Source: Microbacteriaceae bacterium X2B (GTDB lineage Bacteria > Actinomycetota > Actinomycetes > Actinomycetales > Microbacteriaceae). From it: 64,000 bases of DNA. The translations under genes were made by a program, and so were the position numbers. Positions 1 to 64,000 of the stretch are shown here, piece after piece. The DNA lies in contig SCPB01000004.1 of NCBI GenBank assembly GCA_005502445.1, positions 1 through 64,000 of the forward strand. Direction: 5' to 3'. How positions within the stretch are numbered: the stretch's first letter is position 1; each line of letters opens with the position of its first letter. The notes under the pieces were generated by a model, which was given only the letters and a program-made list of their open reading frames with translations, ran no database searches and was not told the origin of the DNA.

Positions 1-510
1 GCGTACTCCGCCCCGGCCCCCGCCTCCGCTCCCGCCGCGCAGGATGCGGCCGCGATCGAGACGACGAACACCAACAACCTCTTGCAGCTCGCCCGTCGCC
101 TGCACGAGGAGCACGTGCGCGAGGGCATCGCCAAGCGCGACGAACTCATCGCCGAGGCTCAGGCGACCGCCGCGCGACTCGTCTCCGAGGCGGAGGGGCA
201 GCAGCGGCAGATCGTCGAGCAGCTCCAGTCCGAGAAGGCCACCCTCGAGGCCCGCGTCGAAGAGCTTCGCGTGTTCGAGCGCGAGTACCGCAACCAGCTG
301 CGCACCTACATCCAGGGTCAGCTGCGCGAGCTCGAGGGCTCGGCCACCCCATCGGCGCAACCGGGATCCGCGGCGACGCCCGGATCGGCCGCGGCGTCCG
401 TCGGCTCGGCACCTGTCGGCGCCCCGAGCTCCGCGCAGTACCCGGGTTCCGCGCCGAGCTTCGGACAGCCGCAGCAGACTCCGGGCCAGTTCCCGGGCTA
501 CGGCTCCTGA
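1..510 (+). CDS. divIVA: DivIVA/Wag31 cell-pole protein, C-terminal part
   Basis: The 5' end is cut by the window edge; the frame is open from base 1. What remains is an Ala/Pro linker, then a long charged coiled coil ([20 protein letters not shown] and following, ending near [14 protein letters not shown]), then a Gly/Ser/Pro/Gln-rich tail ending GQFPGYGS. This is the layout of actinobacterial DivIVA (Wag31), which marks the cell poles and directs polar peptidoglycan synthesis. The N-terminal lipid-binding domain is outside the window. The next gene begins 34 bp downstream, leaving no room for an lspA gene between the two. Confidence 0.88.
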
Positions 511-544
511 GCAGCACCCTCCGTCGGGGACGGGGAGGGGCGTC

Positions 545-1468
545 GTGACCGAGTCGCGCGCCCTCCCCGTCCCCGACGGTCTGTCCGGCGAGCGCGTCGA
601 CGCCGCCATCGCGAAACTCCTCGGGTTCTCCCGCACCCAGGCCGCCGAGATCGCCGAGGCCGGGGGAGTCATGCTCGACGGCCGCCCGATGGGGAAGTCC
701 GACCGTCTCGCCACGGGCGGCTGGCTCGAGGTGTCGTGGCAACCGCGGCGCGAGGCGCGCATCGAGCCCGTGGTCGTCGAGAACCTCCGCATCGTGCACG
801 ACGACGACGACCTCGTGGTCGTCGACAAGCCCGTCGGCGTCGCCGCCCACCCGAGCATCGGATGGGACGGGCCGACCGTTCTCGGAGCCCTCGCCGCGGC
901 GGGCTTCCGCATCGCAACCTCGGGGCCGGCAGAGCGGGCGGGGATCGTGCACCGCCTGGACGTCGGCACGAGCGGCCTCATGGTCGTCGCGAAGTCCGAG
1001 AGCGCCTACCGCGAGCTCAAACGGCTGTTCCACGACCGCGAGGTCGACAAGGTCTACCACGCCGTCGTGCAGGGGCACCCCGACCCGTTCTCCGGCACGA
1101 TCGACGCTCCCATCGGCCGGCACCCGGGCTCAGCCTGGAAGTTCGCGGTCGTCGCGGACGGCAAGCCATCGATCACCCACTACGACACGCTCGAGGCGTT
1201 CCCCGCCGCGACCCTCCTCGAGATCCACCTCGAGACCGGGCGCACGCACCAGATCCGCGTGCACATGGCCGCGCAGCGGCATCCCTGTGTCGGCGACGCC
1301 ACGTACGGCGCCGACCCCACGCTCAGCGCGCGACTCGGCCTCTCGCGCCAGTGGCTGCACGCGATGCGGCTCGGCTTCGCGCATCCGGCGACGGGCGCGC
1401 CGGTCGAGTTCGAGTCGGTCTACCCCGACGATCTGCAGCACGCGCTCGACGTGCTGCGGGCATCCTGA
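545..1468 (+). CDS. rluD: RluD-family 23S rRNA pseudouridine synthase
   Basis: A 307-residue protein with an N-terminal S4 RNA-binding domain (about residues 1-75) and an RluA-type catalytic domain. The active-site motif [15 protein letters not shown] starts at residue 136, with catalytic Asp139; GRTHQIRVH follows later. It should isomerise uridines in 23S rRNA. The GTG start at 545 follows a GGGGAGGGG purine run. The same frame is open further upstream, but that part overlaps divIVA in another frame and looks like a shadow. Many actinobacteria have lspA immediately before this gene; here it is missing. Confidence 0.93.
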
Positions 1469-1587
1469 CGCCGCCGAGGCGGGAGGAGACCCGCGTCCTC
1501 GCGACGCGCCCTCGACACGCCGAGGGGCATCCCCGGGCGACCTAGACTGGTCACCCCCGCACGCCCTTGAACCGCACCGGAGGTGCC

Positions 1588-4500
1588 GTGACCACCGACT
1601 CGTTCGTCCACCTCCACGTGCACAGCGAGTACTCCATGCTCGACGGCGCGGCGCGCGTGAAGCCGCTCATCGAGGAGGCGGTCGCGCAGGGGATGCCCGC
1701 GATCGCCGTGACCGACCACGGCAACATGTTCGGCGCCTTCGACTTCTGGCGCACGGCGACCGAGGCCGGCATCACGCCGATCATCGGCACCGAGGCCTAC
1801 CTCACGCCCGGCACGCACCGCACCGACAAGACACGGGTGAAGTGGGGTCAGGGCAGCGAGGACGACGTCTCGGGTGCCGGCTCGTACACGCACATCACGA
1901 TGCTCGCCGAGACCACGACGGGCATGCACAACCTCTTCCGCATGTCCTCGCTCGCCTCGATCGAGGGCTACTACTTCAAGCCGCGCATGGACCGCGAGCT
2001 GCTCAGCCGCTACAGCGAGGGCGTCATCGCGACGACGGGCTGCCCGAGCGGCGAAGTGCAGACGCGCCTGCGTCTCGGCCAGTACGACGAGGCGGTCGAG
2101 GCGGCCGCCGAGTTCCGCGACATCTTCGGGCGCGAGAACTACTTCGCCGAGATCATGGATCACGGCCTCGGCATCGAACGCCGGATCATGAGCGACCTCA
2201 TCCGCCTCGCGAAAGACCTGGGGCTGCCGCTCGTCGCGACCAACGACCTGCACTACACCCATCCCGGCGACGCGAGCTCGCACGCGGCGCTGCTGTGCGT
2301 GCAGTCCGGTTCCACGCTCGACGACCCCAACCGCTTCAAGTTCGACGCCGACGAGTTCTACCTGAAGACGCCGGCGCAGATGCGCGAGCTCTTCCGCGAT
2401 CATCCCGAGGCGTGCGACAGCACGCTGCTCATCGCCGAGCGCGCCGACGTCGCCTTCGACACCGCGGCCAACTACATGCCGCGCTTCCCGGTGCCCGAGG
2501 GCGAGACCGAGAACAGCTGGTTCGTCACGGAGGTCGAGGCGGGGCTCGCGCGACGGTATCCCGCGGGCATACCCGAGGCGGTGCGATCGCGAGCCGAGTA
2601 CGAGAACGGCGTCATCACGCAGATGGGCTTCGCCGGCTACTTCCTCGTCGTCGCCGACTTCATCAACTGGTCCAAGCGCAACGGAATCCGCGTCGGACCG
2701 GGCCGCGGCTCGGGCGCGGGCTCGATGGCCGCCTATGCGATGCGCATCACCGATCTCGATCCGATCGAGCACGGGCTCCTGTTCGAGCGCTTCCTCAACC
2801 CCGATCGCGTCTCGATGCCCGACTTCGACGTCGATTTCGACGACCGCCGCCGGGGCGAGGTCATCCGGTACGTCACCGAGAAGTACGGCGACGAGCGCGT
2901 GGCGCAGATCGTCACCTACGGCACGATCAAGGCCAAGCAGGCGCTCAAAGACAGCTCGCGCGTGCTGGGGTTCCCGTTCGGCATGGGCGAGAAGCTCACG
3001 AAGGCGATGCCCCCGGCGATCATGGGCAAGGACATGCCGCTGTCGGGCATCCTCGACCCGGCGCATCCCCGCCACAAGGAGGCGGGCGACTTCCGCGCCG
3101 TCATCGAGGTCGATCCGGATGCGCGCCGCGTCTTCGACACGGCGCTCGGCCTCGAGAACCTCAAGCGCCAGTGGGGCGTGCACGCCGCGGGCGTCATCAT
3201 GTCGAGCGAACCGCTCATCGACATCATCCCCATCATGAAGCGAGAGCAGGACGGGCAGATCGTCACGCAGTTCGACTACCCGGCCTGCGAAGCCCTCGGG
3301 CTCATCAAGATGGACTTCCTCGGGCTGCGCAATCTCACGATCATCGACGACGCACTCGACAACATCCGGGCCAATCGCGGTGCCGAGCTCGTGCTCGAAG
3401 ATCTGACGCTCGACGATCCGGCCGCGTACGAACTGCTCGCCCGGGGCGACACGCTCGGCGTCTTCCAGCTCGACGGCGGCCCCATGCGGTCGCTCCTGCG
3501 CATGATGAAGCCCGACAACTTCGAGGACATCTCCGCCGTCCTCGCCCTCTACCGACCGGGCCCCATGGGGGCCGAATCGCACACCAACTACGCGCTGCGC
3601 AAGAACGGTCGTCAGGCGATCACGCCGATCCATCCCGAGCTCGCCGAGCCGCTGCAGGAGGTGCTCGGCACGACGTACGGCCTCATCGTGTACCAGGAGC
3701 AGGTCATGGCGATCGCGCAGAAGCTCGCCGGGTACACGCTCGCGCAGGCCGACCTGCTACGCCGGGCGATGGGCAAGAAGAAGAAGAGCGAGCTCGACAA
3801 GCAGTATGAGAGCTTCCGCGCCGGCATGGCGGGCAACGGCTACTCCGAGGCGGCCACCAAGGTGCTCTGGGAGATCCTCGTCCCGTTCTCGGATTACGCC
3901 TTCAACAAGGCGCATTCGGCCGCCTACGGGGTCGTGTCGTACTGGACGGCTTACCTGAAGGCCCACTACCCGGCCGAGTACATGGCGGCGCTCCTGACGA
4001 GCGTCGGCGACTCGAAGGACAAGATGGCGGTCTACCTCAACGAGTGCCGCCGGATGGGCATCACCGTCCTGCCGCCCGATGTCAACGAGTCGATCGGGTT
4101 CTTCGCCGCCGTCGGCGACGACATCCGGTTCGGTCTCGGCGCGGTGCGCAACGTCGGCACGAACGTCGTCGAGGGCGTCCGGCGCGCGCGCAACGAGAAG
4201 GGGCGCTTCACGGGCTTCCACGACTTCCTCAAGAAGGTTCCGACGCCCGTGGCCAACAAGCGCGCGATCGAGTCGCTCATCAAGGCCGGCGCCTTCGACT
4301 CCCTCGGCGCGACCCGGCGCGCGCTCATGGAGATCCACGAGGGTGCCGTCGAGGCCGCCGTCAAGGAGAAGCGCGCCGAGGACAACGGCGACTTCGGATT
4401 CGACTTCGACAGCCTCTTCGACGGGCCCGCCGCGAGCGAGCAGGTGCCCGACCGCCCTGAGTGGGCGAAGAGGGACAAGCTCGCCTTCGAGCGCGAGATG

Positions 4501-5094
4501 CTCGGACTCTACGTCAGCGACCACCCGCTCGCCGGGCTCGAGGTCGCCCTCGCCAAGCACGCCGGAACGGGCATCGCCGAACTCAACGACAACCCCCCGG
4601 ACGACGGCGAGCAGGTCACGGTCGCGGGCCTCATCACAGGCGTGCAGCATCGTGTCGCCCGCAACTCCGGCAACCCCTACGGCATGGTCACGATCGAGGA
4701 CTTCGGCGGCGAGCTGCAGGTCATGTTCCTCGGGAAGACCTATCAGGAGTTCGGCTCGCGTCTCGCGGCCGACTCGATCGTCGTCATCCGGGGCCGTGTC
4801 AACCACCGCGATGACGGCATCACCCTGCAGGCGATCACCCTGCAGCAGCCCGATTTCGGGGTCGCCGCCGAAACCGGCCCGCTCGTGCTGTCTGTGCGGG
4901 AGCAGCGTGCGACCGTCGACGTCGTGACGGAGCTCGAAGCCGTGCTGCGACGGCACCGCGGCGCGACGGAGGTCCGGCTCCGGCTCGTGAAGGACGAGGC
5001 CGCGCGCGTCTTCGAGCTGCCGCACCGCGTCGATCCGACGGCGGGCTTCTTCGGCGAGGTCAAGAGTCTGCTGGGCCCCCGCGCGCTCGCCTAG
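1588..5094 (+). CDS. dnaE: DNA polymerase III alpha subunit
   Basis: A 1168-residue replicative polymerase. It starts with the PHP domain (HLHVHSEYSMLDG), then palm and fingers with the catalytic triad in PDFDVDFDD (Asp412, Asp414 region), FNKAHSAAYG, and a C-terminal OB fold (VTVAGLITGVQHR). Length and motif order match DnaE1. I chose GTG 1588 because GGAGG sits six bases upstream; TTG 1567 lacks this. A TAGACT -10-like hexamer lies at 1542-1547. The gene follows rluD by about 120 bp and probably has its own promoter. Confidence 0.96.
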   Translation: MTTDSFVHLHVHSEYSMLDGAARVKPLIEEAVAQGMPAIAVTDHGNMFGAFDFWRTATEAGITPIIGTEAYLTPGTHRTDKTRVKWGQGSEDDVSGAGSYTHITMLAETTTGMHNLFRMSSLASIEGYYFKPRMDRELLSRYSEGVIATTGCPSGEVQTRLRLGQYDEAVEAAAEFRDIFGRENYFAEIMDHGLGIERRIMSDLIRLAKDLGLPLVATNDLHYTHPGDASSHAALLCVQSGSTLDDPNRFKFDADEFYLKTPAQMRELFRDHPEACDSTLLIAERADVAFDTAANYMPRFPVPEGETENSWFVTEVEAGLARRYPAGIPEAVRSRAEYENGVITQMGFAGYFLVVADFINWSKRNGIRVGPGRGSGAGSMAAYAMRITDLDPIEHGLLFERFLNPDRVSMPDFDVDFDDRRRGEVIRYVTEKYGDERVAQIVTYGTIKAKQALKDSSRVLGFPFGMGEKLTKAMPPAIMGKDMPLSGILDPAHPRHKEAGDFRAVIEVDPDARRVFDTALGLENLKRQWGVHAAGVIMSSEPLIDIIPIMKREQDGQIVTQFDYPACEALGLIKMDFLGLRNLTIIDDALDNIRANRGAELVLEDLTLDDPAAYELLARGDTLGVFQLDGGPMRSLLRMMKPDNFEDISAVLALYRPGPMGAESHTNYALRKNGRQAITPIHPELAEPLQEVLGTTYGLIVYQEQVMAIAQKLAGYTLAQADLLRRAMGKKKKSELDKQYESFRAGMAGNGYSEAATKVLWEILVPFSDYAFNKAHSAAYGVVSYWTAYLKAHYPAEYMAALLTSVGDSKDKMAVYLNECRRMGITVLPPDVNESIGFFAAVGDDIRFGLGAVRNVGTNVVEGVRRARNEKGRFTGFHDFLKKVPTPVANKRAIESLIKAGAFDSLGATRRALMEIHEGAVEAAVKEKRAEDNGDFGFDFDSLFDGPAASEQVPDRPEWAKRDKLAFEREMLGLYVSDHPLAGLEVALAKHAGTGIAELNDNPPDDGEQVTVAGLITGVQHRVARNSGNPYGMVTIEDFGGELQVMFLGKTYQEFGSRLAADSIVVIRGRVNHRDDGITLQAITLQQPDFGVAAETGPLVLSVREQRATVDVVTELEAVLRRHRGATEVRLRLVKDEAARVFELPHRVDPTAGFFGEVKSLLGPRALA

Positions 5095-5125
5095 GAGCCG
5101 CGCCGACGCCGCCCCCGTCTCGGCA

Positions 5126-5629
5126 TCAGAGCTCGGCGCCGAGGGCGCGGTATCGCCGCTCGTGATAGAGCAGCGGCTCGTCGGGCTCGCCGAGCGCCCC
5201 TTGTTCGATCTGCACGGCGATCATCGCAGCGCCCGCGACGCGCGTCCGTGCGACGATGCGCCCGACCATCCAGGCGGTCACGCCGCGCAGGATCGGCAGG
5301 CCGTGCGGCCCCGGCTCCCAGTGGTCGCCGTCGAAGCGGCGGTCGTGATCGCCCGCCATGATGCCGGCGACCGCGAAGTCGTCGAGGCCGAGCATGTGGA
5401 TCGCCACGTGGTCGGCCTCGGCGACCGCGGGCCAGCTGCTCGCCGTGCGCGCCATGTTGAAGGTCGCGAGCGGCGGTGCCGCGGCGAGGGAGGCGAGCGA
5501 CGTCGCCGTGAATCCGACGGGCCGACCGTCGAGGTCGAGCGCCGTGATGACGGCGACGCCCGCCGCGTGGCGTCGGAACGCCTGCGCGAAGGCGTCAAAC
5601 CCGGTGGCGTCGGCTGCGGTCGTCATCAC
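5126..5629 (-). CDS. Flavin reductase-like domain protein
   Basis: A 167-residue single-domain protein of the FMN-binding split-barrel flavin reductase family. The FRRHAAGVAVITA start, the GFTATSLASLAAAPPLATFNM block and the late GRIVARTRV and YHERRYRALG stretches are typical. Members reduce FMN or FAD with NAD(P)H for a partner monooxygenase, but none lies nearby, so the partner is unknown. GTG (5629) and ATG (5626) are adjacent possible starts. It is convergent with dnaE and divergent from hisD. Confidence 0.88.
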   Translation of the reverse strand: MMTTAADATGFDAFAQAFRRHAAGVAVITALDLDGRPVGFTATSLASLAAAPPLATFNMARTASSWPAVAEADHVAIHMLGLDDFAVAGIMAGDHDRRFDGDHWEPGPHGLPILRGVTAWMVGRIVARTRVAGAAMIAVQIEQGALGEPDEPLLYHERRYRALGAEL

Positions 5630-5679
5630 GCTCGATCAAACACCCGAGCCGCTCGGCTATTCCCGAGGCTGGCCGCGAT

Positions 5680-5685
5680 TAGGCT
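5680..5685 (+). promoter_or_regulatory. -10 hexamer of a probable leaderless hisD transcript
   Basis: TAGGCT lies nine bases before the hisD ATG. The spacing leaves no room for a ribosome-binding site and implies transcription starting at or beside the ATG. The same hexamer lies eight bases before nrdR at 7021-7026, where its first three bases are the hisD stop codon. TANNNT is the usual actinobacterial SigA -10 pattern; that these promoters are active is inferred. Confidence 0.5.
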
Positions 5686-5694
5686 GAAGCCGCC

Positions 5695-7023
5695 ATGATC
5701 CAGTCGCTCGATCTTCGCGGCCGCACTCTCACCGCCGCCGACCTCCTCGCCCTCGTCCCGCGATCGGCGAGCGGCATCGGCTCCGCCGCCGCGACCGTCG
5801 ACGCCCTCATCGCGGATGTCCGCGAGCGCGGCACCGCCGCCCTCCTCGATCAGGCGGAGCGATTCGATCGCGTCCGCCCGCCGCACCTGCGCGTGCCCCT
5901 CGGCGCGCTGCGCGAGGCCGAGGCCGCGCTCGAACCCCGCGTGCGCGCCGCACTCGTCGAGGCGATCGACCGCGTGCGCCGAGGCACGGCCGCACAGGTG
6001 CCGCCGAACGTCACGACCGAGATCGCTCCGGGGGCGCGCATCGTGCAGCGCTGGCAGCCGGTCGACCGCGTCGGCCTGTACGTTCCTGGCGGCAAAGCGG
6101 TGTACCCCTCGAGCGTCGTCATGAACGTCGTCGCCGCGCAGGTCGCGGGCGTCGCGTCGATCGCGCTCGCGAGCCCCGCTCAGGCCGCGTCCGGCGGGGG
6201 AGCGCACCCGACGATCCTCGGCGCAGCGCACCTCCTCGGCGTCGAGGAGGTGTACGCGATGGGCGGGGCTGGCGCGATCGGCGCCCTCGCCTACGGCGTG
6301 CCCGATCTGGGCCTCGAGCCCGTGCAGGTCATCACCGGACCGGGCAATCTGTTCGTCGCGACGGCGAAGCGCGCCGTGAAGGGCGTCGTCGGCATCGACT
6401 CGGAGGCCGGCCCGACCGAGATCCTCGTCATCGCGGATGCCTCCGCGAACCCCGCCCTCGTCGTCGCCGACCTCGTGAGCCAGGCCGAGCACGACGAGCT
6501 CGCGGGCGCCGTGCTCGTCACCGACGACGCCGCGCTCGCCGGGGCCGTCGAGTCGGCGCTGCCCGCAGCCGTCGGCGCGACGCGGCACCGCGAACGCGTG
6601 ACGGCCGCTCTGAGCGGGCCGCAGTCGGCGATCGTGCTCGTCGACGACCTCGACCAGGCCGCGCGGTTCAGCAACGCCTACGCGCCCGAGCACCTCGAGG
6701 TGCACGTGCGCGACGCGCAGTCCCTGCTGCCGCGGCTCACGAACGCCGGGGCGATCTTCGTCGGCGACCACACGCCGGTGAGCCTCGGCGACTACATCGC
6801 CGGTTCGAACCACGTGCTGCCCACGGGCGGGCAGGCGCGATTCGCGGCGGGTCTCGGCGCCTACAGCTTCCTCCGCCCCCAGCAGGTCGTCGAGTACGGC
6901 CGCGAGGCGCTGCGCGAGGTCGCGGAGCAGGTCGACGCGCTGAGTTCTGCCGAAGACCTCCCCGCGCACGGCGAGGCGGTGCGGGCGCGCTTCCGCGACG
7001 GCGAGCCGCCCGCCGCCGAGTAG
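5695..7023 (+). CDS. hisD: Histidinol dehydrogenase
   Basis: A 442-residue enzyme for the last two steps of histidine synthesis, L-histidinol to L-histidine with NAD+. Visible signatures are VGLYVPGGKAVYPSSVVMN, GAGAIGALAYG, GPGN, DSEAGPTEILVIAD and the catalytic pair in YAPEHLEVH (Glu332, His333). Length is normal. It stands apart from other his genes here. The start is ATG 5695 just after a -10 hexamer. The next gene, nrdR, follows after 11 bases. Confidence 0.96.
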   Translation: MIQSLDLRGRTLTAADLLALVPRSASGIGSAAATVDALIADVRERGTAALLDQAERFDRVRPPHLRVPLGALREAEAALEPRVRAALVEAIDRVRRGTAAQVPPNVTTEIAPGARIVQRWQPVDRVGLYVPGGKAVYPSSVVMNVVAAQVAGVASIALASPAQAASGGGAHPTILGAAHLLGVEEVYAMGGAGAIGALAYGVPDLGLEPVQVITGPGNLFVATAKRAVKGVVGIDSEAGPTEILVIADASANPALVVADLVSQAEHDELAGAVLVTDDAALAGAVESALPAAVGATRHRERVTAALSGPQSAIVLVDDLDQAARFSNAYAPEHLEVHVRDAQSLLPRLTNAGAIFVGDHTPVSLGDYIAGSNHVLPTGGQARFAAGLGAYSFLRPQQVVEYGREALREVAEQVDALSSAEDLPAHGEAVRARFRDGEPPAAE

Positions 7024-7034
7024 GCTGAGGCACC

Positions 7035-7502
7035 ATGCACTGCCCCTTCTGCCGGTACCCCGACAGCCGCGTCATCGACTCGCGCACGAGCGACGACGGG
7101 CTGTCGATCCGTCGCCGCCGGCAGTGCCCCGAATGCGGTCGCCGCTTCTCGACGACCGAGACGGCGAGCCTCTCGGTCATCAAGCGCAACGGCGTCGTCG
7201 AGCCCTTCTCGCGCGAGAAGATCGTGGCCGGCGTGCGCAAGGCCTGCCAGGGGCGCCCGGTCACCGACACCGATCTGGCGCTCCTCGCCCAGAAGGTGGA
7301 GGAGAACCTGCGCGCGACGGGCGCCTCGCAGCTCGAGGCGAACGACATCGGCCTGGCGATCCTGCCCGAGCTGCGCCAGCTCGACGAGGTCGCCTTCCTC
7401 CGCTTCGCGAGCGTCTACCAGGCGTTCGAGAACCTCGACGACTTCGAGTCGGCGATCCACCAGCTCCGCATCGAAGACGCGCAGCGCGCGACCGAGGGCT
7501 AG
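7035..7502 (+). CDS. nrdR: Ribonucleotide reductase repressor NrdR
   Basis: A 155-residue NrdR. An N-terminal zinc ribbon has Cys3, Cys6, Cys31 and Cys34 (MHCPFC and CPEC), followed by an ATP-cone domain ([20 protein letters not shown]). NrdR senses ATP/dATP and represses nrd operons. No NrdR boxes or nrd genes are visible nearby. pyrD starts four bases after the stop, so the two are probably co-transcribed. Confidence 0.96.
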
Positions 7503-7506
7503 CCGG

Positions 7507-8535
7507 GTGGGCGCCTACGACGTCCTCTTCCGCCAGGTCTTCGCCCGCATGGACCCGGAGCGGGCGCATCACCTCGCCCTGACCATCATCCGTGCGATCC
7601 CGCGACTCGGCCTCACCTCGCTCGTGCGCCGGTTCACGGCACCCGATCCGAGCCTGGCCGTCGAGACGCTGGGGCTGCGATTCGAGTCGCCGTTCGGAAT
7701 GGCCGCGGGCTTCGACAAAGACGCCGAGAGCATCCGCGGGCTCTGGGCGCTCGGATTCGGCCACATCGAGATCGGCACCGTCACCGCGATCCCGCAGGAG
7801 GGCAACCCGAGGCCACGCCTGTTCCGCCTCATCGCCGATCGCGCCGTCGTCAACCGCATGGGCTTCAACAATCGCGGCGCCGCCCGCGCGGCCGAGAACG
7901 TGCGCCGCGAGGCCGCGCGCCGCCCGCGCCCCGTCATCGGCGCCAACATCGGCAAGAGCCGCGTCGTCGCCGTCGAGGATGCGGTGGCCGATTACCGCGC
8001 ATCGGCTCGCCTTCTCGCCCCCGTCGCCGACTATCTCGCCGTCAACGTCTCCTCGCCCAACACCCCCGGTCTGCGGGGCCTGCAGGACGAGGCGCTCCTC
8101 GGACCGCTGCTCGACGCCGTGCTCGACGAGGCCGGCACGACGCCCGTGCTCGTGAAGATCGCGCCCGACCTCGACGACGAGTCGATCGATGCGGTCGCCC
8201 GGCTGGCCGTCGCCAAGGGACTCCGAGGCGTCATCGCGACCAACACGACGATCGCGCGCGAGGGCCTCTCGACCGAGCCGTCCGTCGTCGACGCGGTGGG
8301 GGACGGCGGACTGAGCGGGGCGCCGCTCGGGGCCCGCTCGCTCGCGGTGCTGCGCCGCGTGCGCGCCGTCGTCCCGGACGACTACTGCGTCATCTCCGTC
8401 GGCGGCATCGACACTGCCGCCGACGCGGCCGAGCGCCTCGCCGCGGGGGCGACGCTCGTGCAGGGTTACACGGCGTTCCTCTACCGCGGGCCCGGCTGGG
8501 CGCGCCAGGTCACGCGAGGGCTCGCCCGAGGCTGA
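7507..8535 (+). CDS. pyrD: Dihydroorotate dehydrogenase, class 2 (quinone)
   Basis: A 342-residue class 2 enzyme that oxidises dihydroorotate to orotate in pyrimidine synthesis and passes electrons to membrane quinone. Signatures: GMAAGFDKDAESI, NRMGFNN, VNVSSPNTPGLRGLQ, IATNTTI and a C-terminal VGGIDTAADAAERLAAGA phosphate-binding stretch. The N-terminal extension typical of class 2 is present. The start is GTG 7507. Confidence 0.95.
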   Translation: MGAYDVLFRQVFARMDPERAHHLALTIIRAIPRLGLTSLVRRFTAPDPSLAVETLGLRFESPFGMAAGFDKDAESIRGLWALGFGHIEIGTVTAIPQEGNPRPRLFRLIADRAVVNRMGFNNRGAARAAENVRREAARRPRPVIGANIGKSRVVAVEDAVADYRASARLLAPVADYLAVNVSSPNTPGLRGLQDEALLGPLLDAVLDEAGTTPVLVKIAPDLDDESIDAVARLAVAKGLRGVIATNTTIAREGLSTEPSVVDAVGDGGLSGAPLGARSLAVLRRVRAVVPDDYCVISVGGIDTAADAAERLAAGATLVQGYTAFLYRGPGWARQVTRGLARG

Positions 8536-8558
8536 TCACCGTCGGGCGAGAGCGCCGA

Positions 8559-9110
8559 TCAGGCCGGGAACTGCCCGCGCCCGACCTGCGGCTTCGGCAG
8601 GCGCAGCACCCTCAGTTGCAGCGAGCGCATCGCCGCGTACCAGCGAACGCCCTTCTCGACCTTCGATGCGCCGAATTTCTCGGCCAGGCGTCGCTTGACG
8701 ATGAAGCCCAGGATCGAGGCGTCGAGCACCGCGACGAGGAAGAAGAGCCACAGCGCGAGCACGGCGTACACGTCGACGGTCGGGATGAACGTCGCGATGA
8801 TCACGGCGAACATGACAGGGATCATGAACTCGCCGATGCTCCAGCGGGCGTCGACGTAGTCTCGCACGAACTTCTTCTGCTGGCCCTTGTCGCGCGTCGG
8901 CAGATAGCGCTCCTCGCCGTTGGCCATGCCGACCCGCGCGCGGTCGCGTGCCTCGTTCATCTTCGCGCGAGCCGCCTTGGCGGCTTCCTTGCGGTCGTTC
9001 GGCACGAGCGGTCGCTTGCGGGCGGCCTCGCGCTCGCGACGGCTCGGGGTCGGGCGGCCCTTGCCGGCCGCGAGGGCGGCGTCGGCGTCGGCGTTGTCTC
9101 GGGTGGCCAC
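8559..9110 (-). CDS. DUF3043 family membrane protein
   Basis: A 183-residue protein with a highly charged N-terminal half (SRREREAARKRPLVPNDRKE; DKGQQKKFVRDYVDARWSIGEF), then two membrane helices (about residues 105-125 and 128-150) and a basic tail. This matches the actinobacterial DUF3043 family, whose role is unknown. The GTG start at 9110 has GGAAGGA nine bases upstream. It sits between pyrD (convergent) and a divergent M20 peptidase. Confidence 0.8.
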   Translation of the reverse strand: MATRDNADADAALAAGKGRPTPSRREREAARKRPLVPNDRKEAAKAARAKMNEARDRARVGMANGEERYLPTRDKGQQKKFVRDYVDARWSIGEFMIPVMFAVIIATFIPTVDVYAVLALWLFFLVAVLDASILGFIVKRRLAEKFGASKVEKGVRWYAAMRSLQLRVLRLPKPQVGRGQFPA

Positions 9111-9152
9111 GGCGGCACATCCTTCCGGTGAAGTCGCCACTAGATTACCGGC

Positions 9153-10586
9153 ATGGCGCTCCACGACCGGCCCACGATGCCCCCCACCCCGACCGACCTC
9201 GTCGAGAAGCTGCGGGGGAGCGTGCGCGACGGCGTCCCCGCCGCGATCGCGAACCTCTCCGCGCTCGTGCGCATCCCCTCCGTCTCGTGGGACGGCTTCG
9301 ATCCCGCCCACGTGCGCGCCTCGGCCGAGGAGGTCGCCCGCCTCGCCCGCGAGCTCGGCGTCTTCGACACCGTCCTCGTCGACCAGGTCGCGATCCCCGG
9401 GGGCGATGCGCTCGGCCAGCCCGCCGTCCTCGCGCGCCGCGAGCCGCGCGACGGCCGGGCGACCGTGCTCCTCTACGCGCACCACGACGTGCAGCCGCCC
9501 GGAGACGACGCGGAGTGGCTCTCGCCCCCCTTCGAGCCGACGGTGCGCGGCGATCGCCTCTACGCGCGCGGCGCCGCCGACGACAAGGCCGGCATCGTCG
9601 CGCACATCGCGGCGATCCGCGCACTCGTCGAGTCGGTGGGCGACCCCCGGATCGGCCTCGTCCTGTTCATCGAGGGGGAGGAGGAGTTCGGCTCCCGCTC
9701 GTTCGGCGCGCTGCTGCAGAAGCATCGCGCCCTCCTCGCCGCCGACGTCATCGTCGTCGCCGACTCCGACAACTGGAGCATCGACACCCCGTCCCTCACC
9801 GTGGGCCTCCGGGGCAACGCGGCCTTCACCCTGACCGTCTCGACCCTCGACCACGCCTCGCATTCGGGGATGTTCGGCGGCGCCGTGCCGGATGCGATGC
9901 TCGCCGCCGTCCGCCTGCTCGCGACGCTGCACGACGCCGACGGCTCGGTCGCGGTCGAGGGGTTGCGCGCGCACGAGCAGGAGGTTCCCGACTACACCGA
10001 GGAGCGCTTGCGCGAGGAGGCCGCCCTGCTCGGCGGCGTCGCGTCGATCGGCCGAGGCCCCGTACTGCATCGGCTGTGGGCCCAGCCGTCCATCACCGTC
10101 ACGGGCATCGATGCGCCGAGCGTGCAGAACGCCTCGAACACGCTCCTCCCGCGAGTGTCGGTGAAGATCAGTGCGCGCGTGGCCCCCGGCCAGTCGGCGA
10201 CCGAGGCCTTCGACGCCATCCGGAAGCACCTCGAGGCGAACGCGCCGTTCGGCGCGCAGCTGAGCTTCGGCGCGGTCGACTGCGGCAACCCCTTCCTCGT
10301 CGACACGAGCGCCTGGGCGGTGGACGAGGCCCTCGCGGCGATGCGAGAGGCGTGGGCGGCCGAGCCGGTCATGGTGGGAGTGGGTGGGTCGATCCCCTTC
10401 ATCGCCGAGCTCAGCGAGGCGTTCCCCGAGGCGCACGTTCTGGTCACCGGCGTGGAAGACCCCGACACGCGCGCCCACAGCCCGAACGAATCGCTGCACC
10501 TCGGCGTGCTCCAGCGGGCGATCCTCACCGAGGCCGTGCTGCTCGCACGCCTGGGCGGCGCGGTCGAACGGCCCCCTCAGCTCTGA
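9153..10586 (+). CDS. M20 family metallopeptidase (dipeptidase)
   Basis: A 477-residue M20 peptidase of the dipeptidase/CPG2 type. Zinc ligands are visible in AHHDVQPPG (His110, Asp112), RGAADDKAG, FIEGEEEFGS and a late His (NESLHLG). The central dimerisation domain contains the usual DHASHSGMFGG. It probably hydrolyses dipeptides or N-acyl amino acids; substrate unknown. TAGATT six bases before the ATG suggests a leaderless mRNA. Confidence 0.9.
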   Translation: MALHDRPTMPPTPTDLVEKLRGSVRDGVPAAIANLSALVRIPSVSWDGFDPAHVRASAEEVARLARELGVFDTVLVDQVAIPGGDALGQPAVLARREPRDGRATVLLYAHHDVQPPGDDAEWLSPPFEPTVRGDRLYARGAADDKAGIVAHIAAIRALVESVGDPRIGLVLFIEGEEEFGSRSFGALLQKHRALLAADVIVVADSDNWSIDTPSLTVGLRGNAAFTLTVSTLDHASHSGMFGGAVPDAMLAAVRLLATLHDADGSVAVEGLRAHEQEVPDYTEERLREEAALLGGVASIGRGPVLHRLWAQPSITVTGIDAPSVQNASNTLLPRVSVKISARVAPGQSATEAFDAIRKHLEANAPFGAQLSFGAVDCGNPFLVDTSAWAVDEALAAMREAWAAEPVMVGVGGSIPFIAELSEAFPEAHVLVTGVEDPDTRAHSPNESLHLGVLQRAILTEAVLLARLGGAVERPPQL

Positions 10587-10640
10587 CACCGCCGGGCGAC
10601 GTACAATGGTCGCAGTCCGTCCGAACGACGAGGAGCCCCC

Positions 10641-10988
10641 ATGACCGACACCGCCATCGACACCCACGGCGTCGCCCTGACCGACGCCGCGGCCGCCAAG
10701 GTTAAGTCGCTGCTCGAGCAGGAGGGCCGCGATGATCTGCGACTCCGTCTCGCCGTGCAGCCCGGCGGCTGCTCCGGCCTCATCTACCAGCTCTACTTCG
10801 ACGAGCGGCTGCTCGACGGCGATGTCACGCGCGACTTCGACGGCGTCGAGGTCGTCGTCGACAAGATGAGCGTGCCCTACCTCGACGGCGCCTCGATCGA
10901 CTTCGAGGACTCGATCCAGAAGCAGGGCTTCACGATCGACAACCCCAACGCGCAGGGCTCGTGCGCGTGCGGCGACAGCTTCCACTGA
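10641..10988 (+). CDS. erpA: ErpA/HesB-type iron-sulfur insertion protein
   Basis: A 115-residue A-type carrier. The three conserved cysteines lie in PGGCSGLIYQ and GSCACGDSF. Such proteins deliver [Fe-S] clusters to apo-enzymes. The ATG follows GAGGAG. A TACAAT -10-like element lies near 10601. The downstream gene ctaC needs no ErpA directly, but the Rieske protein in this window does carry a cluster. Two hairpins follow the stop. Confidence 0.92.
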   Translation: MTDTAIDTHGVALTDAAAAKVKSLLEQEGRDDLRLRLAVQPGGCSGLIYQLYFDERLLDGDVTRDFDGVEVVVDKMSVPYLDGASIDFEDSIQKQGFTIDNPNAQGSCACGDSFH

Positions 10989-10995
10989 GCCTCGC

Positions 10996-11072
10996 CGGAG
11001 CGGGCGAGCGAGCCGCTCCGCGCCCGCCCTATCGACCGGCGCGGGCATCCTCGTCGACGGGATGTCCGCGCC
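10996..11072 (+). terminator. Two hairpins after erpA
   Basis: CGGAGCGG pairs with CCGCTCCG (10996-11003 / 11013-11020). A longer stem pairs 11038-11050 with 11060-11072 around the loop TCGTCGACG with one G-T pair. There is no long T tract. They probably separate erpA from the ctaC transcript. Confidence 0.5.
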
Positions 11073-11223
11073 GTCGTCGTGACCGCTGGAATCCGTCGCG
11101 GAAGCGGCCGATCAGCGCCGTTCTCGCGGCCTTCTCGGAGCGTCGGAGGACGTTCCGGGGAGTGCCGGTGACGTAGACTGACAAGCGCTCCACGTCCGCA
11201 ATCCCCCTTTCGAGAGGCCACCG

Positions 11224-12084
11224 GTGCGTTCCAACCGACGTCTTCGATTGGCGGCGATCCCCCTCGCCGTCGTCACCTCGCTCGTGCTCGCCGCGTGCAC
11301 CCCTCAGCAGCAGCTCGGGTGGCTGCCCACGGAGCCGGGCACGACGAACCAGGTCGACCGGGTGATCGGCCTGTGGGTCACCTCCTGGATCGTGCTGCTC
11401 GGCGTCGGCATCATCACCTGGGGCCTCATCGTCTGGGCCGCCGTCGTCTACCGCCGCCGCAAGGGCCAGACCGGCCTGCCGGTTCAGCTGCGCTACAACA
11501 TGCCGATCGAGATCCTCTACACGGTCGTGCCGCTCATCCTGATCATCGGCTTCTTCGCCTTCACCGCCCGCGACCAGGCGGCGATCGAGGAGCCCCTCGC
11601 CGACCCCGACGTGACGATCGAGGTGTACGGCAAGCGATGGGCCTGGGACTTCAACTACGTCAACGAGGATGTCTATTTCCAGGGGATCCAGGCAGAGGAG
11701 GACGAGGCAGGTCAAATCGCGTTCGAGAATCTGCCGACGCTGTATCTCCCGGTGGGCAAGAAGGTCGAGATCAAGATCGAGTCTCGCGACGTGATCCACT
11801 CGTTCTGGATAGTCGATTTTCTCTACAAGAAGGACATGATCCCGGCGAAGTCGAACTACTGGTACTTCATTCCCGAAAAAGAAGGCTCGTACGTCGGGAA
11901 GTGCGCCGAATTGTGCGGCGAGTACCACTCGCTCATGCTCTTCAACGTCGAGGTCGTCTCGCAAGAGAAATATGACGCTTACATTGAGTCGCGACGCGCG
12001 GCCGGCTTCGAGGGTCAGGTCGATGATACGTACAACACGAACTCCAACCTGCCGGGCACGACCGGCTCGAGCGAAGAGGAGTAG
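11224..12084 (+). CDS. ctaC: Cytochrome c oxidase subunit II
   Basis: A 286-residue subunit II of the aa3 oxidase. It begins with a lipoprotein signal ending LAAC (Cys25), then two membrane helices (about 48-75 and 93-115) and a cupredoxin domain holding the CuA site: His192 (VIHSF), Cys217, Glu219, Cys221, His225 and Met228 in [13 protein letters not shown]. It accepts electrons from cytochrome c. A TAGACT -10-like hexamer lies about 45 bases upstream and GAGAGG before the GTG. ctaD starts nine bases later. Confidence 0.96.
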
Positions 12085-12092
12085 TCGGCATC

Positions 12093-13829
12093 ATGACCAC
12101 GACCGCACCGCGTCCTTCCATCGGCACTGTCGAGCCCGGATTCAGTAACCAGAGTGTCGCCCGTAAGGGGAACGTATTCGTCGGCTGGATCACCTCAACC
12201 GACCACAAGACGATCGGCTATCTATATCTGATCACTTCGTTCTTCTACTTCCTCGTCGGCGGTGTCATGGCACTTGTGATCCGTGCTCAGCTGTTCGCGC
12301 CGGGTCTTGAGGTCGTAGCCACCAAGGAGCAGTACAATCAGCTGTTCACGATGCATGGCACGATCATGCTTCTGATGTTCGCGACGCCTCTCTTCGCCGG
12401 CTTTGCGAATGTGTTGATGCCGCTTCAGATCGGTGCGCCCGATGTCGCCTTCCCTCGTCTCAATTCGTTTGCGTACTGGCTCTTCTTTTTCGGATCGCTC
12501 ATCGCGGTATCCGGTTTCCTCACTCCTCAGGGCGCGGCATCCTTCGGCTGGTTCGCCTATGCTCCGTTGTCGAGCCAGACCTTCTCGCCGGGTATCGGCG
12601 GCAACCTGTGGGTCATGGGTCTGGCTATGAGCGGCTTCGGCACGATCCTCGGTGCGGTCAACTTCATCACGACGATCATTACGATGAGGGCGCCGGGCAT
12701 GACGATGTGGCGCATGCCGATCTTCACCTGGAACACCCTGGTGACGTCGTTGCTCGTGCTCATGGCGTTCCCGGTTCTTGCCGCCGCGCTCTTCGCACTG
12801 GCTGCCGATCGTATATTCGGCGCGCATTTCTTTGACGCCGCCACAGGTGGCGCGATTCTTTGGCAGCACCTCTTCTGGTTCTTCGGACATCCCGAGGTGT
12901 ATATCATCGCGCTTCCGTTCTTCGGCATCATCTCCGAAGTCCTGCCTGTATTCAGTCGGAAGCCGATCTTCGGTTACAAGACACTCGTCTATGCGACGAT
13001 CGCCATCGCCGCGCTCTCCGTCACGGTATGGGCGCACCACATGTATGTCACCGGCTCGGTGCTGTTGCCCTTCTTCGCGCTGATGACGATGCTCATCGCC
13101 GTTCCCACGGGCGTGAAGATCTTCAACTGGGTAGGAACGATGTGGCGCGGTTCGGTGACTTTCGAGACGCCGATGATGTGGTCTATCGGCTTTCTCATCA
13201 CTTTTGTGTTCGGCGGTCTTACTGGCGTGATCTTGGCATCCCCGCCGCTCGACTTCGCGATGTCCGACTCCTACTTCGTGGTCGCGCACTTCCACTACGT
13301 AGTATTCGGTACCGTTGTGTTCGCGATGTTCGCCGGCTTCTATTTCTGGTGGCCGAAGTGGACCGGCAAGATGCTCAATGAGCGGCTCGGGCAGATCCAC
13401 TTCTGGCTGCTGTTCATCGGATTCCACACGACCTTCTTGATTCAGCATTGGCTCGGGGTCATGGGAATGCCGCGGCGATACGCCACCTACGCGCCGGAAG
13501 ATGGGTTCACGTGGATGAACCAACTGTCCACTTTCGGCTCCGTTATCCTCGCCGCTTCGATGATTCCGTTCCTGCTCAATCTGTACGTGACCGCACGCCG
13601 TGCGCCGAAGGTTACCGTCAACGACCCCTGGGGCTACGGCCGCTCGCTCGAGTGGGCGACGTCGTGCCCTCCGCCGCGTCACAACTTCACCTCCATTCCG
13701 CGCATCCGCTCGGAGTCTCCGGCTTTCGACCTCAATCACCCTGAGGCGGGCATCCCGGTCGGCATCGGCCCGGCGAAGGACGCGCCCGATGCACCTACGT
13801 TCGACCTCGACGACCAGAAGGTGAAGTAG
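12093..13829 (+). CDS. ctaD: Cytochrome c oxidase subunit I
   Basis: A 578-residue haem-copper oxidase subunit I with about 12 membrane helices. Visible ligand motifs: FTMHGT (low-spin haem His), [13 protein letters not shown] (CuB His and the cross-linked Tyr), WAHHMY (CuB His pair) and VAHFHYV (haem a and a3 His). It reduces O2 to water and pumps protons. Codons ending in T or A are more frequent than in neighbours, giving a local drop in GC. It lies in an operon with ctaC and ctaF. Confidence 0.97.
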
Positions 13830-13836
13830 TCATCGA

Positions 13837-14253
13837 ATGAAGACGAATGTCAATCTGTTCTGGATCCTGCTCGGGTTTTTTGCGCTTCTCGCCGGTATAT
13901 ACACTGCCTGGTCGATCATCAGCACGGGCAAGGTCGAGTGGGTCGGTACCGTCGCGCTCGGGCTCTGCGCGGTGCTCTCGGCCTTCATCGCCTTCTATCT
14001 GCAGCTTGTCGACAAGTCGACCGGGGGTCTCCTGCCCGAGGATCGTCTGGATGCCGATATCGATGATGGCGACCCCGAGTTGGGCCACTTCTCACCGTGG
14101 AGCTGGTGGCCGATCTTCCTCGGAGGCAGCGTCGCGCTTGCGTTCGCGGGGTTCGCGGCAGGAATCTGGATTGTGTACTATGCCGTGCCGCTCGCGCTCA
14201 TCGGCATAGTCGGCTGGGTGTACGAGTACTACCGCGGCAACTTCGGGCGCTGA
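13837..14253 (+). CDS. ctaF: Cytochrome c oxidase subunit IV (actinobacterial)
   Basis: A 138-residue membrane protein with four hydrophobic helices in two pairs (about 7-29, 36-57, 88-110, 113-128). It matches the actinobacterial aa3 oxidase subunit CtaF, with FSPWSWWPIFLG and the C-terminal WVYEYYRGNFGR. It starts seven bases after ctaD and shares its lower-GC codon use. Confidence 0.93.
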   Translation: MKTNVNLFWILLGFFALLAGIYTAWSIISTGKVEWVGTVALGLCAVLSAFIAFYLQLVDKSTGGLLPEDRLDADIDDGDPELGHFSPWSWWPIFLGGSVALAFAGFAAGIWIVYYAVPLALIGIVGWVYEYYRGNFGR

Positions 14254-14254
14254 C

Positions 14255-14683
14255 GTGCCGGTTCGTCGTGCGCGGGCGGACGACGCCGACGCCGTGTTCG
14301 GCCTTGTGCAGCAGCTCGGGGCGGCCTTCATCCCCGTGCGCTCCGCCTTCGACGTGAGCTTCGCGGAGGTGGTCGAGGCGGGTGACGATTCTGACGTGCT
14401 GCTGCTCGTCGCGGAGGACGACAGCCAGGCCGTGCGGGGCTACGCGCTCACGACCGTCGCGCGACTGCTGTCGACGAACGGCGCATCAGCCCAGCTGCAG
14501 GAGATCGTCGTCGACGAGTCAGCCCGCGACCAGGACCTCGGCACGGAGCTCGTGCACGCGGTCGAACGCGAGTGCATTCACCGTGGCGTGCGCCAGATCA
14601 CCGTCGCGAGTCGCCGCGCCGGAGGGTTCTACGATCGGCTCGGCTACAGCCAGCACGCCGAGTACATGCGCCGAGTTTTCTGA
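14255..14683 (+). CDS. GNAT family N-acetyltransferase
   Basis: A 142-residue GNAT domain. LQEIVVDESARDQDLGTELV is the acetyl-CoA-binding beta4-alpha3 segment, although the usual R/Q-x-x-G-x-G/A loop is altered to DQDLGT. The late GFYDRLGYSQHAEYMRR fits the C-terminal arm. Substrate unknown. It begins one base after the ctaF stop with no clear ribosome site, so it may be translated by coupling with the oxidase operon. Confidence 0.85.
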   Translation: MPVRRARADDADAVFGLVQQLGAAFIPVRSAFDVSFAEVVEAGDDSDVLLLVAEDDSQAVRGYALTTVARLLSTNGASAQLQEIVVDESARDQDLGTELVHAVERECIHRGVRQITVASRRAGGFYDRLGYSQHAEYMRRVF

Positions 14684-14750
14684 CGGATCGCGGTCCCTTC
14701 ACAGCGGTGCGCGTGCTGTGGTCGTGCGATCTCGTCGAGAGTTGCGAGGG

Positions 14751-16367
14751 TCAGTGGCGCTGCGACTCGAGCTCGCGTTGCGTTACAGGCGAGATGCGAT
14801 CCTCGAAGAACCACCGCGAGAGGCGCGCGCGCATCCGCTGACGGGCGGTGATGCGGCCGCGCGAGTCAGGACGGATCATGATCGGCTGATACTCCTCGAA
14901 GCTCACGAGCTTCCAGCGCTCGTAGTCGTCGAGCTGCTCGTGCACCTCGATGTACTCGCCGCCGGGCAGTCGCACGATGCGGCCCGATTCGTAGCCGTGC
15001 AGGGCGATCTCGCGATCTCTGCGCATGAGCGCGAGGCACACCCGTTTGGTGATGAAGTACGCAATGAACGGACCTGCCACTGTCACGAACTGCAGAGCGC
15101 CGATCACTCCTTCGATCGACAGGCGGAAGTGGGTGGCGATGAGGTCGGAACTCGCAGCGGCCCAGAGCCCGGAGTAGAACGTCACGCCAGCCGCGCCGAT
15201 CGCGGTACGGGTCGGGTTGTTGCGGGGACGCTCGGCGATGTGGTGCTCGCGCTTGTCGCCGGTCACCCACGCCTCCAGGAACGGGTACAGCGCGGCGGCG
15301 GCGAGGAATACCAGCAGCCCGACGAGGGGGATCAGCACGTTGAACGACACCGTGTAACCGAAGACGACGATCTCGAGCCCCGGCGGGATCAGCCGCAGTG
15401 CACCGTCCGCGAATCCGATGTACCAGTCCGGCTGCGTGCCGGCCGACACCGGCGAGGGGTCATATGGTCCGTAGTTCCAGATCGGGTTGATCGTGAACAG
15501 CGATGCGATGAGCACGATGACGCCGAAGACGAGGAAGAAGAAGCCGCCCGCCTTGGCTGCGAACACCGGCATGACCGGGGCGCCCACGACGTTGTCGTTC
15601 GTGTTGCCGGGTCCGGCGAACTGGGTGTGCTTGTTGACGATCAGCAGCACCATGTGGGCGCCGATGAGGGCGACGAGGATCGCAGGCAGCAGCAGGATGT
15701 GCAGCACGTACAGACGCGGGATGATGTCGGTGCCCGGGAACTCGTTGCCGAACAGCAGGTACGAGATCCACGCGCCGGCGAGCGGCACGGCCTTGATCAT
15801 GCCGTCGATGATGCGCAGGCCGTTGCCCGACAGGAGGTCGTCCGGGAGCGAGTAGCCGGTGAATCCGAGCGCCATCGCGAGAACGAAGAGAAGGAAGCCG
15901 ATGACCCAGTTGAGTTCGCGCGGCTTGCGGAAGGCTCCGGTGAAGAATACCCGCATCATGTGCAGACCGATCGCGGCGAGGAAGAGCAGAGCCGCCCAGT
16001 GGTGCACCTGGCGCATGAGGAGGCCGCCGCGGACTTCGAACGAGATGTCGAGGGAGGATTGGTATGCGACCGACATCGGGATTCCCTGAAGCGGCACGTA
16101 CGATCCCTCGTACTCGACCTCTGTCATCGACGGGTCGAAGAAGAAGGTCAGGAAGGTGCCGCTGAGCAGGATCACCACGAAGCTGTACAGCGCCACTTCG
16201 CCGAGCATGAACGACCAGTGGTCGGGGAAGATCTTGCGCCCCAGCGCCTTGACGGCCGTCGAGGCGCTCGTGCGCTCGTCGATGTAGTTCGCCGCCCACC
16301 CGGTCAAACGCATGCCGCGCGACGGCGCGACGGCGACCGGGGTGACGGGCTCAGTTGCGGTACTCAC
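14751..16367 (-). CDS. qcrB: Cytochrome bc1 complex cytochrome b subunit
   Basis: A 538-residue QcrB with eight or more membrane helices. The paired haem histidines lie in MRQVHHWAALLFLAAIGLHMMR and, further on, HILLLPAILVALIGAHMV (about 185-230 residues into the protein). The long C-terminal extension typical of actinobacteria is present. QcrB oxidises menaquinol in the bcc-aa3 supercomplex. Its ATG overlaps the qcrA stop by four bases. Confidence 0.96.
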   Translation of the reverse strand: MSTATEPVTPVAVAPSRGMRLTGWAANYIDERTSASTAVKALGRKIFPDHWSFMLGEVALYSFVVILLSGTFLTFFFDPSMTEVEYEGSYVPLQGIPMSVAYQSSLDISFEVRGGLLMRQVHHWAALLFLAAIGLHMMRVFFTGAFRKPRELNWVIGFLLFVLAMALGFTGYSLPDDLLSGNGLRIIDGMIKAVPLAGAWISYLLFGNEFPGTDIIPRLYVLHILLLPAILVALIGAHMVLLIVNKHTQFAGPGNTNDNVVGAPVMPVFAAKAGGFFFLVFGVIVLIASLFTINPIWNYGPYDPSPVSAGTQPDWYIGFADGALRLIPPGLEIVVFGYTVSFNVLIPLVGLLVFLAAAALYPFLEAWVTGDKREHHIAERPRNNPTRTAIGAAGVTFYSGLWAAASSDLIATHFRLSIEGVIGALQFVTVAGPFIAYFITKRVCLALMRRDREIALHGYESGRIVRLPGGEYIEVHEQLDDYERWKLVSFEEYQPIMIRPDSRGRITARQRMRARLSRWFFEDRISPVTQRELESQRH

Positions 16368-17443
16368 AGTGCACGCTCCCAGAAGCTTGGACCCACAGGT
16401 TCGGCGAAGTCGCTCTGCGCGACGAGGTATCCCTCTTCATCCACCGTGATCGGGAGTTGGGGGAGGGGTCGTGCCGCCGGCCCGAAGATGACCTCGGCGT
16501 GGTTGGCCACGTCGAACTCGGACTGATGGCACGGACACAGCAGATGGTGGGTCTGCTGCTCGTACAGCGCGACGGGGCACCCGACGTGCGTACAGATCTT
16601 GGAGTACGCGACGATTCCGTCGTACGACCAGCCCTTCCGGTCGTCGCGTTCGTTCAAGCGGTCGAGGGGCAGGCGCATGAGAAGCACGGCGGCCTTGGCC
16701 TTCTCCTCGAGCTTGTGCGACTCGAGTTCACTGAGGCCCTCGGGGATCACGTGGAAGGCCGAGCCGATCGTGACCTCGGATGCTTTGATAGGCGTGCCGG
16801 AGGGGTCGCGCGCGAGGCGTACGCCCTCCTTCCACATCGTTTGCTTGAGCAGCGCGACCGGGTCTTCAGCCGGAGCGAGGTCGCGGAAGATCGCGATCGC
16901 GGGGATGGGAGTCGCGACGAGCGCGCCGATGAGGGTGTTGCGCACGAGACGACGGCGCGTGAAACCCGATTCGGCGTTCCCGGCCTGGAAAACCTCGATG
17001 GCCTTCGCCCGCGTGTCGTCGGAGCCTCGCGTGCCGTGGCGCTCTTCGACGAGCTCGTGGCCGTGCATGAGCGCCTTCGACCAGTGCACCGCGCCGATGC
17101 CGATCCCGAGCAGGCCGAGTGTGATGCCGAGGCCGAGGAACAGGTTGTTGAGGCGGATGCTGTTCGGCTCGCCCTCGACGATCGGGAACGCGACGTAGGC
17201 GACGACGGCGAGCACGCTGCCGGCGACGGAGAGCAGGAACAAGCCCGAAACGGTGCGCTCGGCCTGCCGCTCCTTCGCCGGGTCGAGGTCGGTCACGCGC
17301 AGTCGCTCGGGTCTGAAACCCGGGTTCGCGATGCGATCGGCCCGCTCGACCGCCACTCCGGACGACGGAGCGGTGCTCGCGTGACTCTCGACGACGGTCC
17401 CGGCAGTCTCGCCGCTCGTCGTGCCGTCGTGACCGTCCGCCAT
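16364..17443 (-). CDS. qcrA: Cytochrome bc1 complex Rieske iron-sulfur subunit
   Basis: A 359-residue QcrA with the three N-terminal membrane helices of the actinobacterial form (about 64-88, 98-120, 165-187) and a C-terminal Rieske domain. Cluster ligands are Cys284 and His286 (CTHVGC) and Cys303 and His306 (CPCHQS). It moves electrons from menaquinol to QcrC. It sits 32 bases after qcrC and overlaps qcrB by four. Confidence 0.96.
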   Translation of the reverse strand: MADGHDGTTSGETAGTVVESHASTAPSSGVAVERADRIANPGFRPERLRVTDLDPAKERQAERTVSGLFLLSVAGSVLAVVAYVAFPIVEGEPNSIRLNNLFLGLGITLGLLGIGIGAVHWSKALMHGHELVEERHGTRGSDDTRAKAIEVFQAGNAESGFTRRRLVRNTLIGALVATPIPAIAIFRDLAPAEDPVALLKQTMWKEGVRLARDPSGTPIKASEVTIGSAFHVIPEGLSELESHKLEEKAKAAVLLMRLPLDRLNERDDRKGWSYDGIVAYSKICTHVGCPVALYEQQTHHLLCPCHQSEFDVANHAEVIFGPAARPLPQLPITVDEEGYLVAQSDFAEPVGPSFWERAL

Positions 17444-17475
17444 TATCGTCCCTTCCTAATTTGCTGCACGGGCCG

Positions 17476-18306
17476 TCAGTTGGACTTCGCGGTGAGCCAG
17501 ATGGTCACCGCGACGAGTCCTCCGAGGCCGAATATCCAGATGAACAGGCCCTCCGACACCGGACCAAGTGCGCCGAGATCGAAACCGCCCACCGAGGGGT
17601 TCTGCTCGAGATACTTCAGGTAGGTGATGATGTCGTTCTTCTCCTCCGGCGTGAGGTTGAGGTCGTTGAACACGGGCATGTTCTGCGGCCCCGTGGCCAT
17701 CGCGCCGTAGACGTGCACGGGGTCGACGCCGGCGAGACTCGGAGCGTATTTTCCCTGCGTGAGCGCGCCGCCTGCGCCCGCGACGTTGTGGCACATCGCG
17801 CAGTTGATGCGGAAGAGCTGGGCGCCGAGGGCGGCGTCGCCGTCGCCCGAGACGTATCGCTCGGGCGGCACGGCCGGTCCAGGTGCCAGTTCGGCGACCC
17901 ATGCGCCCATCGCATCGATCTGCTCCTGAGTGAATTGCACCGGCTTGACCTCGGCCTGCGGTCCGGAAGCGGCGGCGGGCATGCGCCCGGTGCCCACCTG
18001 GAAGTCGACGGCGAGTGCACCGACGCCGATCAGCGACGGGCCGGCAGCCGTGCCTGCGGCCTGCAGGCCGTGGCACGTCGCGCAGTTCGCGGCGAAGAGC
18101 TTGCCGCCCTCTTCGACGAGTTGAGCGCTCGCCGTGGTCGTCTCGGCGGTCGCCGAGGTCGTCGCGAGTGCGTACGCGCCACCGGTCGCGAGCAGCCCCA
18201 CGACGAGCAGTGATGCTGCCGCGAGGGGATGCCGACGACCGGCTCGCCGGGTGGATGCAGGGGAGGTGGAGTGCATGGTGCGGTCCGTCTCGATTCGCTT
18301 GCTCAT
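17476..18306 (-). CDS. qcrC: Cytochrome bc1 complex di-haem cytochrome c subunit
   Basis: A 276-residue QcrC. It has an N-terminal signal or anchor helix (about 28-50), two haem c motifs (CATCH and CAMCH) in tandem cytochrome c domains, and a C-terminal membrane helix ([20 protein letters not shown]). In actinobacteria this fused subunit replaces a soluble cytochrome c and feeds CuA of CtaC directly. ATG 18306 overlaps the ctaE stop (ATGA); a second possible start is 18276. Confidence 0.95.
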
Positions 18307-18932
18307 TGGAGGACGTAGATGACGAGGAAGAGGCCGATCCACACGACGTCGACGAAGTGCCAGTAGTACGAGACGACGATCGCGCTCGTCGCGTCGCGAT
18401 GAGTGAACACTTTCACTGCGTACGCGCGGCCGATCACGAGGAGGAAGGCGATGAGGCCCCCCGTGACGTGGAGGCCATGGAAGCCGGTCGTCAGGTAGAA
18501 CGCCGAGCCGAAGGCGTCGGAGGTGAGCGAGACGTATTCGCTGACGAGGATCGAGTACTCGTAGATCTGGCCGACCACGAACACCGCGCCCATGGCGTAG
18601 GTCAGGAAGAACCACTCGATCATTCCCCACTGCGTCGGCTTCCAGCCGGTGCGCCGGGCCTGCAGGCGCTCAGCCGCGAATACGCCGAACTGCGCCGTCA
18701 CCGACGAAAGAACGAGGATTGTGGTGTTGACGGCCGCGAAGGGGACGTTGAACTTCTCGGTTCCCGCGGTCCACAGTTCGGGTGAGGTCGATCGCAACGT
18801 GAAATAGATCGCAAACAGGCCGGCGAAGAACATGACCTCGCTGCCGAGCCAGACGATCGTTCCGACGGCGACGACGTTCGGCCTGTTGATCGTGGGAGCG
18901 GTGAGAGATCTCGACAGAGAGGTACTGGTCAC
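18303..18932 (-). CDS. ctaE: Cytochrome c oxidase subunit III
   Basis: A 209-residue, five-helix CtaE. The helix blocks [35 protein letters not shown] and [15 protein letters not shown] are characteristic. It opens the ctaE-qcrC-qcrA-qcrB operon, the same order as in Mycobacterium, and reads away from trpD as in that genus. Confidence 0.96.
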
Positions 18933-19010
18933 TCGCTCATTATGGCGGATGTTCCTGGGGGTTCTTGCCTGCCGACATGCCTACTCGCGGCGATTCACTA
19001 GCCTTTACCC

Positions 19011-20087
19011 ATGTCCGTCGCTCCGACCTGGCCCGCACTGCTCGCGCGACTGCTCGACGGCGGCGATCTCACCATCGCCGAGGCGACGTGGGCGATGGAG
19101 CACGTGGTCGCCGGTGAGGCCACGCCGGCCCAGCTCGCCGGCTTCCTCGTCGCTCTCACGGCCAAGGGCGAGACGGTCGACGAGTTCGTCGGATTCCGCG
19201 ATGCGGCACTCGCCCACGCCCGTCCGATCGACATCGACCCCATGGTGCTCGACATCGTCGGCACCGGAGGGGACCCGTTCGGCGCCGTCGTCAACGTCTC
19301 GTCGATCGCATCGATCGTCGCCGCCGCCGCGGGCGTTCCGGTGGCCAAGCACGGCAATCGGGGGGCGAGCAGTGCCTCGGGCGCCTCGGACGTGCTGAGC
19401 GCTCTCGGGATCGACCTCGCGCTCGAGCCCGATGCCGTCGCGGGCGTCTTCCGCGAGGTGGGCCTGACCTTCCTGCACGCTCAGACCTTCCACCCCGGAT
19501 TCCGGCACGCGGGCCCCGTGCGACGAGAGCTCGGCATCCCGACGCTCTTCAACATCCTCGGCCCGCTCGTGAACCCGGCGAGGCCCGAGGCGTCGGCGGT
19601 CGGCGTCGCGAGCCTCGACCGCGTTCCGCTCGTCGTCGGCGTCTTCCGCACGCGGGGTGCCACGGCGCTCGTCTACCGCGGCGACGACGGCATCGACAAG
19701 CTCACGACGACGGGTCACAGCCACATGTGGGAGGTCTCGCGCGGCTCGGTGACCGAGCACGACCTCGACCCGCGCGAGCTCGGCATCGGGTACAGCACGA
19801 TCGATGAGATCCTCGGCGGTTCGCCCGAGCACAATGCCGGCATCGCGAGGGCCGTGCTCGCCGGGGAGCCCGGCGCCGTGCGCGACATCGTGCTGCTCAA
19901 CGCCGCAGCGGGCCTGGTCTCCTTCCGCCTGGCCGAAGACCCCGCGCAGATCGCGCGGCCCATCACCGAGCGCCTGCGCGAGCAGCTCGAGATCGCCGAG
20001 CAGGCCGTCGACTCGGGGCGGGCCGAGCGCAAGCTCGCCGAGTGGGCGGCGGCCACGCAGCGCGCGGCACCCTCCGCGACCGCTTGA
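19011..20087 (+). CDS. trpD: Anthranilate phosphoribosyltransferase
   Basis: A 358-residue TrpD for the second step of tryptophan synthesis, joining anthranilate to PRPP. Motifs: DIVGTGGDPFGAVVNVSSI (PRPP-binding GTGGD), KHGNRGASSASGASDVL, and FNILGPLVNPA with the family KLTTTGHSHMWE region. TAGCCT six bases before the ATG indicates a leaderless transcript. It stands alone, divergent from ctaE. Confidence 0.95.
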   Translation: MSVAPTWPALLARLLDGGDLTIAEATWAMEHVVAGEATPAQLAGFLVALTAKGETVDEFVGFRDAALAHARPIDIDPMVLDIVGTGGDPFGAVVNVSSIASIVAAAAGVPVAKHGNRGASSASGASDVLSALGIDLALEPDAVAGVFREVGLTFLHAQTFHPGFRHAGPVRRELGIPTLFNILGPLVNPARPEASAVGVASLDRVPLVVGVFRTRGATALVYRGDDGIDKLTTTGHSHMWEVSRGSVTEHDLDPRELGIGYSTIDEILGGSPEHNAGIARAVLAGEPGAVRDIVLLNAAAGLVSFRLAEDPAQIARPITERLREQLEIAEQAVDSGRAERKLAEWAAATQRAAPSATA

Positions 20088-20161
20088 CCCGGGCATCCGG
20101 CTCGGCGATGCTCGAGATCGTCGACCCGCCGCCCGGAGCGAGCGACACCGAGGAGCGCGTC

Positions 20162-20584
20162 ATGACGGTGACCATGGTCTTCATCAACCTTCCCGTGACC
20201 GACTTGGAGCGCTCCAAGCGCTTCTTCACCGGGATCGGGTTCCGCATCGAGGAGCGCTTCACGAGCGAGGATGCTGCGTGCGTCGTCTTCGGGGAGGCCG
20301 CGTTCGCGATGCTCCACACCCCGGAATCGCATGCGCGCTACGACCCGCGGCCGCTCGCCGACACGGCGCTGACCGCGACGGGAATCTACGCGCTCGGGCT
20401 CGCGACGCGTGCGGAGGTCGACGAGATCGCCGATCGCGTGCTCGGGGCGGGAGGCTCGGCGGCGCGCGAGCCCGAGGATCACGGTCTCATGTACGTGCGC
20501 AGCTTCCACGACCCCGACGGTCACCTGTGGGAGCTCGCGTGGATGGATCCGGCGATGGCGGAGGGCGACGGGCCCGTCGGCTGA
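20162..20584 (+). CDS. VOC (glyoxalase-like) superfamily protein
   Basis: A 140-residue two-module vicinal-oxygen-chelate fold (MTVTMVFINLPVTDLERSKR; SFHDPDGHLWELAWMDP). Only part of the metal-ligand set is evident. Close relatives are often annotated as glyoxalase or extradiol-dioxygenase-like; function unknown. The ATG at 20162 has GAGGAG upstream. The frame is open further back into trpD, but that part looks like shadow sequence. Confidence 0.85.
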   Translation: MTVTMVFINLPVTDLERSKRFFTGIGFRIEERFTSEDAACVVFGEAAFAMLHTPESHARYDPRPLADTALTATGIYALGLATRAEVDEIADRVLGAGGSAAREPEDHGLMYVRSFHDPDGHLWELAWMDPAMAEGDGPVG

Positions 20585-20604
20585 CCGGCTCGGCGCTTCG
20601 GTGC

Positions 20605-21102
20605 TCAGGGGCGGGGGAGGAGCCCAGCGCCGTCGATGACCTCGAACACGAGCTGGGTCTCGGTGTGCCGCACTCCGGGGTGCACCTGGAGGTGCTCGAG
20701 AACGAGGTCGCGCAGGGCCGCCGCCGATTCGACGGCGACGTGCAGCAGGTAGTCGTCGGCGCCGGCGACGTGGAAGATGCGCACCACGTTCGGGATGTCG
20801 CGCAGCCTCGATTGGAACGCCTGCACCTGGTCGCGGCTGTGGCTGGCCAGGCGAACCGTGATGACGGCCTCGATGCCGAGGCCGAGCGCGGACGGGTCGA
20901 TCTCGGCGCGGAACCGCCGGATGACGCCCGATTCGCGCAGAGTGCGCAACCGCTGGCTGCAGGTCGACTCGGCGATGCCGACGCGCGCGGCGAGCGCCGC
21001 ATTGGTCAGGCGGCCGTTGGCGTCGAGCTCGGCGAGCATCGCGAGGTCGATCGTGTCGAGCGCCGCGGCCCGCGGGTTCTTCGGGGCGTCGCGGTCAGGC
21101 AT
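20605..21102 (-). CDS. Lrp/AsnC family transcriptional regulator
   Basis: A 165-residue protein. The N-terminal winged HTH (LDTIDLAMLAELDANGRLTN; GIAESTCSQRLRTLRESGVI) is followed by a RAM ligand-binding domain (GLGIEAVITVRLASHSRDQV to VFEVIDGAG). Such regulators sense amino acids as oligomers. It is divergent from a PLP trans-sulfuration enzyme, with a palindrome between them, so that enzyme is the likely target. A GTG/ATG start as far as 21150 is possible, but it would run through the palindrome. Confidence 0.9.
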   Translation of the reverse strand: MPDRDAPKNPRAAALDTIDLAMLAELDANGRLTNAALAARVGIAESTCSQRLRTLRESGVIRRFRAEIDPSALGLGIEAVITVRLASHSRDQVQAFQSRLRDIPNVVRIFHVAGADDYLLHVAVESAAALRDLVLEHLQVHPGVRHTETQLVFEVIDGAGLLPRP

Positions 21103-21134
21103 GGTCGAAGTGTGAAGGATCTGCGCGTTTTTGT

Positions 21135-21147
21135 CTACTGTCAGTAG
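21135..21147. promoter_or_regulatory. Candidate Lrp-family operator
   Basis: CTACTG-T-CAGTAG is a perfect palindrome with a 1-base centre, in the 77-bp gap between the Lrp-type gene (start 21102) and the PLP enzyme (21180). Short AT-centred palindromes between divergent Lrp/AsnC genes and their targets are common. A GCTAGAT -10-like element for the PLP gene follows near 21155. Confidence 0.45.
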
Positions 21148-21179
21148 CATGTGCGCTAGATGTTGCCGAATCCAGCAGG

Positions 21180-22367
21180 ATGCGCCAGTCTCGCGGCATG
21201 GAACGCGCTGTCGCCCTCGAGACTCTCGCCGTGCACGCGGGGCGGGAGGACCTCGCCGGGCTCGGCGTCCACGCGCTGCCGATCGACCTGTCGTCGACGA
21301 ACCCGCTGCCCGACGTCGAGCACGGAGGCGAGTCGTACGAGGCGATCGCGACCGGCGGCCATCCGACCGAGGGCGGCTTCGTCTACGCGCGGCTCTGGAA
21401 CCCCACGGTCGACCGGTTCGAGCGGGCGCTCGCCGCGCTCGAAGGAACGGGCGACGCGGTCGCCTTCGCCTCGGGAATGGCCGCGTTCAGCGCCGCCGTG
21501 ACGGCTGCCGCGAATCGTGGCCGGGGTCGGCGCGTCGTCGCGGTGCGGCCGCTCTACGGCGGCACGGATCACCTTCTGGCCTCGGGTCTGCTCTCCGTCG
21601 AGACGACCTTCTGCGCGCCGGACGAGGTCGCCGACGCGGTACGCGACGACACCTGCCTGGTCGTCGTCGAGACTCCGGCGAACCCGACGCTCGACCTCGT
21701 GGATCTGGATGCGGTCGTCGCCGCTGCCGGGAGTGCGCCGGTGCTCGTCGACAACACCTTCGCGACCCCCGTGCTGCAGAATCCGGCCGCACACGGAGCG
21801 GCGATCGTGCTGCACAGCGCGACGAAGTACATCGGCGGGCACGGCGACGCCGTGGGCGGCGTTCTGGCGTGCTCGAGCGACTGGGCCACGAGCATCCGGC
21901 CGATTCGTGCGATCACCGGGGGAATCCTGCATCCGCTCGCCGCCTACCTGCTGCATCGGGGTCTCGCGACGCTGCCGCTGCGCGTGCGGGCGCAGCAGGA
22001 CTCGGCTCAGCAGCTCGCGGAGTGGCTCGCCGGGCAGCCCGCCGTCGCACACGTCTACTACCCGGGGCTCCCCGGCGGGGATCCCCGCGGCGTCGTCGGC
22101 TCTCAGATGCGCGGGCCGGGCGCGATGATCTCGGTGAGGATGCGCGGCGGGCACGAGGCCGCGGCGCGCGCGGCGGAGCGCGTGCGGCTGTTCACCCACG
22201 CGGTCTCGCTCGGGGGCGTCGACTCGCTCATCCAGGTCCCCTCGTCGCTCACGCACCGGCCCGTCGAGGCATCGGCACGACCCGGAGCGGACATCCTGCG
22301 ACTCTCGATCGGGCTCGAAGCCGTCGATGACCTGCGCTCCGACCTGGAGAGCGCCATCGGGGCGTGA
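21180..22367 (+). CDS. Cys/Met metabolism PLP-dependent enzyme
   Basis: A 395-residue fold-type I enzyme of the cystathionine gamma-synthase / gamma-lyase / methionine gamma-lyase family. Visible: YARLWNPTVDRFERALAALE, the ETPANPTLDLVDL aspartate block, and SATKYIGGHGD, whose Lys binds PLP. The late SLGGVDSLIQVPSSLTH is also typical. Family membership does not say whether it synthesises or degrades; the paired Lrp-type regulator fits an amino-acid-induced lyase. ATG 21198 is an alternative start. Confidence 0.88.
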   Translation: MRQSRGMERAVALETLAVHAGREDLAGLGVHALPIDLSSTNPLPDVEHGGESYEAIATGGHPTEGGFVYARLWNPTVDRFERALAALEGTGDAVAFASGMAAFSAAVTAAANRGRGRRVVAVRPLYGGTDHLLASGLLSVETTFCAPDEVADAVRDDTCLVVVETPANPTLDLVDLDAVVAAAGSAPVLVDNTFATPVLQNPAAHGAAIVLHSATKYIGGHGDAVGGVLACSSDWATSIRPIRAITGGILHPLAAYLLHRGLATLPLRVRAQQDSAQQLAEWLAGQPAVAHVYYPGLPGGDPRGVVGSQMRGPGAMISVRMRGGHEAAARAAERVRLFTHAVSLGGVDSLIQVPSSLTHRPVEASARPGADILRLSIGLEAVDDLRSDLESAIGA

Positions 22368-22468
22368 TTCTTCGGGCGGAGCCGGGCGGGCGGTCGCCGG
22401 CGGTCACATCGGAGGAGTATCGTCGCGCCCGCTGACGGCCCGCCGGGTCGCGAACGAAGGAGAACACG

Positions 22469-22879
22469 ATGACCTACGCCCACACGATCACTCTGCCGCT
22501 GCCTTTCGCCGAGGCGGTCTCGCGCGTTCGCGAGGCACTGGCGGCGCAAGGTTTCGGCATCCTGTCGGAGATCGACGTCCACGCCACCTTCGCCGCCAAG
22601 CTCGGGGAGGAGAGCGCTCGAGCGCTCGGAGAGTTCCTCATCCTCGGAGCGTGCAACCCCTCACTGTCGCAGCGGGCGCTCACCGTCGAGCCGGAGATGG
22701 GAGTCCTGCTGCCCTGCAACGTGGTCGTCCGTCGCGGAGCCGATGCGACATCCACGACGGTGCAGACGATCGACCCGCAGACGATGGCGGAACTGAGCTC
22801 GGCGCCGGACGTGCGCGCCGTCGCCGACGAGGCGGACTCGCGACTGCGCACGGCGCTCACCGCGCTCGAGGCGGCCTGA
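22469..22879 (+). CDS. DUF302 domain protein
   Basis: A 136-residue DUF302 protein (YAHTITLPLPFAEAVSRVRE; FGILSEIDVHATFAAKLG; LILGACNPSLSQRAL; VLLPCNVVVR). The fold is small and cytosolic, and the function is unknown in the family. GAAGGAG precedes the ATG. A symmetrical hairpin just after the stop ends the transcript. Confidence 0.9.
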   Translation: MTYAHTITLPLPFAEAVSRVREALAAQGFGILSEIDVHATFAAKLGEESARALGEFLILGACNPSLSQRALTVEPEMGVLLPCNVVVRRGADATSTTVQTIDPQTMAELSSAPDVRAVADEADSRLRTALTALEAA

Positions 22880-22890
22880 GGCGGCGAAGG

Positions 22891-22928
22891 GCCCGGCCCA
22901 GGACGAGCAAATCGCGGCTGGGCCGGGC
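22891..22928. terminator. Bidirectional terminator hairpin
   Basis: GCCCGGCCCA (22891-22900) pairs perfectly with TGGGCCGGGC (22919-22928) around an 18-base loop. It lies between two convergent genes, DUF302 and the small CxxC protein. Confidence 0.6.
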
Positions 22929-22956
22929 ATCTCGACGAGAGCGCGAGAAGCCGGTA

Positions 22957-23133
22957 CTACCGGCCGTAAGACCGCTCGGACGGGTTCCCGGCTGTCTCGA
23001 GGCCGTTCGGCCCGCCGGGCGTGCCCAGGTGCGGGTCGGTGCAGTCGACGCAGTGGGCGGCCTCGCGTTGCGCGAGCATGAGCCCGCCGGCGACGATCGC
23101 GGTGATGAACGCGATGGAGACGGACTTATTCAT
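22957..23133 (-). CDS. Small single-helix membrane or secreted protein with CxxC
   Basis: A 58-residue protein: short basic start, one hydrophobic helix (about residues 6-22), then AAHCVDCTDPHLGTPGGPNG and a polar tail. CxxC next to the helix could bind a metal or haem or form a disulfide, but nothing confirms this. ATG 23133 has GGAGG six bases upstream. No recognised family. Confidence 0.6.
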   Translation of the reverse strand: MNKSVSIAFITAIVAGGLMLAQREAAHCVDCTDPHLGTPGGPNGLETAGNPSERSYGR

Positions 23134-23186
23134 GGAGACCTCCACACCTGGGGGGAGCGGTCATTGCCCGACCCCTCTGCGTCAGC

Positions 23187-23460
23187 AGGAGATGAGCCCG
23201 GTCGCCACCCCGAGCCCCAGTAGCGGCAGCGCGTCGGCGACGGGTGCTGCTGATCGGGGGCCGGGCGATCGCGAGCAGGATGAGCGCTCCGAGCGTCAGC
23301 CGCAGCCAGGCCGTGCCGGCGGCCTCCAGGTCGGGGAGGAACGGGCCCGCAGACAGTGCCGAGCCGAGCTGAATCGACAGCATCGCGCCGACCGCGAGCG
23401 CCCACGGGGGATCGGTGCCGGCGCTGCGGGCGCCGCGACCCGGTCGAGCGCGGCGGTCAC
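23187..23460 (-). pseudogene. Remnant of an RhtA/EamA-type exporter
   Basis: One frame holds AVGAMLSIQLGSALSAG and GTAWLRLTLGALILLAIARP, clearly the first helices of an EamA/RhtA amino-acid exporter. A second frame, across a break near 23240, holds PLLGLGVATGLIS followed at once by a stop. A third frame carries what looks like the original start (VTAALDRVAAP) near 23455. So the gene has at least two frameshifts and has lost most of its helices. Confidence 0.7.
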
Positions 23461-24119
23461 GGCGCGCGCCGCCCGCGCCAGTCGCCGATCGCGGCGAGCC
23501 GCCGGCGCTGCTGCGCCGCCGCTCCGGAGTCGAGCGCGTGGTCGCGCTCGTCGAGGCGGGCGCTGACGCGCTCACGATGCTCGGTCGGATTGTGGTCGTC
23601 GTACTTGAATTTCGCCTCCACACGCAGGATCTCCAGACGCACCCCGCGGATTCCCGGCAGCATCCGTCCGTACGGCGGGGCGTCGACATCCACGGCCGCG
23701 TGCCCGCCCTCGGGCTGCATGTGCGCGAACTGCGCCTGCAGGATCGCGACTTTCTCGTGCGGGTTGTCGACGATCGTGGGCCGGCAGACGAACTGCACGG
23801 CGGCGTAGTAGCTCGTCGGCACGCCGTCCTCGTCGGGCCCGCCCGCCTTCGCGCGCCAGTAGCTGGGCACGTACGCGTAGTCGCCCACGAGCGCCAGCCG
23901 CACCTCGGTCGCGGTCTCGAGATGCGGCCAGACGGGGTTCGGCCGGGCGAGGTGCAGGAGGATCTCGTCGCCGGCGGGCGTGAAGTGGGTCGGCACCACG
24001 AGCGGCGCCTGAGCGGGGTCGAGGTTGTTCACCACGAGCATCCCGAACGAGTCGATCGTCGACAGCCACTGCTGCCACTCGGCGTCGTCGAGGGCGGAGT
24101 CCCAGGGGTGGATGAGCAC
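23457..24119 (-). CDS. FMN-binding negative regulator family protein (PaiB-like)
   Basis: A 220-residue protein of the PaiB / FMN-binding split-barrel family: SFGMLVVNNLDPAQAPLVVP, THFTPAGDEILLHLARPNP and GDYAYVPSYWRAK are typical, and the C-terminal KFKYDDHNPTEHRERVSARL resembles KLSQNRP-type ends. The family includes a sporulation and protease regulator in Bacillus, but no regulatory role can be claimed here. GTG 24119 has GGAG upstream and starts three bases after the B3/4 gene's stop. Confidence 0.8.
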   Translation of the reverse strand: MLIHPWDSALDDAEWQQWLSTIDSFGMLVVNNLDPAQAPLVVPTHFTPAGDEILLHLARPNPVWPHLETATEVRLALVGDYAYVPSYWRAKAGGPDEDGVPTSYYAAVQFVCRPTIVDNPHEKVAILQAQFAHMQPEGGHAAVDVDAPPYGRMLPGIRGVRLEILRVEAKFKYDDHNPTEHRERVSARLDERDHALDSGAAAQQRRRLAAIGDWRGRRAP

Positions 24120-24121
24120 GC

Positions 24122-24862
24122 TCAATCTCCGTTTCCGGCGGGGGAGGACGCGCTGATCAGCCGACGCGCGAGGACGATGTCGGAGCCGAGCCGACGGAGC
24201 TCCTCGGCGAGCGCGGCACCCGCGGCGCTCAGCTCGCCGTCGGTGACGGGGTCGAGCGCGTCGAGGATGAACAGAGCGGCGCGGGTCGATGCCGTCAGCT
24301 GCGTTCGCGAGGTCTGACGCCAGTTCCAGCGTCGGCACGTCACGCCGGCGTCGTCGCACCACACGACTTCTCCGGGTTCGGGATGCTCGACAGCGGTTGC
24401 GCCGTCGGCGACCGTCTCGAACGGTTCGACTCCCACCGCTCGGCGCAAGCGGGCGGATCCGGCATAGTGGTCGAGATCCTCGCCGCCGATGGGGATGCCG
24501 TGCCGCACGGAGATCGCGTTGTAGACGTCGGTGAGCCGGTTGACGCGGGGGAGTCCGGCATCCGCCCTCCTCAGCAGCGCCTCGAGGCTGTTGCGCGTGC
24601 GCTGCGGCTTGGCGCCGAAGGCGCGATACGCCTCGCGCCAGGCGGCGACGTGCGGCAGCGCCTCCACTGGGTGCTCGCGCAGGAGGGCGCGGGCGTGCTG
24701 CTCGGCGTCGCGGAGGAGGGCCTCGCTGCGCACATCGCCGGGGCCCGGCTCGATGCCGTCGACGACGATGAGCAGGGCGCGGTAATCGGGGCAGAGCGCG
24801 AGCACGCTCTCGTCGACGGTCGCCGCGTCGAGCAGGTGCTGAAGAACACGCGGGTCACGCAC
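24122..24862 (-). CDS. B3/B4 tRNA-binding domain protein
   Basis: A 246-residue protein with the B3/4 domain found in PheRS beta subunits and in stand-alone proteins. AYRAFGAKPQRTRNSLEALL, LPRVNRLTDVYNAISVRHGI and PIGGEDLDHYAG are diagnostic. Stand-alone members may edit or sequester mischarged aminoacyl-tRNA or amino acids; the role is not established. It overlaps the end of the upstream HTH-cupin gene by eight bases, so both belong to one operon with the PaiB-like gene. Confidence 0.85.
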   Translation of the reverse strand: MRDPRVLQHLLDAATVDESVLALCPDYRALLIVVDGIEPGPGDVRSEALLRDAEQHARALLREHPVEALPHVAAWREAYRAFGAKPQRTRNSLEALLRRADAGLPRVNRLTDVYNAISVRHGIPIGGEDLDHYAGSARLRRAVGVEPFETVADGATAVEHPEPGEVVWCDDAGVTCRRWNWRQTSRTQLTASTRAALFILDALDPVTDGELSAAGAALAEELRRLGSDIVLARRLISASSPAGNGD

Positions 24863-25457
24863 GGTGCGTCATCGCCCCTGAGTGACGGGATGCCGGCTCG
24901 AGCACGGTGAGTGCGAACCGCACCGTCGAGCCTCCTGGTGCGGCGTAGGCGTGCGGGATGTCGCCGGGGAAGCCGATCGCATCGCCCGCGGTGAGCGCAT
25001 GCTCCTCATCGCCGACGCGCAACGTCATCACGCCCTCGATGACCTGCAGCAGTTCGCGCGTGCCCGCCCCGTGGGCCTCGCTGCGGTGTTCCTCGCCAGG
25101 TTCGAGCCGCCAGTCCCAGAGCTCGAAGGCGTCGGGCGTCGTCATGCTCGCGACGAGAACGCCGCGGCCGCCATGGTCGCCCGACCAGAGCACGGCGCCC
25201 TGTCCGGAGAGCGTGAGCGTGGTCGCCGTCGTGCGCGGAGCCTCCACCAACTCCGGGAGTCCGATGCCGAGCGCCTCGCCGAGGCGCAGGAGGGTGCTGA
25301 CGCTGGGGTTGGCGGCGCCCTGCTCGACGTTGACGAGCATCCGACGGCTCAGCGATGCCGCTTCGGCGAGCTGGTCGAGGGTCCAGCCGTGCGCGCGGCG
25401 CTGTTCCTTGACGCGAATGCCGATGGCGACGGAGAGCGCGGCGGAGGAATCATGCAT
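24855..25457 (-). CDS. XRE-family HTH regulator with cupin domain
   Basis: A 200-residue regulator: N-terminal Cro/CI-type HTH (IRVKEQRRAHGWTLDQLAEA, SRRMLVNVEQGAANPSVSTL), then a C-terminal cupin (EHRSEAHGAGTRELLQVIEG, LTAGDAIGFPGDIPHAYAAP). It is first in an operon with the B3/4 and PaiB-like genes, so it may control them. Repeated TGCATT/TGCAT motifs lie just upstream (25455-25490) and could be its operator. Confidence 0.88.
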   Translation of the reverse strand: MHDSSAALSVAIGIRVKEQRRAHGWTLDQLAEAASLSRRMLVNVEQGAANPSVSTLLRLGEALGIGLPELVEAPRTTATTLTLSGQGAVLWSGDHGGRGVLVASMTTPDAFELWDWRLEPGEEHRSEAHGAGTRELLQVIEGVMTLRVGDEEHALTAGDAIGFPGDIPHAYAAPGGSTVRFALTVLEPASRHSGAMTHRA

Positions 25458-25703
25458 AAGCGCATCATAATGCACTGAAAATGCAATGGAACCCCAAGGC
25501 GGTCGCCATGACGCAGTGCCTCTCAGGCCCGGGGACGACTCGGCCGCTCGTTTGTGCTCGCGATCGACGGGCATCCTTTCGCTTTGACATCACCGCGTGG
25601 TTTCTGGGTTCACGAATTGTAGAAGTCGGCTGCGCGTCGCCGACGCCCACCGTGCGGCCGCCGACATGCTCTATCCGGAGAATCCATCACCGAAGGAGGA
25701 CGA

Positions 25704-26033
25704 ATGCGATTCATCCTGTTCATCTGCGACGACCCGACAGCCGAGCCCTATCTGGCGAGCGAAGACACCATCGAGGAGTGGGTCGGCGCGCTCGAGGGCG
25801 GGGGGCGCTACGTGCTCGGCGATCGGCTGCGGCCCGCCGAGGATGCGCGCACTGTCATCGTCCGCGCGGGGGAGCGGATCGTCCGTGACGGCCCGTTCAC
25901 CGAGAGCCCCGAGCGGATCGCCGGGTTCGACGTCATCGACGCCGACAGCCTCGACGAGGCCGTCGACATCGCCGCGGCGCATCCGATGGCGCGGTTCGGG
26001 CGCATCGAGGTGCGTGCTCTTTGGCCGTTCTGA
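25704..26033 (+). CDS. YCII-related (DGPF) protein
   Basis: A 109-residue ferredoxin-like YCII domain: MRFILFICDD, VRDGPFTESPERIAGFDVI (the DGPF motif) and AAHPMARFGRIEVRALWPF. Such genes usually sit beside an ECF sigma factor; none is present here. GAAGGAGG precedes the ATG. The 246 bp upstream hold no other gene. Confidence 0.88.
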   Translation: MRFILFICDDPTAEPYLASEDTIEEWVGALEGGGRYVLGDRLRPAEDARTVIVRAGERIVRDGPFTESPERIAGFDVIDADSLDEAVDIAAAHPMARFGRIEVRALWPF

Positions 26034-26069
26034 TCCGCTCCGAGAGGCCAATGTGCTACGCTGTGCTAC

Positions 26070-26336
26070 ATGGATAAGGTCACCCATCGGGAGATGCGCA
26101 ACCGCAGCGGCGAGATCCTTAGACGGGTCGAGGCGGGGGAGTCGATCGAGGTCAGCAACAACGGTCGGCCTGCGGCGCTCATCGTTCCGGTCGGGGGCAC
26201 CGTTCTGGACGGGCTGATCGCTCGCGGCGAAGCGCGTGCTGCGCGCGCCGGCACGGAAACGCTGCTCGAAATCACGCGCGTCGAGTCGACGGCAACGACC
26301 CAGGAGCTGATCGAGAGCAGCCGCGGGCCGTGGTGA
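26070..26336 (+). CDS. Antitoxin, Phd/YefM family
   Basis: An 88-residue antitoxin. Residues 1-50 form the Phd/YefM DNA-binding domain (THREMRNRSGEILRRVEAGE; VSNNGRPAALIVPV), and the acidic tail should bind the toxin. TACGCT lies seven bases before the ATG, so the mRNA is probably leaderless. Its stop overlaps the toxin start, the standard arrangement for a co-translated module. Confidence 0.88.
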   Translation: MDKVTHREMRNRSGEILRRVEAGESIEVSNNGRPAALIVPVGGTVLDGLIARGEARAARAGTETLLEITRVESTATTQELIESSRGPW

Positions 26337-26719
26337 CCATCACATACCTGGACACGTCGGCGGCGATGAAGCTGCTCGTCGAAGAGGCCGAGTCCGCGGC
26401 GTTGCTCGAGGCGCTGACATCGTCGCACCGCCGCCTGGTGGCATCCTGGCTGCTCCATACCGAACTGCATTGTGCGGCGGGTCGACACCCGGACGCGCTC
26501 GCGCTGGATGCGATATCGACCGTTCTTGATGTCGTCGACCTCGTGGATGTGACACGAGGGGATCTGCTCGCCGCGGGCACCCATGCGCCGTTGCGCTCGA
26601 ACGACGCGATCCACCTGGCGACAGCATTACGGATCGGAGTCGACGAAGTGGTCACCTATGACGGCGAACTCGTGCGTGCAGCGTCGGGGGCAGGCGTCCG
26701 AGTGATCGCGCCTCGCTAG
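26330..26719 (+). CDS. PIN-domain toxin (VapC-like)
   Basis: A 129-residue PIN ribonuclease. Acidic residues are visible in TYLDTSAAMKLL, WLLHTELHCAA, RSNDAIHLATALRI and VTYDGELV. It would cleave RNA when freed from the preceding antitoxin. GTG at 26330 (or 26333) overlaps the antitoxin stop. Its 3' end is overlapped in antisense by the read-through tail of phage rep, and a dif-like site follows 54 bases later. Confidence 0.88.
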   Translation: MVTITYLDTSAAMKLLVEEAESAALLEALTSSHRRLVASWLLHTELHCAAGRHPDALALDAISTVLDVVDLVDVTRGDLLAAGTHAPLRSNDAIHLATALRIGVDEVVTYDGELVRAASGAGVRVIAPR

Positions 26720-27739
26720 GCACCCGAGGGGGATGGGGTCGTTCGACTCGTTGCCGCGCGCACATCGCGCTGGTCTGACATAATTTCGCTTATCATCCGA
26801 CGCTCCGACGAGCTCGTAGCCCATCTCGACCTCGCCGATCGCTTTCTTCAAACCCCAGTACCCCCAGAACCGGCCAGGCTTGCCGCCCCAGAGAGCGGGA
26901 GGCTGGTTCTGGTACTCCTTCGCGGCGAAGAGGCCGTGTTTGACGAAGTAGTCGGCGATGCGCTTAGCATCGGTGCCGGTCAGCGAGTACGTGTCATCGA
27001 CGTAGACGCCCTTGGCCAGGTGATCCCGGTACTCCTGCTCAGAAGCGTCAGCGTGGCGGCAAGTACGCGCCCACACGGTGCGGAGCCAGGTTTCGAAGCT
27101 CTCACCCGTCTTCGGGCACTCGCCCGAGGGCGCGGCGACGATCATGTGCAGGTGGGGAGCCTTCGGGTCGTGGCAGCCGTCGCGACGACACGATTTACGA
27201 TCCTGGAATTCCATCTTCCAGATGCCCACGAGGTCATAGCCCCAGTCACGACGGAACGATCGCTTCAAGGCGTTATCCACCAGGTTCTTCTTGAACACAG
27301 CGGGGGTCGGGGCGATGCGCTCCCAGTTGTGCGGAAGCGTGAGGGTGACGAACTTCGGCAGACCGAGCCCACGGCGAAACATCGGCGAGTAGTCGAACTC
27401 GCCGAACACGCGCCGCATGCGCACCCGCGACTTCTGCGACCAACCACTAATCTGCCCGCGAGTCGAGGCGGGAGGGTCATCATCCACAGGGCCATTCTCG
27501 CGCACCCAGTCTGAACGCGACACCCCGAGCACCGGGGAGGCCGTATCCACCTGACGGGAGGCGAACCGGAACGAGCCCGGAGAGACGGCAGCAAAACGTA
27601 TCGAGCCGCCCGCCCCATGCTCCAGATCCACCGGCCGCAGCGTGGCCGTACGCAGCCGCTCGGCCGCCGCCTCAACATCGAGCATCGTGCGCAGACGGAC
27701 GTGAGTTCTCGGCAGAGCGACAGAGACAGGCGCTAGCAT
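26627..27739 (-). CDS. Phage rolling-circle replication protein Rep, 5' part with host-derived tail
   Basis: As it stands this is a 370-residue HUH endonuclease. Motif I is VTLTLPHNW (131-139), the HUH-type metal site is PHLHMIV (His196, His198), and the catalytic Tyr is in DYFVKHG (Tyr264, Lys267). A CRRDGCH stretch before the HUH site may bind zinc. It should nick the phage origin and start rolling-circle synthesis. Codon 320 lies in the left dif-like site; the last 50 codons are host sequence antisense to the PIN toxin gene, so the natural C-terminus is missing here. The missing part is the frame at 33296-33781. Confidence 0.85.
   Translation of the reverse strand: MLAPVSVALPRTHVRLRTMLDVEAAAERLRTATLRPVDLEHGAGGSIRFAAVSPGSFRFASRQVDTASPVLGVSRSDWVRENGPVDDDPPASTRGQISGWSQKSRVRMRRVFGEFDYSPMFRRGLGLPKFVTLTLPHNWERIAPTPAVFKKNLVDNALKRSFRRDWGYDLVGIWKMEFQDRKSCRRDGCHDPKAPHLHMIVAAPSGECPKTGESFETWLRTVWARTCRHADASEQEYRDHLAKGVYVDDTYSLTGTDAKRIADYFVKHGLFAAKEYQNQPPALWGGKPGRFWGYWGLKKAIGEVEMGYELVGASDDKRNYVRPARCARGNESNDPIPLGCLARRDHSDACPRRCTHEFAVIGDHFVDSDP
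26773..26800. other. dif-like XerC/XerD site, left end of provirus (attL)
   Basis: An 11-6-11 layout: GTCTGACATAA, spacer TTTCGC, TTATCATCCGA. The inner CATAA/TTAT arms are the hallmark of XerCD sites. The same layout recurs at 33772-33799, 6999 bp away. The site lies inside the rep frame: its codon TAT is Tyr320 of Rep. The outer arm (GTCTGACATAA) is taken as host-derived and the inner arm as phage-derived. Confidence 0.75.
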
Positions 27740-27790
27740 GGAGATGCCCCATCGTGAAGTGACCGCATATTGCTAACGTACACGGGCCAG

Positions 27791-27821
27791 ACGCCCCCGC
27801 CAGTAGCCCTGGCGGGGGCGT
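27791..27821. terminator. Strong hairpin between the Zot-like gene and rep
   Basis: ACGCCCCCGCCAG pairs perfectly over 13 bp with CTGGCGGGGGCGT around the loop TAGCC. It lies 20 bases past the stop of the Zot-like gene. It should end the structural operon, leaving rep under its own promoter in the remaining ~50 bases. Confidence 0.75.
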
Positions 27822-27841
27822 TGTTCATGCCCGCCACGACA

Positions 27842-28729
27842 TCACCGGGTGACCCTCAGAGACGGGGCGCCGTCGTCGTGCCCGCGGCAGGTCTTGGCCA
27901 TGATGCGACCGCCGCACTTCGGGCAGGAGGCGTCGACCGCAAGCACATCGTCGAGCGTGTTGTAGGAGGCTCGAGCGAGCGTGCCTCCGGCGACGTACCA
28001 CTCGCGATGAAGCACCTTGGCCTTGCGCCGCTTGTTCTCGTCCTGGGTGATCGCGGCAGAGTCCTCCGACTGCGAGAGCGTTTGCGCGTCATAGGTGACC
28101 AGAGAGAACGCGCGTTTCGGCGCCCACATCGAGGTGGCGTCACGGACGCCGGTGCCGCGCCGGGTCGAATAGTCGGGAATGTAGCCACGGCACTTCACCA
28201 CCGCTTGGGTGATCTGGCGCAGACGCCGATCGGAGTTGTCCCAGTCGATCGCCGTCCAACGGATGACGACGTTCCGACGCCGCATCTGCGGCATCAGCCG
28301 TCGCACTTCGTTGGGCATGCCGCCGTCGCGGGAATCGAAGATGCCGGTGATTTCGTCCAGCAGAATGTCGCCGTCGCGGAAGTCGAGCAGTTGCCAGACC
28401 GACCGCAGCGGCTCCCACAGCGGGTGCGGTTCGCCGGTTCGGTGATCGAGGATCGCCACCGTCGAGAGCACGCGACGACCAGCGGCGAGCGAGGGCAACG
28501 TGTCGCGAACCATCGCTTGAGTCTTGCCGTCGCCGTTAAGGCCGACGTAGCCGATCAGGGGCACGGAGCGTCGTTTGAGAACGCCTCCCGTTAGACGATC
28601 GCGACCGGTGAAGTCGTAGGGCACGGCGCCGATCGTGGCGAGGTGTGCGGGCTCCGGGGAGGGCGCGGCCTCCGGCTCGCTGCCCTCCCCTGCGCCCGAG
28701 TCCTCGAATTCGATGTCTGCGTTGCTCAT
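27842..28729 (-). CDS. Zot/pI-like phage assembly ATPase
   Basis: A 295-residue P-loop ATPase. The Walker A motif is GYVGLNGDGKT and the Walker B motif is GDILLDEITG, with the NVVIRWTAIDWDN strand typical of Zot-type morphogenesis proteins. It should power extrusion of ssDNA virions. Two features are unusual: no membrane helix follows the ATPase domain, and the C-terminus has a zinc-ribbon-like CPKCGG...C-x-H stretch. ATG 28729 overlaps the upstream gene's stop (ATGA). Confidence 0.82.
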   Translation of the reverse strand: MSNADIEFEDSGAGEGSEPEAAPSPEPAHLATIGAVPYDFTGRDRLTGGVLKRRSVPLIGYVGLNGDGKTQAMVRDTLPSLAAGRRVLSTVAILDHRTGEPHPLWEPLRSVWQLLDFRDGDILLDEITGIFDSRDGGMPNEVRRLMPQMRRRNVVIRWTAIDWDNSDRRLRQITQAVVKCRGYIPDYSTRRGTGVRDATSMWAPKRAFSLVTYDAQTLSQSEDSAAITQDENKRRKAKVLHREWYVAGGTLARASYNTLDDVLAVDASCPKCGGRIMAKTCRGHDDGAPSLRVTR

Positions 28730-28998
28730 CCGGCACCGCCGAACTGGGGAACATGCGAACCGGCGCGGAGCACCAGCTTGATCACGAACCCGACGACATA
28801 GGTCGCGAGTACCGCCGTGGCGACCGTGGAGGCGAGGGAGAAGTTGACCCACACGCCGAGCCCGTCCGCCGTGGCGAGGACGCCTTGAATCTGCGGGCCG
28901 ACGCTCGTGAACCACGCGGGCGGCTCCCACACCGGAAGCAGGCCCGCGACCATCGTGACGAACGCGGAGCCGATCCCGGCGAGCCATTCCAGAATCAT
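28726..28998 (-). CDS. Phage membrane protein, pVI-like
   Basis: A 90-residue protein with two or three hydrophobic segments (MILEWLAGIGSAFVTMVAGL; about residues 35-80, ending VLATYVVGFVIKLVLRAG). It lies between the pIII-like and Zot-like genes, the place of gene VI in filamentous phages, where the product joins pIII to the virion end. TGATG and ATGA overlaps with both neighbours imply coupled translation. No sequence family is recognised; the role is inferred from position. Confidence 0.7.
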   Translation of the reverse strand: MILEWLAGIGSAFVTMVAGLLPVWEPPAWFTSVGPQIQGVLATADGLGVWVNFSLASTVATAVLATYVVGFVIKLVLRAGSHVPQFGGAG

Positions 28999-30968
28999 CA
29001 GTGGTTCCCTCCCGCGACGGTCAGGCCGCGGTAGCCGATCACCGCGGCCACGATGTTGATGACGGCCCAGATGCCAGCGATGCCGAACAGCACTCCCGAC
29101 AGCAGGTGCGACATCGACGCGATAGGGGCCAGCGGGGTGCCCGCGCACGCGTCGAGCATCTGCACGGTGTCGCCGCGCCAGGTCAGGGGAACCCCGGCGC
29201 AGCCGTCGAGGCCGACATCGACGTCCCACGTTCCGACGACGGCGACCACCTTGCCGGGGGGTGTGCCCTGCCAGGCGTCGTTGGCCTTCGCGAGTTCGAG
29301 CGCGACGACGGCCTGCCGGGGCACGAAGGCCCATTCGATCGCGCACTGTACGGGCTGCATGATCCACTCGACCGGGTTGAATTCGGCCCACCCTTGGCCG
29401 TAGCAGGAGCGTGTGCGGTTGGGGTCTTGCACCGTGTTGCCGAACAGGGTGGCGGAGGCGCCGGGGGAGGACTGCCCGCCCGACCAGATGCCGGTCTCCG
29501 GGTCGGCGTAGGGTGCGCCGATTTCCACCTGGCCGGGCTTGAAGAGAACCGCGTAGACGTAGCACTCCGAGAGCACGACGGTCTGACCGCCGTGCGTGCA
29601 TCGGTAGTTGGTGTCCTTTGCCGGGTCGGCAAACCACTCAGCGCACGCCGTGCCGGTGTCGAAGCAGGAGACAGCCGTGCCGGAGCGAAGGTCGAGGAGG
29701 TCGGTCGCGCACGCCCCGTAGGAGCACTGCGGGAAGGCCTGTAGCCACGCCTGGTATTCGGGCGTCGTGGGCTCGTCGTAGAGCGGCACGGAGCCGTTGG
29801 GGCCGTTCTCTTTGACCGCGTAGTTCTGCGGCGTGACGCCCTCAGGGAGGTCGGGGCAGGACGGCGAGGCAACCTCGCCGCCGCCCTCCGTGTACGGGGC
29901 CGAGACTTCGGTATAGGTGATGCCGTTCGTGCCCGTGATCGAGCACGTCAGCGTGCGCTCCGGATCGGCGGGGATGGTCTCGCCGGGCACGGTCGGCGAC
30001 GTCGTCGTCGCCGCGAAGCCGAGCACCGTGGGGAGTGCCGCCGTCCAGGGGAACTCATTGATCGTCGAGCCGTTGGCGTGCGTGAACGTGCCCGAACCCC
30101 ACACCGACACCGCCTTCTGGTAGTTGGTGTTGCCGGTTTCCTTCGTGATCGAGAACGGGTATCGGCATTCGACCGAGGTTGTGCAGCCGGGCGAGTTGGG
30201 TGGGAGCACGATGTAGAACGTCGGGGTTGTGGTCGTCGTGGAGTTACCGATGACCAGCAACGCCTTGCGCGCAAACCCATCCGTGTGCAGAGCGAAGTCG
30301 AGCGGGGTGAAGCAGGGCGTCCCGCCAGACAGACACACGGTGCCCCAGGTGAAGCCCGGCTCGAAGTCGCTGTTCGCGACGTACTCCGGCGCGAGAGCCA
30401 GCGCCGAGCAGTCGGTGCCGGTCAGGGTGGCAATGAGCCCGCCGTCTTCGAAATTGGGCTCGCAGAGGCCCGCGGTCGGGTCGTAGCCGATGATTTCGCT
30501 GATGCCCTTGCCGACCGAGAACCCGAACTGTGCCGACGTGACCGCGGCGAGCGCACCGCCGACGCCGCCGACCACCTTTTCGAACTTCTGCGCGCGTGTC
30601 GCCGGAGGCCGGGCGGGCTTGGTGCCGTTCTTGCCCGCGAGCTGTTCCTCATAGGCCTTGATCACATGATCGTCATACGAGGAGGGGTTAGTGATGAAGT
30701 CGCCGTTCATCTGCTGCCCGCCGTTGAGGGCAACGTCGAGGGATTCGAGGCCGAAGTCGTAGCGGTTCTGATTTGCGAGAATCTCGCGGCGCCACTTGTC
30801 CGGCGTCGCGCCCTTCAGGACGGAGCCGACGACGTTGAGCATGAACGCGCGCGTCTTGGACTCGGAGGGCACGAACGGCTCCGTCGCCGCAGAAGCCGCC
30901 GTGACGGGGCCGACGACGAGCGCGAGCGCGATCGCTGCGGAGAATACGACGCGGGTGCGATTGAGCAT
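28998..30968 (-). CDS. Large secreted phage adhesin, pIII-like
   Basis: A 656-residue protein with an N-terminal Sec signal (VVFSAAIALALVVGPVTAAS) and a C-terminal membrane anchor (HLLSGVLFGIAGIWAVINIV). The long ectodomain has many cysteines, Thr-rich stretches and a Gly/Ala segment (KVVGGVGGALAAV). Layout and position match pIII, the minor coat protein for receptor binding and virion release. With no pilus or outer membrane in this host, the receptor is unknown. ATG 30968 is chosen for the GAGGT upstream. Confidence 0.8.
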   Translation of the reverse strand: MLNRTRVVFSAAIALALVVGPVTAASAATEPFVPSESKTRAFMLNVVGSVLKGATPDKWRREILANQNRYDFGLESLDVALNGGQQMNGDFITNPSSYDDHVIKAYEEQLAGKNGTKPARPPATRAQKFEKVVGGVGGALAAVTSAQFGFSVGKGISEIIGYDPTAGLCEPNFEDGGLIATLTGTDCSALALAPEYVANSDFEPGFTWGTVCLSGGTPCFTPLDFALHTDGFARKALLVIGNSTTTTTPTFYIVLPPNSPGCTTSVECRYPFSITKETGNTNYQKAVSVWGSGTFTHANGSTINEFPWTAALPTVLGFAATTTSPTVPGETIPADPERTLTCSITGTNGITYTEVSAPYTEGGGEVASPSCPDLPEGVTPQNYAVKENGPNGSVPLYDEPTTPEYQAWLQAFPQCSYGACATDLLDLRSGTAVSCFDTGTACAEWFADPAKDTNYRCTHGGQTVVLSECYVYAVLFKPGQVEIGAPYADPETGIWSGGQSSPGASATLFGNTVQDPNRTRSCYGQGWAEFNPVEWIMQPVQCAIEWAFVPRQAVVALELAKANDAWQGTPPGKVVAVVGTWDVDVGLDGCAGVPLTWRGDTVQMLDACAGTPLAPIASMSHLLSGVLFGIAGIWAVINIVAAVIGYRGLTVAGGNH

Positions 30969-31000
30969 GAGTGACCTCACAGACTCGGTAAGAGTGTTCG

Positions 31001-31037
31001 AGCGGGGCGCCTGCCGGGTCGCGGCAAGCGCCCCGCT
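31001..31037. terminator. Hairpin between coat-protein and adhesin genes
   Basis: AGCGGGGCGC (31001-31010) pairs perfectly with GCGCCCCGCT (31028-31037); the loop can fold into an extra short stem. It lies between the pVIII-like and pIII-like genes, where M13 has its central terminator that keeps coat protein in large excess. There is no clear T tract, so it may attenuate, end or stabilise the RNA. Confidence 0.55.
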
Positions 31038-31055
31038 CTTGGGGGGTGGGACCGA

Positions 31056-31232
31056 TCAGCCCTTGACGAAGCGCTTGATCAGCTTCCAGCCGACGAAGGC
31101 TGCGATGACCGCGGCCCCGATCGGCCAGCCTGCGGCGACCGCTTCTGCGGCCTCCGTCAGGATCGTGTTGGCGCCAGTCGCCCAGTCGATCGTGATCTGG
31201 GGGTGCGAGACGCTCGGCATGATTCCGAACAT
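31056..31232 (-). CDS. Phage major coat protein, pVIII-like
   Basis: A 58-residue protein with the textbook coat layout: an N-terminal polar and amphipathic part (SHPQITIDWATGANTILTEA), a hydrophobic helix (about 33-50, WPIGAAVIAAFVGW) and a short basic end (KLIKRFVKG) to contact DNA. No cleavable signal is evident, as in Pf3-type coats. A GAGGGGGTG ribosome site precedes the ATG. The hairpin after it supports high expression. Confidence 0.8.
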   Translation of the reverse strand: MFGIMPSVSHPQITIDWATGANTILTEAAEAVAAGWPIGAAVIAAFVGWKLIKRFVKG

Positions 31233-31239
31233 AGGATTT

Positions 31240-31344
31240 TCACCCCCTCACCTTGGTCAGTCGGGCGATCAGCCCGAGGCCAGCGCCCACCGCGATCGCG
31301 GTGACGACAAGGTCGACCGTGACGGCCACCATGGCGGCGGTCAT
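31240..31344 (-). CDS. Tiny phage membrane protein (34 residues)
   Basis: One hydrophobic helix (VAVTVDLVVTAIAVGAGLGL) and a basic tail ending IARLTKVRG. It overlaps the previous gene by four bases, and its own end supplies the ribosome site of the coat gene. By size and place it may be a pVII/pIX-type end protein; this is inference. Confidence 0.6.
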   Translation of the reverse strand: MTAAMVAVTVDLVVTAIAVGAGLGLIARLTKVRG

Positions 31345-31439
31345 CGGTTCGATCCCAGGAATACGACGAACAGGTCGAGTGCCCGAGTGACCGCCAGCAG
31401 CGGGATGAACACGGCCGCAAACATCTCGGCGAGGCTCAC
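31341..31439 (-). CDS. Tiny phage membrane protein (32 residues)
   Basis: Starts GTG with SLAEMFAAVFIPLLAVTRAL, then LFVVFLGSNR: one hydrophobic helix. It overlaps both neighbours by four bases (GTGA, ATGA). No family; a minor virion or assembly part is likely from context. Confidence 0.55.
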   Translation of the reverse strand: MSLAEMFAAVFIPLLAVTRALDLFVVFLGSNR

Positions 31440-31582
31440 CAGGACACCACCAGTCGGATGACGCCGAGCACGAGCAGCGCCGCGAGCAGGATCATGATGC
31501 CGAGGCCCACGGATTGAAGCGCGTAGACGGCATCGAGGAAGTCCTGCCGGGTGACCGGATCATGGGCCGTGAGCGCGAGCAT
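31436..31582 (-). CDS. Small phage membrane protein (48 residues)
   Basis: A polar N-terminus (HDPVTRQDFLDAVYALQSVG) is followed by one helix (LGIMILLAALLVLGVIRLVV). This is the size and layout of a minor coat protein. It is coupled to the next gene by a GTGA overlap and starts seven bases after the previous stop. Confidence 0.6.
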   Translation of the reverse strand: MLALTAHDPVTRQDFLDAVYALQSVGLGIMILLAALLVLGVIRLVVSW

Positions 31583-31588
31583 GAGCAG

Positions 31589-31732
31589 CTACCGCGCCCC
31601 ACCGCGGCGTCGGCGAACCGCCAGGACGATAGCTACCGTCCACAGGCTCGCGACGACGGAGAAAATCAGGACGAACGAGACCGCCAGGACGGAAGCGTTC
31701 TCGGCAAGATAGTGCTCAAAGTCGTGGTTCAC
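31589..31732 (-). CDS. Small phage membrane protein (47 residues)
   Basis: A short acidic start (NHDFEHYLAENASV), one helix (LAVSFVLIFSVVASLWTVAI) and a strongly basic end (RRRRGGAR). The charge layout resembles a coat protein with a DNA-facing basic end, so it could be a minor or alternative coat. The GTG start overlaps the previous stop. Confidence 0.6.
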   Translation of the reverse strand: MNHDFEHYLAENASVLAVSFVLIFSVVASLWTVAIVLAVRRRRGGAR

Positions 31733-31818
31733 GACGCCAACCCCTCAGCCACGAGCACCGTGCAGACAGCGAAAGCGACGCCGATCAGCACCACCGCCAC
31801 CACCAGCAGCACGGTCAT
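31729..31818 (-). CDS. Tiny phage membrane protein (29 residues)
   Basis: Almost wholly one helix: MTVLLVVAVVLIGVAFAVCT followed by VLVAEGLAS. It starts two bases after the ssDNA-binding-like gene and ends overlapping the next GTG. Size matches pVII/pIX of M13; the role is inferred from place only. Confidence 0.55.
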   Translation of the reverse strand: MTVLLVVAVVLIGVAFAVCTVLVAEGLAS

Positions 31819-31820
31819 GA

Positions 31821-32150
31821 TCAGGCGGCGGGGTCGACCGAGGCAAGCTCGGCCAGGACGGGGCGGGCGATGTCGGCCGAGGCGACCGACTCGAAGACCA
31901 GGGTCGTGCCGTTGCGGGAGTTCATGCTCCACTCGACCAGGCGCACCCAGAGGGCGACCTGCTCGCCCTCGCGGAAGATCACCGAGGCAAACTCGACGGG
32001 GACGTTGAACTGTGCGAAGCCCGCCCGCGTCAGAAGGGTGACCTTGCGGCCGCGATCCTCGATCATGCCCGAGGAGCGGTCGATGAATTCGTTCTTGCGC
32101 ACTTCGCGCACGGTGCCAGCCAGGAGGCCCACCGGGTGGATTGCTGCCAT
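31821..32150 (-). CDS. Putative phage ssDNA-binding protein (gene V-like)
   Basis: A 109-residue, strand-rich, basic/aromatic protein (VGLLAGTVREVRKNEFIDRS; KVTLLTRAGFAQFNVPVEF; FREGEQVALWVRLVEWSMNS) that looks like an OB fold. It is first in the structural operon, where filamentous phages encode the protein that coats newly made ssDNA. No signature proves the family. ATG 32150 has GGAG ten bases upstream; a large palindrome lies just before it. Confidence 0.6.
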   Translation of the reverse strand: MAAIHPVGLLAGTVREVRKNEFIDRSSGMIEDRGRKVTLLTRAGFAQFNVPVEFASVIFREGEQVALWVRLVEWSMNSRNGTTLVFESVASADIARPVLAELASVDPAA

Positions 32151-32174
32151 GGTTCTCTCCGAATCTTCAAGGGT

Positions 32175-32210
32175 CATATTTGCTCACTAGGAGCCCTGTG
32201 AGCGAATATG
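32175..32210. promoter_or_regulatory. Large imperfect palindrome upstream of the structural operon
   Basis: CATATTTGCTCAC and GTGAGCGAATATG form 13-base arms, with one mismatch, around TAGGAGCCCT. It begins 25 bases before the ssDNA-binding-like gene. It contains -10-like AT-rich DNA on the minus strand, so it could be an operator over the promoter or part of the origin. Confidence 0.55.
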
Positions 32211-32285
32211 GCACAGGTAACAAGACCGGCACGGCTGCGCCGCCTAAATCCCCCCCGAAGTGGGGGTATGACGGGGGCCGAATCG

Positions 32286-32411
32286 GTCGACGGCGGTGAG
32301 TCGACGGCGGTGAGTCAACGGCGGTGAGTCAACGGCGGTGAGTCAACGGCGGTGAGTCGACGGCGGTGAGTCAACGGCGGTGAGTCAACGGCGGAGAGTC
32401 AACGGCGGAGA
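32286..32411. repeat. Nine tandem 14-bp repeats (iteron-like)
   Basis: Nine head-to-tail copies of GTCAACGGCGGTGA. Copies 1, 2 and 6 read GTCGAC; copies 8 and 9 end AGA. There are no spacers. The array lies in the non-coding control region of the phage, between the two divergent transcription units. Iterons for Rep or sites for a phage repressor are the likely meanings. Confidence 0.85.
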
Positions 32412-32667
32412 ACAGTTCACGAGCCCGCGTGCCTCCTTCGCTGTAGGTCGGGGATTGTTTCACGCTCTCCGCTCCGCGCAAGGGCCGTCGCCCTCCGACT
32501 CGTGCAGATGGTTCGGGAACGTCCTCCGGACGTGCGATTCCAGACTCTCGAAGGCGGGGAGGGCTCAGAACCCTTGCACTCCGCTCCGATCGTGAACTGG
32601 CTCCGCCTATCAACACCGAAGGAGACCTCTACACCGGAAGGTCTCGAACCTCACGAAGGAGCACACC
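32412..32667. other. Phage non-coding region with hairpins, candidate origin/packaging region
   Basis: 256 bp with no convincing gene. It contains ACGTCC-TCC-GGACGT (32519-32533) and GAGACCT...AGGTCTC (32622-32645). Together with the repeats at 32286-32411 it is the longest gene-free part of the phage, so the rolling-circle origin and packaging hairpin are expected here. The nick site cannot be named by eye. Confidence 0.45.
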
Positions 32668-32940
32668 ATGACAACAACCTCGCACCGACAAGTAGCCACC
32701 CACCTCTATCAGGCGGCAATCGTTCTCGACCTCGCAGCAGAGGCATACCGCGCGGCGGCAGCAGACGCCCTCGCCGGGATAGTGGCGAGCCCGCACAAGC
32801 TCATCGGCGACATGTACGCGCAGCGCGCCGCCCTGCTGCAAGAACTCGCCTACGAAGAGGCCGAAGCCGCAGTACGGCTCGACCCCTACACGGTGCCGGT
32901 AGACCCCGCCGACGAGACGAACTGCGAGTCGTGCCAATGA
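32668..32940 (+). CDS. Unknown phage protein (90 residues)
   Basis: Mostly helical and alanine-rich: HRQVATHLYQAAIVLDLAAE, AQRAALLQELAYEEAEAAVR, then a tail with CESC. No family is recognised. GAAGGAG precedes the ATG. It is first in a short plus-strand unit that reads away from the structural operon; its stop overlaps the next start (ATGA). Confidence 0.65.
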   Translation: MTTTSHRQVATHLYQAAIVLDLAAEAYRAAAADALAGIVASPHKLIGDMYAQRAALLQELAYEEAEAAVRLDPYTVPVDPADETNCESCQ

Positions 32941-33110
32941 ATGCCCCGACCCTCGCCGTCGGCTGCCACGTCGTCACCGCGACGGGCGGCCGCGGCCGCG
33001 TCGTGGATCGGCAGATGCGCGGCCGCACCGCCGTGGTGTGGCTGGTGAAGTTCACAACGGGGGAGTACCTGTGGTTCACCGACCCCGGCAAGCTCACGAT
33101 CGTGTCGTGA
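32937..33110 (+). CDS. Unknown phage protein (57 residues), small beta-barrel-like
   Basis: TLAVGCHVVTATGGRGRVVD then TAVVWLVKFTTGEYLWFTDP resembles a small SH3- or KOW-like barrel. Such proteins may bind nucleic acid. ATG 32937 overlaps the previous stop. A strong hairpin with TTT follows 22 bases after its stop. Confidence 0.6.
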   Translation: MNAPTLAVGCHVVTATGGRGRVVDRQMRGRTAVVWLVKFTTGEYLWFTDPGKLTIVS

Positions 33111-33307
33111 GTTCACGCATCAGCGTCGGTGACGGCCCCTGGTATCAGACGATGCCAGGGGCCGTTTCCGATCCGCGCACACGCGCACGCACGATCGAAA
33201 TCGGCATGTCCCGGTGGATGACCCAGAAGCTCAAACGAACCATCATCGTGAAAGCAGACGACGGCGACGAGCAGCTGCACGTCACCGTACTCGGACTACG
33301 CCACTGA
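33107..33307 (+). CDS. Possible small phage protein (66 residues)
   Basis: The frame starts with a GTG overlapping the previous stop (GTGA) and encodes a basic protein ending TIIVKADDGDEQLHVTVLGL. However, the terminator hairpin at 33132-33167 lies inside its first third. It may instead start at ATG 33206 or not be a gene. Its end overlaps the end of the phage rep C-terminal frame. Confidence 0.35.
   Translation: MSSRISVGDGPWYQTMPGAVSDPRTRARTIEIGMSRWMTQKLKRTIIVKADDGDEQLHVTVLGLRH
33132..33167 (+). terminator. Rho-independent terminator of the plus-strand phage unit
   Basis: ACGGCCCCTGG (33132-33142) pairs perfectly with CCAGGGGCCGT (33155-33165) around a 12-base loop, then TTT. It is well placed to end the unit after 33110. 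Confidence 0.65.
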
Positions 33308-33718
33308 CCGGGCGTCGATGAGCGCCCGCCAGGAATCATGCGCAGCCCGGCGACGATCCAGGAACTGCACGGCCGCCCGCTCGGCCGCGCGAGCGCCGAC
33401 CGCGTACCGAGCTCTCCCAATTGTAGGAACCCCATCAGCCGGCACGCCGCCTGCAGCAGCATTTTCAAGAGGAATCCCACAATCCGCGGCATCCCCGCCC
33501 GCCAGGCGCAGCGCCCGCAACAAATCATCGTTGAAAGCCACCCCATCATTCACTGACACGAAGCCGTTGGCGCCGCGCACCAGCGGGCCGTGCATGCGCG
33601 ACGTACGCCGGGAGGTAACCTCACCGGTCCGCTGATCCACATCGGTCAACGTCACTCGAATTTTACGATGCTTGCCATTGGCACGAGCCCACCGACGAGC
33701 GATGCGCTTCATGTGCAC
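33296..33718 (-). CDS. C-terminal part of phage Rep, separated by integration
   Basis: 140 residues from GTG 33718; the frame is open upstream through the right dif-like site (codon TAT at 33781-33779). It starts HMKRIARRWARANGKHRKIR and ends DSWRALIDARSVA, with no known domain. If the two dif-like sites are joined, this frame continues exactly from codon 320 of Rep with either spacer (giving KRNYDSSLV or NHHYDSSLV), making a protein of about 480 residues. In the provirus it has no obvious promoter. Confidence 0.6.
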   Translation of the reverse strand: MHMKRIARRWARANGKHRKIRVTLTDVDQRTGEVTSRRTSRMHGPLVRGANGFVSVNDGVAFNDDLLRALRLAGGDAADCGIPLENAAAGGVPADGVPTIGRARYAVGARAAERAAVQFLDRRRAAHDSWRALIDARSVA

Positions 33719-33771
33719 GAAGGGATCAATCTCGCCTTCGCCGACCTGCGCGGGGCGCTCAGAAACGAGCG

Positions 33772-33799
33772 AACTGTCATAATGGTGATTATCGGATTA
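33772..33799. other. dif-like XerC/XerD site, right end of provirus (attR)
   Basis: AACTGTCATAA, spacer TGGTGA, TTATCGGATTA (11-6-11). Joined to the outer arm of the left site this gives GTCTGACATAA-N6-TTATCGGATTA, which resembles the actinobacterial dif pattern as I recall it (TTGACATAA...TTATCGG). The two spacers differ, as at CTX-phi-type junctions. From here to 33945 I see no gene. Confidence 0.75.
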
Positions 33800-33945
33800 C
33801 ATTCTCGTGTCCAACCAAAGAGGCGTCGAGCGGCGATCGCGTCTCGAGCAGCGCGTATCGCCAACCGAGATACTCGAGGCCGCTCATAAGGGATGAGCGC
33901 CGGTTGATCGAGACGATGCCCCTCCTCGGCGTGCATAAATAACAG

Positions 33946-33987
33946 CGCCGGCAAGCCGGCGATAACAGCGCGGTATGGCGCTATCAT
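33946..33987 (+). promoter_or_regulatory. Operator/promoter of the cmtR-cadA operon
   Basis: CGCCGGC-AA-GCCGGCG (33946-33961) is a perfect palindrome, followed by AGCGC-GGTATG-GCGCT (33967-33982). TATCAT (33982-33987) lies six bases before the GTG start, so the second palindrome overlaps the core promoter. Autorepression by the ArsR-type protein is expected. Confidence 0.55.
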
Positions 33988-33993
33988 CGGTAT

Positions 33994-34383
33994 GTGACGA
34001 TTGAATCTGCGGTGCCGACCGATACCTTTCGGCAACTCGATCCCGCGGCGGCGCTGTTCCATTCGCTCAGCGACCCGACCCGGTTGGGCATCGTGAAGCG
34101 GATGGCCGACGGCGAGGTGCGGGTGGGTGATCTCTCCGGCGAGCTGGGCCTGGCCCAATCCACGGTATCGGCCCACGTCGCATGCCTGCGGGAGTGCGGC
34201 TTGGTGGAAGGCCGCGCGCAGGGCCGCAGCGTGTACTACTCGTTGTCCCGTCCGGAACTGATGGACATGCTCGCCCAGGCCGAGGTTCTGCTCGCGGCCA
34301 CCGGCAACGCGGTCAGCCTGTGCCCGAACTACGGCATCGGCAGTGCTGGGGCGAGCATACAAACTAAGGAGAACGCGCGATGA
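33994..34383 (+). CDS. cmtR: CmtR-type ArsR-family metal sensor
   Basis: A 129-residue winged-helix repressor (LFHSLSDPTRLGIVKRMADG; LAQSTVSAHVACLRECGLVE). It carries the CmtR Cd/Pb ligand set: Cys64 and Cys68 in the recognition-helix region (ACLRECG) and Cys110 (SLCPNYG). Metal binding should release the operator and turn on cadA. It probably uses a leaderless mRNA and overlaps cadA by four bases. Confidence 0.9.
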   Translation: MTIESAVPTDTFRQLDPAAALFHSLSDPTRLGIVKRMADGEVRVGDLSGELGLAQSTVSAHVACLRECGLVEGRAQGRSVYYSLSRPELMDMLAQAEVLLAATGNAVSLCPNYGIGSAGASIQTKENAR

Positions 34384-36335
34384 GTGATGCTTGCTGCAGC
34401 ACCGACGGGAAGACCGGGGCCGGGGAATCCGCCGAGGCAGACGAAGCCGTCGGTTTCTGGCAGGTGAGCGAAGTCCGGGCAGCTGCGGTCTCCGGCGCTC
34501 TGCTCCTCGCGGCGTGGATCGCCGGACTTGTCGGTGGCCCCGATCTGCTGAGGCTGCCGCTGGAAGTCGCGGCTCTGCTGGTGGCCGCCTGGACGTTCGT
34601 TCCGACCGCCCTCCGGCGCCTGATGAAGGGCAAGATCGGTGTCGGCACGCTGATGACGATCGCCGCCGCCGGCGCGGTCGCGCTCGGGCAGTTCGAGCCA
34701 GCAGCAACGCTGGCCTTCCTCTACGCGATCGCCGAAGGACTGGAGGAGTATTCTCTGGCGAAAGCGCGCCGGGGCCTGCGCGCGCTGCTCGACCTGGTCC
34801 CGGCTGAGGCGAGCGTCCTGCGCGACGGCGTCGAGGTCACCGTCGCCCCGTCAGAACTCGTCCCAGGGGACCGCATGGTCGTCCGGCCTGGAGAGCGTCT
34901 GGCCACCGACGGCAGGATCATCACCGGTCGCACGTCCCTGGATACCTCGGCGCTCACCGGCGAGTCGGTCCCCGTCGAGGCCGGACCGGGAACGGACGTC
35001 TATGCCGGGTCCATCAACGGCACCGGCCCGCTTGAGGTCGAGGTCACTAGAACCGCTGAGAACAACTCGCTGGCCAGGATCGTGCACCTCGTGGAGGCCG
35101 AGCAGTCTCGCAAGGGCCCGGGCCAGCGCTTGGCCGACTCGATCGCCAGCAAGCTGGTTCCGAGCATCCTGATCGTCGCTGCCCTGATCATCATCTTCGG
35201 CTTCATCGTCGGCGAACCACTGCTGTGGTTCGAACGAGCCCTCGTCGTCCTGGTCGCCGCCTCGCCCTGCGCCTTGGCCATCTCCGTTCCGGTCACCGTT
35301 GTCGCCTCCGTCGGCGCCGCCAGCCGCATCGGCGTGCTCATCAAGGGTGGGAATGCCTTGGAAACCCTCGGCAAGATCCGCACCATCGCGCTGGACAAGA
35401 CTGGAACCCTCACTCGCAACAAACCCGCCGTGATCGACGTCGCCGCCACTGGATCCGCTACCAGGAACCATGTTCTCGCCCTCGCGGCCGGCCTGGAATC
35501 CCGCAGCGAACACCCGCTCGCTCGCGCAATTCTCGCCTCGGCTCCGTATCGGGCGCCAGTCACTGACGTGGACACCGTCCCCGGCGCGGGCCTGGAGGGC
35601 CGGCTGGAGGGCCGACGTGTCCGTCTCGGCCGTCCGGGTTGGATCGACGCCGGACCCCTGGCCGCCGAAGTCGAGCGGATGCAACAGGCAGGCGCCACCG
35701 CTGTCCTCATCGAGGACGATGGGCAGGTCCTCGGCGCCATCGCGGTCCGTGACGAGTTGCGTCCCGAAGCCCGCGAAGCTATCGCTCGCCTGAGCGCGGC
35801 CGGGTACACCACGGCCATGCTCACCGGGGACAACGTGATCACCGCCACCGCCTTGAGCGAGGCCGCGGGCATCACCGAAGTCCACGCCGACCTCCGCCCG
35901 GAGGACAAGGCGGAGATAATCCGCACGCTCAAGGCCCGCCAGCCCACAGCCATGGTCGGCGACGGAGTCAACGATGCTCCGGCCCTCGCGACCGCCGACA
36001 TCGGCATCGCCATGGGCGCCATGGGCACCGATGTCGCCATTGAAACCGCGGACATCGCTCTTATGGGTGAAGACCTGAACCATCTGCCCCAGGTGCTCGA
36101 TCACGCTCGGAGGACCCGGAGCATCATGTTCCAGAACGTGGGCCTGTCTCTGCTGCTGATCGCCGTGCTGATCCCCATGGCACTGTTAGGAATCCTCGGC
36201 CTGGCCGCCGTGGTGCTGATCCACGAACTGGCCGAAATCGTCGTGATCGCCAACGGCGTCCGGGCGGGCCGGCTCAGCCGTAAAACCGCGCTGAAAGCCG
36301 CGCAGCCTGCCCCGGCCCTGGAACCGGCAGCGTGA
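34380..36335 (+). CDS. cadA: Heavy-metal P1B-type ATPase (Cd/Zn/Pb exporter)
   Basis: A 651-residue P1B ATPase. Visible: TGES (183-186), membrane metal site SPC (295-297), phosphorylation site DKTGTLT (Asp339), SEHPLA, TGDN and GDGVNDAPALA (from 497). There is no N-terminal HMA domain, only a short CC-containing start (SDACCSTDG). The last helices carry HELAEIVVIANG. SPC rather than CPC leaves the exact metal open; the CmtR partner points to Cd/Pb. Acquired by transfer, judging from the surrounding debris. Confidence 0.9.
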   Translation: MSDACCSTDGKTGAGESAEADEAVGFWQVSEVRAAAVSGALLLAAWIAGLVGGPDLLRLPLEVAALLVAAWTFVPTALRRLMKGKIGVGTLMTIAAAGAVALGQFEPAATLAFLYAIAEGLEEYSLAKARRGLRALLDLVPAEASVLRDGVEVTVAPSELVPGDRMVVRPGERLATDGRIITGRTSLDTSALTGESVPVEAGPGTDVYAGSINGTGPLEVEVTRTAENNSLARIVHLVEAEQSRKGPGQRLADSIASKLVPSILIVAALIIIFGFIVGEPLLWFERALVVLVAASPCALAISVPVTVVASVGAASRIGVLIKGGNALETLGKIRTIALDKTGTLTRNKPAVIDVAATGSATRNHVLALAAGLESRSEHPLARAILASAPYRAPVTDVDTVPGAGLEGRLEGRRVRLGRPGWIDAGPLAAEVERMQQAGATAVLIEDDGQVLGAIAVRDELRPEAREAIARLSAAGYTTAMLTGDNVITATALSEAAGITEVHADLRPEDKAEIIRTLKARQPTAMVGDGVNDAPALATADIGIAMGAMGTDVAIETADIALMGEDLNHLPQVLDHARRTRSIMFQNVGLSLLLIAVLIPMALLGILGLAAVVLIHELAEIVVIANGVRAGRLSRKTALKAAQPAPALEPAA

Positions 36336-36553
36336 ACGCCGAAGCCACTGCCCGCCTCAGCGGGTCCGCGGCGGCAGCGCGACGATTCAGGTCGGTGCTG
36401 CTCGTCTGGGCGGCCGTGCCGCCCGCGACCGCGCTGGGGCTGGTCGACGTCCGACTGCTCTACGACCCCGGCGTCGTGTTCAGCCTCGGCGTTTCTTTCG
36501 GCGGGTCGCCGGTAACCTGATCGACCGGCTCGACCGGCACGGCGTAGTCTTCG
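36332..36553 (+). pseudogene. lspA: Broken signal peptidase II gene of the metal-resistance operon
   Basis: The first frame (to a stop at 36520) has VRLLYDPGVVFSLGVSFGG, matching the LspA NxGxxFS region. Shifted by one base, the sequence goes on with VAGNLIDRLDRHGVVFATPD, the GNLxDR catalytic box. The stretch between the two boxes is missing, so there is a deletion plus frameshift. LspA copies often follow cadA in actinobacterial metal islands. The end abuts the oxidase remnant. Confidence 0.8.
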
Positions 36554-36832
36554 CTACCCCGGACGTTCACTCCGCACCTGAACCTGGCCGTGCGCCGGTA
36601 CCTTCACAACGTCCTGCCAGATCGCGGTGTCGGGAGCGCGACCATCGGACTCCACGATCTGCATCGGCCACACGTGCAGGTGTACTGGGTGATCCATGGG
36701 ACTGGCGTCTCCCAGGGTCCATTGCTCGATGCTGCCCGCTTCGACCGTGGTGTCCCCTCGATCCGCATCGAATTCCCGGCCACAGATGGTGAAGCTCATC
36801 ATCGACCCACACCCGCCCATCATTCCGCCCAT
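36554..36832 (-). pseudogene. Truncated multicopper oxidase
   Basis: Contains the third-cupredoxin part of a multicopper oxidase: FTICGREFDADRGDTTVEAG, SIEQWTLGDASPMDHPVHLH (with copper ligands) and VWPMQIVESDG. The N-terminal two domains are absent, and the C-terminus stops before the HCH motif. It lies tail to tail against the lspA remnant, so the island has been shortened by deletion on this side. Confidence 0.8.
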
Positions 36833-36878
36833 TCCTATGGCAAACGTCAGTTCCCGTCGGTGAAGTATGATTCACTTG

Positions 36879-37014
36879 TCGGTGGAGGGGAGTATCCCCG
36901 ACCCGCGTCGCGTCGACACTCCGATCCGTCCGCACGGATCCGGCGCCACGGGCCGAACTCAGACCGTTCCGGCCGGGAAAGACCTCCTGAATAGCCTCAC
37001 CGACCATTCAGGAG
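36879..37014 (+). promoter_or_regulatory. yybP-ykoY-type (Mn2+) riboswitch upstream of terC
   Basis: The leader carries the two conserved loops: GGGGAGTA (36887-36894) and GGGAAAGACC (36975-36984). Closing stem P1 pairs TCGGT/GAGG at 36879-36888 with CCTC/ACCGA at 36995-37003. The 3' part can form CTCCTGAAT (36984-36992) with ATTCAGGAG (37006-37014), hiding the AGGAG ribosome site. So metal binding probably opens the site and raises terC translation. Confidence 0.75.
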
Positions 37015-37021
37015 CTCCGTC

Positions 37022-38083
37022 ATGGACGTCCCCCTCTGGCTGTGGTTCGCCGTCCTCGGCACCATCCTCGCCATGCTCGTCGTCGACCTCGTCGCCCACC
37101 GCAGAGCCCACATCATCGGGGTGCGCGAGGCCCTCGCGTGGAGCGCCGTGTGGATCGCTCTGGGCGTCGCGTTCGGCGTCTACCTCTGGAACGCCTTCGG
37201 CGCCGAGATCGGCCAACAGTACTTCGCCGGCTACCTCATCGAGAAGTCGCTCGCGGTCGACAACGTCTTCGTCTGGGCGATCATCTTCGCCTCGTTCGCC
37301 GTGCCGCGGGCGTACCAGCACCGCGTGCTTTTTCTCGGCGTGCTCGGCGCGCTCGTCTTCCGCGCGATCTTCATCGCCGCGGGCGCGGCGCTCATCGAGA
37401 GCTTCTCGTGGATCCTCTACGTATTCGCGGCGTTCCTCATCGTCACGGGCATCCAGATGATCCGCTCGCGCAACGAGCACATCCACCCCGAGAAGTCGCG
37501 CACGCTGCGGCTCTTCCGCAGCGTCGTGCCGATGACGGATGCCTACCACGGGCAGCGCTTCCTCATCCGGCGGGCGGGCGTCGTGGTCGCCACTCCCCTG
37601 CTCGCCGTGCTCGTGCTCGTCGAGGTGACCGACATCATCTTCGCGGTGGACTCCATCCCCGCGATCTTCGCCGTGACGACCGAGCCGTTCATCGTCTTCA
37701 CCGCGAACGCCTTCGCGATCCTCGGCCTCCGGGCGATGTACTTCCTGCTCGCCGACCTCATCCACCGGTTCCGCTACCTGAAGATCGGGCTCGCGATCGT
37801 GCTCGTCTGGGTGGGCGTCAAGATGGCGCTGCTCGACGTCCTCTACATACCGACCACGGTGTCGCTCGCGGTCGTCGCCGCGATCATCGCCACGGCGATC
37901 GGTGCATCCCTCTACGCCACTCGCGGCCAGGGTCGACGCGATATCGAGGTCGAGAGGGCAGGGCCGTTCCGCCTCGCGACCCCGGAGGAGCTCGCCGAGA
38001 CAGAACCGCTGTGGCGACGTCGCCGCAAAGGCGTCGGTCAGCCGAACCGGCCGATCAGCTCCGGCAACTCGACCGGCTCGTAG
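37022..38083 (+). CDS. terC: TerC family integral membrane protein (probable Mn exporter)
   Basis: A 353-residue protein with about nine membrane helices. The two family motifs are EKSLAVDNVFVWAIIFASF and VEVTDIIFAVDSIPAIFAVT, whose acidic residues line the metal path. TerC proteins move Mn2+ or load exported metalloenzymes. The Mn-type riboswitch just upstream supports manganese export. The 3' end overlaps the convergent Nudix gene by 46 bp. Confidence 0.92.
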   Translation: MDVPLWLWFAVLGTILAMLVVDLVAHRRAHIIGVREALAWSAVWIALGVAFGVYLWNAFGAEIGQQYFAGYLIEKSLAVDNVFVWAIIFASFAVPRAYQHRVLFLGVLGALVFRAIFIAAGAALIESFSWILYVFAAFLIVTGIQMIRSRNEHIHPEKSRTLRLFRSVVPMTDAYHGQRFLIRRAGVVVATPLLAVLVLVEVTDIIFAVDSIPAIFAVTTEPFIVFTANAFAILGLRAMYFLLADLIHRFRYLKIGLAIVLVWVGVKMALLDVLYIPTTVSLAVVAAIIATAIGASLYATRGQGRRDIEVERAGPFRLATPEELAETEPLWRRRRKGVGQPNRPISSGNSTGS

Positions 38084-38490
38084 GGCTCACCGCTCGCGAC
38101 GAGCTCCTCGGCGCTGAACCAGCCGTGGGCGGTCACGTCGACGTGCTCCTCCTCGGTCCAGTTGGTCGAGAGCGGTTCGAACCGCTCGTCCACCCGCACC
38201 AGGTAGTACTCGGCGTGGCCCCGATCGTGATCGGCCTCGTCCCACGCGACGTCGAAGTCGAGCGTGAAGATCGGCTCGCCGACGGCCTCGACCACCAGGC
38301 CCGTCTCCTCGAACAGCTCGCGGATCGCCGCCTGCTCGTGCGTCTCACCCGGGTCCACTCCCCCGCCGGGCATGATCCAGCGGGCGAATCGCGAGGAGTC
38401 CGGCGAGGCGGTCATGAACAGCAGCGCCGCACCACCGGCATCCACCAGCAGGATTCGCGACGTGCGGCGCAGGCCCGGGAGGGCGGGCAC
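38038..38490 (-). CDS. Nudix hydrolase
   Basis: A 150-residue Nudix domain with box GGGVDPGETHEQAAIRELFE followed by ETGL. N-terminal RRTSRILLVDAGGAALLFMT and late HGWFSAEEL fit NTP or dinucleotide pyrophosphohydrolases; substrate unknown. The GTG start is one base after the SDR stop, so the two are co-transcribed. Confidence 0.88.
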   Translation of the reverse strand: MPALPGLRRTSRILLVDAGGAALLFMTASPDSSRFARWIMPGGGVDPGETHEQAAIRELFEETGLVVEAVGEPIFTLDFDVAWDEADHDRGHAEYYLVRVDERFEPLSTNWTEEEHVDVTAHGWFSAEELVASGEPYEPVELPELIGRFG

Positions 38491-38491
38491 C

Positions 38492-39265
38492 CTACTCCCC
38501 CGCGTGCTCGGCGAAGTAGCTGACGTCGCCCACGAGGCGCGTGTTATCGGCGGGCACCGGGTCGACGGCCGCCTGCACGACCTCCGCGGCGAACTCGCTC
38601 ACGTTGTACAGCCGGCCGGCCGACTCCTTGCGCGAGTCGATGGCGCCCGGGTTGGCGCGCTCGAGCAGGGTCGCCGTGATCGTGCCCTCGATCATGTCGC
38701 CCGAGACGACCGTGAAGCCGATGCCCCGCTCGGCGAGCGTCGGGATGAGCTCGCGCAGGGCGTCCTCGCCCGCGCGCTTCGACAGCGCGACCGCCTCGTA
38801 CTCGGGCATCGTCGGCACCGTGCGGATGAAGTGGGCCTGATGGCTCGTGACGAAGACGACGCGACCGCCCTCGCCCATGAGCTCGGCGCCCTGCGTGAGC
38901 ACGTTCACCTGGGCGTCGCGGTTCAGCCGCAGCGCGTAGTCGTCGCCCATGCCCGACTCCATGCCGCCCGAGGCGTTGAGCACGAGGATGTCGAGGGTCC
39001 CGAATCGCTCGCGCACGGCATCCATCATCGCCGCGACCGAATCGGGGTCGGTCAGATCCGCGCCGACAGCGATCGCCTGCGTTCCCTGGGCCTCGAGCTC
39101 GGCGACGAGCTTCTCGGCCCGAGGGGCCTTCGCTCGGTAGTTGATGACGACGTTCGCGCCGGCCGCCGCGAAGTACTTCACGGTGTCGGCGCCGATGCCG
39201 CGCGATGAGCCGGTGACGAGGGCGGTCTTGCCGGCGAGCGAGCCGGTGCGAAGGGGGTTGTCCAC
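38492..39265 (-). CDS. SDR family oxidoreductase
   Basis: A 257-residue classical SDR. Cofactor motif TGSSRGIGADTVK, then LNASGGMESG in place of NNAG. The active-site region reads VTSHQAHF...MPEYEAVALSK, so the usual Y-x3-K spacing is changed to Y-x6-K. Activity is therefore uncertain. GTG 39265 is chosen; the frame is open much further upstream as a shadow of nfeD. Confidence 0.85.
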   Translation of the reverse strand: MDNPLRTGSLAGKTALVTGSSRGIGADTVKYFAAAGANVVINYRAKAPRAEKLVAELEAQGTQAIAVGADLTDPDSVAAMMDAVRERFGTLDILVLNASGGMESGMGDDYALRLNRDAQVNVLTQGAELMGEGGRVVFVTSHQAHFIRTVPTMPEYEAVALSKRAGEDALRELIPTLAERGIGFTVVSGDMIEGTITATLLERANPGAIDSRKESAGRLYNVSEFAAEVVQAAVDPVPADNTRLVGDVSYFAEHAGE

Positions 39266-39367
39266 GGTTCTCGACCCTACCGCGTCCTCCCCCGCTGCGC
39301 CGGGTCGGCAGGGCGTCGGAGGCCGGTGATAGCGTGAGCGTCCATCGACCCGAGGAGGGGAAGAGCG

Positions 39368-39847
39368 ATGCTCGTCGACCTGACGCAGTACCTCTGGATG
39401 ATCTGGCTCGTCTTCGTGCTCGTCTGCGTGATCCTCGAACTGCTCACCCTCGAGTTCACCTTCCTCATGATCTCCGCGGGCTCCCTGGTCGGCGGCCTCG
39501 GCGCGAATCTGCTCGGGTGGCCGTGGTGGGCGCAGATCGGCCTCGCGGCGATCATCTCCGGACTGCTGCTGTTCACGATCCGGCCGTTGCTGCTCCGAAC
39601 GCTCAACCGTCCCGGCGACGGGGCGAAGACCAACGTGGATGCCCTGGTCGGCATGGCGGCGCGCGTCACGACCGCCTTCTCCGACGGCGCCGGCTACGTG
39701 AAGCTCGCGAACGGCGAGACCTGGACCGCCCGCATCGACCGCGCGCACGAGAGCGTCCAACCGACCGTCGGCGACCGTGTGGTCGTCACCCGCATCGACG
39801 GGGCGACCGCCGAGGTCGCGCCCGAGAAGAGGAGCACCCCCTCATGA
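39368..39847 (+). CDS. NfeD-like membrane protein
   Basis: A 159-residue protein with two or three membrane helices (about 8-30, 33-50, 53-72) and a C-terminal OB fold (LVGMAARVTTAFSDGAGYVK; TWTARIDRA; VGDRVVVTRIDG). NfeD proteins work with SPFH-domain partners in membrane microdomains; the partner follows with an ATGA overlap. Confidence 0.9.
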   Translation: MLVDLTQYLWMIWLVFVLVCVILELLTLEFTFLMISAGSLVGGLGANLLGWPWWAQIGLAAIISGLLLFTIRPLLLRTLNRPGDGAKTNVDALVGMAARVTTAFSDGAGYVKLANGETWTARIDRAHESVQPTVGDRVVVTRIDGATAEVAPEKRSTPS

Positions 39848-40791
39848 TCAGTCCGGCCGAATTCCTCGGGCAGACATTCGTCATCGCCCTTCTCGTCGTC
39901 CTGGCGATCTTCGTCGTCGTCGTGCTGCTGCGGTCCATCCGCATCATCCCGCAGGCCTACGCGGGCGTCGTCGAACGGCTGGGTCGCTACCAGAAGACGC
40001 TGCAGCCGGGACTCAACCTGCTCGTCCCCTTCATCGACCGGCTCCGGCCTCTGGTCGACATGCGCGAGCAGGTCGTGTCGTTCCCGCCGCAACCGGTCAT
40101 CACCGAGGACAACCTCGTCGTCTCGATCGACACCGTCATCTACTTCCAGGTCACCGACGCGCGCGCCGCGACCTACGAGATCGCCAACTACCTCGCCGGT
40201 GTCGAGCAGCTCACCGTGACGACCTTGCGCAACGTGGTCGGCGGGCTCAACCTAGAGGAGGCGTTGACGAGCCGCGACAACATCAACGGGCAGCTTCGCG
40301 TCGTGCTCGATGAGGCCACGGGCAAGTGGGGCCTGCGCGTCAACCGCGTGGAGCTCAAGGCGATCGACCCGCCCGCGAGCATCCAGGACTCGATGGAGAA
40401 GCAGATGCGCGCCGAACGCGACCGCCGCGCCGTGATCCTCACGGCCGAGGGCACCAAGCAGTCGCAGATCCTCGAGGCGGAAGGCGCCCGGCAGTCGGCG
40501 ATCCTCAAAGCCGAGGGCGATGCGAAGGCGCAGGTCCTGCGTGCCGAGGCCGAGGCCGAGGCGATCCGCATCGTGTTCGGGGCGATCCATGCCGGCGACC
40601 CCGACGCGCCTCTGCTGGCGTACCAGTACCTGCAGACGTTGCCGAAGCTCGCCGCGGGCGAGTCGAACAAGATGTGGATCATTCCGAGCGAGCTGACCGA
40701 GGCGCTCGCGAGCATCGGCAAGGGCTTCGTGCCGGGAGCGCCGGTCGCGGCGGCGGGTCGCGACCCCGTCCCGCCCGGAGCCGCCTCCTAG
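39844..40791 (+). CDS. SPFH/Band 7 (stomatin-like) protein
   Basis: A 315-residue stomatin-like protein: one N-terminal membrane helix (FVIALLVVLAIFVVVVLL), an SPFH domain (IIPQAYAGVVERLGRYQKTL; REQVVSFPPQPVITEDNLVV) and a long Ala/Glu coiled coil (KQSQILEAEGARQSAILKAE). It should form membrane cages with NfeD for membrane-protein quality control. The following gene starts with no gap. Confidence 0.92.
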   Translation: MISPAEFLGQTFVIALLVVLAIFVVVVLLRSIRIIPQAYAGVVERLGRYQKTLQPGLNLLVPFIDRLRPLVDMREQVVSFPPQPVITEDNLVVSIDTVIYFQVTDARAATYEIANYLAGVEQLTVTTLRNVVGGLNLEEALTSRDNINGQLRVVLDEATGKWGLRVNRVELKAIDPPASIQDSMEKQMRAERDRRAVILTAEGTKQSQILEAEGARQSAILKAEGDAKAQVLRAEAEAEAIRIVFGAIHAGDPDAPLLAYQYLQTLPKLAAGESNKMWIIPSELTEALASIGKGFVPGAPVAAAGRDPVPPGAAS

Positions 40792-41556
40792 GTGGTCCAC
40801 GAGCGCGCCGACGGCTACTTCGCGCCCGCCACCCCGCGCGTGCTCGCGCACCGCGGGTTCGCGCTCTCCGCGCCCGAGAACACGCTGCTCGCCTTCGAGC
40901 ACGCCCTCGGGCTCGGAGTCGACCACATCGAGACCGACGTGCACGCCTCGCGCGACGGCATCGCGATCATCGCCCACGACCCCGGGCTCGACCGCGTCGC
41001 CCACCGACGCGGTCGCATCGCGCAGCACACGGCCGCCGAACTCGCCCGCGTCGATCTCGGCGCCGGTCAGGGATTCGCCTCGCTCCCCGACGCTCTGGCG
41101 GCCTTCCCGACCGCGCGCTTCAACATCGACCTGAAGAGCGCGGATGCCGTGGGCCCGACCATCGACGCCATCCGGCAGTTGCGGGCCGAGCATCGCGTGC
41201 TGCTCACCTCATTCAGCGAACGTCGTCGCGCGGCCGCCCTGCGGCTCCTGCCCGAGGTCGCGACGAGCGTCTCGGGGCCGCGGTTCGCCCGAGCGCTGCT
41301 CGCGGCCCGTGCGGGAGCGATGCCGGCGGTTCGGGCCGCTCTGCGTGGCGTCCACGCCGTGCAGATACCGGAACGGGCACTCGGCATCGAGACCACCGCT
41401 CCCCCGCTGTTGCGGGCATTCCACGCTGCCGGGGTCGAGGTGCACGTCTGGACGGTCAACGCCCCCGCGACCATGCGCAGGCTTCTCGACCGCGGAGTCG
41501 ACGGCCTCATCACCGATCGCGCCGACCTGGCTCTGGAGATCGTGAACGGGCGCTGA
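40792..41556 (+). CDS. Glycerophosphodiester phosphodiesterase
   Basis: A 254-residue GDPD TIM barrel: VLAHRGFALSAPENTLLAFE and HIETDVHASRDGIAIIAHD carry the metal-binding and general acid-base residues. NIDLKSA and VHVWTVNAPATMRRLLDRGV complete the pattern. There is no signal peptide, so it acts in the cytosol on glycerophosphodiesters. GTG 40792 directly follows the stop of the SPFH gene. Confidence 0.92.
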   Translation: MVHERADGYFAPATPRVLAHRGFALSAPENTLLAFEHALGLGVDHIETDVHASRDGIAIIAHDPGLDRVAHRRGRIAQHTAAELARVDLGAGQGFASLPDALAAFPTARFNIDLKSADAVGPTIDAIRQLRAEHRVLLTSFSERRRAAALRLLPEVATSVSGPRFARALLAARAGAMPAVRAALRGVHAVQIPERALGIETTAPPLLRAFHAAGVEVHVWTVNAPATMRRLLDRGVDGLITDRADLALEIVNGR

Positions 41557-41710
41557 CGGAACCCCCCGATCCCGATCGCGAGCGTTGCTCAGCGACGTCA
41601 TCGGCACACTGGCAATGCTCTGGGAAAGGCTCCCGTCGCCTCGATTGTCCGCGCCGAATAGGTCTATACCTTTACATTGATTTCAGTACGCGAAGCGAGA
41701 GGGGTGAATC

Positions 41711-42079
41711 ATGGCCGATCGAACACTGCGCGGTATGCGGCTCGGCGCGCAGAGCATGCAGAGCGAAGAGGGCGTGGAGTTCGCCTCACGACAGCGCGCG
41801 CAGTACCGCACCCTCGAGGGCGAGTCGTTCGAGGTCGTCTTCTCCGCCGACGCCGAGGTGCCCGACACGTGGGAGTCGCCGAAGTCGGGCCGAGAGGGCG
41901 TGCTCATCGCCCCCGACGGAACGCCGGTCGACATCGCCCAGAGCGAGATCAAGGCACCGCGCACTCACTGGGACATGCTGCTCGAGCGGCGCTCGATCGC
42001 CGAGCTCGAAGATCTGCTCGAGGAGCGCCTGCAGCTCTTGCGGGCCCGCCGCGGCACGGGCGAGCGGCTCGGCGCCTGA
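41711..42079 (+). CDS. rbpA: RNA polymerase-binding protein RbpA
   Basis: A 122-residue RbpA: RTLRGMRLGAQSMQSEEGVE, the basic-linker/core region YRTLEGESFEVVFSADAEVP, and a C-terminal sigma-interaction helix (ELEDLLEERLQLLRARR). It stabilises open complexes with SigA. The core domain lacks the zinc cysteines of some homologues. Neighbouring ppm1 and lnt repeat the mycobacterial arrangement. The 154 bp upstream are relatively AT-rich and hold its promoter. Confidence 0.94.
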   Translation: MADRTLRGMRLGAQSMQSEEGVEFASRQRAQYRTLEGESFEVVFSADAEVPDTWESPKSGREGVLIAPDGTPVDIAQSEIKAPRTHWDMLLERRSIAELEDLLEERLQLLRARRGTGERLGA

Positions 42080-42088
42080 AACACCAGT

Positions 42089-42117
42089 CGCCGCCTGAGA
42101 CTCGGAGTCGGGCGGCG
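42089..42117. terminator. Hairpin between convergent rbpA and ppm1
   Basis: CGCCGCC (42089-42095) pairs with GGCGGCG (42111-42117), with an inner GACTC/GAGTC stem. It lies in the 51-bp gap between the two convergent genes. Confidence 0.55.
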
Positions 42118-42130
42118 CTGCCGGCCGACG

Positions 42131-42877
42131 TCACGGCGCCTCGCCCGGCACCGCGCGACCGCTGCGGAGCGCGACTCCCCACGCCGTGACGCGCCAGAGC
42201 GCCTCTCCGACGATGCCCGCGTGCATCTTCGACCGGCCGGTGGCCCGTTCGACGAAGGCGATCGGATGCTCGATGATCCGCCTGCCCCGGCGCTCGATGC
42301 GCCAGGCGAGCTCGACCTGGAAGCAGTAGCCGTGCGACGACACCACCGCGCCGTCGAGACCCGCGAGCACGGCGGTGCGGTAGACGCGGAATCCGGCCGT
42401 GAGATCCTGCAGGCGTGAGCGCAGCATCCACCGGGCGTAGCGATTGCCGCTTCGCGAGATCGCACGGCGCAGCCACGGCCAGTTGACGACCGTGCCCCCG
42501 GCGACCCAGCGCGAGCCGATGACGAGGTCGGCGCCCTCGTCCGAGGCGAGCGCGATCATGGTCGGCAGCTCCCCCGGGTCATGCGAGCCGTCGGCGTCGA
42601 GCTCGACCACGAAGCGGTAGCCCTCGGCCGCGGCCAGGGCGAAGCCGGCGAGGTAGGCGGACCCCAGGCCGTCCTTCGCGGGGCGGTGCAGCACCCGCAC
42701 GCCCGGGTCGCCGGCGGCGAGCTCGTCGGCGATGCGGCCCGTGCCGTCGGGTGAGGCGTCGTCGACGATGAGCACGTCGGCATCGGGCACGGCGACGCGG
42801 ATGCGCGCGAGAACGCCGCGCAGGCTCTCGGCCTCGTTGTAGGTCGGAAGCACGATGAGCGACTCGGCCCCGGTCAC
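42131..42877 (-). CDS. ppm1: Polyprenol monophosphomannose synthase
   Basis: A 248-residue GT2 enzyme: LIVLPTYNEAESL, DVLIVDDASPDGTGRIAD, VVELDADGSHDPGELP and IGSRWVAGGTVVNWPWLRR. It makes polyprenyl-phosphomannose from GDP-mannose for mannosylated envelope glycans and proteins. In mycobacteria it is fused to or sits beside Lnt; here the two genes are separate but overlap (GTGA). Confidence 0.92.
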   Translation of the reverse strand: MTGAESLIVLPTYNEAESLRGVLARIRVAVPDADVLIVDDASPDGTGRIADELAAGDPGVRVLHRPAKDGLGSAYLAGFALAAAEGYRFVVELDADGSHDPGELPTMIALASDEGADLVIGSRWVAGGTVVNWPWLRRAISRSGNRYARWMLRSRLQDLTAGFRVYRTAVLAGLDGAVVSSHGYCFQVELAWRIERRGRRIIEHPIAFVERATGRSKMHAGIVGEALWRVTAWGVALRSGRAVPGEAP

Positions 42878-44478
42878 GACGGTTCTCTGGCCCGGCGCGG
42901 GCGGCGTGCGTGAACTCCCGCGATCACGAGAACGGCGGCAGCGAGCAGGCACACGAACCACTCGAGCGTTCGGCCGAGCGCGTGCGCGGGGGTGATGACA
43001 TCGCTCAGCGGCACATCCTGCACCATGACGCCCGCGGTGAACAGCGGCAGTGAGTCCAGGTCGCGGCCGTCGGGGCCGATGATGGCGCTCGCACCGACCG
43101 TGGAGGCCTGCACGACGCTGCGCCCGGTCTCGATCGCCCGCAGCCGTGCGATCGCGAGCTGCTGCACGCTCTGGTCGGTGCGGCCGAAGTCGGCGTTGTT
43201 GGTGGGGGCGAGCAGCACGTTCGCGCCTTCGTCGATCATGCGCGCGAGCAGGTCGTCGTCGACGATGTCGTAGCAGATGGCGACGCCCGCCGTCAGGCCG
43301 TCGAGCTCGAGCACGGTGTCGCGCCGCCCCAAGGAGTAGTCGCGCGGCACGAGGTCGAACAGCTCGGGGGCGAGCGGGTAGAAGAAGTCGCGTTCGGGCA
43401 GGTACTCGGCGAAGGGCACGGGGTGGACCTTGTCGTACTGGTCGAGGGCGCCCTCGCCCGCTTGCCACAGCAGCACGCTGTTGAAGGTCTCGTCGCCCTG
43501 AGCGGTGATCGTGCCGACGACGACGGGTGCCGCGAGCCGGGCCGATACCGAGTCGAGCGCGGCCGCTGCGTAATCATCGCGCAGCGGGTCGAGGTCGGAG
43601 GCGTTCTCGGGCCACACGAGCAGGTCGATCGGCTCGTCGAGGGCGTACAGGGGAACGGTCGCGTCGAGGTGATCCTGCAGGATGTCGCCAGGGTTGTACT
43701 GCGCGAAGAGCCCCGTCTCCGAGTTGCCCTGCACCGCGGCGATGCGCGAGGTCCCCGATGTGATGGTCGGGAACGCCGGCCAGACGAGCATGCTGGCCGC
43801 CAGCCCGCTGACCAGGACGCCGCGACCGAGCAAACTCGTGCGCCGTTCGATGGCGGCTGCGGCGAGCACCCCTGCCAGCAGCGCGAGCAGGAAGCTCAGC
43901 CCCGACATCCCGACCCATGCCGCCCAGTGCGCGAGCGGACCCTCGGCTTGAGAGATGGCGAGGCGCCCCCACGCGAATCCACCCCACGGCCAGACGTTCG
44001 AGACGCCTTCACGCGCCGTCCACGCCCCGGCGAGCGCGATCGGGAGCAGCAGCAGACGGCCGGCGACGCCGGGGAAGGCCACGGGGATCCAGCGCCAGGC
44101 GAGGGCTATCGGCACGGCGCCCACGGCGACGAAGAGCACTTGGGCGAGCGTGAGCGCGATCCACGGCACGACGCCGAGGTAGACGGTCAGCCACTCGATG
44201 AGCACGCCGTAGTAGGCGAAGCCGCCGGCAGCGCCGACGAGCAGCGCGCCGCCGATGCTGCGACCGCGCAGGCTCCACAGCACGAGAGCGGTGCCGAGGA
44301 TCGTGAACGGCCACCAGCCCGTATCGGGGAAGCCGAGATCCATCGTCCACCCGCCGAGGGCGGCCGCGAGCAAAGCAACGGCGAGAGGCGGCGCGGCGGA
44401 GGCGGGAGCGGCGAGGGGGATCGGTAGGCGGGAGAACGACACGGCGTCGGCGCGATCACCGCGGGGAGCATCCATCAC
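42874..44478 (-). CDS. lnt: Apolipoprotein N-acyltransferase
   Basis: A 534-residue Lnt with about six to eight N-terminal helices and a nitrilase domain. The catalytic triad lies in LLVWPENASD (Glu), QYDKVHPVPFAEYLPE (Lys) and GVAICYDIVDD (Cys). It N-acylates lipoproteins after LspA cleavage; substrates in this window include CtaC, the FKBP and the amine oxidase. GTG 44478 or ATG 44475 are possible starts. Confidence 0.93.
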   Translation of the reverse strand: MMDAPRGDRADAVSFSRLPIPLAAPASAAPPLAVALLAAALGGWTMDLGFPDTGWWPFTILGTALVLWSLRGRSIGGALLVGAAGGFAYYGVLIEWLTVYLGVVPWIALTLAQVLFVAVGAVPIALAWRWIPVAFPGVAGRLLLLPIALAGAWTAREGVSNVWPWGGFAWGRLAISQAEGPLAHWAAWVGMSGLSFLLALLAGVLAAAAIERRTSLLGRGVLVSGLAASMLVWPAFPTITSGTSRIAAVQGNSETGLFAQYNPGDILQDHLDATVPLYALDEPIDLLVWPENASDLDPLRDDYAAAALDSVSARLAAPVVVGTITAQGDETFNSVLLWQAGEGALDQYDKVHPVPFAEYLPERDFFYPLAPELFDLVPRDYSLGRRDTVLELDGLTAGVAICYDIVDDDLLARMIDEGANVLLAPTNNADFGRTDQSVQQLAIARLRAIETGRSVVQASTVGASAIIGPDGRDLDSLPLFTAGVMVQDVPLSDVITPAHALGRTLEWFVCLLAAAVLVIAGVHARRPRRAREPS

Positions 44479-44512
44479 GTGTCGATCCTAGAAGAGCGCG
44501 ATGAGCGGATGC

Positions 44513-46951
44513 TCACGCGACTGAGCTGTAGGCGACGATGCCGCGACGCACCCGGTCGAGGGCCGAGCGGGCGGTGCGCCCGACGGGGCCGTCGGCGACG
44601 AGCGAGATCTGGTCGAGCAGATCGATCGTCTGCTTGCACCATCGCACGAAGTCGCCGGCCGCGAGATCGGCGTCGCGCAGCACGGTATCGAGGGAGGCTC
44701 CGCTCGCCCAGGCGTGCATCGGGCGGGCGAGCGTCGTCGCGAGGGGGTCGGACCCGGGCAGGCGGTGCTCGCGCTCGAGGTCGTCGAGCACCGCCCAGAG
44801 CTCCTGCGTGCGCTCGAGGGCGACGCGGAACGCCCCGCGCGGCAGCGCGTACTCGGGCGCCTGACCGTCATCGCGCCGGGCCTCGAAGACGATCGCGCAC
44901 GCCATGGCGGCGAGCGCGGGCGCGTCGAGGTCGTTCCAATAGCCCCGCCTCAGACTCTCGGCCACGAGCAGGTCGCGTTCGCCGTAGATGCGGCGCAGGG
45001 CGCGGCCGTCGGCCGTGAGCCCGAGCCTCCCGTGCTCGTCGGGAACGAGATAGCCGAGCTCGCCGAGCACCTCGGTGACGCGATCGAAGACCTGCGCGAC
45101 GGCGCCCGTGCGGCCGCGGATCTGGCGGCTCACCTTGTCGCTCTCGCGATTGAGGCGCCACCAGCGCTCGGCCCATCGTGCGTGCGATTCGCGGTCGGCG
45201 CAGCCGTGGCAGGGATGCTTGCGCAACGACAAGCGCACGCCTTCGATCTGGCGCTGCCGGCGGTCGCGCTCGGCGCGACCGCCCTGTTCGCCCTTCTGCG
45301 CGCGCAGTCGTTCGAGGTCGTTCAGCTCGCGTCGGAGCGCCGCGTATTCGCCGAAGTCGCCGAGGTGGCATCGCATGCTCGCCGCGTAGCCGGCGAGCGA
45401 CTCCTGCTGCTTGCGCACCGTGCGCGCGAGATCGACCACGGCGCGGTCGGCCTGGAACTGCGCGAACGAGCTCTCGAGGATCTCGCGGGTGCGCTCGCGG
45501 CCGAACTGCTCGATGAGGTTGACGGCCATGTTGTAGGTCGGCCGGAAGCTCGAGTTGAGCGGGTAGGTGCGACGGGAAGCCAGCGAGGCGACGGCTTGCG
45601 CGTCCAGGCCGCTCGACCACTGGATGACTGCGTGACCTTCGGTGTCGATGCCGCGACGGCCGGCGCGGCCGGTGAGCTGCGTGTACTCCCCCGGGGTGAT
45701 GGGCACGCGCGCTTCGCCGTTGAACTTCTCGAGCTTCTCGAGCACGACGGTCCGCGCGGGCATGTTGATGCCCAGGGCGAGGGTCTCGGTCGCGAAGACG
45801 ACTTTGAGCAGCTTCTTCTGGAAGAGCTCTTCGATGACCTCCTTGAAGGCCGGCAGCAGACCGGCGTGATGCGCGGCGACGCCGCGCTGCAGGCCGTCGA
45901 GCCATTCCCAGTAGCCGAGCACCGCGAGGTCGTCGTCGCGCAGAGTGCGGCAGCGCTCCTCGACGATCTGCCGGATCTCCTCGCGCTCGTGCGCCTCCGT
46001 CAGTCGCACCCCGGCTCGCAGCAGCTGGCGGACGGCGCCGTCACAGCCGGCTCGGGAGAAGATGAAGAAGATAGCGGGAAGCAGATTGCGGTGCGCGAGC
46101 ATACCGGCGATCTCGGCGCGATCGGCCCTCCCGTCGCCTCCCGGCCGCTTCTCCCACCGTCGCGCGTGGTGCTGGCGCCCCCGATGGGGCAGGTGGCCTC
46201 CGGCCCTCGCGAGCTGGACGAGTTCGGGGTTCACGCGGTTCGTCGCAGCCTGGCCGCTCGAGTCGAAGAGGTCGACGAGCTTGGAGCGCACGAGCACGTG
46301 CTGCTCGAGGGGTACGGGCCGGGTCTCGGAGACGATGACGTCGGTGTCACCCCGCACGGCCTGCAGCCAATCACCGAACTCCTCGGCGTTCGACACCGTC
46401 GCGCTGAGCGAGATCAGACGGACGGGCAGGGGAAGGTGGATGATCACCTCCTCCCACACGGCGCCGCGGAAGCGGTCGGCGAGGTAGTGCACCTCGTCCA
46501 TGACGACGTACGTGAGATCGGTCAGGAGCGCGGAGTCCGCGTAGAGCATGTTGCGCAGCACCTCGGTCGTCATGACGACGATGCGCGCGGTCGCATTGAT
46601 GTTCGTGTCGCCCGTCAGCAGCCCGACCTCGCTCGCGCCGTACTGGGCGACGAGCTCGGAGTACTTCTGGTTGCTGAGCGCTTTCATGGGGGCGGTGTAG
46701 AAGATCTTCGCTCGCGGGTCGACCATGGCGAGGAACACCGCGAACTCGGCCACGATCGTCTTGCCGGCACCCGTCGGTGCGGCGACGAGCACGCTGCGCC
46801 CTTCCTCGAGCACGGCGCAGGCGGCGTGCTGGAAGGGGTCGAGGTCGAAGGCGAGCTGGTCGCGGAATGCGCGCAGGCGCGGATGCTCACGCAGTTCCTT
46901 GGCGGCGGCGAAGCGCTCGGCCGGCGACGGCTCGACGGCGGGGTCGCTCAT
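44513..46951 (-). CDS. helY: Ski2/Mtr4-like superfamily 2 RNA helicase
   Basis: An 812-residue DExH helicase: FQHAACAVLEEG Q-motif region, Walker A VAAPTGAGKT, YVVMDEVHYLADRFRGAVWE, and motif VI QLTGRAGRRGIDTEGHAV. A C-terminal domain with LRKHPCHGCADRESHARW follows. It likely works in RNA turnover. It overlaps tatC by four bases, as in the mycobacterial pafB-pafC-tatA-tatC-helY order. Confidence 0.93.
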   Translation of the reverse strand: MSDPAVEPSPAERFAAAKELREHPRLRAFRDQLAFDLDPFQHAACAVLEEGRSVLVAAPTGAGKTIVAEFAVFLAMVDPRAKIFYTAPMKALSNQKYSELVAQYGASEVGLLTGDTNINATARIVVMTTEVLRNMLYADSALLTDLTYVVMDEVHYLADRFRGAVWEEVIIHLPLPVRLISLSATVSNAEEFGDWLQAVRGDTDVIVSETRPVPLEQHVLVRSKLVDLFDSSGQAATNRVNPELVQLARAGGHLPHRGRQHHARRWEKRPGGDGRADRAEIAGMLAHRNLLPAIFFIFSRAGCDGAVRQLLRAGVRLTEAHEREEIRQIVEERCRTLRDDDLAVLGYWEWLDGLQRGVAAHHAGLLPAFKEVIEELFQKKLLKVVFATETLALGINMPARTVVLEKLEKFNGEARVPITPGEYTQLTGRAGRRGIDTEGHAVIQWSSGLDAQAVASLASRRTYPLNSSFRPTYNMAVNLIEQFGRERTREILESSFAQFQADRAVVDLARTVRKQQESLAGYAASMRCHLGDFGEYAALRRELNDLERLRAQKGEQGGRAERDRRQRQIEGVRLSLRKHPCHGCADRESHARWAERWWRLNRESDKVSRQIRGRTGAVAQVFDRVTEVLGELGYLVPDEHGRLGLTADGRALRRIYGERDLLVAESLRRGYWNDLDAPALAAMACAIVFEARRDDGQAPEYALPRGAFRVALERTQELWAVLDDLEREHRLPGSDPLATTLARPMHAWASGASLDTVLRDADLAAGDFVRWCKQTIDLLDQISLVADGPVGRTARSALDRVRRGIVAYSSVA

Positions 46952-47757
46952 GCGGACGTCGGGTCGATGCCGTACTCGGCGGCGAGCGCGGCGTCGCGCT
47001 TGGCGATGCGCCTGTCGTTGATCGAGGCGATCGCCGCGGCGATGAAGTACAGGCCGACCATCGGGATCGCGAGGATGAACATCGACAGGATGTCGGCGGC
47101 GGGCGTCGCGATCGCGGTGAACACGGTGATCGCGAGGATCGCCCAGCGCCAGCCGCCGAGAATGGCGCGTCCGCTGATGACGCGCGCGAAGTTGAGCATG
47201 ACGAGCACGACGGGCAGGACGAAGCCGATGCCGACGGCGAGGATGAGCTTGAGCGAGAAGTCGAGGTAGAACTTGGCGGTGAGCAGCGTCGCCGTTCCCT
47301 CGGCCGCGAACCCCGTGAGCAGCTCGACGATGTGGGGCAGCACGAACCAGCCGGCGGCGCACCCGGCGAGGAACAGTGGCAGGGCGGCGCCCAGGAATCC
47401 GATGGCGTACTGCTTCTCGCGACGGTGCAGCGCCGGGACGATGAACGCCCAGAGCTGGTACAGCCAGATCGGCGACGAGATGACCACGCCGAGGACGAGC
47501 GCGATGACGAGCTTGGTGTCGAAGGCCTCGGTGACGGCCGTGTAGTTGATCGTCGCGGCCCTGCCCTGCTCCTCGGCGACCTGTAGCAGGGGCGCGCTGA
47601 GCGCGAGCCACACCGCATCGGCGAGGAACCACCCTCCGACGGCCGTCGCGAGCACGGCCGCGCCGACGATCGTGAGGCGCTTGCGCAACTCGACGAGATG
47701 CTCGCCGAGCGACATCCGGCCCTCGGCGTCTCGAGGCCGGGCGGGTCGTGCCGCCAC
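46948..47757 (-). CDS. tatC: Sec-independent protein translocase TatC
   Basis: A 269-residue, six-helix TatC. MSLGEHLVELRKRL holds the conserved twin-arginine-receptor residues; SSPIWLYQLWAFIVPALHRR and FVLPVVLVMLNF follow. It recognises RR signal peptides, such as that of the amine oxidase at 56604. It follows tatA by three bases. Confidence 0.95.
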   Translation of the reverse strand: MAARPARPRDAEGRMSLGEHLVELRKRLTIVGAAVLATAVGGWFLADAVWLALSAPLLQVAEEQGRAATINYTAVTEAFDTKLVIALVLGVVISSPIWLYQLWAFIVPALHRREKQYAIGFLGAALPLFLAGCAAGWFVLPHIVELLTGFAAEGTATLLTAKFYLDFSLKLILAVGIGFVLPVVLVMLNFARVISGRAILGGWRWAILAITVFTAIATPAADILSMFILAIPMVGLYFIAAAIASINDRRIAKRDAALAAEYGIDPTSA

Positions 47758-47760
47758 GGT

Positions 47761-47973
47761 CTAGGGCTTGGGAGCGCTGTCGGTTCCCTCAGCGCCGGTC
47801 GCCGTCGACGAGGGGTCGGCGGGCACCTCGGGGCTCTTGATCTCGCTCTTGAAGATCTTCATCGACTGGCCGAGGCTGCGGGCGAGCGCGGGCAGCTTGG
47901 GCGCCCCGAAGAGCAGAAGGATGACGACGAGCAGGATGATCGCGTGCCAGCCGGTGAAAGCGTTACCGAACAT
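47761..47973 (-). CDS. tatA: Sec-independent protein translocase TatA
   Basis: A 70-residue TatA: one N-terminal helix ([20 protein letters not shown]), the [14 protein letters not shown] hinge and amphipathic helix, and an acidic tail. It forms the pore with TatC. Confidence 0.95.
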
Positions 47974-48065
47974 TGGATGTCGTCCTTACAGGTGGGGGTA
48001 CCGGTGCGTCGAGTCTACCCCGCCCGCTCTCGCGACGGGCCGCCGCGCAGCGAGCCCGGGCGTCG

Positions 48066-49046
48066 TCACTCCGCGGCGGCGAGGGCGGCCCGGGCCCACT
48101 GCGCGGCCGCGGCGCGGGCATCCTCGGGGTGCGTGATCGCGCCGACGCCCGCGAGCCGCGTCGCGAGCCGGCCCACGAGACCTCGATGGGCGAGCGGGAT
48201 GCGCGCGATCGCGCGATCGCCCACGTACTCGACGGCGTCCTCCGGGCCGAGGTAGTCGGCGATGACGGGCAGCGCCGAGGCGGGCACCTCGACGGTCACG
48301 AGCAGGCCGCCGGCGTCGCCGCGGAACAGCGCTCCGGCGTCGTCGACGCTCGACTCGTGCTGCTGGGCCGCGCCGATCGCGACGGCGCTCGCCATGCGGT
48401 CGAGGCGGAAGGTGCGCCCGGCCTCGCGGCTGAGGCACCAGGCGCGCAGATACCAGACGTCGTCGACCGACTCGAGCCGGATGGGGTCGACATCGCGCTC
48501 CTCTCGCTCGCCGCGCGTCGTGACGTAATCGAGGCGCAGCCGGCGCCCCGCGGCGACGGCGGCGGCGACCGTCTCGCGCAGGGCGTCGGCGGTGCGGGTG
48601 TTCACCGAGACGGGCGAGACCTCGCCGGAGGCGCCGCGCGCGAGCTTGGCCATGAGTCGACCGAGGTCGGCGCGCTCGCCGAAGCCGGGCAGCGCGGCGA
48701 CCGCCTGCAGGCCCGCGAGGAGGGCCGCCGCCTCGCGCGAGGAGAGTCGCGGCTTCTCGTCCAGCGGCGCTCGACGGAATCGGATCACGTCGCGCTGCTC
48801 GAAGTCGTCCCAGTCGATGTCGAAGAGCCCCTGCGGCAGATAGAGGCCGTCTGGACCCGGCTCGCCCGTTCCCGTCAGGTACGCGACGAGGGTGCGCATG
48901 TGCTCAGGGCTCACGTCGAACTGCGCCGCGGCCTCCGTGACGCTGACGCGCACCTCGTCGATCAGGTACGGCACGAGGCCGAGGAGCAGGGCGAGCTTGT
49001 CGCCCGCGCGCGCGGCGGGCTTGCGCACGGGATCGCGGTCACTCAT
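48066..49046 (-). CDS. pafC: WYL-domain transcriptional regulator PafC
   Basis: A 326-residue protein: an N-terminal winged HTH (DEVRVSVTEAAAQFDVSPEH), then a WYL domain (VDDVWYLRAWCLSREAGRTF) and WCX tail. With PafB it activates the LexA-independent DNA-damage response in actinobacteria. It overlaps pafB by eight bases. Confidence 0.92.
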   Translation of the reverse strand: MSDRDPVRKPAARAGDKLALLLGLVPYLIDEVRVSVTEAAAQFDVSPEHMRTLVAYLTGTGEPGPDGLYLPQGLFDIDWDDFEQRDVIRFRRAPLDEKPRLSSREAAALLAGLQAVAALPGFGERADLGRLMAKLARGASGEVSPVSVNTRTADALRETVAAAVAAGRRLRLDYVTTRGEREERDVDPIRLESVDDVWYLRAWCLSREAGRTFRLDRMASAVAIGAAQQHESSVDDAGALFRGDAGGLLVTVEVPASALPVIADYLGPEDAVEYVGDRAIARIPLAHRGLVGRLATRLAGVGAITHPEDARAAAAQWARAALAAAE

Positions 49047-50022
49047 GCGCGCTCACCACCCGCCGCCAGCGGTCCAGCACGGCGTCGCGCAGGGTCACGG
49101 GCTCGAGCACCCGGATCTCGGCGCCGAAGGCCGCGAGCTCGTCGGCGAGCACCGCGAGGTCGGTCGTGCGGATCGTGAGGGCCTCGTTCTCGACGACGGT
49201 GCCGGCGCGATTGCGGAGCACGACATCCGCCTCGCTGCCGGGCCGCGCGACGACCGTCGCCGTCGTCCGATCGAAGACATCCTGCAGCTCGTGCTGCGCC
49301 CGGGCGGCCTCGTCGAGGCGGGGGGCGCGCGCCTCGGCCTCGTCGACGCGCACCGGGCCGACGATGCGGCTCAGCAGGAAGGTGCGCGGCGCGTCCACGG
49401 TCTCGTCGTGCGCGTGCAGGTGCCAGCGACCCTCGTGGTTGACGAGCGCGAGCGGCGAGACGCGCCGCAGCTCCGGTTCGGCGGCACCGGGCTTGAGATA
49501 GGGGAACGTCGCCTGCCGGCGGCGGTCGATCGCGGCCGCGAGCGGGTCGTGCGCCGACTCGCGCGTGCGGATCGACGGGGCGAATCCGATGACGCTCTGC
49601 TCGACGGAGTGCCCGAAGGCACGCAGCTTCGTCAGGGCGCGGCGGGACTGCTCGGTGAGGGAGCCCTCGCGCCAGACCTGCGCGGCGAGGCTCAGCAGCG
49701 CGACCTCCTCGGCGGAGAACTCGACATCGTCGGGCAATCGGTAGCGCGACTTCGGCACGCGGTAGCGCTGCAGCTTCGTGTCGCCCTCGGCCCCCGGCTG
49801 GTCGACCGTCTCGAGGGGCACGCCCAGATCACGCAGGTCCTCCTTGTCGCGCTCGAACTGCCGCTCGAGATTGTCGCGATCGCCGGCGTCGTCGTAGCGG
49901 TCGGCGTATCCCATGACGGTCGAGAGGATGTCCTGCTTCGTGAGCCCCTGATCGGTCGCCATGAGTGCGAGGATCAGGTTGAACTGCCGCTGCTCCGGCG
50001 GGATGCGGCGGCGCGCTGCCAT
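49039..50022 (-). CDS. pafB: WYL-domain transcriptional regulator PafB
   Basis: A 327-residue partner of PafC: HTH domain (FNLILALMATDQGLTKQDIL), WYL domain (LALVNHEGRWHLHAHDETVD) and WCX end. PafBC is thought to sense single-stranded DNA and activates repair genes. pafA, which precedes pafB in mycobacteria, is not here; an FKBP gene lies upstream instead. Confidence 0.92.
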   Translation of the reverse strand: MAARRRIPPEQRQFNLILALMATDQGLTKQDILSTVMGYADRYDDAGDRDNLERQFERDKEDLRDLGVPLETVDQPGAEGDTKLQRYRVPKSRYRLPDDVEFSAEEVALLSLAAQVWREGSLTEQSRRALTKLRAFGHSVEQSVIGFAPSIRTRESAHDPLAAAIDRRRQATFPYLKPGAAEPELRRVSPLALVNHEGRWHLHAHDETVDAPRTFLLSRIVGPVRVDEAEARAPRLDEAARAQHELQDVFDRTTATVVARPGSEADVVLRNRAGTVVENEALTIRTTDLAVLADELAAFGAEIRVLEPVTLRDAVLDRWRRVVSAHE

Positions 50023-50029
50023 GGAGCGG

Positions 50030-51001
50030 CTACTCCTCGATGCCGAGCACGTCGACGACGAACACCATCGTCGAGCCCGCGGGAATGGTCGCCGGAGCCT
50101 GGCCCTCGGGGTAGCCGAGCGACGGCGGGATCACCACCACGACCTGCGAGCCGACGGTCTTGCCGACGAGCGCCTGGGCGAGACCCGGAACGACGCCCTC
50201 AGGGTCGTCCTCGAAGCTCGCGACGGTGAAGGTCGCCGGTGCGCCGCGCTCCCAGCTCGAATCGAACACCGACTTCGACTCCCACAGCACTCCCGTGTAG
50301 TGCAGCACCGCACGGTCGCCCTCCTCGATCGCCGCGCCGTCGCCGAGCACGAGCACGTGGTCGATCAGCTCGTCGGACGGGTCCTGATCGGGAACGGTGA
50401 CGCCCGGCACGCCGTCCGGGGTCGTCACGACGGCCGGGACGCCGTCGCGGCCGAGCTGCGGAGACCCCTGGGCCTTGCCGAGGTACGCGGCTTCGATGTC
50501 GAGCACGACCACGACGGGATCGTCGTCGCCGAGGCCCAGGTTCGGGTCGAGCCGGCCGGGGCCGAAGACATCGGAGATCGTCGCGGTCGCGGCGATGCGC
50601 GAGCCGACCTCGGCGCACTGCACGATCTCGGCGAGTACGTCGACCTCGGCGCCGGCGGTGCGCCGCACGGGCGCGCTCTCGGGGTCGTAGGACGAGGCCG
50701 TGATGAGGTCACCGGTCTCGGCGCTGAACAGGCTCACGCGGAGGTCGACGACCTGCCCGGCCTCGATCGTCTCGCCGTCGCCCGGCACGATGACCGCCTG
50801 CTGCGGGCCGCGGCTCGTGAGTGGAGTCGGGAAGTCGACGTCCGGCTCGGTGAGCAGCGCGCCCTCGGCGTCGACGTAGCTCGCCTGCTCGCCGGTCGGC
50901 ACGACGGGCGTGCACGCTTCGGCTGCGGCCGTCGGCACGCAGGCCGTGAGCGTGACGAGCACGGCGGCGGTCAGGATGATCGCGGGTGCGGGAGTGCGCA
51001 C
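50030..51001 (-). CDS. FKBP-type peptidyl-prolyl isomerase lipoprotein
   Basis: A 323-residue lipoprotein (lipobox LTAC near residue 20). A degenerate first FKBP-like domain is followed by a canonical FKBP at the C-terminus (GDRAVLHYTGVLWESKSVFD; SLGYPEGQAPATIPAGSTMV). It should help fold exported proteins. GTG 51001 has AGAGG upstream. It lies between trmI and pafB, where mycobacteria carry the Pup-proteasome genes. Confidence 0.88.
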   Translation of the reverse strand: MRTPAPAIILTAAVLVTLTACVPTAAAEACTPVVPTGEQASYVDAEGALLTEPDVDFPTPLTSRGPQQAVIVPGDGETIEAGQVVDLRVSLFSAETGDLITASSYDPESAPVRRTAGAEVDVLAEIVQCAEVGSRIAATATISDVFGPGRLDPNLGLGDDDPVVVVLDIEAAYLGKAQGSPQLGRDGVPAVVTTPDGVPGVTVPDQDPSDELIDHVLVLGDGAAIEEGDRAVLHYTGVLWESKSVFDSSWERGAPATFTVASFEDDPEGVVPGLAQALVGKTVGSQVVVVIPPSLGYPEGQAPATIPAGSTMVFVVDVLGIEE

Positions 51002-51038
51002 GGAACCTCTTCTCACATCGGGTGCGGCCTTGAGCACT

Positions 51039-52064
51039 CTACCGGGCCTCGCCGTCGGCCCCGGTCGTCGTTGCGCCGGCCGACTCGCCGCGCTTCGCGG
51101 AGCGCTCGGCGAGCGACTGGGCCTCGCGCACGGCCTTGCGGAGGCGCTTGTCGCTCGCCATCCGGTCGCCGAGCGCGCCCGGGGTCCAGAGCTCGACATC
51201 CCCGTCGCCGTGCTCGGTCTTCGAGCCCCGCTTGGCCTTGACGAAGCGGGCCGTGCCCTCGGCGAGCCGGCGGGCGCTGATCAGGAACCCGGTGTGGGCG
51301 ACCATGCGGTGGTCAGGGCGCACCGAGAGGCCGTCGACGTTCCAGCCGCGCACCATCGTCTCGCTCGACTGCGGCTCGGTGAAGCGCTTGGCGGCGCGGA
51401 TGGCCTCGGCGACCCGCGAGAGCTGGGTCGCGGTCGCGACGTAGCACACGAGCACTCCGCCCGGCACGAGGGCGTCGCCGACGGCGTCGAGGCACTCCCA
51501 CGGAGCGAGCATGTCGAGCACGGCGCGATCGACCGAGCCGTCGGCGACCGCCTCGGGCAGCGCGCTCTGCAGGTCGCCGATCGTGATCGACCAGTTCGGG
51601 GGCTCGTCGCCGAAGAAGGCCGTCGCATTGGCGCGGGCGATGGCGGCGAACTCCTCCCGGCGCTCGAAGCTCAGCAGGCGGCCGTCGGGGCCGATCGCGC
51701 GCAGGAGCGACATCGACATCGCTCCCGATCCGACGCCCGCCTCGACGACCGTGGCGCCCGGGAAGACGTCGGCGATCGAGACGATCTGCCCGGCATCCTT
51801 CGGGTAGATGATCGCGGCGCCGCGCGGCATCGACATGACGAAGTCGTTCAGCAGCGGTCGCAGGGCGAGGTAGGAGACGCCGGAGGAGTTCTCGACGACG
51901 CTGCCGTCGGAGAGGCCGATGAGCTGCTCGTGCGGCAGCACGCCGCGGTGCGTGTGCATGGCCTTGCCGCGCTCGAGCGTGACGGTCGTCAGCCGCCCCT
52001 TCGGGTCGGTCAGCTGCACCTGATCCCCTTCGACGAAGGGGCCGGACTGCCGTCGGGCGCTCAT
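51039..52064 (-). CDS. trmI: tRNA (adenine-58-N1)-methyltransferase
   Basis: A 341-residue TrmI: N-terminal barrel, then an SAM-binding domain with VVEAGVGSGAMSMSLLRAIG, and VDRAVLDMLAPWECLDAVG. It makes m1A58 in tRNA. The acidic/Ala-rich tail is an extension common in actinobacteria. It overlaps the HAD gene by four bases. Confidence 0.93.
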   Translation of the reverse strand: MSARRQSGPFVEGDQVQLTDPKGRLTTVTLERGKAMHTHRGVLPHEQLIGLSDGSVVENSSGVSYLALRPLLNDFVMSMPRGAAIIYPKDAGQIVSIADVFPGATVVEAGVGSGAMSMSLLRAIGPDGRLLSFERREEFAAIARANATAFFGDEPPNWSITIGDLQSALPEAVADGSVDRAVLDMLAPWECLDAVGDALVPGGVLVCYVATATQLSRVAEAIRAAKRFTEPQSSETMVRGWNVDGLSVRPDHRMVAHTGFLISARRLAEGTARFVKAKRGSKTEHGDGDVELWTPGALGDRMASDKRLRKAVREAQSLAERSAKRGESAGATTTGADGEAR

Positions 52065-52762
52065 ACCGCCGCTCCGGTGGCGCGGTGGCGGTGGCGCAGG
52101 AGCGCCGCGCCGAGGTCATCGACCCCGCGGCCCGCGAGACTCGGCCACAACTCGTGGGTCGGAGCCTCGTGGAGGGTCACGTGGCAGGGAACGCCGACCG
52201 TCGCGGCGCCCGCGGCGACCGCCGAGACGAGGCCGAACTCGCTGTCTTCGATCGCGACGCAATCGTGGATGCTCACGCCCAGCCGGGCGGCCGCCGTCAG
52301 GTACGGCTCGGGGTGCGGCTTCGCGTTCGCCACATCGTCGCCCGCGACGACCACGTCGAAGACCTCGTCGCCGATCGCCGCGGCCACGCGCAGCGCCATG
52401 CGTCGCAGCGACATAGTCACGAGAGCCGTCGGCACGCTCGCTCGGCGCAGCCCGGCGAGCAGCTCGCGCGCCCCCGGGCGCCACGGCACCTCGACCTCGA
52501 TCTGCTCGAGAACGCGGTCGGTGAGGCCTTCGACGATCTGGCCGCGGCTCAGTTCGACGCCCGCCCGCTGCAGGACAGACGCCGCCGCCGGAAGGCCCGA
52601 GCCGACGAGCTTCATGCCGTCCTCGGCGGTCCAGACGCCGCCGAAGGAGGCGACCAGTTCGGTCTCGGCGCGCATCCAGTACGGCTCGGTGTCGACGATC
52701 GTCCCGTCCATGTCCCACAGCACGGCGGCGGGTCGGAGGGGGTCGCTGCTCGGGGTGGTCAC
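52061..52762 (-). CDS. HAD-superfamily hydrolase (phosphatase/phosphomutase-like)
   Basis: A 233-residue HAD with motif I LWDMDGTIVDTEPYWM, motif II ALVTMS, motif III AKPHPEPYL and motif IV VAIEDSEFGL, plus a helical cap. Substrate unknown. It is translationally coupled to trmI (ATGA). GTG 52762 is used; the frame is open upstream without a start context. Confidence 0.87.
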   Translation of the reverse strand: MTTPSSDPLRPAAVLWDMDGTIVDTEPYWMRAETELVASFGGVWTAEDGMKLVGSGLPAAASVLQRAGVELSRGQIVEGLTDRVLEQIEVEVPWRPGARELLAGLRRASVPTALVTMSLRRMALRVAAAIGDEVFDVVVAGDDVANAKPHPEPYLTAAARLGVSIHDCVAIEDSEFGLVSAVAAGAATVGVPCHVTLHEAPTHELWPSLAGRGVDDLGAALLRHRHRATGAAV

Positions 52763-52844
52763 GACCGTGAAGTCTAGTTGCGTTCTATTCTGGAGGACGC
52801 GCTCCGGCGGTCGGCCGGTGTCGCGCGATACGAGAGCGAGCCTT

Positions 52845-53768
52845 GTGACCCAGAGCGATCTGTTCCGCGGCGGACGGCTGCTCGTCGTCGCCTTCGAAGG
52901 GTGGAACGACGCCGGCGAGGCCGCGAGCGGTGCCGTCAAGGCGCTCAAGGAGGTGCTCGATGTCGTGGCCGTAGCCGATGTCGACCCCGAGGACTACTAC
53001 GACTTCCAGCTCAACCGGCCCATCATCGAGTTCGACGACGACGGCAAGCGACGACTGCGCTGGCCGGGGGTCACGCTCTACGGGCCGGCGAACGACGATG
53101 GCCTGCCGCGCGACGCGGCGCCGGAACGGGTGCTCGACGTGAGCGGTGCCAATCACGACAACATCTACCTGCTGCTGGGCACCGAGCCCTCCCGCGGGTG
53201 GCGCACCTTCGCGACCGAGACGATGGACCAGGCTCTCACCGCCGACATCACCGGCATCGTGATCCTCGGCGCGCTGCTGGCCGATGTGCCGCACTCTCGG
53301 CCGATCACCGTGCACGCCTCGAGCGAGAACCAGCAGGTGCGGGACGAGCTCGGCGTCGAACGGTCGGCCTACGAGGGGCCCGTCGGCATTCTGAGCGTCA
53401 TCGCCTCGGCCGCCGAGGAGGTCGGGATCCCCGTCGTCTCGCTGTGGGCCTCGGTGCCGCACTACGTGCACAACGCCCCCTCCCCCAAGGCGACGCTCGC
53501 GCTGCTGGACAAGCTCGAGGAGTTCGTCGACGTGACGATCCCGCGCGGCGACCTCATCGACGAGGCGCGCGCCTGGGAGGACGGCATCGACGCACTCGCC
53601 GACGACGACGACGAGATGAAGTCGTACATCGTCTCGCTCGAGCGCGCACGCGACGCCGTCGAGGCGCCCGAGGCGAGCGGCGAGGCGATCGCGCAGGAGT
53701 TCGAGCGCTACCTGCGCAAGCGCGGCGACGACGATCCGCCGCAGTCGGCGACCGAGCCGCCCGCCTAG
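52845..53768 (+). CDS. PAC2 family protein
   Basis: A 307-residue PAC2 (proteasome-assembly-chaperone-like) protein: LLVVAFEGWNDAGEAASGAV, FQLNRPIIEFDDDGKRRLRW, and the ILGALLADVPHSRPITVHAS and SLWASVPHYVHNAPSPKATL blocks. The family is widespread in actinobacteria even without proteasomes; its role is unknown. The start is GTG 52845, divergent from the HAD gene. Confidence 0.9.
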   Translation: MTQSDLFRGGRLLVVAFEGWNDAGEAASGAVKALKEVLDVVAVADVDPEDYYDFQLNRPIIEFDDDGKRRLRWPGVTLYGPANDDGLPRDAAPERVLDVSGANHDNIYLLLGTEPSRGWRTFATETMDQALTADITGIVILGALLADVPHSRPITVHASSENQQVRDELGVERSAYEGPVGILSVIASAAEEVGIPVVSLWASVPHYVHNAPSPKATLALLDKLEEFVDVTIPRGDLIDEARAWEDGIDALADDDDEMKSYIVSLERARDAVEAPEASGEAIAQEFERYLRKRGDDDPPQSATEPPA

Positions 53769-53843
53769 GGCGGAGCATCCGCGCCGGGGACGGCCGCCGC
53801 GGCGGCCCGTGCTGAGGATGCGTCGTCCTGCCGTGCGGGGCGC

Positions 53844-53979
53844 GGACCGTCCGGTGCACGGACCGTCCAGCGCACCCGTGGACCGTCCGGCGCTGAGGCG
53901 ATTGTCGCGCAGCCCCGGTCGGAATGCGTTTGCGACGGCGAGTCGGTTCCGGTGCCCGGCACGGCGCGCCCGGCACCGG
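53844..53979. repeat. Three GGACCGTCC motifs and a long hairpin in a gene-free gap
   Basis: GGACCGTCC occurs at 53844, 53860 and 53880, two of them extended to CGGACCGTCCG-type palindromes. CCGGTGCCCGGC (53949-53960) can pair with GCCCGGCACCGG (53968-53979) with one mismatch. The 275-bp gap 53769-54043 between the convergent PAC2 and uppP genes holds nothing else recognisable. Confidence 0.45.
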
Positions 53980-54043
53980 GGCTGAGCGACACGTTCGGCG
54001 GGCGTCAGCACGGAGGCGGCCATCGCGCCGATCGAGTGCGCGG

Positions 54044-54883
54044 CTACAGGGGATCGATGACGCCCGCGCCGAGAAGCACGAGCAGCACGGTGCCGAGGAC
54101 GACGCGGTAGACCACGAACGGCAGGAACGAGCGCGTCGAGATGTAGCGCATGAGCCCCGCGATGACGAGGTAGCCGACGCCGAAGGCCACGACGGTCGCC
54201 GCGAGCGTGTCGAGGGCGCTGAAGGGGCTCGCGCTCGGTTCGCTGATCGCCGTCGCGAGCTCGTACAAGCCGCTGCCGAAGACCGCGGGGATCGCCAGAA
54301 GGAAGGCGTAGCGCGCCGCGGCGGGCCTCGTGTACCCCAGTGCGAGGCCCATCGTCGTCGTCGCGCCCGAGCGCGAGACGCCCGGAATGAGCGCGAGCAT
54401 CTGCGCGGCACCGTAGAGCAGACCGTGCGGGTAGCTGAGCTCGGTCAGCTCTCGCGTGCGGCGGCCCAGCAGGTCGGCTGCGCCGAGGATCAGACCGAAC
54501 ACGATGAGCACGATCGCCACGAGCCAGAGCGATCGGAAGGTGGAGCGGATGGACTCCTGGGCGAGATAGCCGACGACCACGATCGGGATCGTGCCGATGA
54601 TGATGAGCCAGCCCATGCGGACATCCGGATCGTTCTTCGGAACGCCGCTCGTTGCGGAGAAGTGCCGGAACCAGCGCCCGATGATGCGCGTGATGTCCGA
54701 CCAGAAGTACAGCAGCACCGCGAGCTCGGTGCCGATCTGCGTGATCGCGGTGAAGGTCGCGCCGGGGTCGGTCGCGCTCGGCAGGAACTCCCCGGCGATG
54801 CGCAAGTGGGCGCTGGAGGAGATCGGCAGGAACTCGGTGAGGCCCTGGATCAAGCCCAGCACGATCGCTTCGAGGAGGGACAC
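54044..54883 (-). CDS. uppP: Undecaprenyl-diphosphatase
   Basis: A 279-residue, about eight-helix UppP/BacA. Catalytic regions: [17 protein letters not shown] and [17 protein letters not shown]. It recycles undecaprenyl pyrophosphate for wall synthesis and gives bacitracin tolerance. GTG 54883 has AGGAG five bases upstream, formed by the end of the M20 gene. Confidence 0.95.
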
Positions 54884-54890
54884 GCGGCTC

Positions 54891-56234
54891 CTAGTAGGTC
54901 GACAGCAGGTCGGTGAGGGCGCGGTGGCCGAAGTCGAGCGCGTCGAGCGGCACGCGCTCGTCGACACCGTGGAACATCGCCGGGAAGTCGAGGTCGGGGG
55001 TGAGCTTCAGCGGTGCGAAGCCGTAGCCGGTGATTCCGAGCTCGCTCAGCGCCTTGTTGTCGGTGCCGCCGCTCAGCAGGTACGGCAGCACCTGCGCCCC
55101 GGGGTCGTGGCGCAGCAGGGTGCCGACCATCGCATCGACGAGCGCACCCGAGAAGGGGTTCTCGAGCCCGACGTCGCGCGTGACGACCTCGATCTCGACA
55201 TCGTCGTCGAGCAGGGCGCGCACCTCGGCGAGCACCGAATCCTCCTCGCCCGGGAGTGTGCGGATGTCGATGAGCGCCTCGGCGGAGTCGGGGATGACGT
55301 TGTGCTTGTACCCGGCGGTGAGCAGTGTCGGGTTGCTCGTCGTCCGCAGCGTCGCCGTGAGGAACCCCGCCGCGGTACCCGTGCGCAGCAGCAGCTCGTC
55401 GGCGCCCTCGCCACTCGGGCCGATCGCCCCCGGGTCGGCTCCCACGAGTCGGGAGAGCTCGTCGAGCAGCTGCGCCGTCGTCGTGGTGAGGCGCACGGGC
55501 CACTGCTGCCGGCCGAGCGTCACGACGGCCTCGGCGAGCTTCGTGACGGCGTTGTCGCGGATGACGCGCGAGCCGTGCGCCGCCGTGCCGCGCGTGCGCA
55601 GGCGGATCCAGACAAGGGCCTTCTCGCCCGTCTGCAGCAGGTAGGCGCGCTGGCCCTCGATGTCGACGGAGTAGCCGCCGACCTCGCTGATCGCCTCGGT
55701 CGCGCCGGCGAACAGCTCGGGGCGGTGGGTGACGAGGTGGTGCGAGCCGAAGGCGCCGCCGTTCTCCTCGTCGGCGAAGAACGCCACCACGAGATCGCGG
55801 TTGGGCTGCCCGCCGCCCGCGAGCAGCTCGCGCAGAGCGGTGAGGATCATCGCGTCCATGTTCTTCATGTCGACGGCGCCGCGGCCCCACAGCATCCCGT
55901 CGCGCACCTCGCCCGCGAAGGGGTCGACCGACCAGTTCGCGGGGTCGGCCGGCACGACGTCGAGGTGGCCGTGCACGACGAGGGCCGGCCGCTCGCCGCG
56001 GTCGGTGTCGACAGGGTTCGCGTACGAGCCCTCGACGCGCGCGACGACGCTCGTGCGGCCGGGTGCGGCGTCGATGAGCTCGGGCGTCAGGCCCATCCCG
56101 GCGAGGATCGCGCCGACGTACTCGGCCGCCTCGGTCTCGCCCTTGCTGCGCCCCTCCCCGAAGTTCGTGGTGTCGAAGCGGATGAGGTCGCGGGCGATGC
56201 GGGCGGTCTCGCCGAGCTGCGTCTGGCCTGCCAT
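54891..56234 (-). CDS. M20/M25/M40 family peptidase
   Basis: A 447-residue M20 enzyme: [53 protein letters not shown], and [13 protein letters not shown] (late catalytic region). It probably cleaves acylated amino acids or dipeptides. TAGCGT lies seven bases before ATG 56234, so the mRNA is probably leaderless. Confidence 0.9.
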
Positions 56235-56326
56235 GCCGACCACGCTACCCCGCGTCGAAGCGGCCACTCGGAACGTGCTATCGTCGTCTCTCGGTCGCCC
56301 CGCCCCCGGGCGGAACGGCCGGACCA

Positions 56327-56410
56327 GCGCGGGTGGCGGAAATGGCAGACGCGCTAGCTTGAGGTGCTAGTGCCCGAAAGGGCGTGGGGGTTCAAGTCCC
56401 CCCTCGCGCA
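56327..56410 (+). tRNA. tRNA-Leu (anticodon GAG)
   Basis: 84 bases without an encoded CCA. The acceptor stem GCGCGGG pairs with CTCGCGC. The anticodon stem CTAGC/GCTAG holds the loop TTGAGGT, so the anticodon is GAG. A class II variable arm (TGCCC-GAAA-GGGCG) and T arm GGGGG-TTCAAGT-CCCCC are intact. It reads CUC/CUU leucine codons. Confidence 0.95.
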
Positions 56411-56497
56411 CGCTGGTCGGTGAGTCGATCACCAACCAACCAGAACTGGTTGAGACAGTGCCCGCTCGCGCCGTGCTGCTGCACGGCGAGCGGTAAA

Positions 56498-56531
56498 GAA
56501 CGGCCCCGAGGCTCCGGCCCCGGGGCCGTTC
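56498..56531. terminator. Terminator hairpin after tRNA-Leu
   Basis: GAACGGCCCCG (56498-56508) pairs perfectly with CGGGGCCGTTC (56521-56531) around 12 bases. It ends the tRNA transcript and insulates the next gene. Confidence 0.65.
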
Positions 56532-56603
56532 CGCGTTCGGGGGCGTCGCGCGTGTCGAGAGGATGCTCGAGGACGCGCCTGCGCCGGTATCGTGAGCGCG
56601 ACC

Positions 56604-58010
56604 ATGACTCTGTCGCGCCGCACGCTGCTCATCGGAGGCACCGGCCTCTCGGTGCTCCTCGTCTCGGCGTGCACGCGCGACACCGACCCCCCGCCTGCGC
56701 CGACGCCCGACGCCGAACCCGGCCGCGGGCGACCGAGGGCGATCCTGCGCAGCGAGTGGGCGACCGACGGCTTCGCGCAGGGCTCGACGAGCTACCTGCC
56801 GGTGGGCGCCACGCCCGAGGACCGGGTCGCGCTCGCCCGGCCGGTCGCCGATCGGCTCTTCATCGCCGGCGAGGCCACCTCGACGACCGCCGCGAACACC
56901 GTGCACGGCGCCCGTGCCGAGGGCGAGCGCGCGGCCGCGGAGGTGCTGCGCGTCGCTCAGGAGGGCGAGCGGATCGTCGTCATCGGCGCCGGCGTCGCGG
57001 GGGCGGCCGCCGCGCGCCGACTCACCGAGGCGGGCGCCTCGGTCGTCGTGATCGAGGCGCGTGGTCGCGTCGGCGGCCGAGTGCGCACGATCGAGGCGGA
57101 GGGCTGGCCGATGCCCGTCGAGCTCGGGGCGCACTGGGTGCGCGACGTGCAGGAGAGCTCTCTGCTGGAGGATCTCGTCGCGCTCGGGGTCGAGATCGGC
57201 ATCGCCGACCAGCGCAGCGTTCGCGGCGCGGGCGGCGAGCCGATCGCCGAGGCGACCGGCGTCGATGACGCTGTCGCGCGCATCCTCGCCGCCGTGTCGG
57301 CGCAGACCGAGGCCTCCGCGCCGGATCTGCCCCTCGCGAGCGCTCTCGCCCAGCTCGCGCCGTTGCCGGAGGGGGCCCCGCCCGGAGCGCTGAGCGACCG
57401 CGAGTCGGCCGCTCTCGCCGTCGGCGAGCTCGGCGCCCGTCTCGGCGCGCCCGCGCGCCGCCTCTCGACGCGGTACGGGATCAGCGAGCAGGCTCCGGGC
57501 ACGGACAACCTCGTGCTCGGCGGCTACGCACGCATCGTCGACGAGCTCCTCGACGGCGTCGACGTGCTGCTCTCGAGCGCCGCCACCGGCGTCGACTGGG
57601 GCGACGAGGGCATGCGGGTGCGGCTCGCGACGGGCGAGTCGCTCGCCGCCGACCGCGCCGTGCTCACGGTGCCGCTCGGCGTTCTGCAGGGTGGCGGCAT
57701 CGAGTTCGAGCCCCCGCTGCCCCTCGCCCACCGCGTCGCGATCGCGAGCCTCGGCGTCGGCCGGCTGGAGACCGTGTGGCTGCGCTTCGATGAGGTGACG
57801 TGGAGCGACGAGGCGGCACTGTGGGCGCTCGCCGACCCCGAGGGCACGGCGACGATCACCCACTGGGTCAATCTGCATGCCGTCACCGGCGATGCCGTGC
57901 TCGTCGGGCTGATCGCAGCCGACCGAGTCACGCCGTTCCTGCGCTTGGATGACGACGAGGCCGTCACGGAGTGCCTGGCGAGTCTTCAGCCGTTCTTCGA
58001 CGCGGAGTGA
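56604..58010 (+). CDS. Secreted flavin amine oxidase, apparently circularly permuted
   Basis: A 468-residue FAD protein with a twin-arginine lipoprotein signal (MTLSRRTLLIGG...VSAC). What comes first after the signal is the segment that normally ends flavin amine oxidases (residues about 45-115: EWATDGFAQGSTSYLPVG; RLFIAGEATSTTAANTVHGA). Only then does the N-terminal Rossmann motif appear (VVIGAGVAGAAAARRLTEAG, VVIEARGRVGGRVRT). The protein ends where that C-terminal segment would usually follow. Export by the Tat system with bound FAD is likely; substrate unknown. GTG 56592 is an alternative start. Confidence 0.85.
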   Translation: MTLSRRTLLIGGTGLSVLLVSACTRDTDPPPAPTPDAEPGRGRPRAILRSEWATDGFAQGSTSYLPVGATPEDRVALARPVADRLFIAGEATSTTAANTVHGARAEGERAAAEVLRVAQEGERIVVIGAGVAGAAAARRLTEAGASVVVIEARGRVGGRVRTIEAEGWPMPVELGAHWVRDVQESSLLEDLVALGVEIGIADQRSVRGAGGEPIAEATGVDDAVARILAAVSAQTEASAPDLPLASALAQLAPLPEGAPPGALSDRESAALAVGELGARLGAPARRLSTRYGISEQAPGTDNLVLGGYARIVDELLDGVDVLLSSAATGVDWGDEGMRVRLATGESLAADRAVLTVPLGVLQGGGIEFEPPLPLAHRVAIASLGVGRLETVWLRFDEVTWSDEAALWALADPEGTATITHWVNLHAVTGDAVLVGLIAADRVTPFLRLDDDEAVTECLASLQPFFDAE

Positions 58011-58686
58011 GCAGGAGCGGCACTGCCCGGCGGAGCGGGCGCAGCGCGGCCTCGAGCACGCGGTGGACGAGGCGCGGCAGCGGCAGGAGCATGAGGCCGA
58101 TCGCGACGGCCGTGAAGAGGCCGATCGCCGCGGCGCTGTAGGCGATGAACTCGAGCGGTCCAGACACCTGGGCCGGGTCGAGGAAGAAGTAGGGATACCA
58201 CCCGATGATCGCGCCGCGCACGAGCGTCACGACGCCCCAGCCGAGGGGATACCCGATGACGATCCAGAGCACGGCTCGGCGGACGTGGCGCTCGCCCGGT
58301 GCGAGCAGCCAGTCCAGGAGCAGGTAGCCGGGGATCCAGAAGTGCAGCAACTGGTCGCTCCACGGCACGTCGAGGCGGTAGCCGCGCGCTTCGGCCTGCG
58401 AGGCCAGGAGCGCGAAGACGATGCCGGCCACGATCAGGAAGGTGGTGACGCACAGTCGCAGGCCGGGCATCCACGCGGGATCGACGGGGCGGCGCAGGGC
58501 GGCGACGCCGCAGAGCACGTTCGCGACGACCGCGACCATGTTGCTCTGCACCGTGAGGTAGCCGAAGAAGTTCGCCGAGGCGAATGCGCTGAACCCGAGG
58601 CCGTACTGGAACCGCGCGACGAGAGCGACGACGCCGACGACCGCGACGAGCAGGCGCAGCGTCCCGAAGACCCCTCGTGCCGTCAC
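57964..58686 (-). CDS. Pr6Pr family membrane protein
   Basis: A 240-residue protein with six predicted helices: FFGYLTVQSNMVAVVANVLC, LLHFWIPGYLLLDWLLAPGE and GWYPYFFLDP are typical of the FAR-17a/AIG1-like Pr6Pr family. Function unknown. Its last 47 bp overlap the convergent amine oxidase gene. Confidence 0.85.
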   Translation of the reverse strand: MTARGVFGTLRLLVAVVGVVALVARFQYGLGFSAFASANFFGYLTVQSNMVAVVANVLCGVAALRRPVDPAWMPGLRLCVTTFLIVAGIVFALLASQAEARGYRLDVPWSDQLLHFWIPGYLLLDWLLAPGERHVRRAVLWIVIGYPLGWGVVTLVRGAIIGWYPYFFLDPAQVSGPLEFIAYSAAAIGLFTAVAIGLMLLPLPRLVHRVLEAALRPLRRAVPLLLTPRRRTAEDSPGTP

Positions 58687-58735
58687 GCGCTCTCGACCCC
58701 CACCGTTACGAGACTGCCACGTCCTCCGCAGGGTG

Positions 58736-61042
58736 TCAGCGGACAGGAACGAGCTGCACGATGACCGATTTCGACGTCGGAGTGCCGCTCACGTCGGCGA
58801 CCGAGTCGAGCGGCACGAGCACGTTGGTCTCCGGATAGTAGGCGGCCGCATTGCCGCGCGGCGTCGAATAGGCCACGATGCGGAAGGCCTCGGCGCGTCG
58901 CTCGACGCCGTCGCGGAACTCGGAGACGAGATCGACGAGGTCGCCGTCGGCCAGGCCGAGAGCCGCGATGTCGTCGGGGTTGACGAGCACGACGCGACGA
59001 CCGCCGTGGATGCCGCGGTAGCGGTCATCCTCGCCGTAGATCGTGGTGTTGTACTGGTCGTGCGATCGGATCGTCTGCAGCAGCAGCCGACCGGGCGGGA
59101 TGCGCGGGTACTCCAGCGGGTTCGCCGTGAACACCGCACGGCCGCTCGGCGTCGGGAAGGTGCGCGAGTCGCGCGCGCCGTGCGGGAGCACGAAGCTCGC
59201 GCCCTTCTCGATGCGCGACTCGAAGTCGTCGAAGCCGGGCACGACGCGCGCGATGCGCCGGCGGACCGATGCGTAGTCGCGCTCGAACTCCGCCCAGTCT
59301 GCGACCGGGGCGCCGGGCAGCGCATCGGGCCCCTCAAACAGCAGAGCCGAGAGGCGGGCAATGATCGCGACCTCCGACAGCAGCTCGTCGCTCGCCGGTG
59401 CCAGCCGCCCGCGGGAGGCGTGCACCGAGCTCATCGAGTCCTCGACGGTCACGCGCTGTTCCCCGCCGGCCTGCACGTCGCGCTCGGTGCGCCCGAGGGT
59501 CGGCAGGATGAGCGCGCGCCGACCGGTCATGAGGTGGGAGCGGTTGAGCTTGGTCGACACCTGCACGGTCAGGCGGGTGCGCGCGAGCGCCTCCTCGGTG
59601 ACCGCGGTGTCGGGCGTCGCGCGGGCGAAGTTGCCGCCGAGGCCCATGAACACGCGGACGGCTCCCTCGCGCATCGCCCGGATCGCCGCGACGGTGTCGA
59701 CCCCGTGCGTGCGCGGCGAGACGAATCCGAACTCGGCGTCGAGGGCGGCGTGGAACGACTCGGGCATGCGCTCGAAGATGCCCATCGTGCGGTCGCCCTG
59801 GACGTTGGAATGGCCGCGCACCGGGCACACCCCGGCGCCGCTGCGGCCGATGCTGCCCTGCAGCAGCAGCACGTTGACGACATCGCGCAGCATCGCGACC
59901 GAGTGCTTGTGCTGCGTCAGCCCCATGGCCCAGCACACGACCGTCGCTCCGGACGCCACGAGGGCGTCGCCCGTGTCGCGGATCTGCCGCTCGGTGAGCC
60001 CTGTCGCGGTGACGATCTCGCTCCACGGGGTCGCGCGCATCGCTTCGAGGTAGCCGTCGACTCCCGTCGTGCACTCCGCGATGAACGCGCGGTCGAAGAC
60101 CGTGCCCGTGTGCTCCTCGACCTCGAGCAGGTGCTTGCCCAGGCCCTGGAAGAGCGCCTGGTCGCCACCGAGGCGGATCTGCAGGAAGTCGTCGGCGAGC
60201 ACCGTTCCGCCGAGCAGGAGGCCGCGCGGCGACTGCGGGTTCGCGAACCGGATCAGGCCGGCCTCGGGCAGCGGGTTCACCGCGATGATCCGCGCGCCGT
60301 TGCGTTTGGCCTTCTCGAGCGCGGACAGCATGCGGGGGTGGTTGGTTCCCGGATTCTGCCCGGCGATGATGATGAGCGAGGCGCGGTGGATGTCATCGAG
60401 GCTCACCGAGCCCTTGCCTATGCCGATGGTCTCGGTGAGGGCCGATCCGCTGGATTCGTGGCACATGTTCGAGCAGTCCGGCAGGTTGTTGGTGCCGATG
60501 CCGCGCACGAGCAGCTGGTAGAGGAACGCCGCCTCGTTGGATGTCCGTCCCGAGGTGTAGAAGACGGCCTGATCGGGCGAATCCAGGGAACGGATCTCGT
60601 CGGCGATCAGAGCGAGCGCGGCATCCCAGTCGATCGGGGTGTAGTGCGTCGCGCCCTCCGCGAGAACCATGGGGGCGGTCAATCTGCCCTGCTGGCCGAG
60701 CCAGTAGTCGTCGCGCTCGCGCAGCTCGGCGACCGAGTGCTCGGCGAAGAACTCGGGCGTGACGCGTCGCAGCGTCGCCTCCTCCGCGACGGCCTTCGCA
60801 CCGTTCTCGCAGAACTCGGCCGTGTGCCGGTGGTCGCCCTCGGGCCAGGCGCAGCCCATGCAGTCGAAGCCGGTCTTCTGATTGACGCGCAGCAGCGTCT
60901 GCGCCGTGCGCACGACGCCCATCTGCTCGACGGATGCCTGCAGGGCGTGCATCACACCGGGGATCCCGGCCGCAGAACGGGCGGGCGGGGTGACGCGCAG
61001 CCTCGACTCGTCGATACCGGTTCGGGGGGCCTTGCGTGCCAT
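58736..61042 (-). CDS. FdhF/YdeP-family molybdopterin oxidoreductase
   Basis: A 768-residue molybdenum enzyme: GFDCMGCAWPEGDHRHTAEF cysteines near the N-terminus, LYQLLVRGIGTNNLPDCSNM then CHESSG, IIIAGQNPGTNHPRML and QTIRSHDQYNTTIYGEDDRY (pterin-binding C-terminal domain). The family is linked to acid tolerance in E. coli (YdeP) and is annotated as formate-dehydrogenase-like, but the substrate is not proven. It is divergent from fdhD, which matures such enzymes. Confidence 0.9.
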   Translation of the reverse strand: MARKAPRTGIDESRLRVTPPARSAAGIPGVMHALQASVEQMGVVRTAQTLLRVNQKTGFDCMGCAWPEGDHRHTAEFCENGAKAVAEEATLRRVTPEFFAEHSVAELRERDDYWLGQQGRLTAPMVLAEGATHYTPIDWDAALALIADEIRSLDSPDQAVFYTSGRTSNEAAFLYQLLVRGIGTNNLPDCSNMCHESSGSALTETIGIGKGSVSLDDIHRASLIIIAGQNPGTNHPRMLSALEKAKRNGARIIAVNPLPEAGLIRFANPQSPRGLLLGGTVLADDFLQIRLGGDQALFQGLGKHLLEVEEHTGTVFDRAFIAECTTGVDGYLEAMRATPWSEIVTATGLTERQIRDTGDALVASGATVVCWAMGLTQHKHSVAMLRDVVNVLLLQGSIGRSGAGVCPVRGHSNVQGDRTMGIFERMPESFHAALDAEFGFVSPRTHGVDTVAAIRAMREGAVRVFMGLGGNFARATPDTAVTEEALARTRLTVQVSTKLNRSHLMTGRRALILPTLGRTERDVQAGGEQRVTVEDSMSSVHASRGRLAPASDELLSEVAIIARLSALLFEGPDALPGAPVADWAEFERDYASVRRRIARVVPGFDDFESRIEKGASFVLPHGARDSRTFPTPSGRAVFTANPLEYPRIPPGRLLLQTIRSHDQYNTTIYGEDDRYRGIHGGRRVVLVNPDDIAALGLADGDLVDLVSEFRDGVERRAEAFRIVAYSTPRGNAAAYYPETNVLVPLDSVADVSGTPTSKSVIVQLVPVR

Positions 61043-61115
61043 GCTCGCGCTCCGCTTCGTCGGGGACGGGGTTTCGCTCGTGCTTCATGATAGGTGTCAT
61101 GGGAGCGCGCGAGCA

Positions 61116-61991
61116 GTGAGCAGGACCATGCGACGCCGGCGTGTGATCGGCGTGCGGGCGGTGCCGGGAGCGAGCCGACCGACGGGGCGGCGCGACGACC
61201 TGCTCGCCGTCGAGGAACCCCTCGAGGTGCGGGTCAACGGCGAGTCGTTCTCGGTGACGATGCGCACGCCGGGAGACGACTTCGATCTCGTGGCCGGGTT
61301 CCTGGTCTCGGAGGGACTCATCGCCACCGCATCGCAGCTGCGCACCATGCGCTACTGCTCCGGTCGCGACGAGTCGGGGGTGCAGACCTACAACGTCATC
61401 GACGCCGCCCTCGACGCGACGGCCGCGCTGCCCGCGACCGCCTCGGCGCGGCACGTCTACACGAGCAGCTCGTGCGGGATCTGCGGCACGGCCTCGATCG
61501 ATGCCGTCAGCAAGGCCTCGCGCTTCTCGCTCGCCGACGACCACTCGGTCATCGGCATCGCGACGCTGCTGCGTCTGCCGACGATGCTTCGTGAGAACCA
61601 GACGCTCTTCGATCGCACCGGCGGCGTGCATGCGGCGGGGCTGTTCACGACCGAGGGCGACCTGCTGTGCCTGCGCGAGGACGTCGGCCGCCACAACGCG
61701 GTGGACAAAGTCATCGGCTGGGCCCTCCGTGATGACCGCCTGCCGCTCGCGGGCACCGTGCTGCAGGTATCGGGCCGTGCCTCGTTCGAGCTCGTGCAGA
61801 AGGCCCAGCTCGCCGGCATCCCCGTGCTCGCCGCCGTGAGCGCCCCCTCCTCGCTCGCCGCCGATCTCGCCGATACGGGCGGGCTCACCCTCGCGGCGTT
61901 CAGTCGAGGCGACAGCATCAACGTCTACACGCATCCCGAGCGGGTCGGCGGAATCGACGCCGGCATCGATGGCGACGCCGCGCCGCGCTGA
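61116..61991 (+). CDS. fdhD: Formate dehydrogenase accessory sulfurtransferase FdhD
   Basis: A 291-residue FdhD: VEEPLEVRVNGESFSVTMRT, TPGDDFDLVAGFLVSEGLI, the sulfur-carrying SSCGICGTASID, and REDVGRHNAVDKVIGWAL. It passes sulfur from IscS to the molybdenum cofactor of the divergent oxidoreductase. GTG 61116 (GGGAG ten bases upstream) or ATG 61128 can start it. Confidence 0.93.
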   Translation: MSRTMRRRRVIGVRAVPGASRPTGRRDDLLAVEEPLEVRVNGESFSVTMRTPGDDFDLVAGFLVSEGLIATASQLRTMRYCSGRDESGVQTYNVIDAALDATAALPATASARHVYTSSSCGICGTASIDAVSKASRFSLADDHSVIGIATLLRLPTMLRENQTLFDRTGGVHAAGLFTTEGDLLCLREDVGRHNAVDKVIGWALRDDRLPLAGTVLQVSGRASFELVQKAQLAGIPVLAAVSAPSSLAADLADTGGLTLAAFSRGDSINVYTHPERVGGIDAGIDGDAAPR

Positions 61992-62027
61992 TACCGTGCT
62001 CGCGGAGCACTGGCAGAAGGGACGCCC

Positions 62028-62939
62028 ATGAGCGCCGACCGGATGAAACGGCAGCATCCTGCGGCCGCCGCCGCACGCACGGCCGCGTTCGGCCTCCTGC
62101 TCGACGTCGACGGGCCGATCGCGAGCCCCGAGTCGCGGACGATCGCGATCCCCTCGATCATCCATGACCTCCTGCGCCTCGCGCACGCGGGGGTGCCGGT
62201 CGCCTTCGTCACGGGCCGCAGCGACGCCTTCATGCGCGACCAGGTCGTGGCGCCCCTCGTCGCCGGCGGCCTCGACGACGATATCGCGCTCTTCGGCGTC
62301 TTCGAGAAGGGCGGGGTGTGGGCGCCCATCACGGCGGCGGGGCTCGGCGAGATCGCGCTCGACCCCGCGGTCGCCCTGCCCGCCGACGCCCGTGCCGAGG
62401 TCGAGCGGATCGCGCGTGAGAGCTTCTCGCCCGCGATGTTCGTCGACGAGGGCAAGCGCGTGATGGTCTCGATCGAGCAGCGGGTCGGCACGAGCGCCGC
62501 GCTCTACCGTGAGGCGCAGGGGAGGTTCGAGGATGCCGCGTTCCGCGCGCTCGCCGCCCGCGGGCTCGGCATCCGCTACGGCGACCGGGTCGTTCTCGAC
62601 GCAGAGGGAGCCGCTCCCTACCGCATCGATCCCACGATCATCTCGACCGACATCGAATCGGTGCGGCTCGACAAGGACCACGGCGCCGCTCGGGCGATCG
62701 ACTGGTTCGCCGAGCGGGGCGTGACGGCGCCGCGCTGGTACTCGGTGGGCGACTCGCGCTCGGACTACAAGATGGCCGATCACGTTCACGCGGCAGGGCT
62801 CGAGGCAGTGCACGTCGACGTGCGGCCGCGTGACGGCCTGCTGGCGCGCGATTACGAGGTGGCCGTGCGGGGCGACCTCGTGCACGACGCGGCGGGCGCC
62901 GACTTCCTGCGCGAGCGGGTCGCCGCTCTCGGAGGCTGA
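62028..62939 (+). CDS. HAD-superfamily hydrolase
   Basis: A 303-residue HAD of the Cof/trehalose-phosphatase-like type: LLLDVDGPIASPESR (motif I), VAFVTGRSD (motif II) and WYSVGDSRSDYKMADHVH (motif IV). Substrate unknown. GAAGGGA precedes the ATG. Confidence 0.85.
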   Translation: MSADRMKRQHPAAAAARTAAFGLLLDVDGPIASPESRTIAIPSIIHDLLRLAHAGVPVAFVTGRSDAFMRDQVVAPLVAGGLDDDIALFGVFEKGGVWAPITAAGLGEIALDPAVALPADARAEVERIARESFSPAMFVDEGKRVMVSIEQRVGTSAALYREAQGRFEDAAFRALAARGLGIRYGDRVVLDAEGAAPYRIDPTIISTDIESVRLDKDHGAARAIDWFAERGVTAPRWYSVGDSRSDYKMADHVHAAGLEAVHVDVRPRDGLLARDYEVAVRGDLVHDAAGADFLRERVAALGG

Positions 62940-63040
62940 CGGCGAGCAGCGCTCGCGGTACGGTGAGCACATCGATGCGCCCGCATCGCCGCGCCACCCG
63001 ACCGCGCCGTGCGGACGGCCGCCGACCAGGAGAGGTCAGG

Positions 63041-63427
63041 ATGGGCCAGATCGTGTACGCCTCGACCTTCGAGGCCCGATTCGACGACCGGGTGCTCGCG
63101 CATCTGCAGATCGTCATCATGGCGAAGCTGCGACGGCAGGAGTCGTTCAGCTTCAGCTGGACGAATCCGCGCGATAACGGCAGCGGGCGCACGAGCCTGT
63201 GGCTGCACCCGACCATCCCGCTCGTGTTCAGCTTCCACGGCAATCGGCCGCCGACGATCAACCGGGCCTGGATCGAGTCGCTCATGGCGTCGGCGAACAG
63301 CGCATCCGGTCTGCGGGTGCTGCCCGAGCCGATCGCCCCCGAGGCGGCGGTGCCCGCCGAGGCGGCCGTGCGCCTCGTCCACGACGAACTGAGCATCGGC
63401 ACGACCGGCAAGGGAGAGGCCTCATGA
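63041..63427 (+). CDS. DUF7882 family protein
   Basis: A 128-residue protein common in Microbacteriaceae and often misnamed ATP-dependent DNA ligase. Typical text: MGQIVYASTFEARFDDRVLA, HLQIVIMAKLRRQESFSFSW, TSLWLHPTIPLVFSFHG and RPPTINRAWIESLMASANSA. No ligase motif is present. GGAGAGG precedes the ATG. It overlaps the next gene by four bases. Confidence 0.82.
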   Translation: MGQIVYASTFEARFDDRVLAHLQIVIMAKLRRQESFSFSWTNPRDNGSGRTSLWLHPTIPLVFSFHGNRPPTINRAWIESLMASANSASGLRVLPEPIAPEAAVPAEAAVRLVHDELSIGTTGKGEAS

Positions 63428-63699
63428 GAGTGACGCAGGCGACGATCGGCACGAGCAGGAACTATCTGGCGCTCGATGAGGATCTCGACGCCCTCAAGGA
63501 GGAGATCGTTCGCGCGTGCGCCGCGGGCGGCGCCTTCGTGGATGTCCGGCTCTCGGGCGAGCGCGCTCTCAGCGTGCTCGTCACGGCGTCGTCGAGCATC
63601 ACGTTCGAGCTGCTCGATGTCGATGAGGAGGAGTTCGTCGAGGACGAGGCCTCCGAGAGCGGGCGGCTGCACATCGACGGGGATTACTGGATCGAATAG
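63424..63699 (+). CDS. Hypothetical acidic protein (91 residues)
   Basis: Starts by ATGA overlap with the DUF7882 gene. Strand-helix mix with a very acidic C-terminus (LLDVDEEEFVEDEASESG). No family recognised; co-expression with DUF7882 is likely. Confidence 0.65.
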   Translation: MRVTQATIGTSRNYLALDEDLDALKEEIVRACAAGGAFVDVRLSGERALSVLVTASSSITFELLDVDEEEFVEDEASESGRLHIDGDYWIE

Positions 63700-63768
63700 G
63701 GCGCTTCGGCGAGACGGGTGGCCCGCCGCCCGCGACGCATCCCCGAATGTCGGCGGCGGTTGCGATAT

Positions 63769-63784
63769 TCGAATGTATGTTCGA
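63769..63784. promoter_or_regulatory. LexA (SOS) box
   Basis: TCGAATGTATGTTCGA matches the actinobacterial LexA consensus TCGAAC-N4-GTTCGA at 11 of the 12 fixed positions. It overlaps the start of the next gene, which would block transcription until DNA damage. Confidence 0.75.
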
Positions 63785-64000
63785 CCATGGAGGCATGCCC
63801 GCACTCGCGCCCTCCCCCGCCGCGCATTTCGGCACGGCATCGCGAGCACCCGCCGGCGCGTCGGCGCCCCTCTCGTCATCCCGTCTTCAGACGGTCGACA
63901 CCGTGCGGCAGCTGCAGGCCCGCATCGATGCGCTGCAGCGCACGAGGCTCGACACCCGGCTGATGCCCACCCACGAGGCGCTCGCCGACCTGCTGCCCGA
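63777..64000 (+). CDS. ImuA'-like protein, N-terminal part
   Basis: The frame starts at ATG 63777 inside the LexA box (or ATG 63795) and is cut by the window end after about 74 codons. RLQTVDTVRQLQARIDALQR then TRLDTRLMPTHEALADLLP resembles the start of the actinobacterial protein encoded before the Y-family polymerase ImuB. With the SOS box this suggests a damage-induced mutagenesis cassette continuing outside the window. Confidence 0.5.
   Translation, partial: MFDHGGMPALAPSPAAHFGTASRAPAGASAPLSSSRLQTVDTVRQLQARIDALQRTRLDTRLMPTHEALADLLP

Follow-up and report, generated by a model that had tools for sequence, protein, structure and literature searches.

The window, meaning the whole 64,000-nucleotide stretch analysed here (positions 1 to 64,000 of contig SCPB01000004.1 of Microbacteriaceae bacterium X2B), carries on its forward strand a gene for a permuted flavin amine-oxidase-like protein of 468 residues (56604..58010, stop codon 58008-58010), the start codon being ATG at 56604, with GTG at 56592 as an alternative. 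All parts of the protein lie on this same strand. The N-terminal signal and lipobox (56604..56672), read from the sequence, comprise the twin arginines R5-R6 within SRRTLL (residues 4-9, 56613-56630), a hydrophobic stretch and the lipobox VSAC (residues 20-23, 56661-56672) with Cys23, a pattern by which the protein is predicted to be a Tat lipoprotein. A proline-rich linker (residues 24-46, 56673..56741), delimited by the sequence and the model pLDDT, leads from the anchor to the folded part. The FAD-binding segment, which is C-terminal in the canonical family, has been moved to residues 48-117 (56745..56954, delimited by alignment to LSD2) and carries the motifs GEATS (89-93) and TVHGA (99-103). 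A short joint at residues 118-122 (56955..56969, from DSSP of the model) takes the place of the ancestral termini, and the core with the Rossmann FAD half and the substrate domain follows (residues 121-466, 56964..58001, from the matches to LSD2 and LSD1), with the FAD motifs GAGVAG (128-133), E151 and GGR (157-159), before the protein ends in SLQPFFDAE (460-468). Two residues stand out in the alignments: Thr390 (57771..57773) occupies the position of the catalytic lysine of LSD and polyamine oxidases (LSD1 K661, maize PAO K300), the aligned LSD2 residue being, as we assume, the catalytic lysine as well, and Thr62 (56787..56789) stands where canonical relatives carry tyrosine, in a column that we take to be that of LSD1 Tyr761.

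On the reverse strand, a gene for a membrane protein of the Pr6Pr family (57964..58686, 240 residues; NF038065 with 100.4 bits at a cut-off of 30) runs convergently towards the flavin gene and overlaps it by 47 nt, stop codons included. The flavin gene is preceded, at a distance of about 190 nt, by a tRNA-Leu (gag) gene (56327-56411, forward strand), and downstream of the pair lies a molybdopterin oxidoreductase gene on the reverse strand (58736-61042). A search of three further genomes from this genus gave no match to the latter at E<=1e-30, which leaves a comparison of the site within the genus without a marker.

Segment order, fold and distribution

The original prediction, made from the sequence alone, held that the FAD segment precedes the Rossmann motif, the reverse of the order in the family, and the comparison with known structures bears this out. 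In a phmmer search against PDB sequences, residues 121-466 align to residues 336-696 of human LSD2 and residues 48-114 to residues 707-773; since both pieces are whole, the order has been swapped without loss of the core. All hallmarks of PF01593 (Rossmann GxGxxG, ribose-binding Glu, GGR and GE(A)T) are present in the window protein, which scores 177 bits (cut-off 19.8) with Amino_oxidase, the profile of the polyamine and monoamine oxidases; it differs from these in segment order, where the Rossmann half should come first and the FAD segment last, as well as in the Lys300 equivalent and the tyrosine position. Compared with LSD2, a few residues connect the former termini, and the new opening of the chain falls where the substrate domain ends, ahead of the GEAT-bearing segment. 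Thus, that the protein is a circularly permuted amine-oxidase fold seems to us practically certain.

A second complete C-terminal segment elsewhere in the protein, named beforehand as the observation that would speak against a permutation, occurs in none of 103 homologous open reading frames, the window's included (0/103), and a duplicated intermediate with both segment copies was ruled out by the same count. The order is shared by 42 homologues from other Microbacteriaceae genomes, 34-52% identical to the window protein, which rules out an assembly error; together with the window protein they form the 43 rows of alignment A1. Chance or artefact was likewise ruled out, as the permuted gene occurs in 61/199 genomes of the family, a few of the matches in those 61 being listed as partial or two-piece. 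In a 62nd family genome (G012), the permuted gene is split across two contig ends. No solved structure of a permuted relative was noticed among the three PDB alignments read for segment order, all of which were to LSD2.

The AlphaFold2 model of the flavin lipoprotein (pLDDT 89.4, pTM 0.88) is low in confidence at residues 1-40 and has block means of pLDDT >=90 over residues 41-120. By DSSP, a helix at residues 100-117 is followed by the first Rossmann strand at 123-127, with five residues in between. The best VIA match of the core is LSD1 (2ejr; Z 26.3, 341 residues, rmsd 2.7), the rows for LSD1 and LSD2 covering model residues 115-468, and Foldseek likewise finds the LSD1/LSD2 core fold (best E 2.2e-24). 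The amine-oxidase domains of LSD1 and LSD2 (KDM1A and KDM1B) are therefore the best PDB matches both by sequence and by structure, and share with the window protein the core fold and the FAD motifs, whereas the window protein is permuted, carries threonine for the catalytic lysine and is a predicted Tat lipoprotein. That residues 48-117 close the FAD site is suggested by the confidence of the model and the conserved motifs, the structural alignments covering the core. Judging by how near the joined ends come to each other in the model, the permutation probably dates far back and is neutral for the structure.

Beyond the family, at least four permuted genes were found in other families of the same order (297 genomes), at least eight in other orders of the same class (345 genomes), at least four in other classes of the same phylum (346 genomes) and at least three in Pseudomonadota (299 genomes), the second phylum sampled, where two more matches were canonical; these counts are minimal, since strict E-value limits were applied and top candidates only were scored, and the genome samples partly overlap, each draw including members of the family. 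One record, L032, is from Qipengyuania, a genus of Pseudomonadota. Among 72,556 plasmid records, P0001 gave six and L107 gave 11 matches, counted irrespective of segment order, and a contig scan with a single protein as query returned the Rossmann match only.

How often the permutation arose is answered differently by the two analyses of the phylogeny. The best trees (72 rows) require four changes of segment order, and 0/200 bootstrap trees contain a single change, as would be expected if the permutation had arisen repeatedly at the same site rather than once; the AU test, run on 34 self-chosen rows with a simpler model, nevertheless allows one permuted clade (p 0.346, i.e. a single clade was not rejected), and the deep branches are weak. 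We regard repeated origin as unlikely, and one old permutation event as possible.

Natural circular permutation of large cofactor enzymes is uncommon. No report of circular permutation in the amine-oxidase superfamily appeared among the papers listed by full-text searches of an open-access library, and the word stem "permut" is absent from the main text of a review on polyamine oxidases (PMC7576179). Here, the permutation is conserved across one bacterial family and has relatives in a second phylum.

A further permuted group, which lacks a signal peptide (L083, L084, L086, L087, L130 and L131), stems from two families elsewhere in the order and from the second phylum; its members carry tryptophan or tyrosine at the aromatic position, and methionine replaces the threonine of TVHGA.

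Export and lipid anchoring

Signal classes were assigned by a pattern scan, not by a signal-peptide predictor, and are to be read as such throughout. That a Tat lipoprotein signal sits on a permuted flavin amine-oxidase fold had been proposed for the window protein, and the proposal extends well to its homologues: R5, R6 and C23 are invariant in 43/43 rows of A1, and all 58 rows of the family's own clade, hereafter the lipoprotein clade, are Tat lipoproteins by the scan. The 14 proteins of the other permuted group comprise seven Tat lipoproteins, six with a Tat-type signal lacking a lipobox and one without signal. The six cytosolic permuted rows show no signal by eye, in agreement with the scan for 5/6, the Tat label given to L084 being judged spurious by eye; L115 is a further permuted protein without signal. 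Among 25 canonical-order rows, eight were classed as Tat lipoproteins, three as Tat-type and 14 as lacking a signal.

The further idea, that the permutation serves to provide an N-terminus suitable for surface anchoring, fares poorly. Selection for a lipid anchor on the new N-terminus would fit the raw tally of Tat lipoproteins among all permuted rows (65/78) and the additional Tat-type signals in the other permuted group (6/14). However, 58 of these 65 belong to one clade, and on the tree the association between permutation and export comes down to one supported independent pair. Moreover, canonical-order Tat lipoproteins exist (8/25), so that anchoring needs no permutation, and permuted proteins without signal exist, so that the permutation needs no anchor. 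For instance, the same genus includes L033 (genome G189, 2725-4098, forward strand), an amine oxidase of canonical order that is a Tat lipoprotein and has a full active site; the permuted gene was not found in its genome. Together with L034 from the same family, L033 shares with the window protein the predicted export, anchor and fold, but has the normal segment order, and the lysine, tyrosine and tryptophan positions are kept in 25/25 canonical rows. Hence, we consider it highly improbable that the permutation was selected for anchoring. Since relatives exist in either segment order and in both anchored and cytosolic form, the structural cost of moved termini is directly testable.

The active site of the lipoprotein clade

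Active-site columns were read from an alignment of 103 re-ordered proteins, comprising 58 of the 66 clade lipoprotein genes found (60 in the family sample without G038 and six in the wider order sample) and a comparison set of 45 (14 of the other permuted group, six cytosolic permuted and 25 canonical). In the clade, the FAD positions G128, G130, G133, E151, G157, G158, G89 and A103 are conserved in 58/58 rows and E90 in 57/58; judged by these motifs, the flavin lipoprotein very probably binds FAD.

The active-site positions behave otherwise. Lysine occupies the catalytic position in 11/58 clade rows (lysine or arginine in 14/58), in 13/14 of the other permuted group, in 6/6 cytosolic permuted rows and in all 25 canonical ones. 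The tyrosine position holds tyrosine in 2/58 clade rows and phenylalanine in 15/58; it is tyrosine in 14/14 and 25/25 rows of the other permuted group and the canonical set, respectively, while the six cytosolic permuted rows divide into four with tryptophan and two with tyrosine. A third column, that of W178, which was chosen after the alignment had been seen, is tryptophan in 45/45 of the others as against 9/58 in the clade, the window protein being one of those that keep it. All three positions (K; Y or W; W) are retained in 0/58 clade rows versus 44/45 of the others, 39/58 clade rows keeping none of the three; under looser classes (K/R; Y/W/F; W/F), the full set is retained in 5/58 versus 45/45. 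The drift is broad and not one clean loss, with six switches of lysine state along the tree of 72 rows.

The lysine that contacts flavin N5 via a water molecule, a hallmark of LSD, PAO and MAO enzymes, is absent from the window protein, which has Thr390 instead. K661A abolished the activity of LSD1, and Lys300Met slowed flavin reduction in maize PAO 1400-fold (PMC3184146); PMC7576179 describes Lys300 as strictly conserved throughout the PAO clades aligned there. A conventional secreted oxidase of amines or polyamines, permuted by accident and tolerating the lost lysine and aromatic residue or substituting them by neighbouring ones, would account for the Amino_oxidase match in 43/43 rows of A1 (E<=1e-5), for the lysine still present in part of the clade and for the full site of permuted relatives elsewhere, where 13/14 and 6/6 retain all three positions; yet the large share of the clade with no position left, the single row (1/58) that retains lysine together with tyrosine or tryptophan, and the near abolition of activity by the published lysine mutations make this improbable in our judgement. 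The expectation that the window protein would be a working FAD enzyme of the amine-oxidase family is likewise at odds with the active-site positions of its clade. Likely, therefore, the clade does not consist of classical amine oxidases, although some members may still oxidise amines, given those that keep the lysine, those with phenylalanine at the tyrosine position and those that pass the looser classes.

Pairing with Pr6Pr

A convergent Pr6Pr gene accompanies the flavin gene in 37/37 loci of the lipoprotein clade read with flanks (36 and the window); the 3' ends overlap in 28/37 pairs, and the remaining nine adjoin without overlap. By coordinates, a convergent Pr6Pr gene lies beside 58/61 permuted genes of the family, with gaps of up to 1,049 nt. 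Two of the exceptions (G176 and G044) are contig ends, their Pr6Pr standing at the end of a separate contig, and the third (G038) belongs to a different permuted clade in which the lysine is retained; the two permuted fragments of G012, which have no adjoining Pr6Pr, resemble the L071 clade, which also keeps the lysine. Pr6Pr matches are generally common (163/199 genomes at E<=1e-8), whereas the subfamily closest to the window's partner, delimited at E<=1e-39, a limit chosen after the match list had been seen, is confined to 58/199 genomes, none of which lacks the permuted gene. Beside permuted genes of other clades, Pr6Pr was found in 0/16 cases with flanks of roughly 2 to 10 kb per side, and no other conserved neighbour occurred in more than 5/46 loci (the 25 largest groups being listed, with flanks of 1.5 to 5 kb), in a tally that left out both paired genes and antisense readings of them.

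We consider it quite likely that the flavin protein and Pr6Pr are functionally paired. The pairing may partly reflect a locked 3' overlap, a reading we considered because convergent genes do not form one transcript, but the nine pairs without overlap persist all the same. Active-site drift and Pr6Pr pairing coincide in one clade, and a single coincidence on the tree leaves a causal link between them unproven.

The name Pr6Pr gave no match in the open-access library searched, and the pairing is a first lead on its function. The model of the window's Pr6Pr (pLDDT 88.8) is built of six long helices followed by a shorter one at the C-terminus. Its best VIA match is TMEM164 (9lw1; 180 residues) with a Z of 13.3, which is close to the value that helical bundles can reach by their common arrangement, followed by VKOR (Z 8.0) and then unrelated helical proteins. 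TMEM164 and AIG1 are related proteins. Among 37 Pr6Pr proteins searched against Pfam, TMEM164 appears in 2/37 (best E 0.3) and Far-17a_AIG1 in 1/37 (0.95), weak scores that unrelated families exceed. Thr45 and His115 are invariant in 37/37 proteins of the paired set and are present in 19 and 20, respectively, of 20 other Pr6Pr proteins. ADTRP (T47, H131) and AIG1 (T43, H134) hydrolyse lipids using a threonine and a histidine (PMC8123165). Any likeness of the partner to TMEM164, AIG1 and ADTRP would lie in the helical bundle and in the Thr/His pair, as against a Foldseek search without match at E<=0.001 and Pfam scores far from the cut-offs. Pr6Pr may be an acyl hydrolase or transferase resembling TMEM164/AIG1; that it acts as an acyl enzyme on lipids is to be taken as a lead rather than a result, and a lipid-related role for the pair, drawn from the bundle match, the weak Pfam hits and the two conserved residues, remains tentative.

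Taken together, we moderately favour an exported, membrane-tethered FAD protein that has ceased to act as a classical amine oxidase and works with Pr6Pr. From the conserved motifs, FAD would be bound in the cytoplasm, the folded flavin protein would be exported via Tat, and the proline-rich linker and lipid anchor would tether it at the outer face of the membrane. With the lysine and aromatic positions lost in most of the clade and the FAD motifs retained, the protein would most likely be an FAD-dependent redox protein with new chemistry, acting together with Pr6Pr on a substrate that is, speculatively, perhaps a lipid or another membrane compound. As an alternative, the protein could be a pseudoenzyme that binds FAD without catalysis and serves to stabilise or regulate Pr6Pr. 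This would explain the strict pairing and the drift of active-site positions to many residues while the FAD motifs are retained; but in the absence of any redox role one would expect these motifs to have decayed, and substrate-domain residues such as W400 are invariant in A1, so we deem such a pseudoenzyme improbable. A more far-reaching version of the favoured redox protein, in which one old permutation founded the two-phylum branch and the clade combines a non-amine-oxidase FAD lipoprotein with Pr6Pr as an intramembrane acyl enzyme modifying outer-face membrane lipids, strikes us as rather unlikely as a whole. The drift and the strictly paired membrane protein in one clade point to a new two-gene system.

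In a few genomes, a second Pr6Pr gene lies upstream of the permuted gene, pointing in the same direction in G076 and G139 and divergently in G025 and G102.
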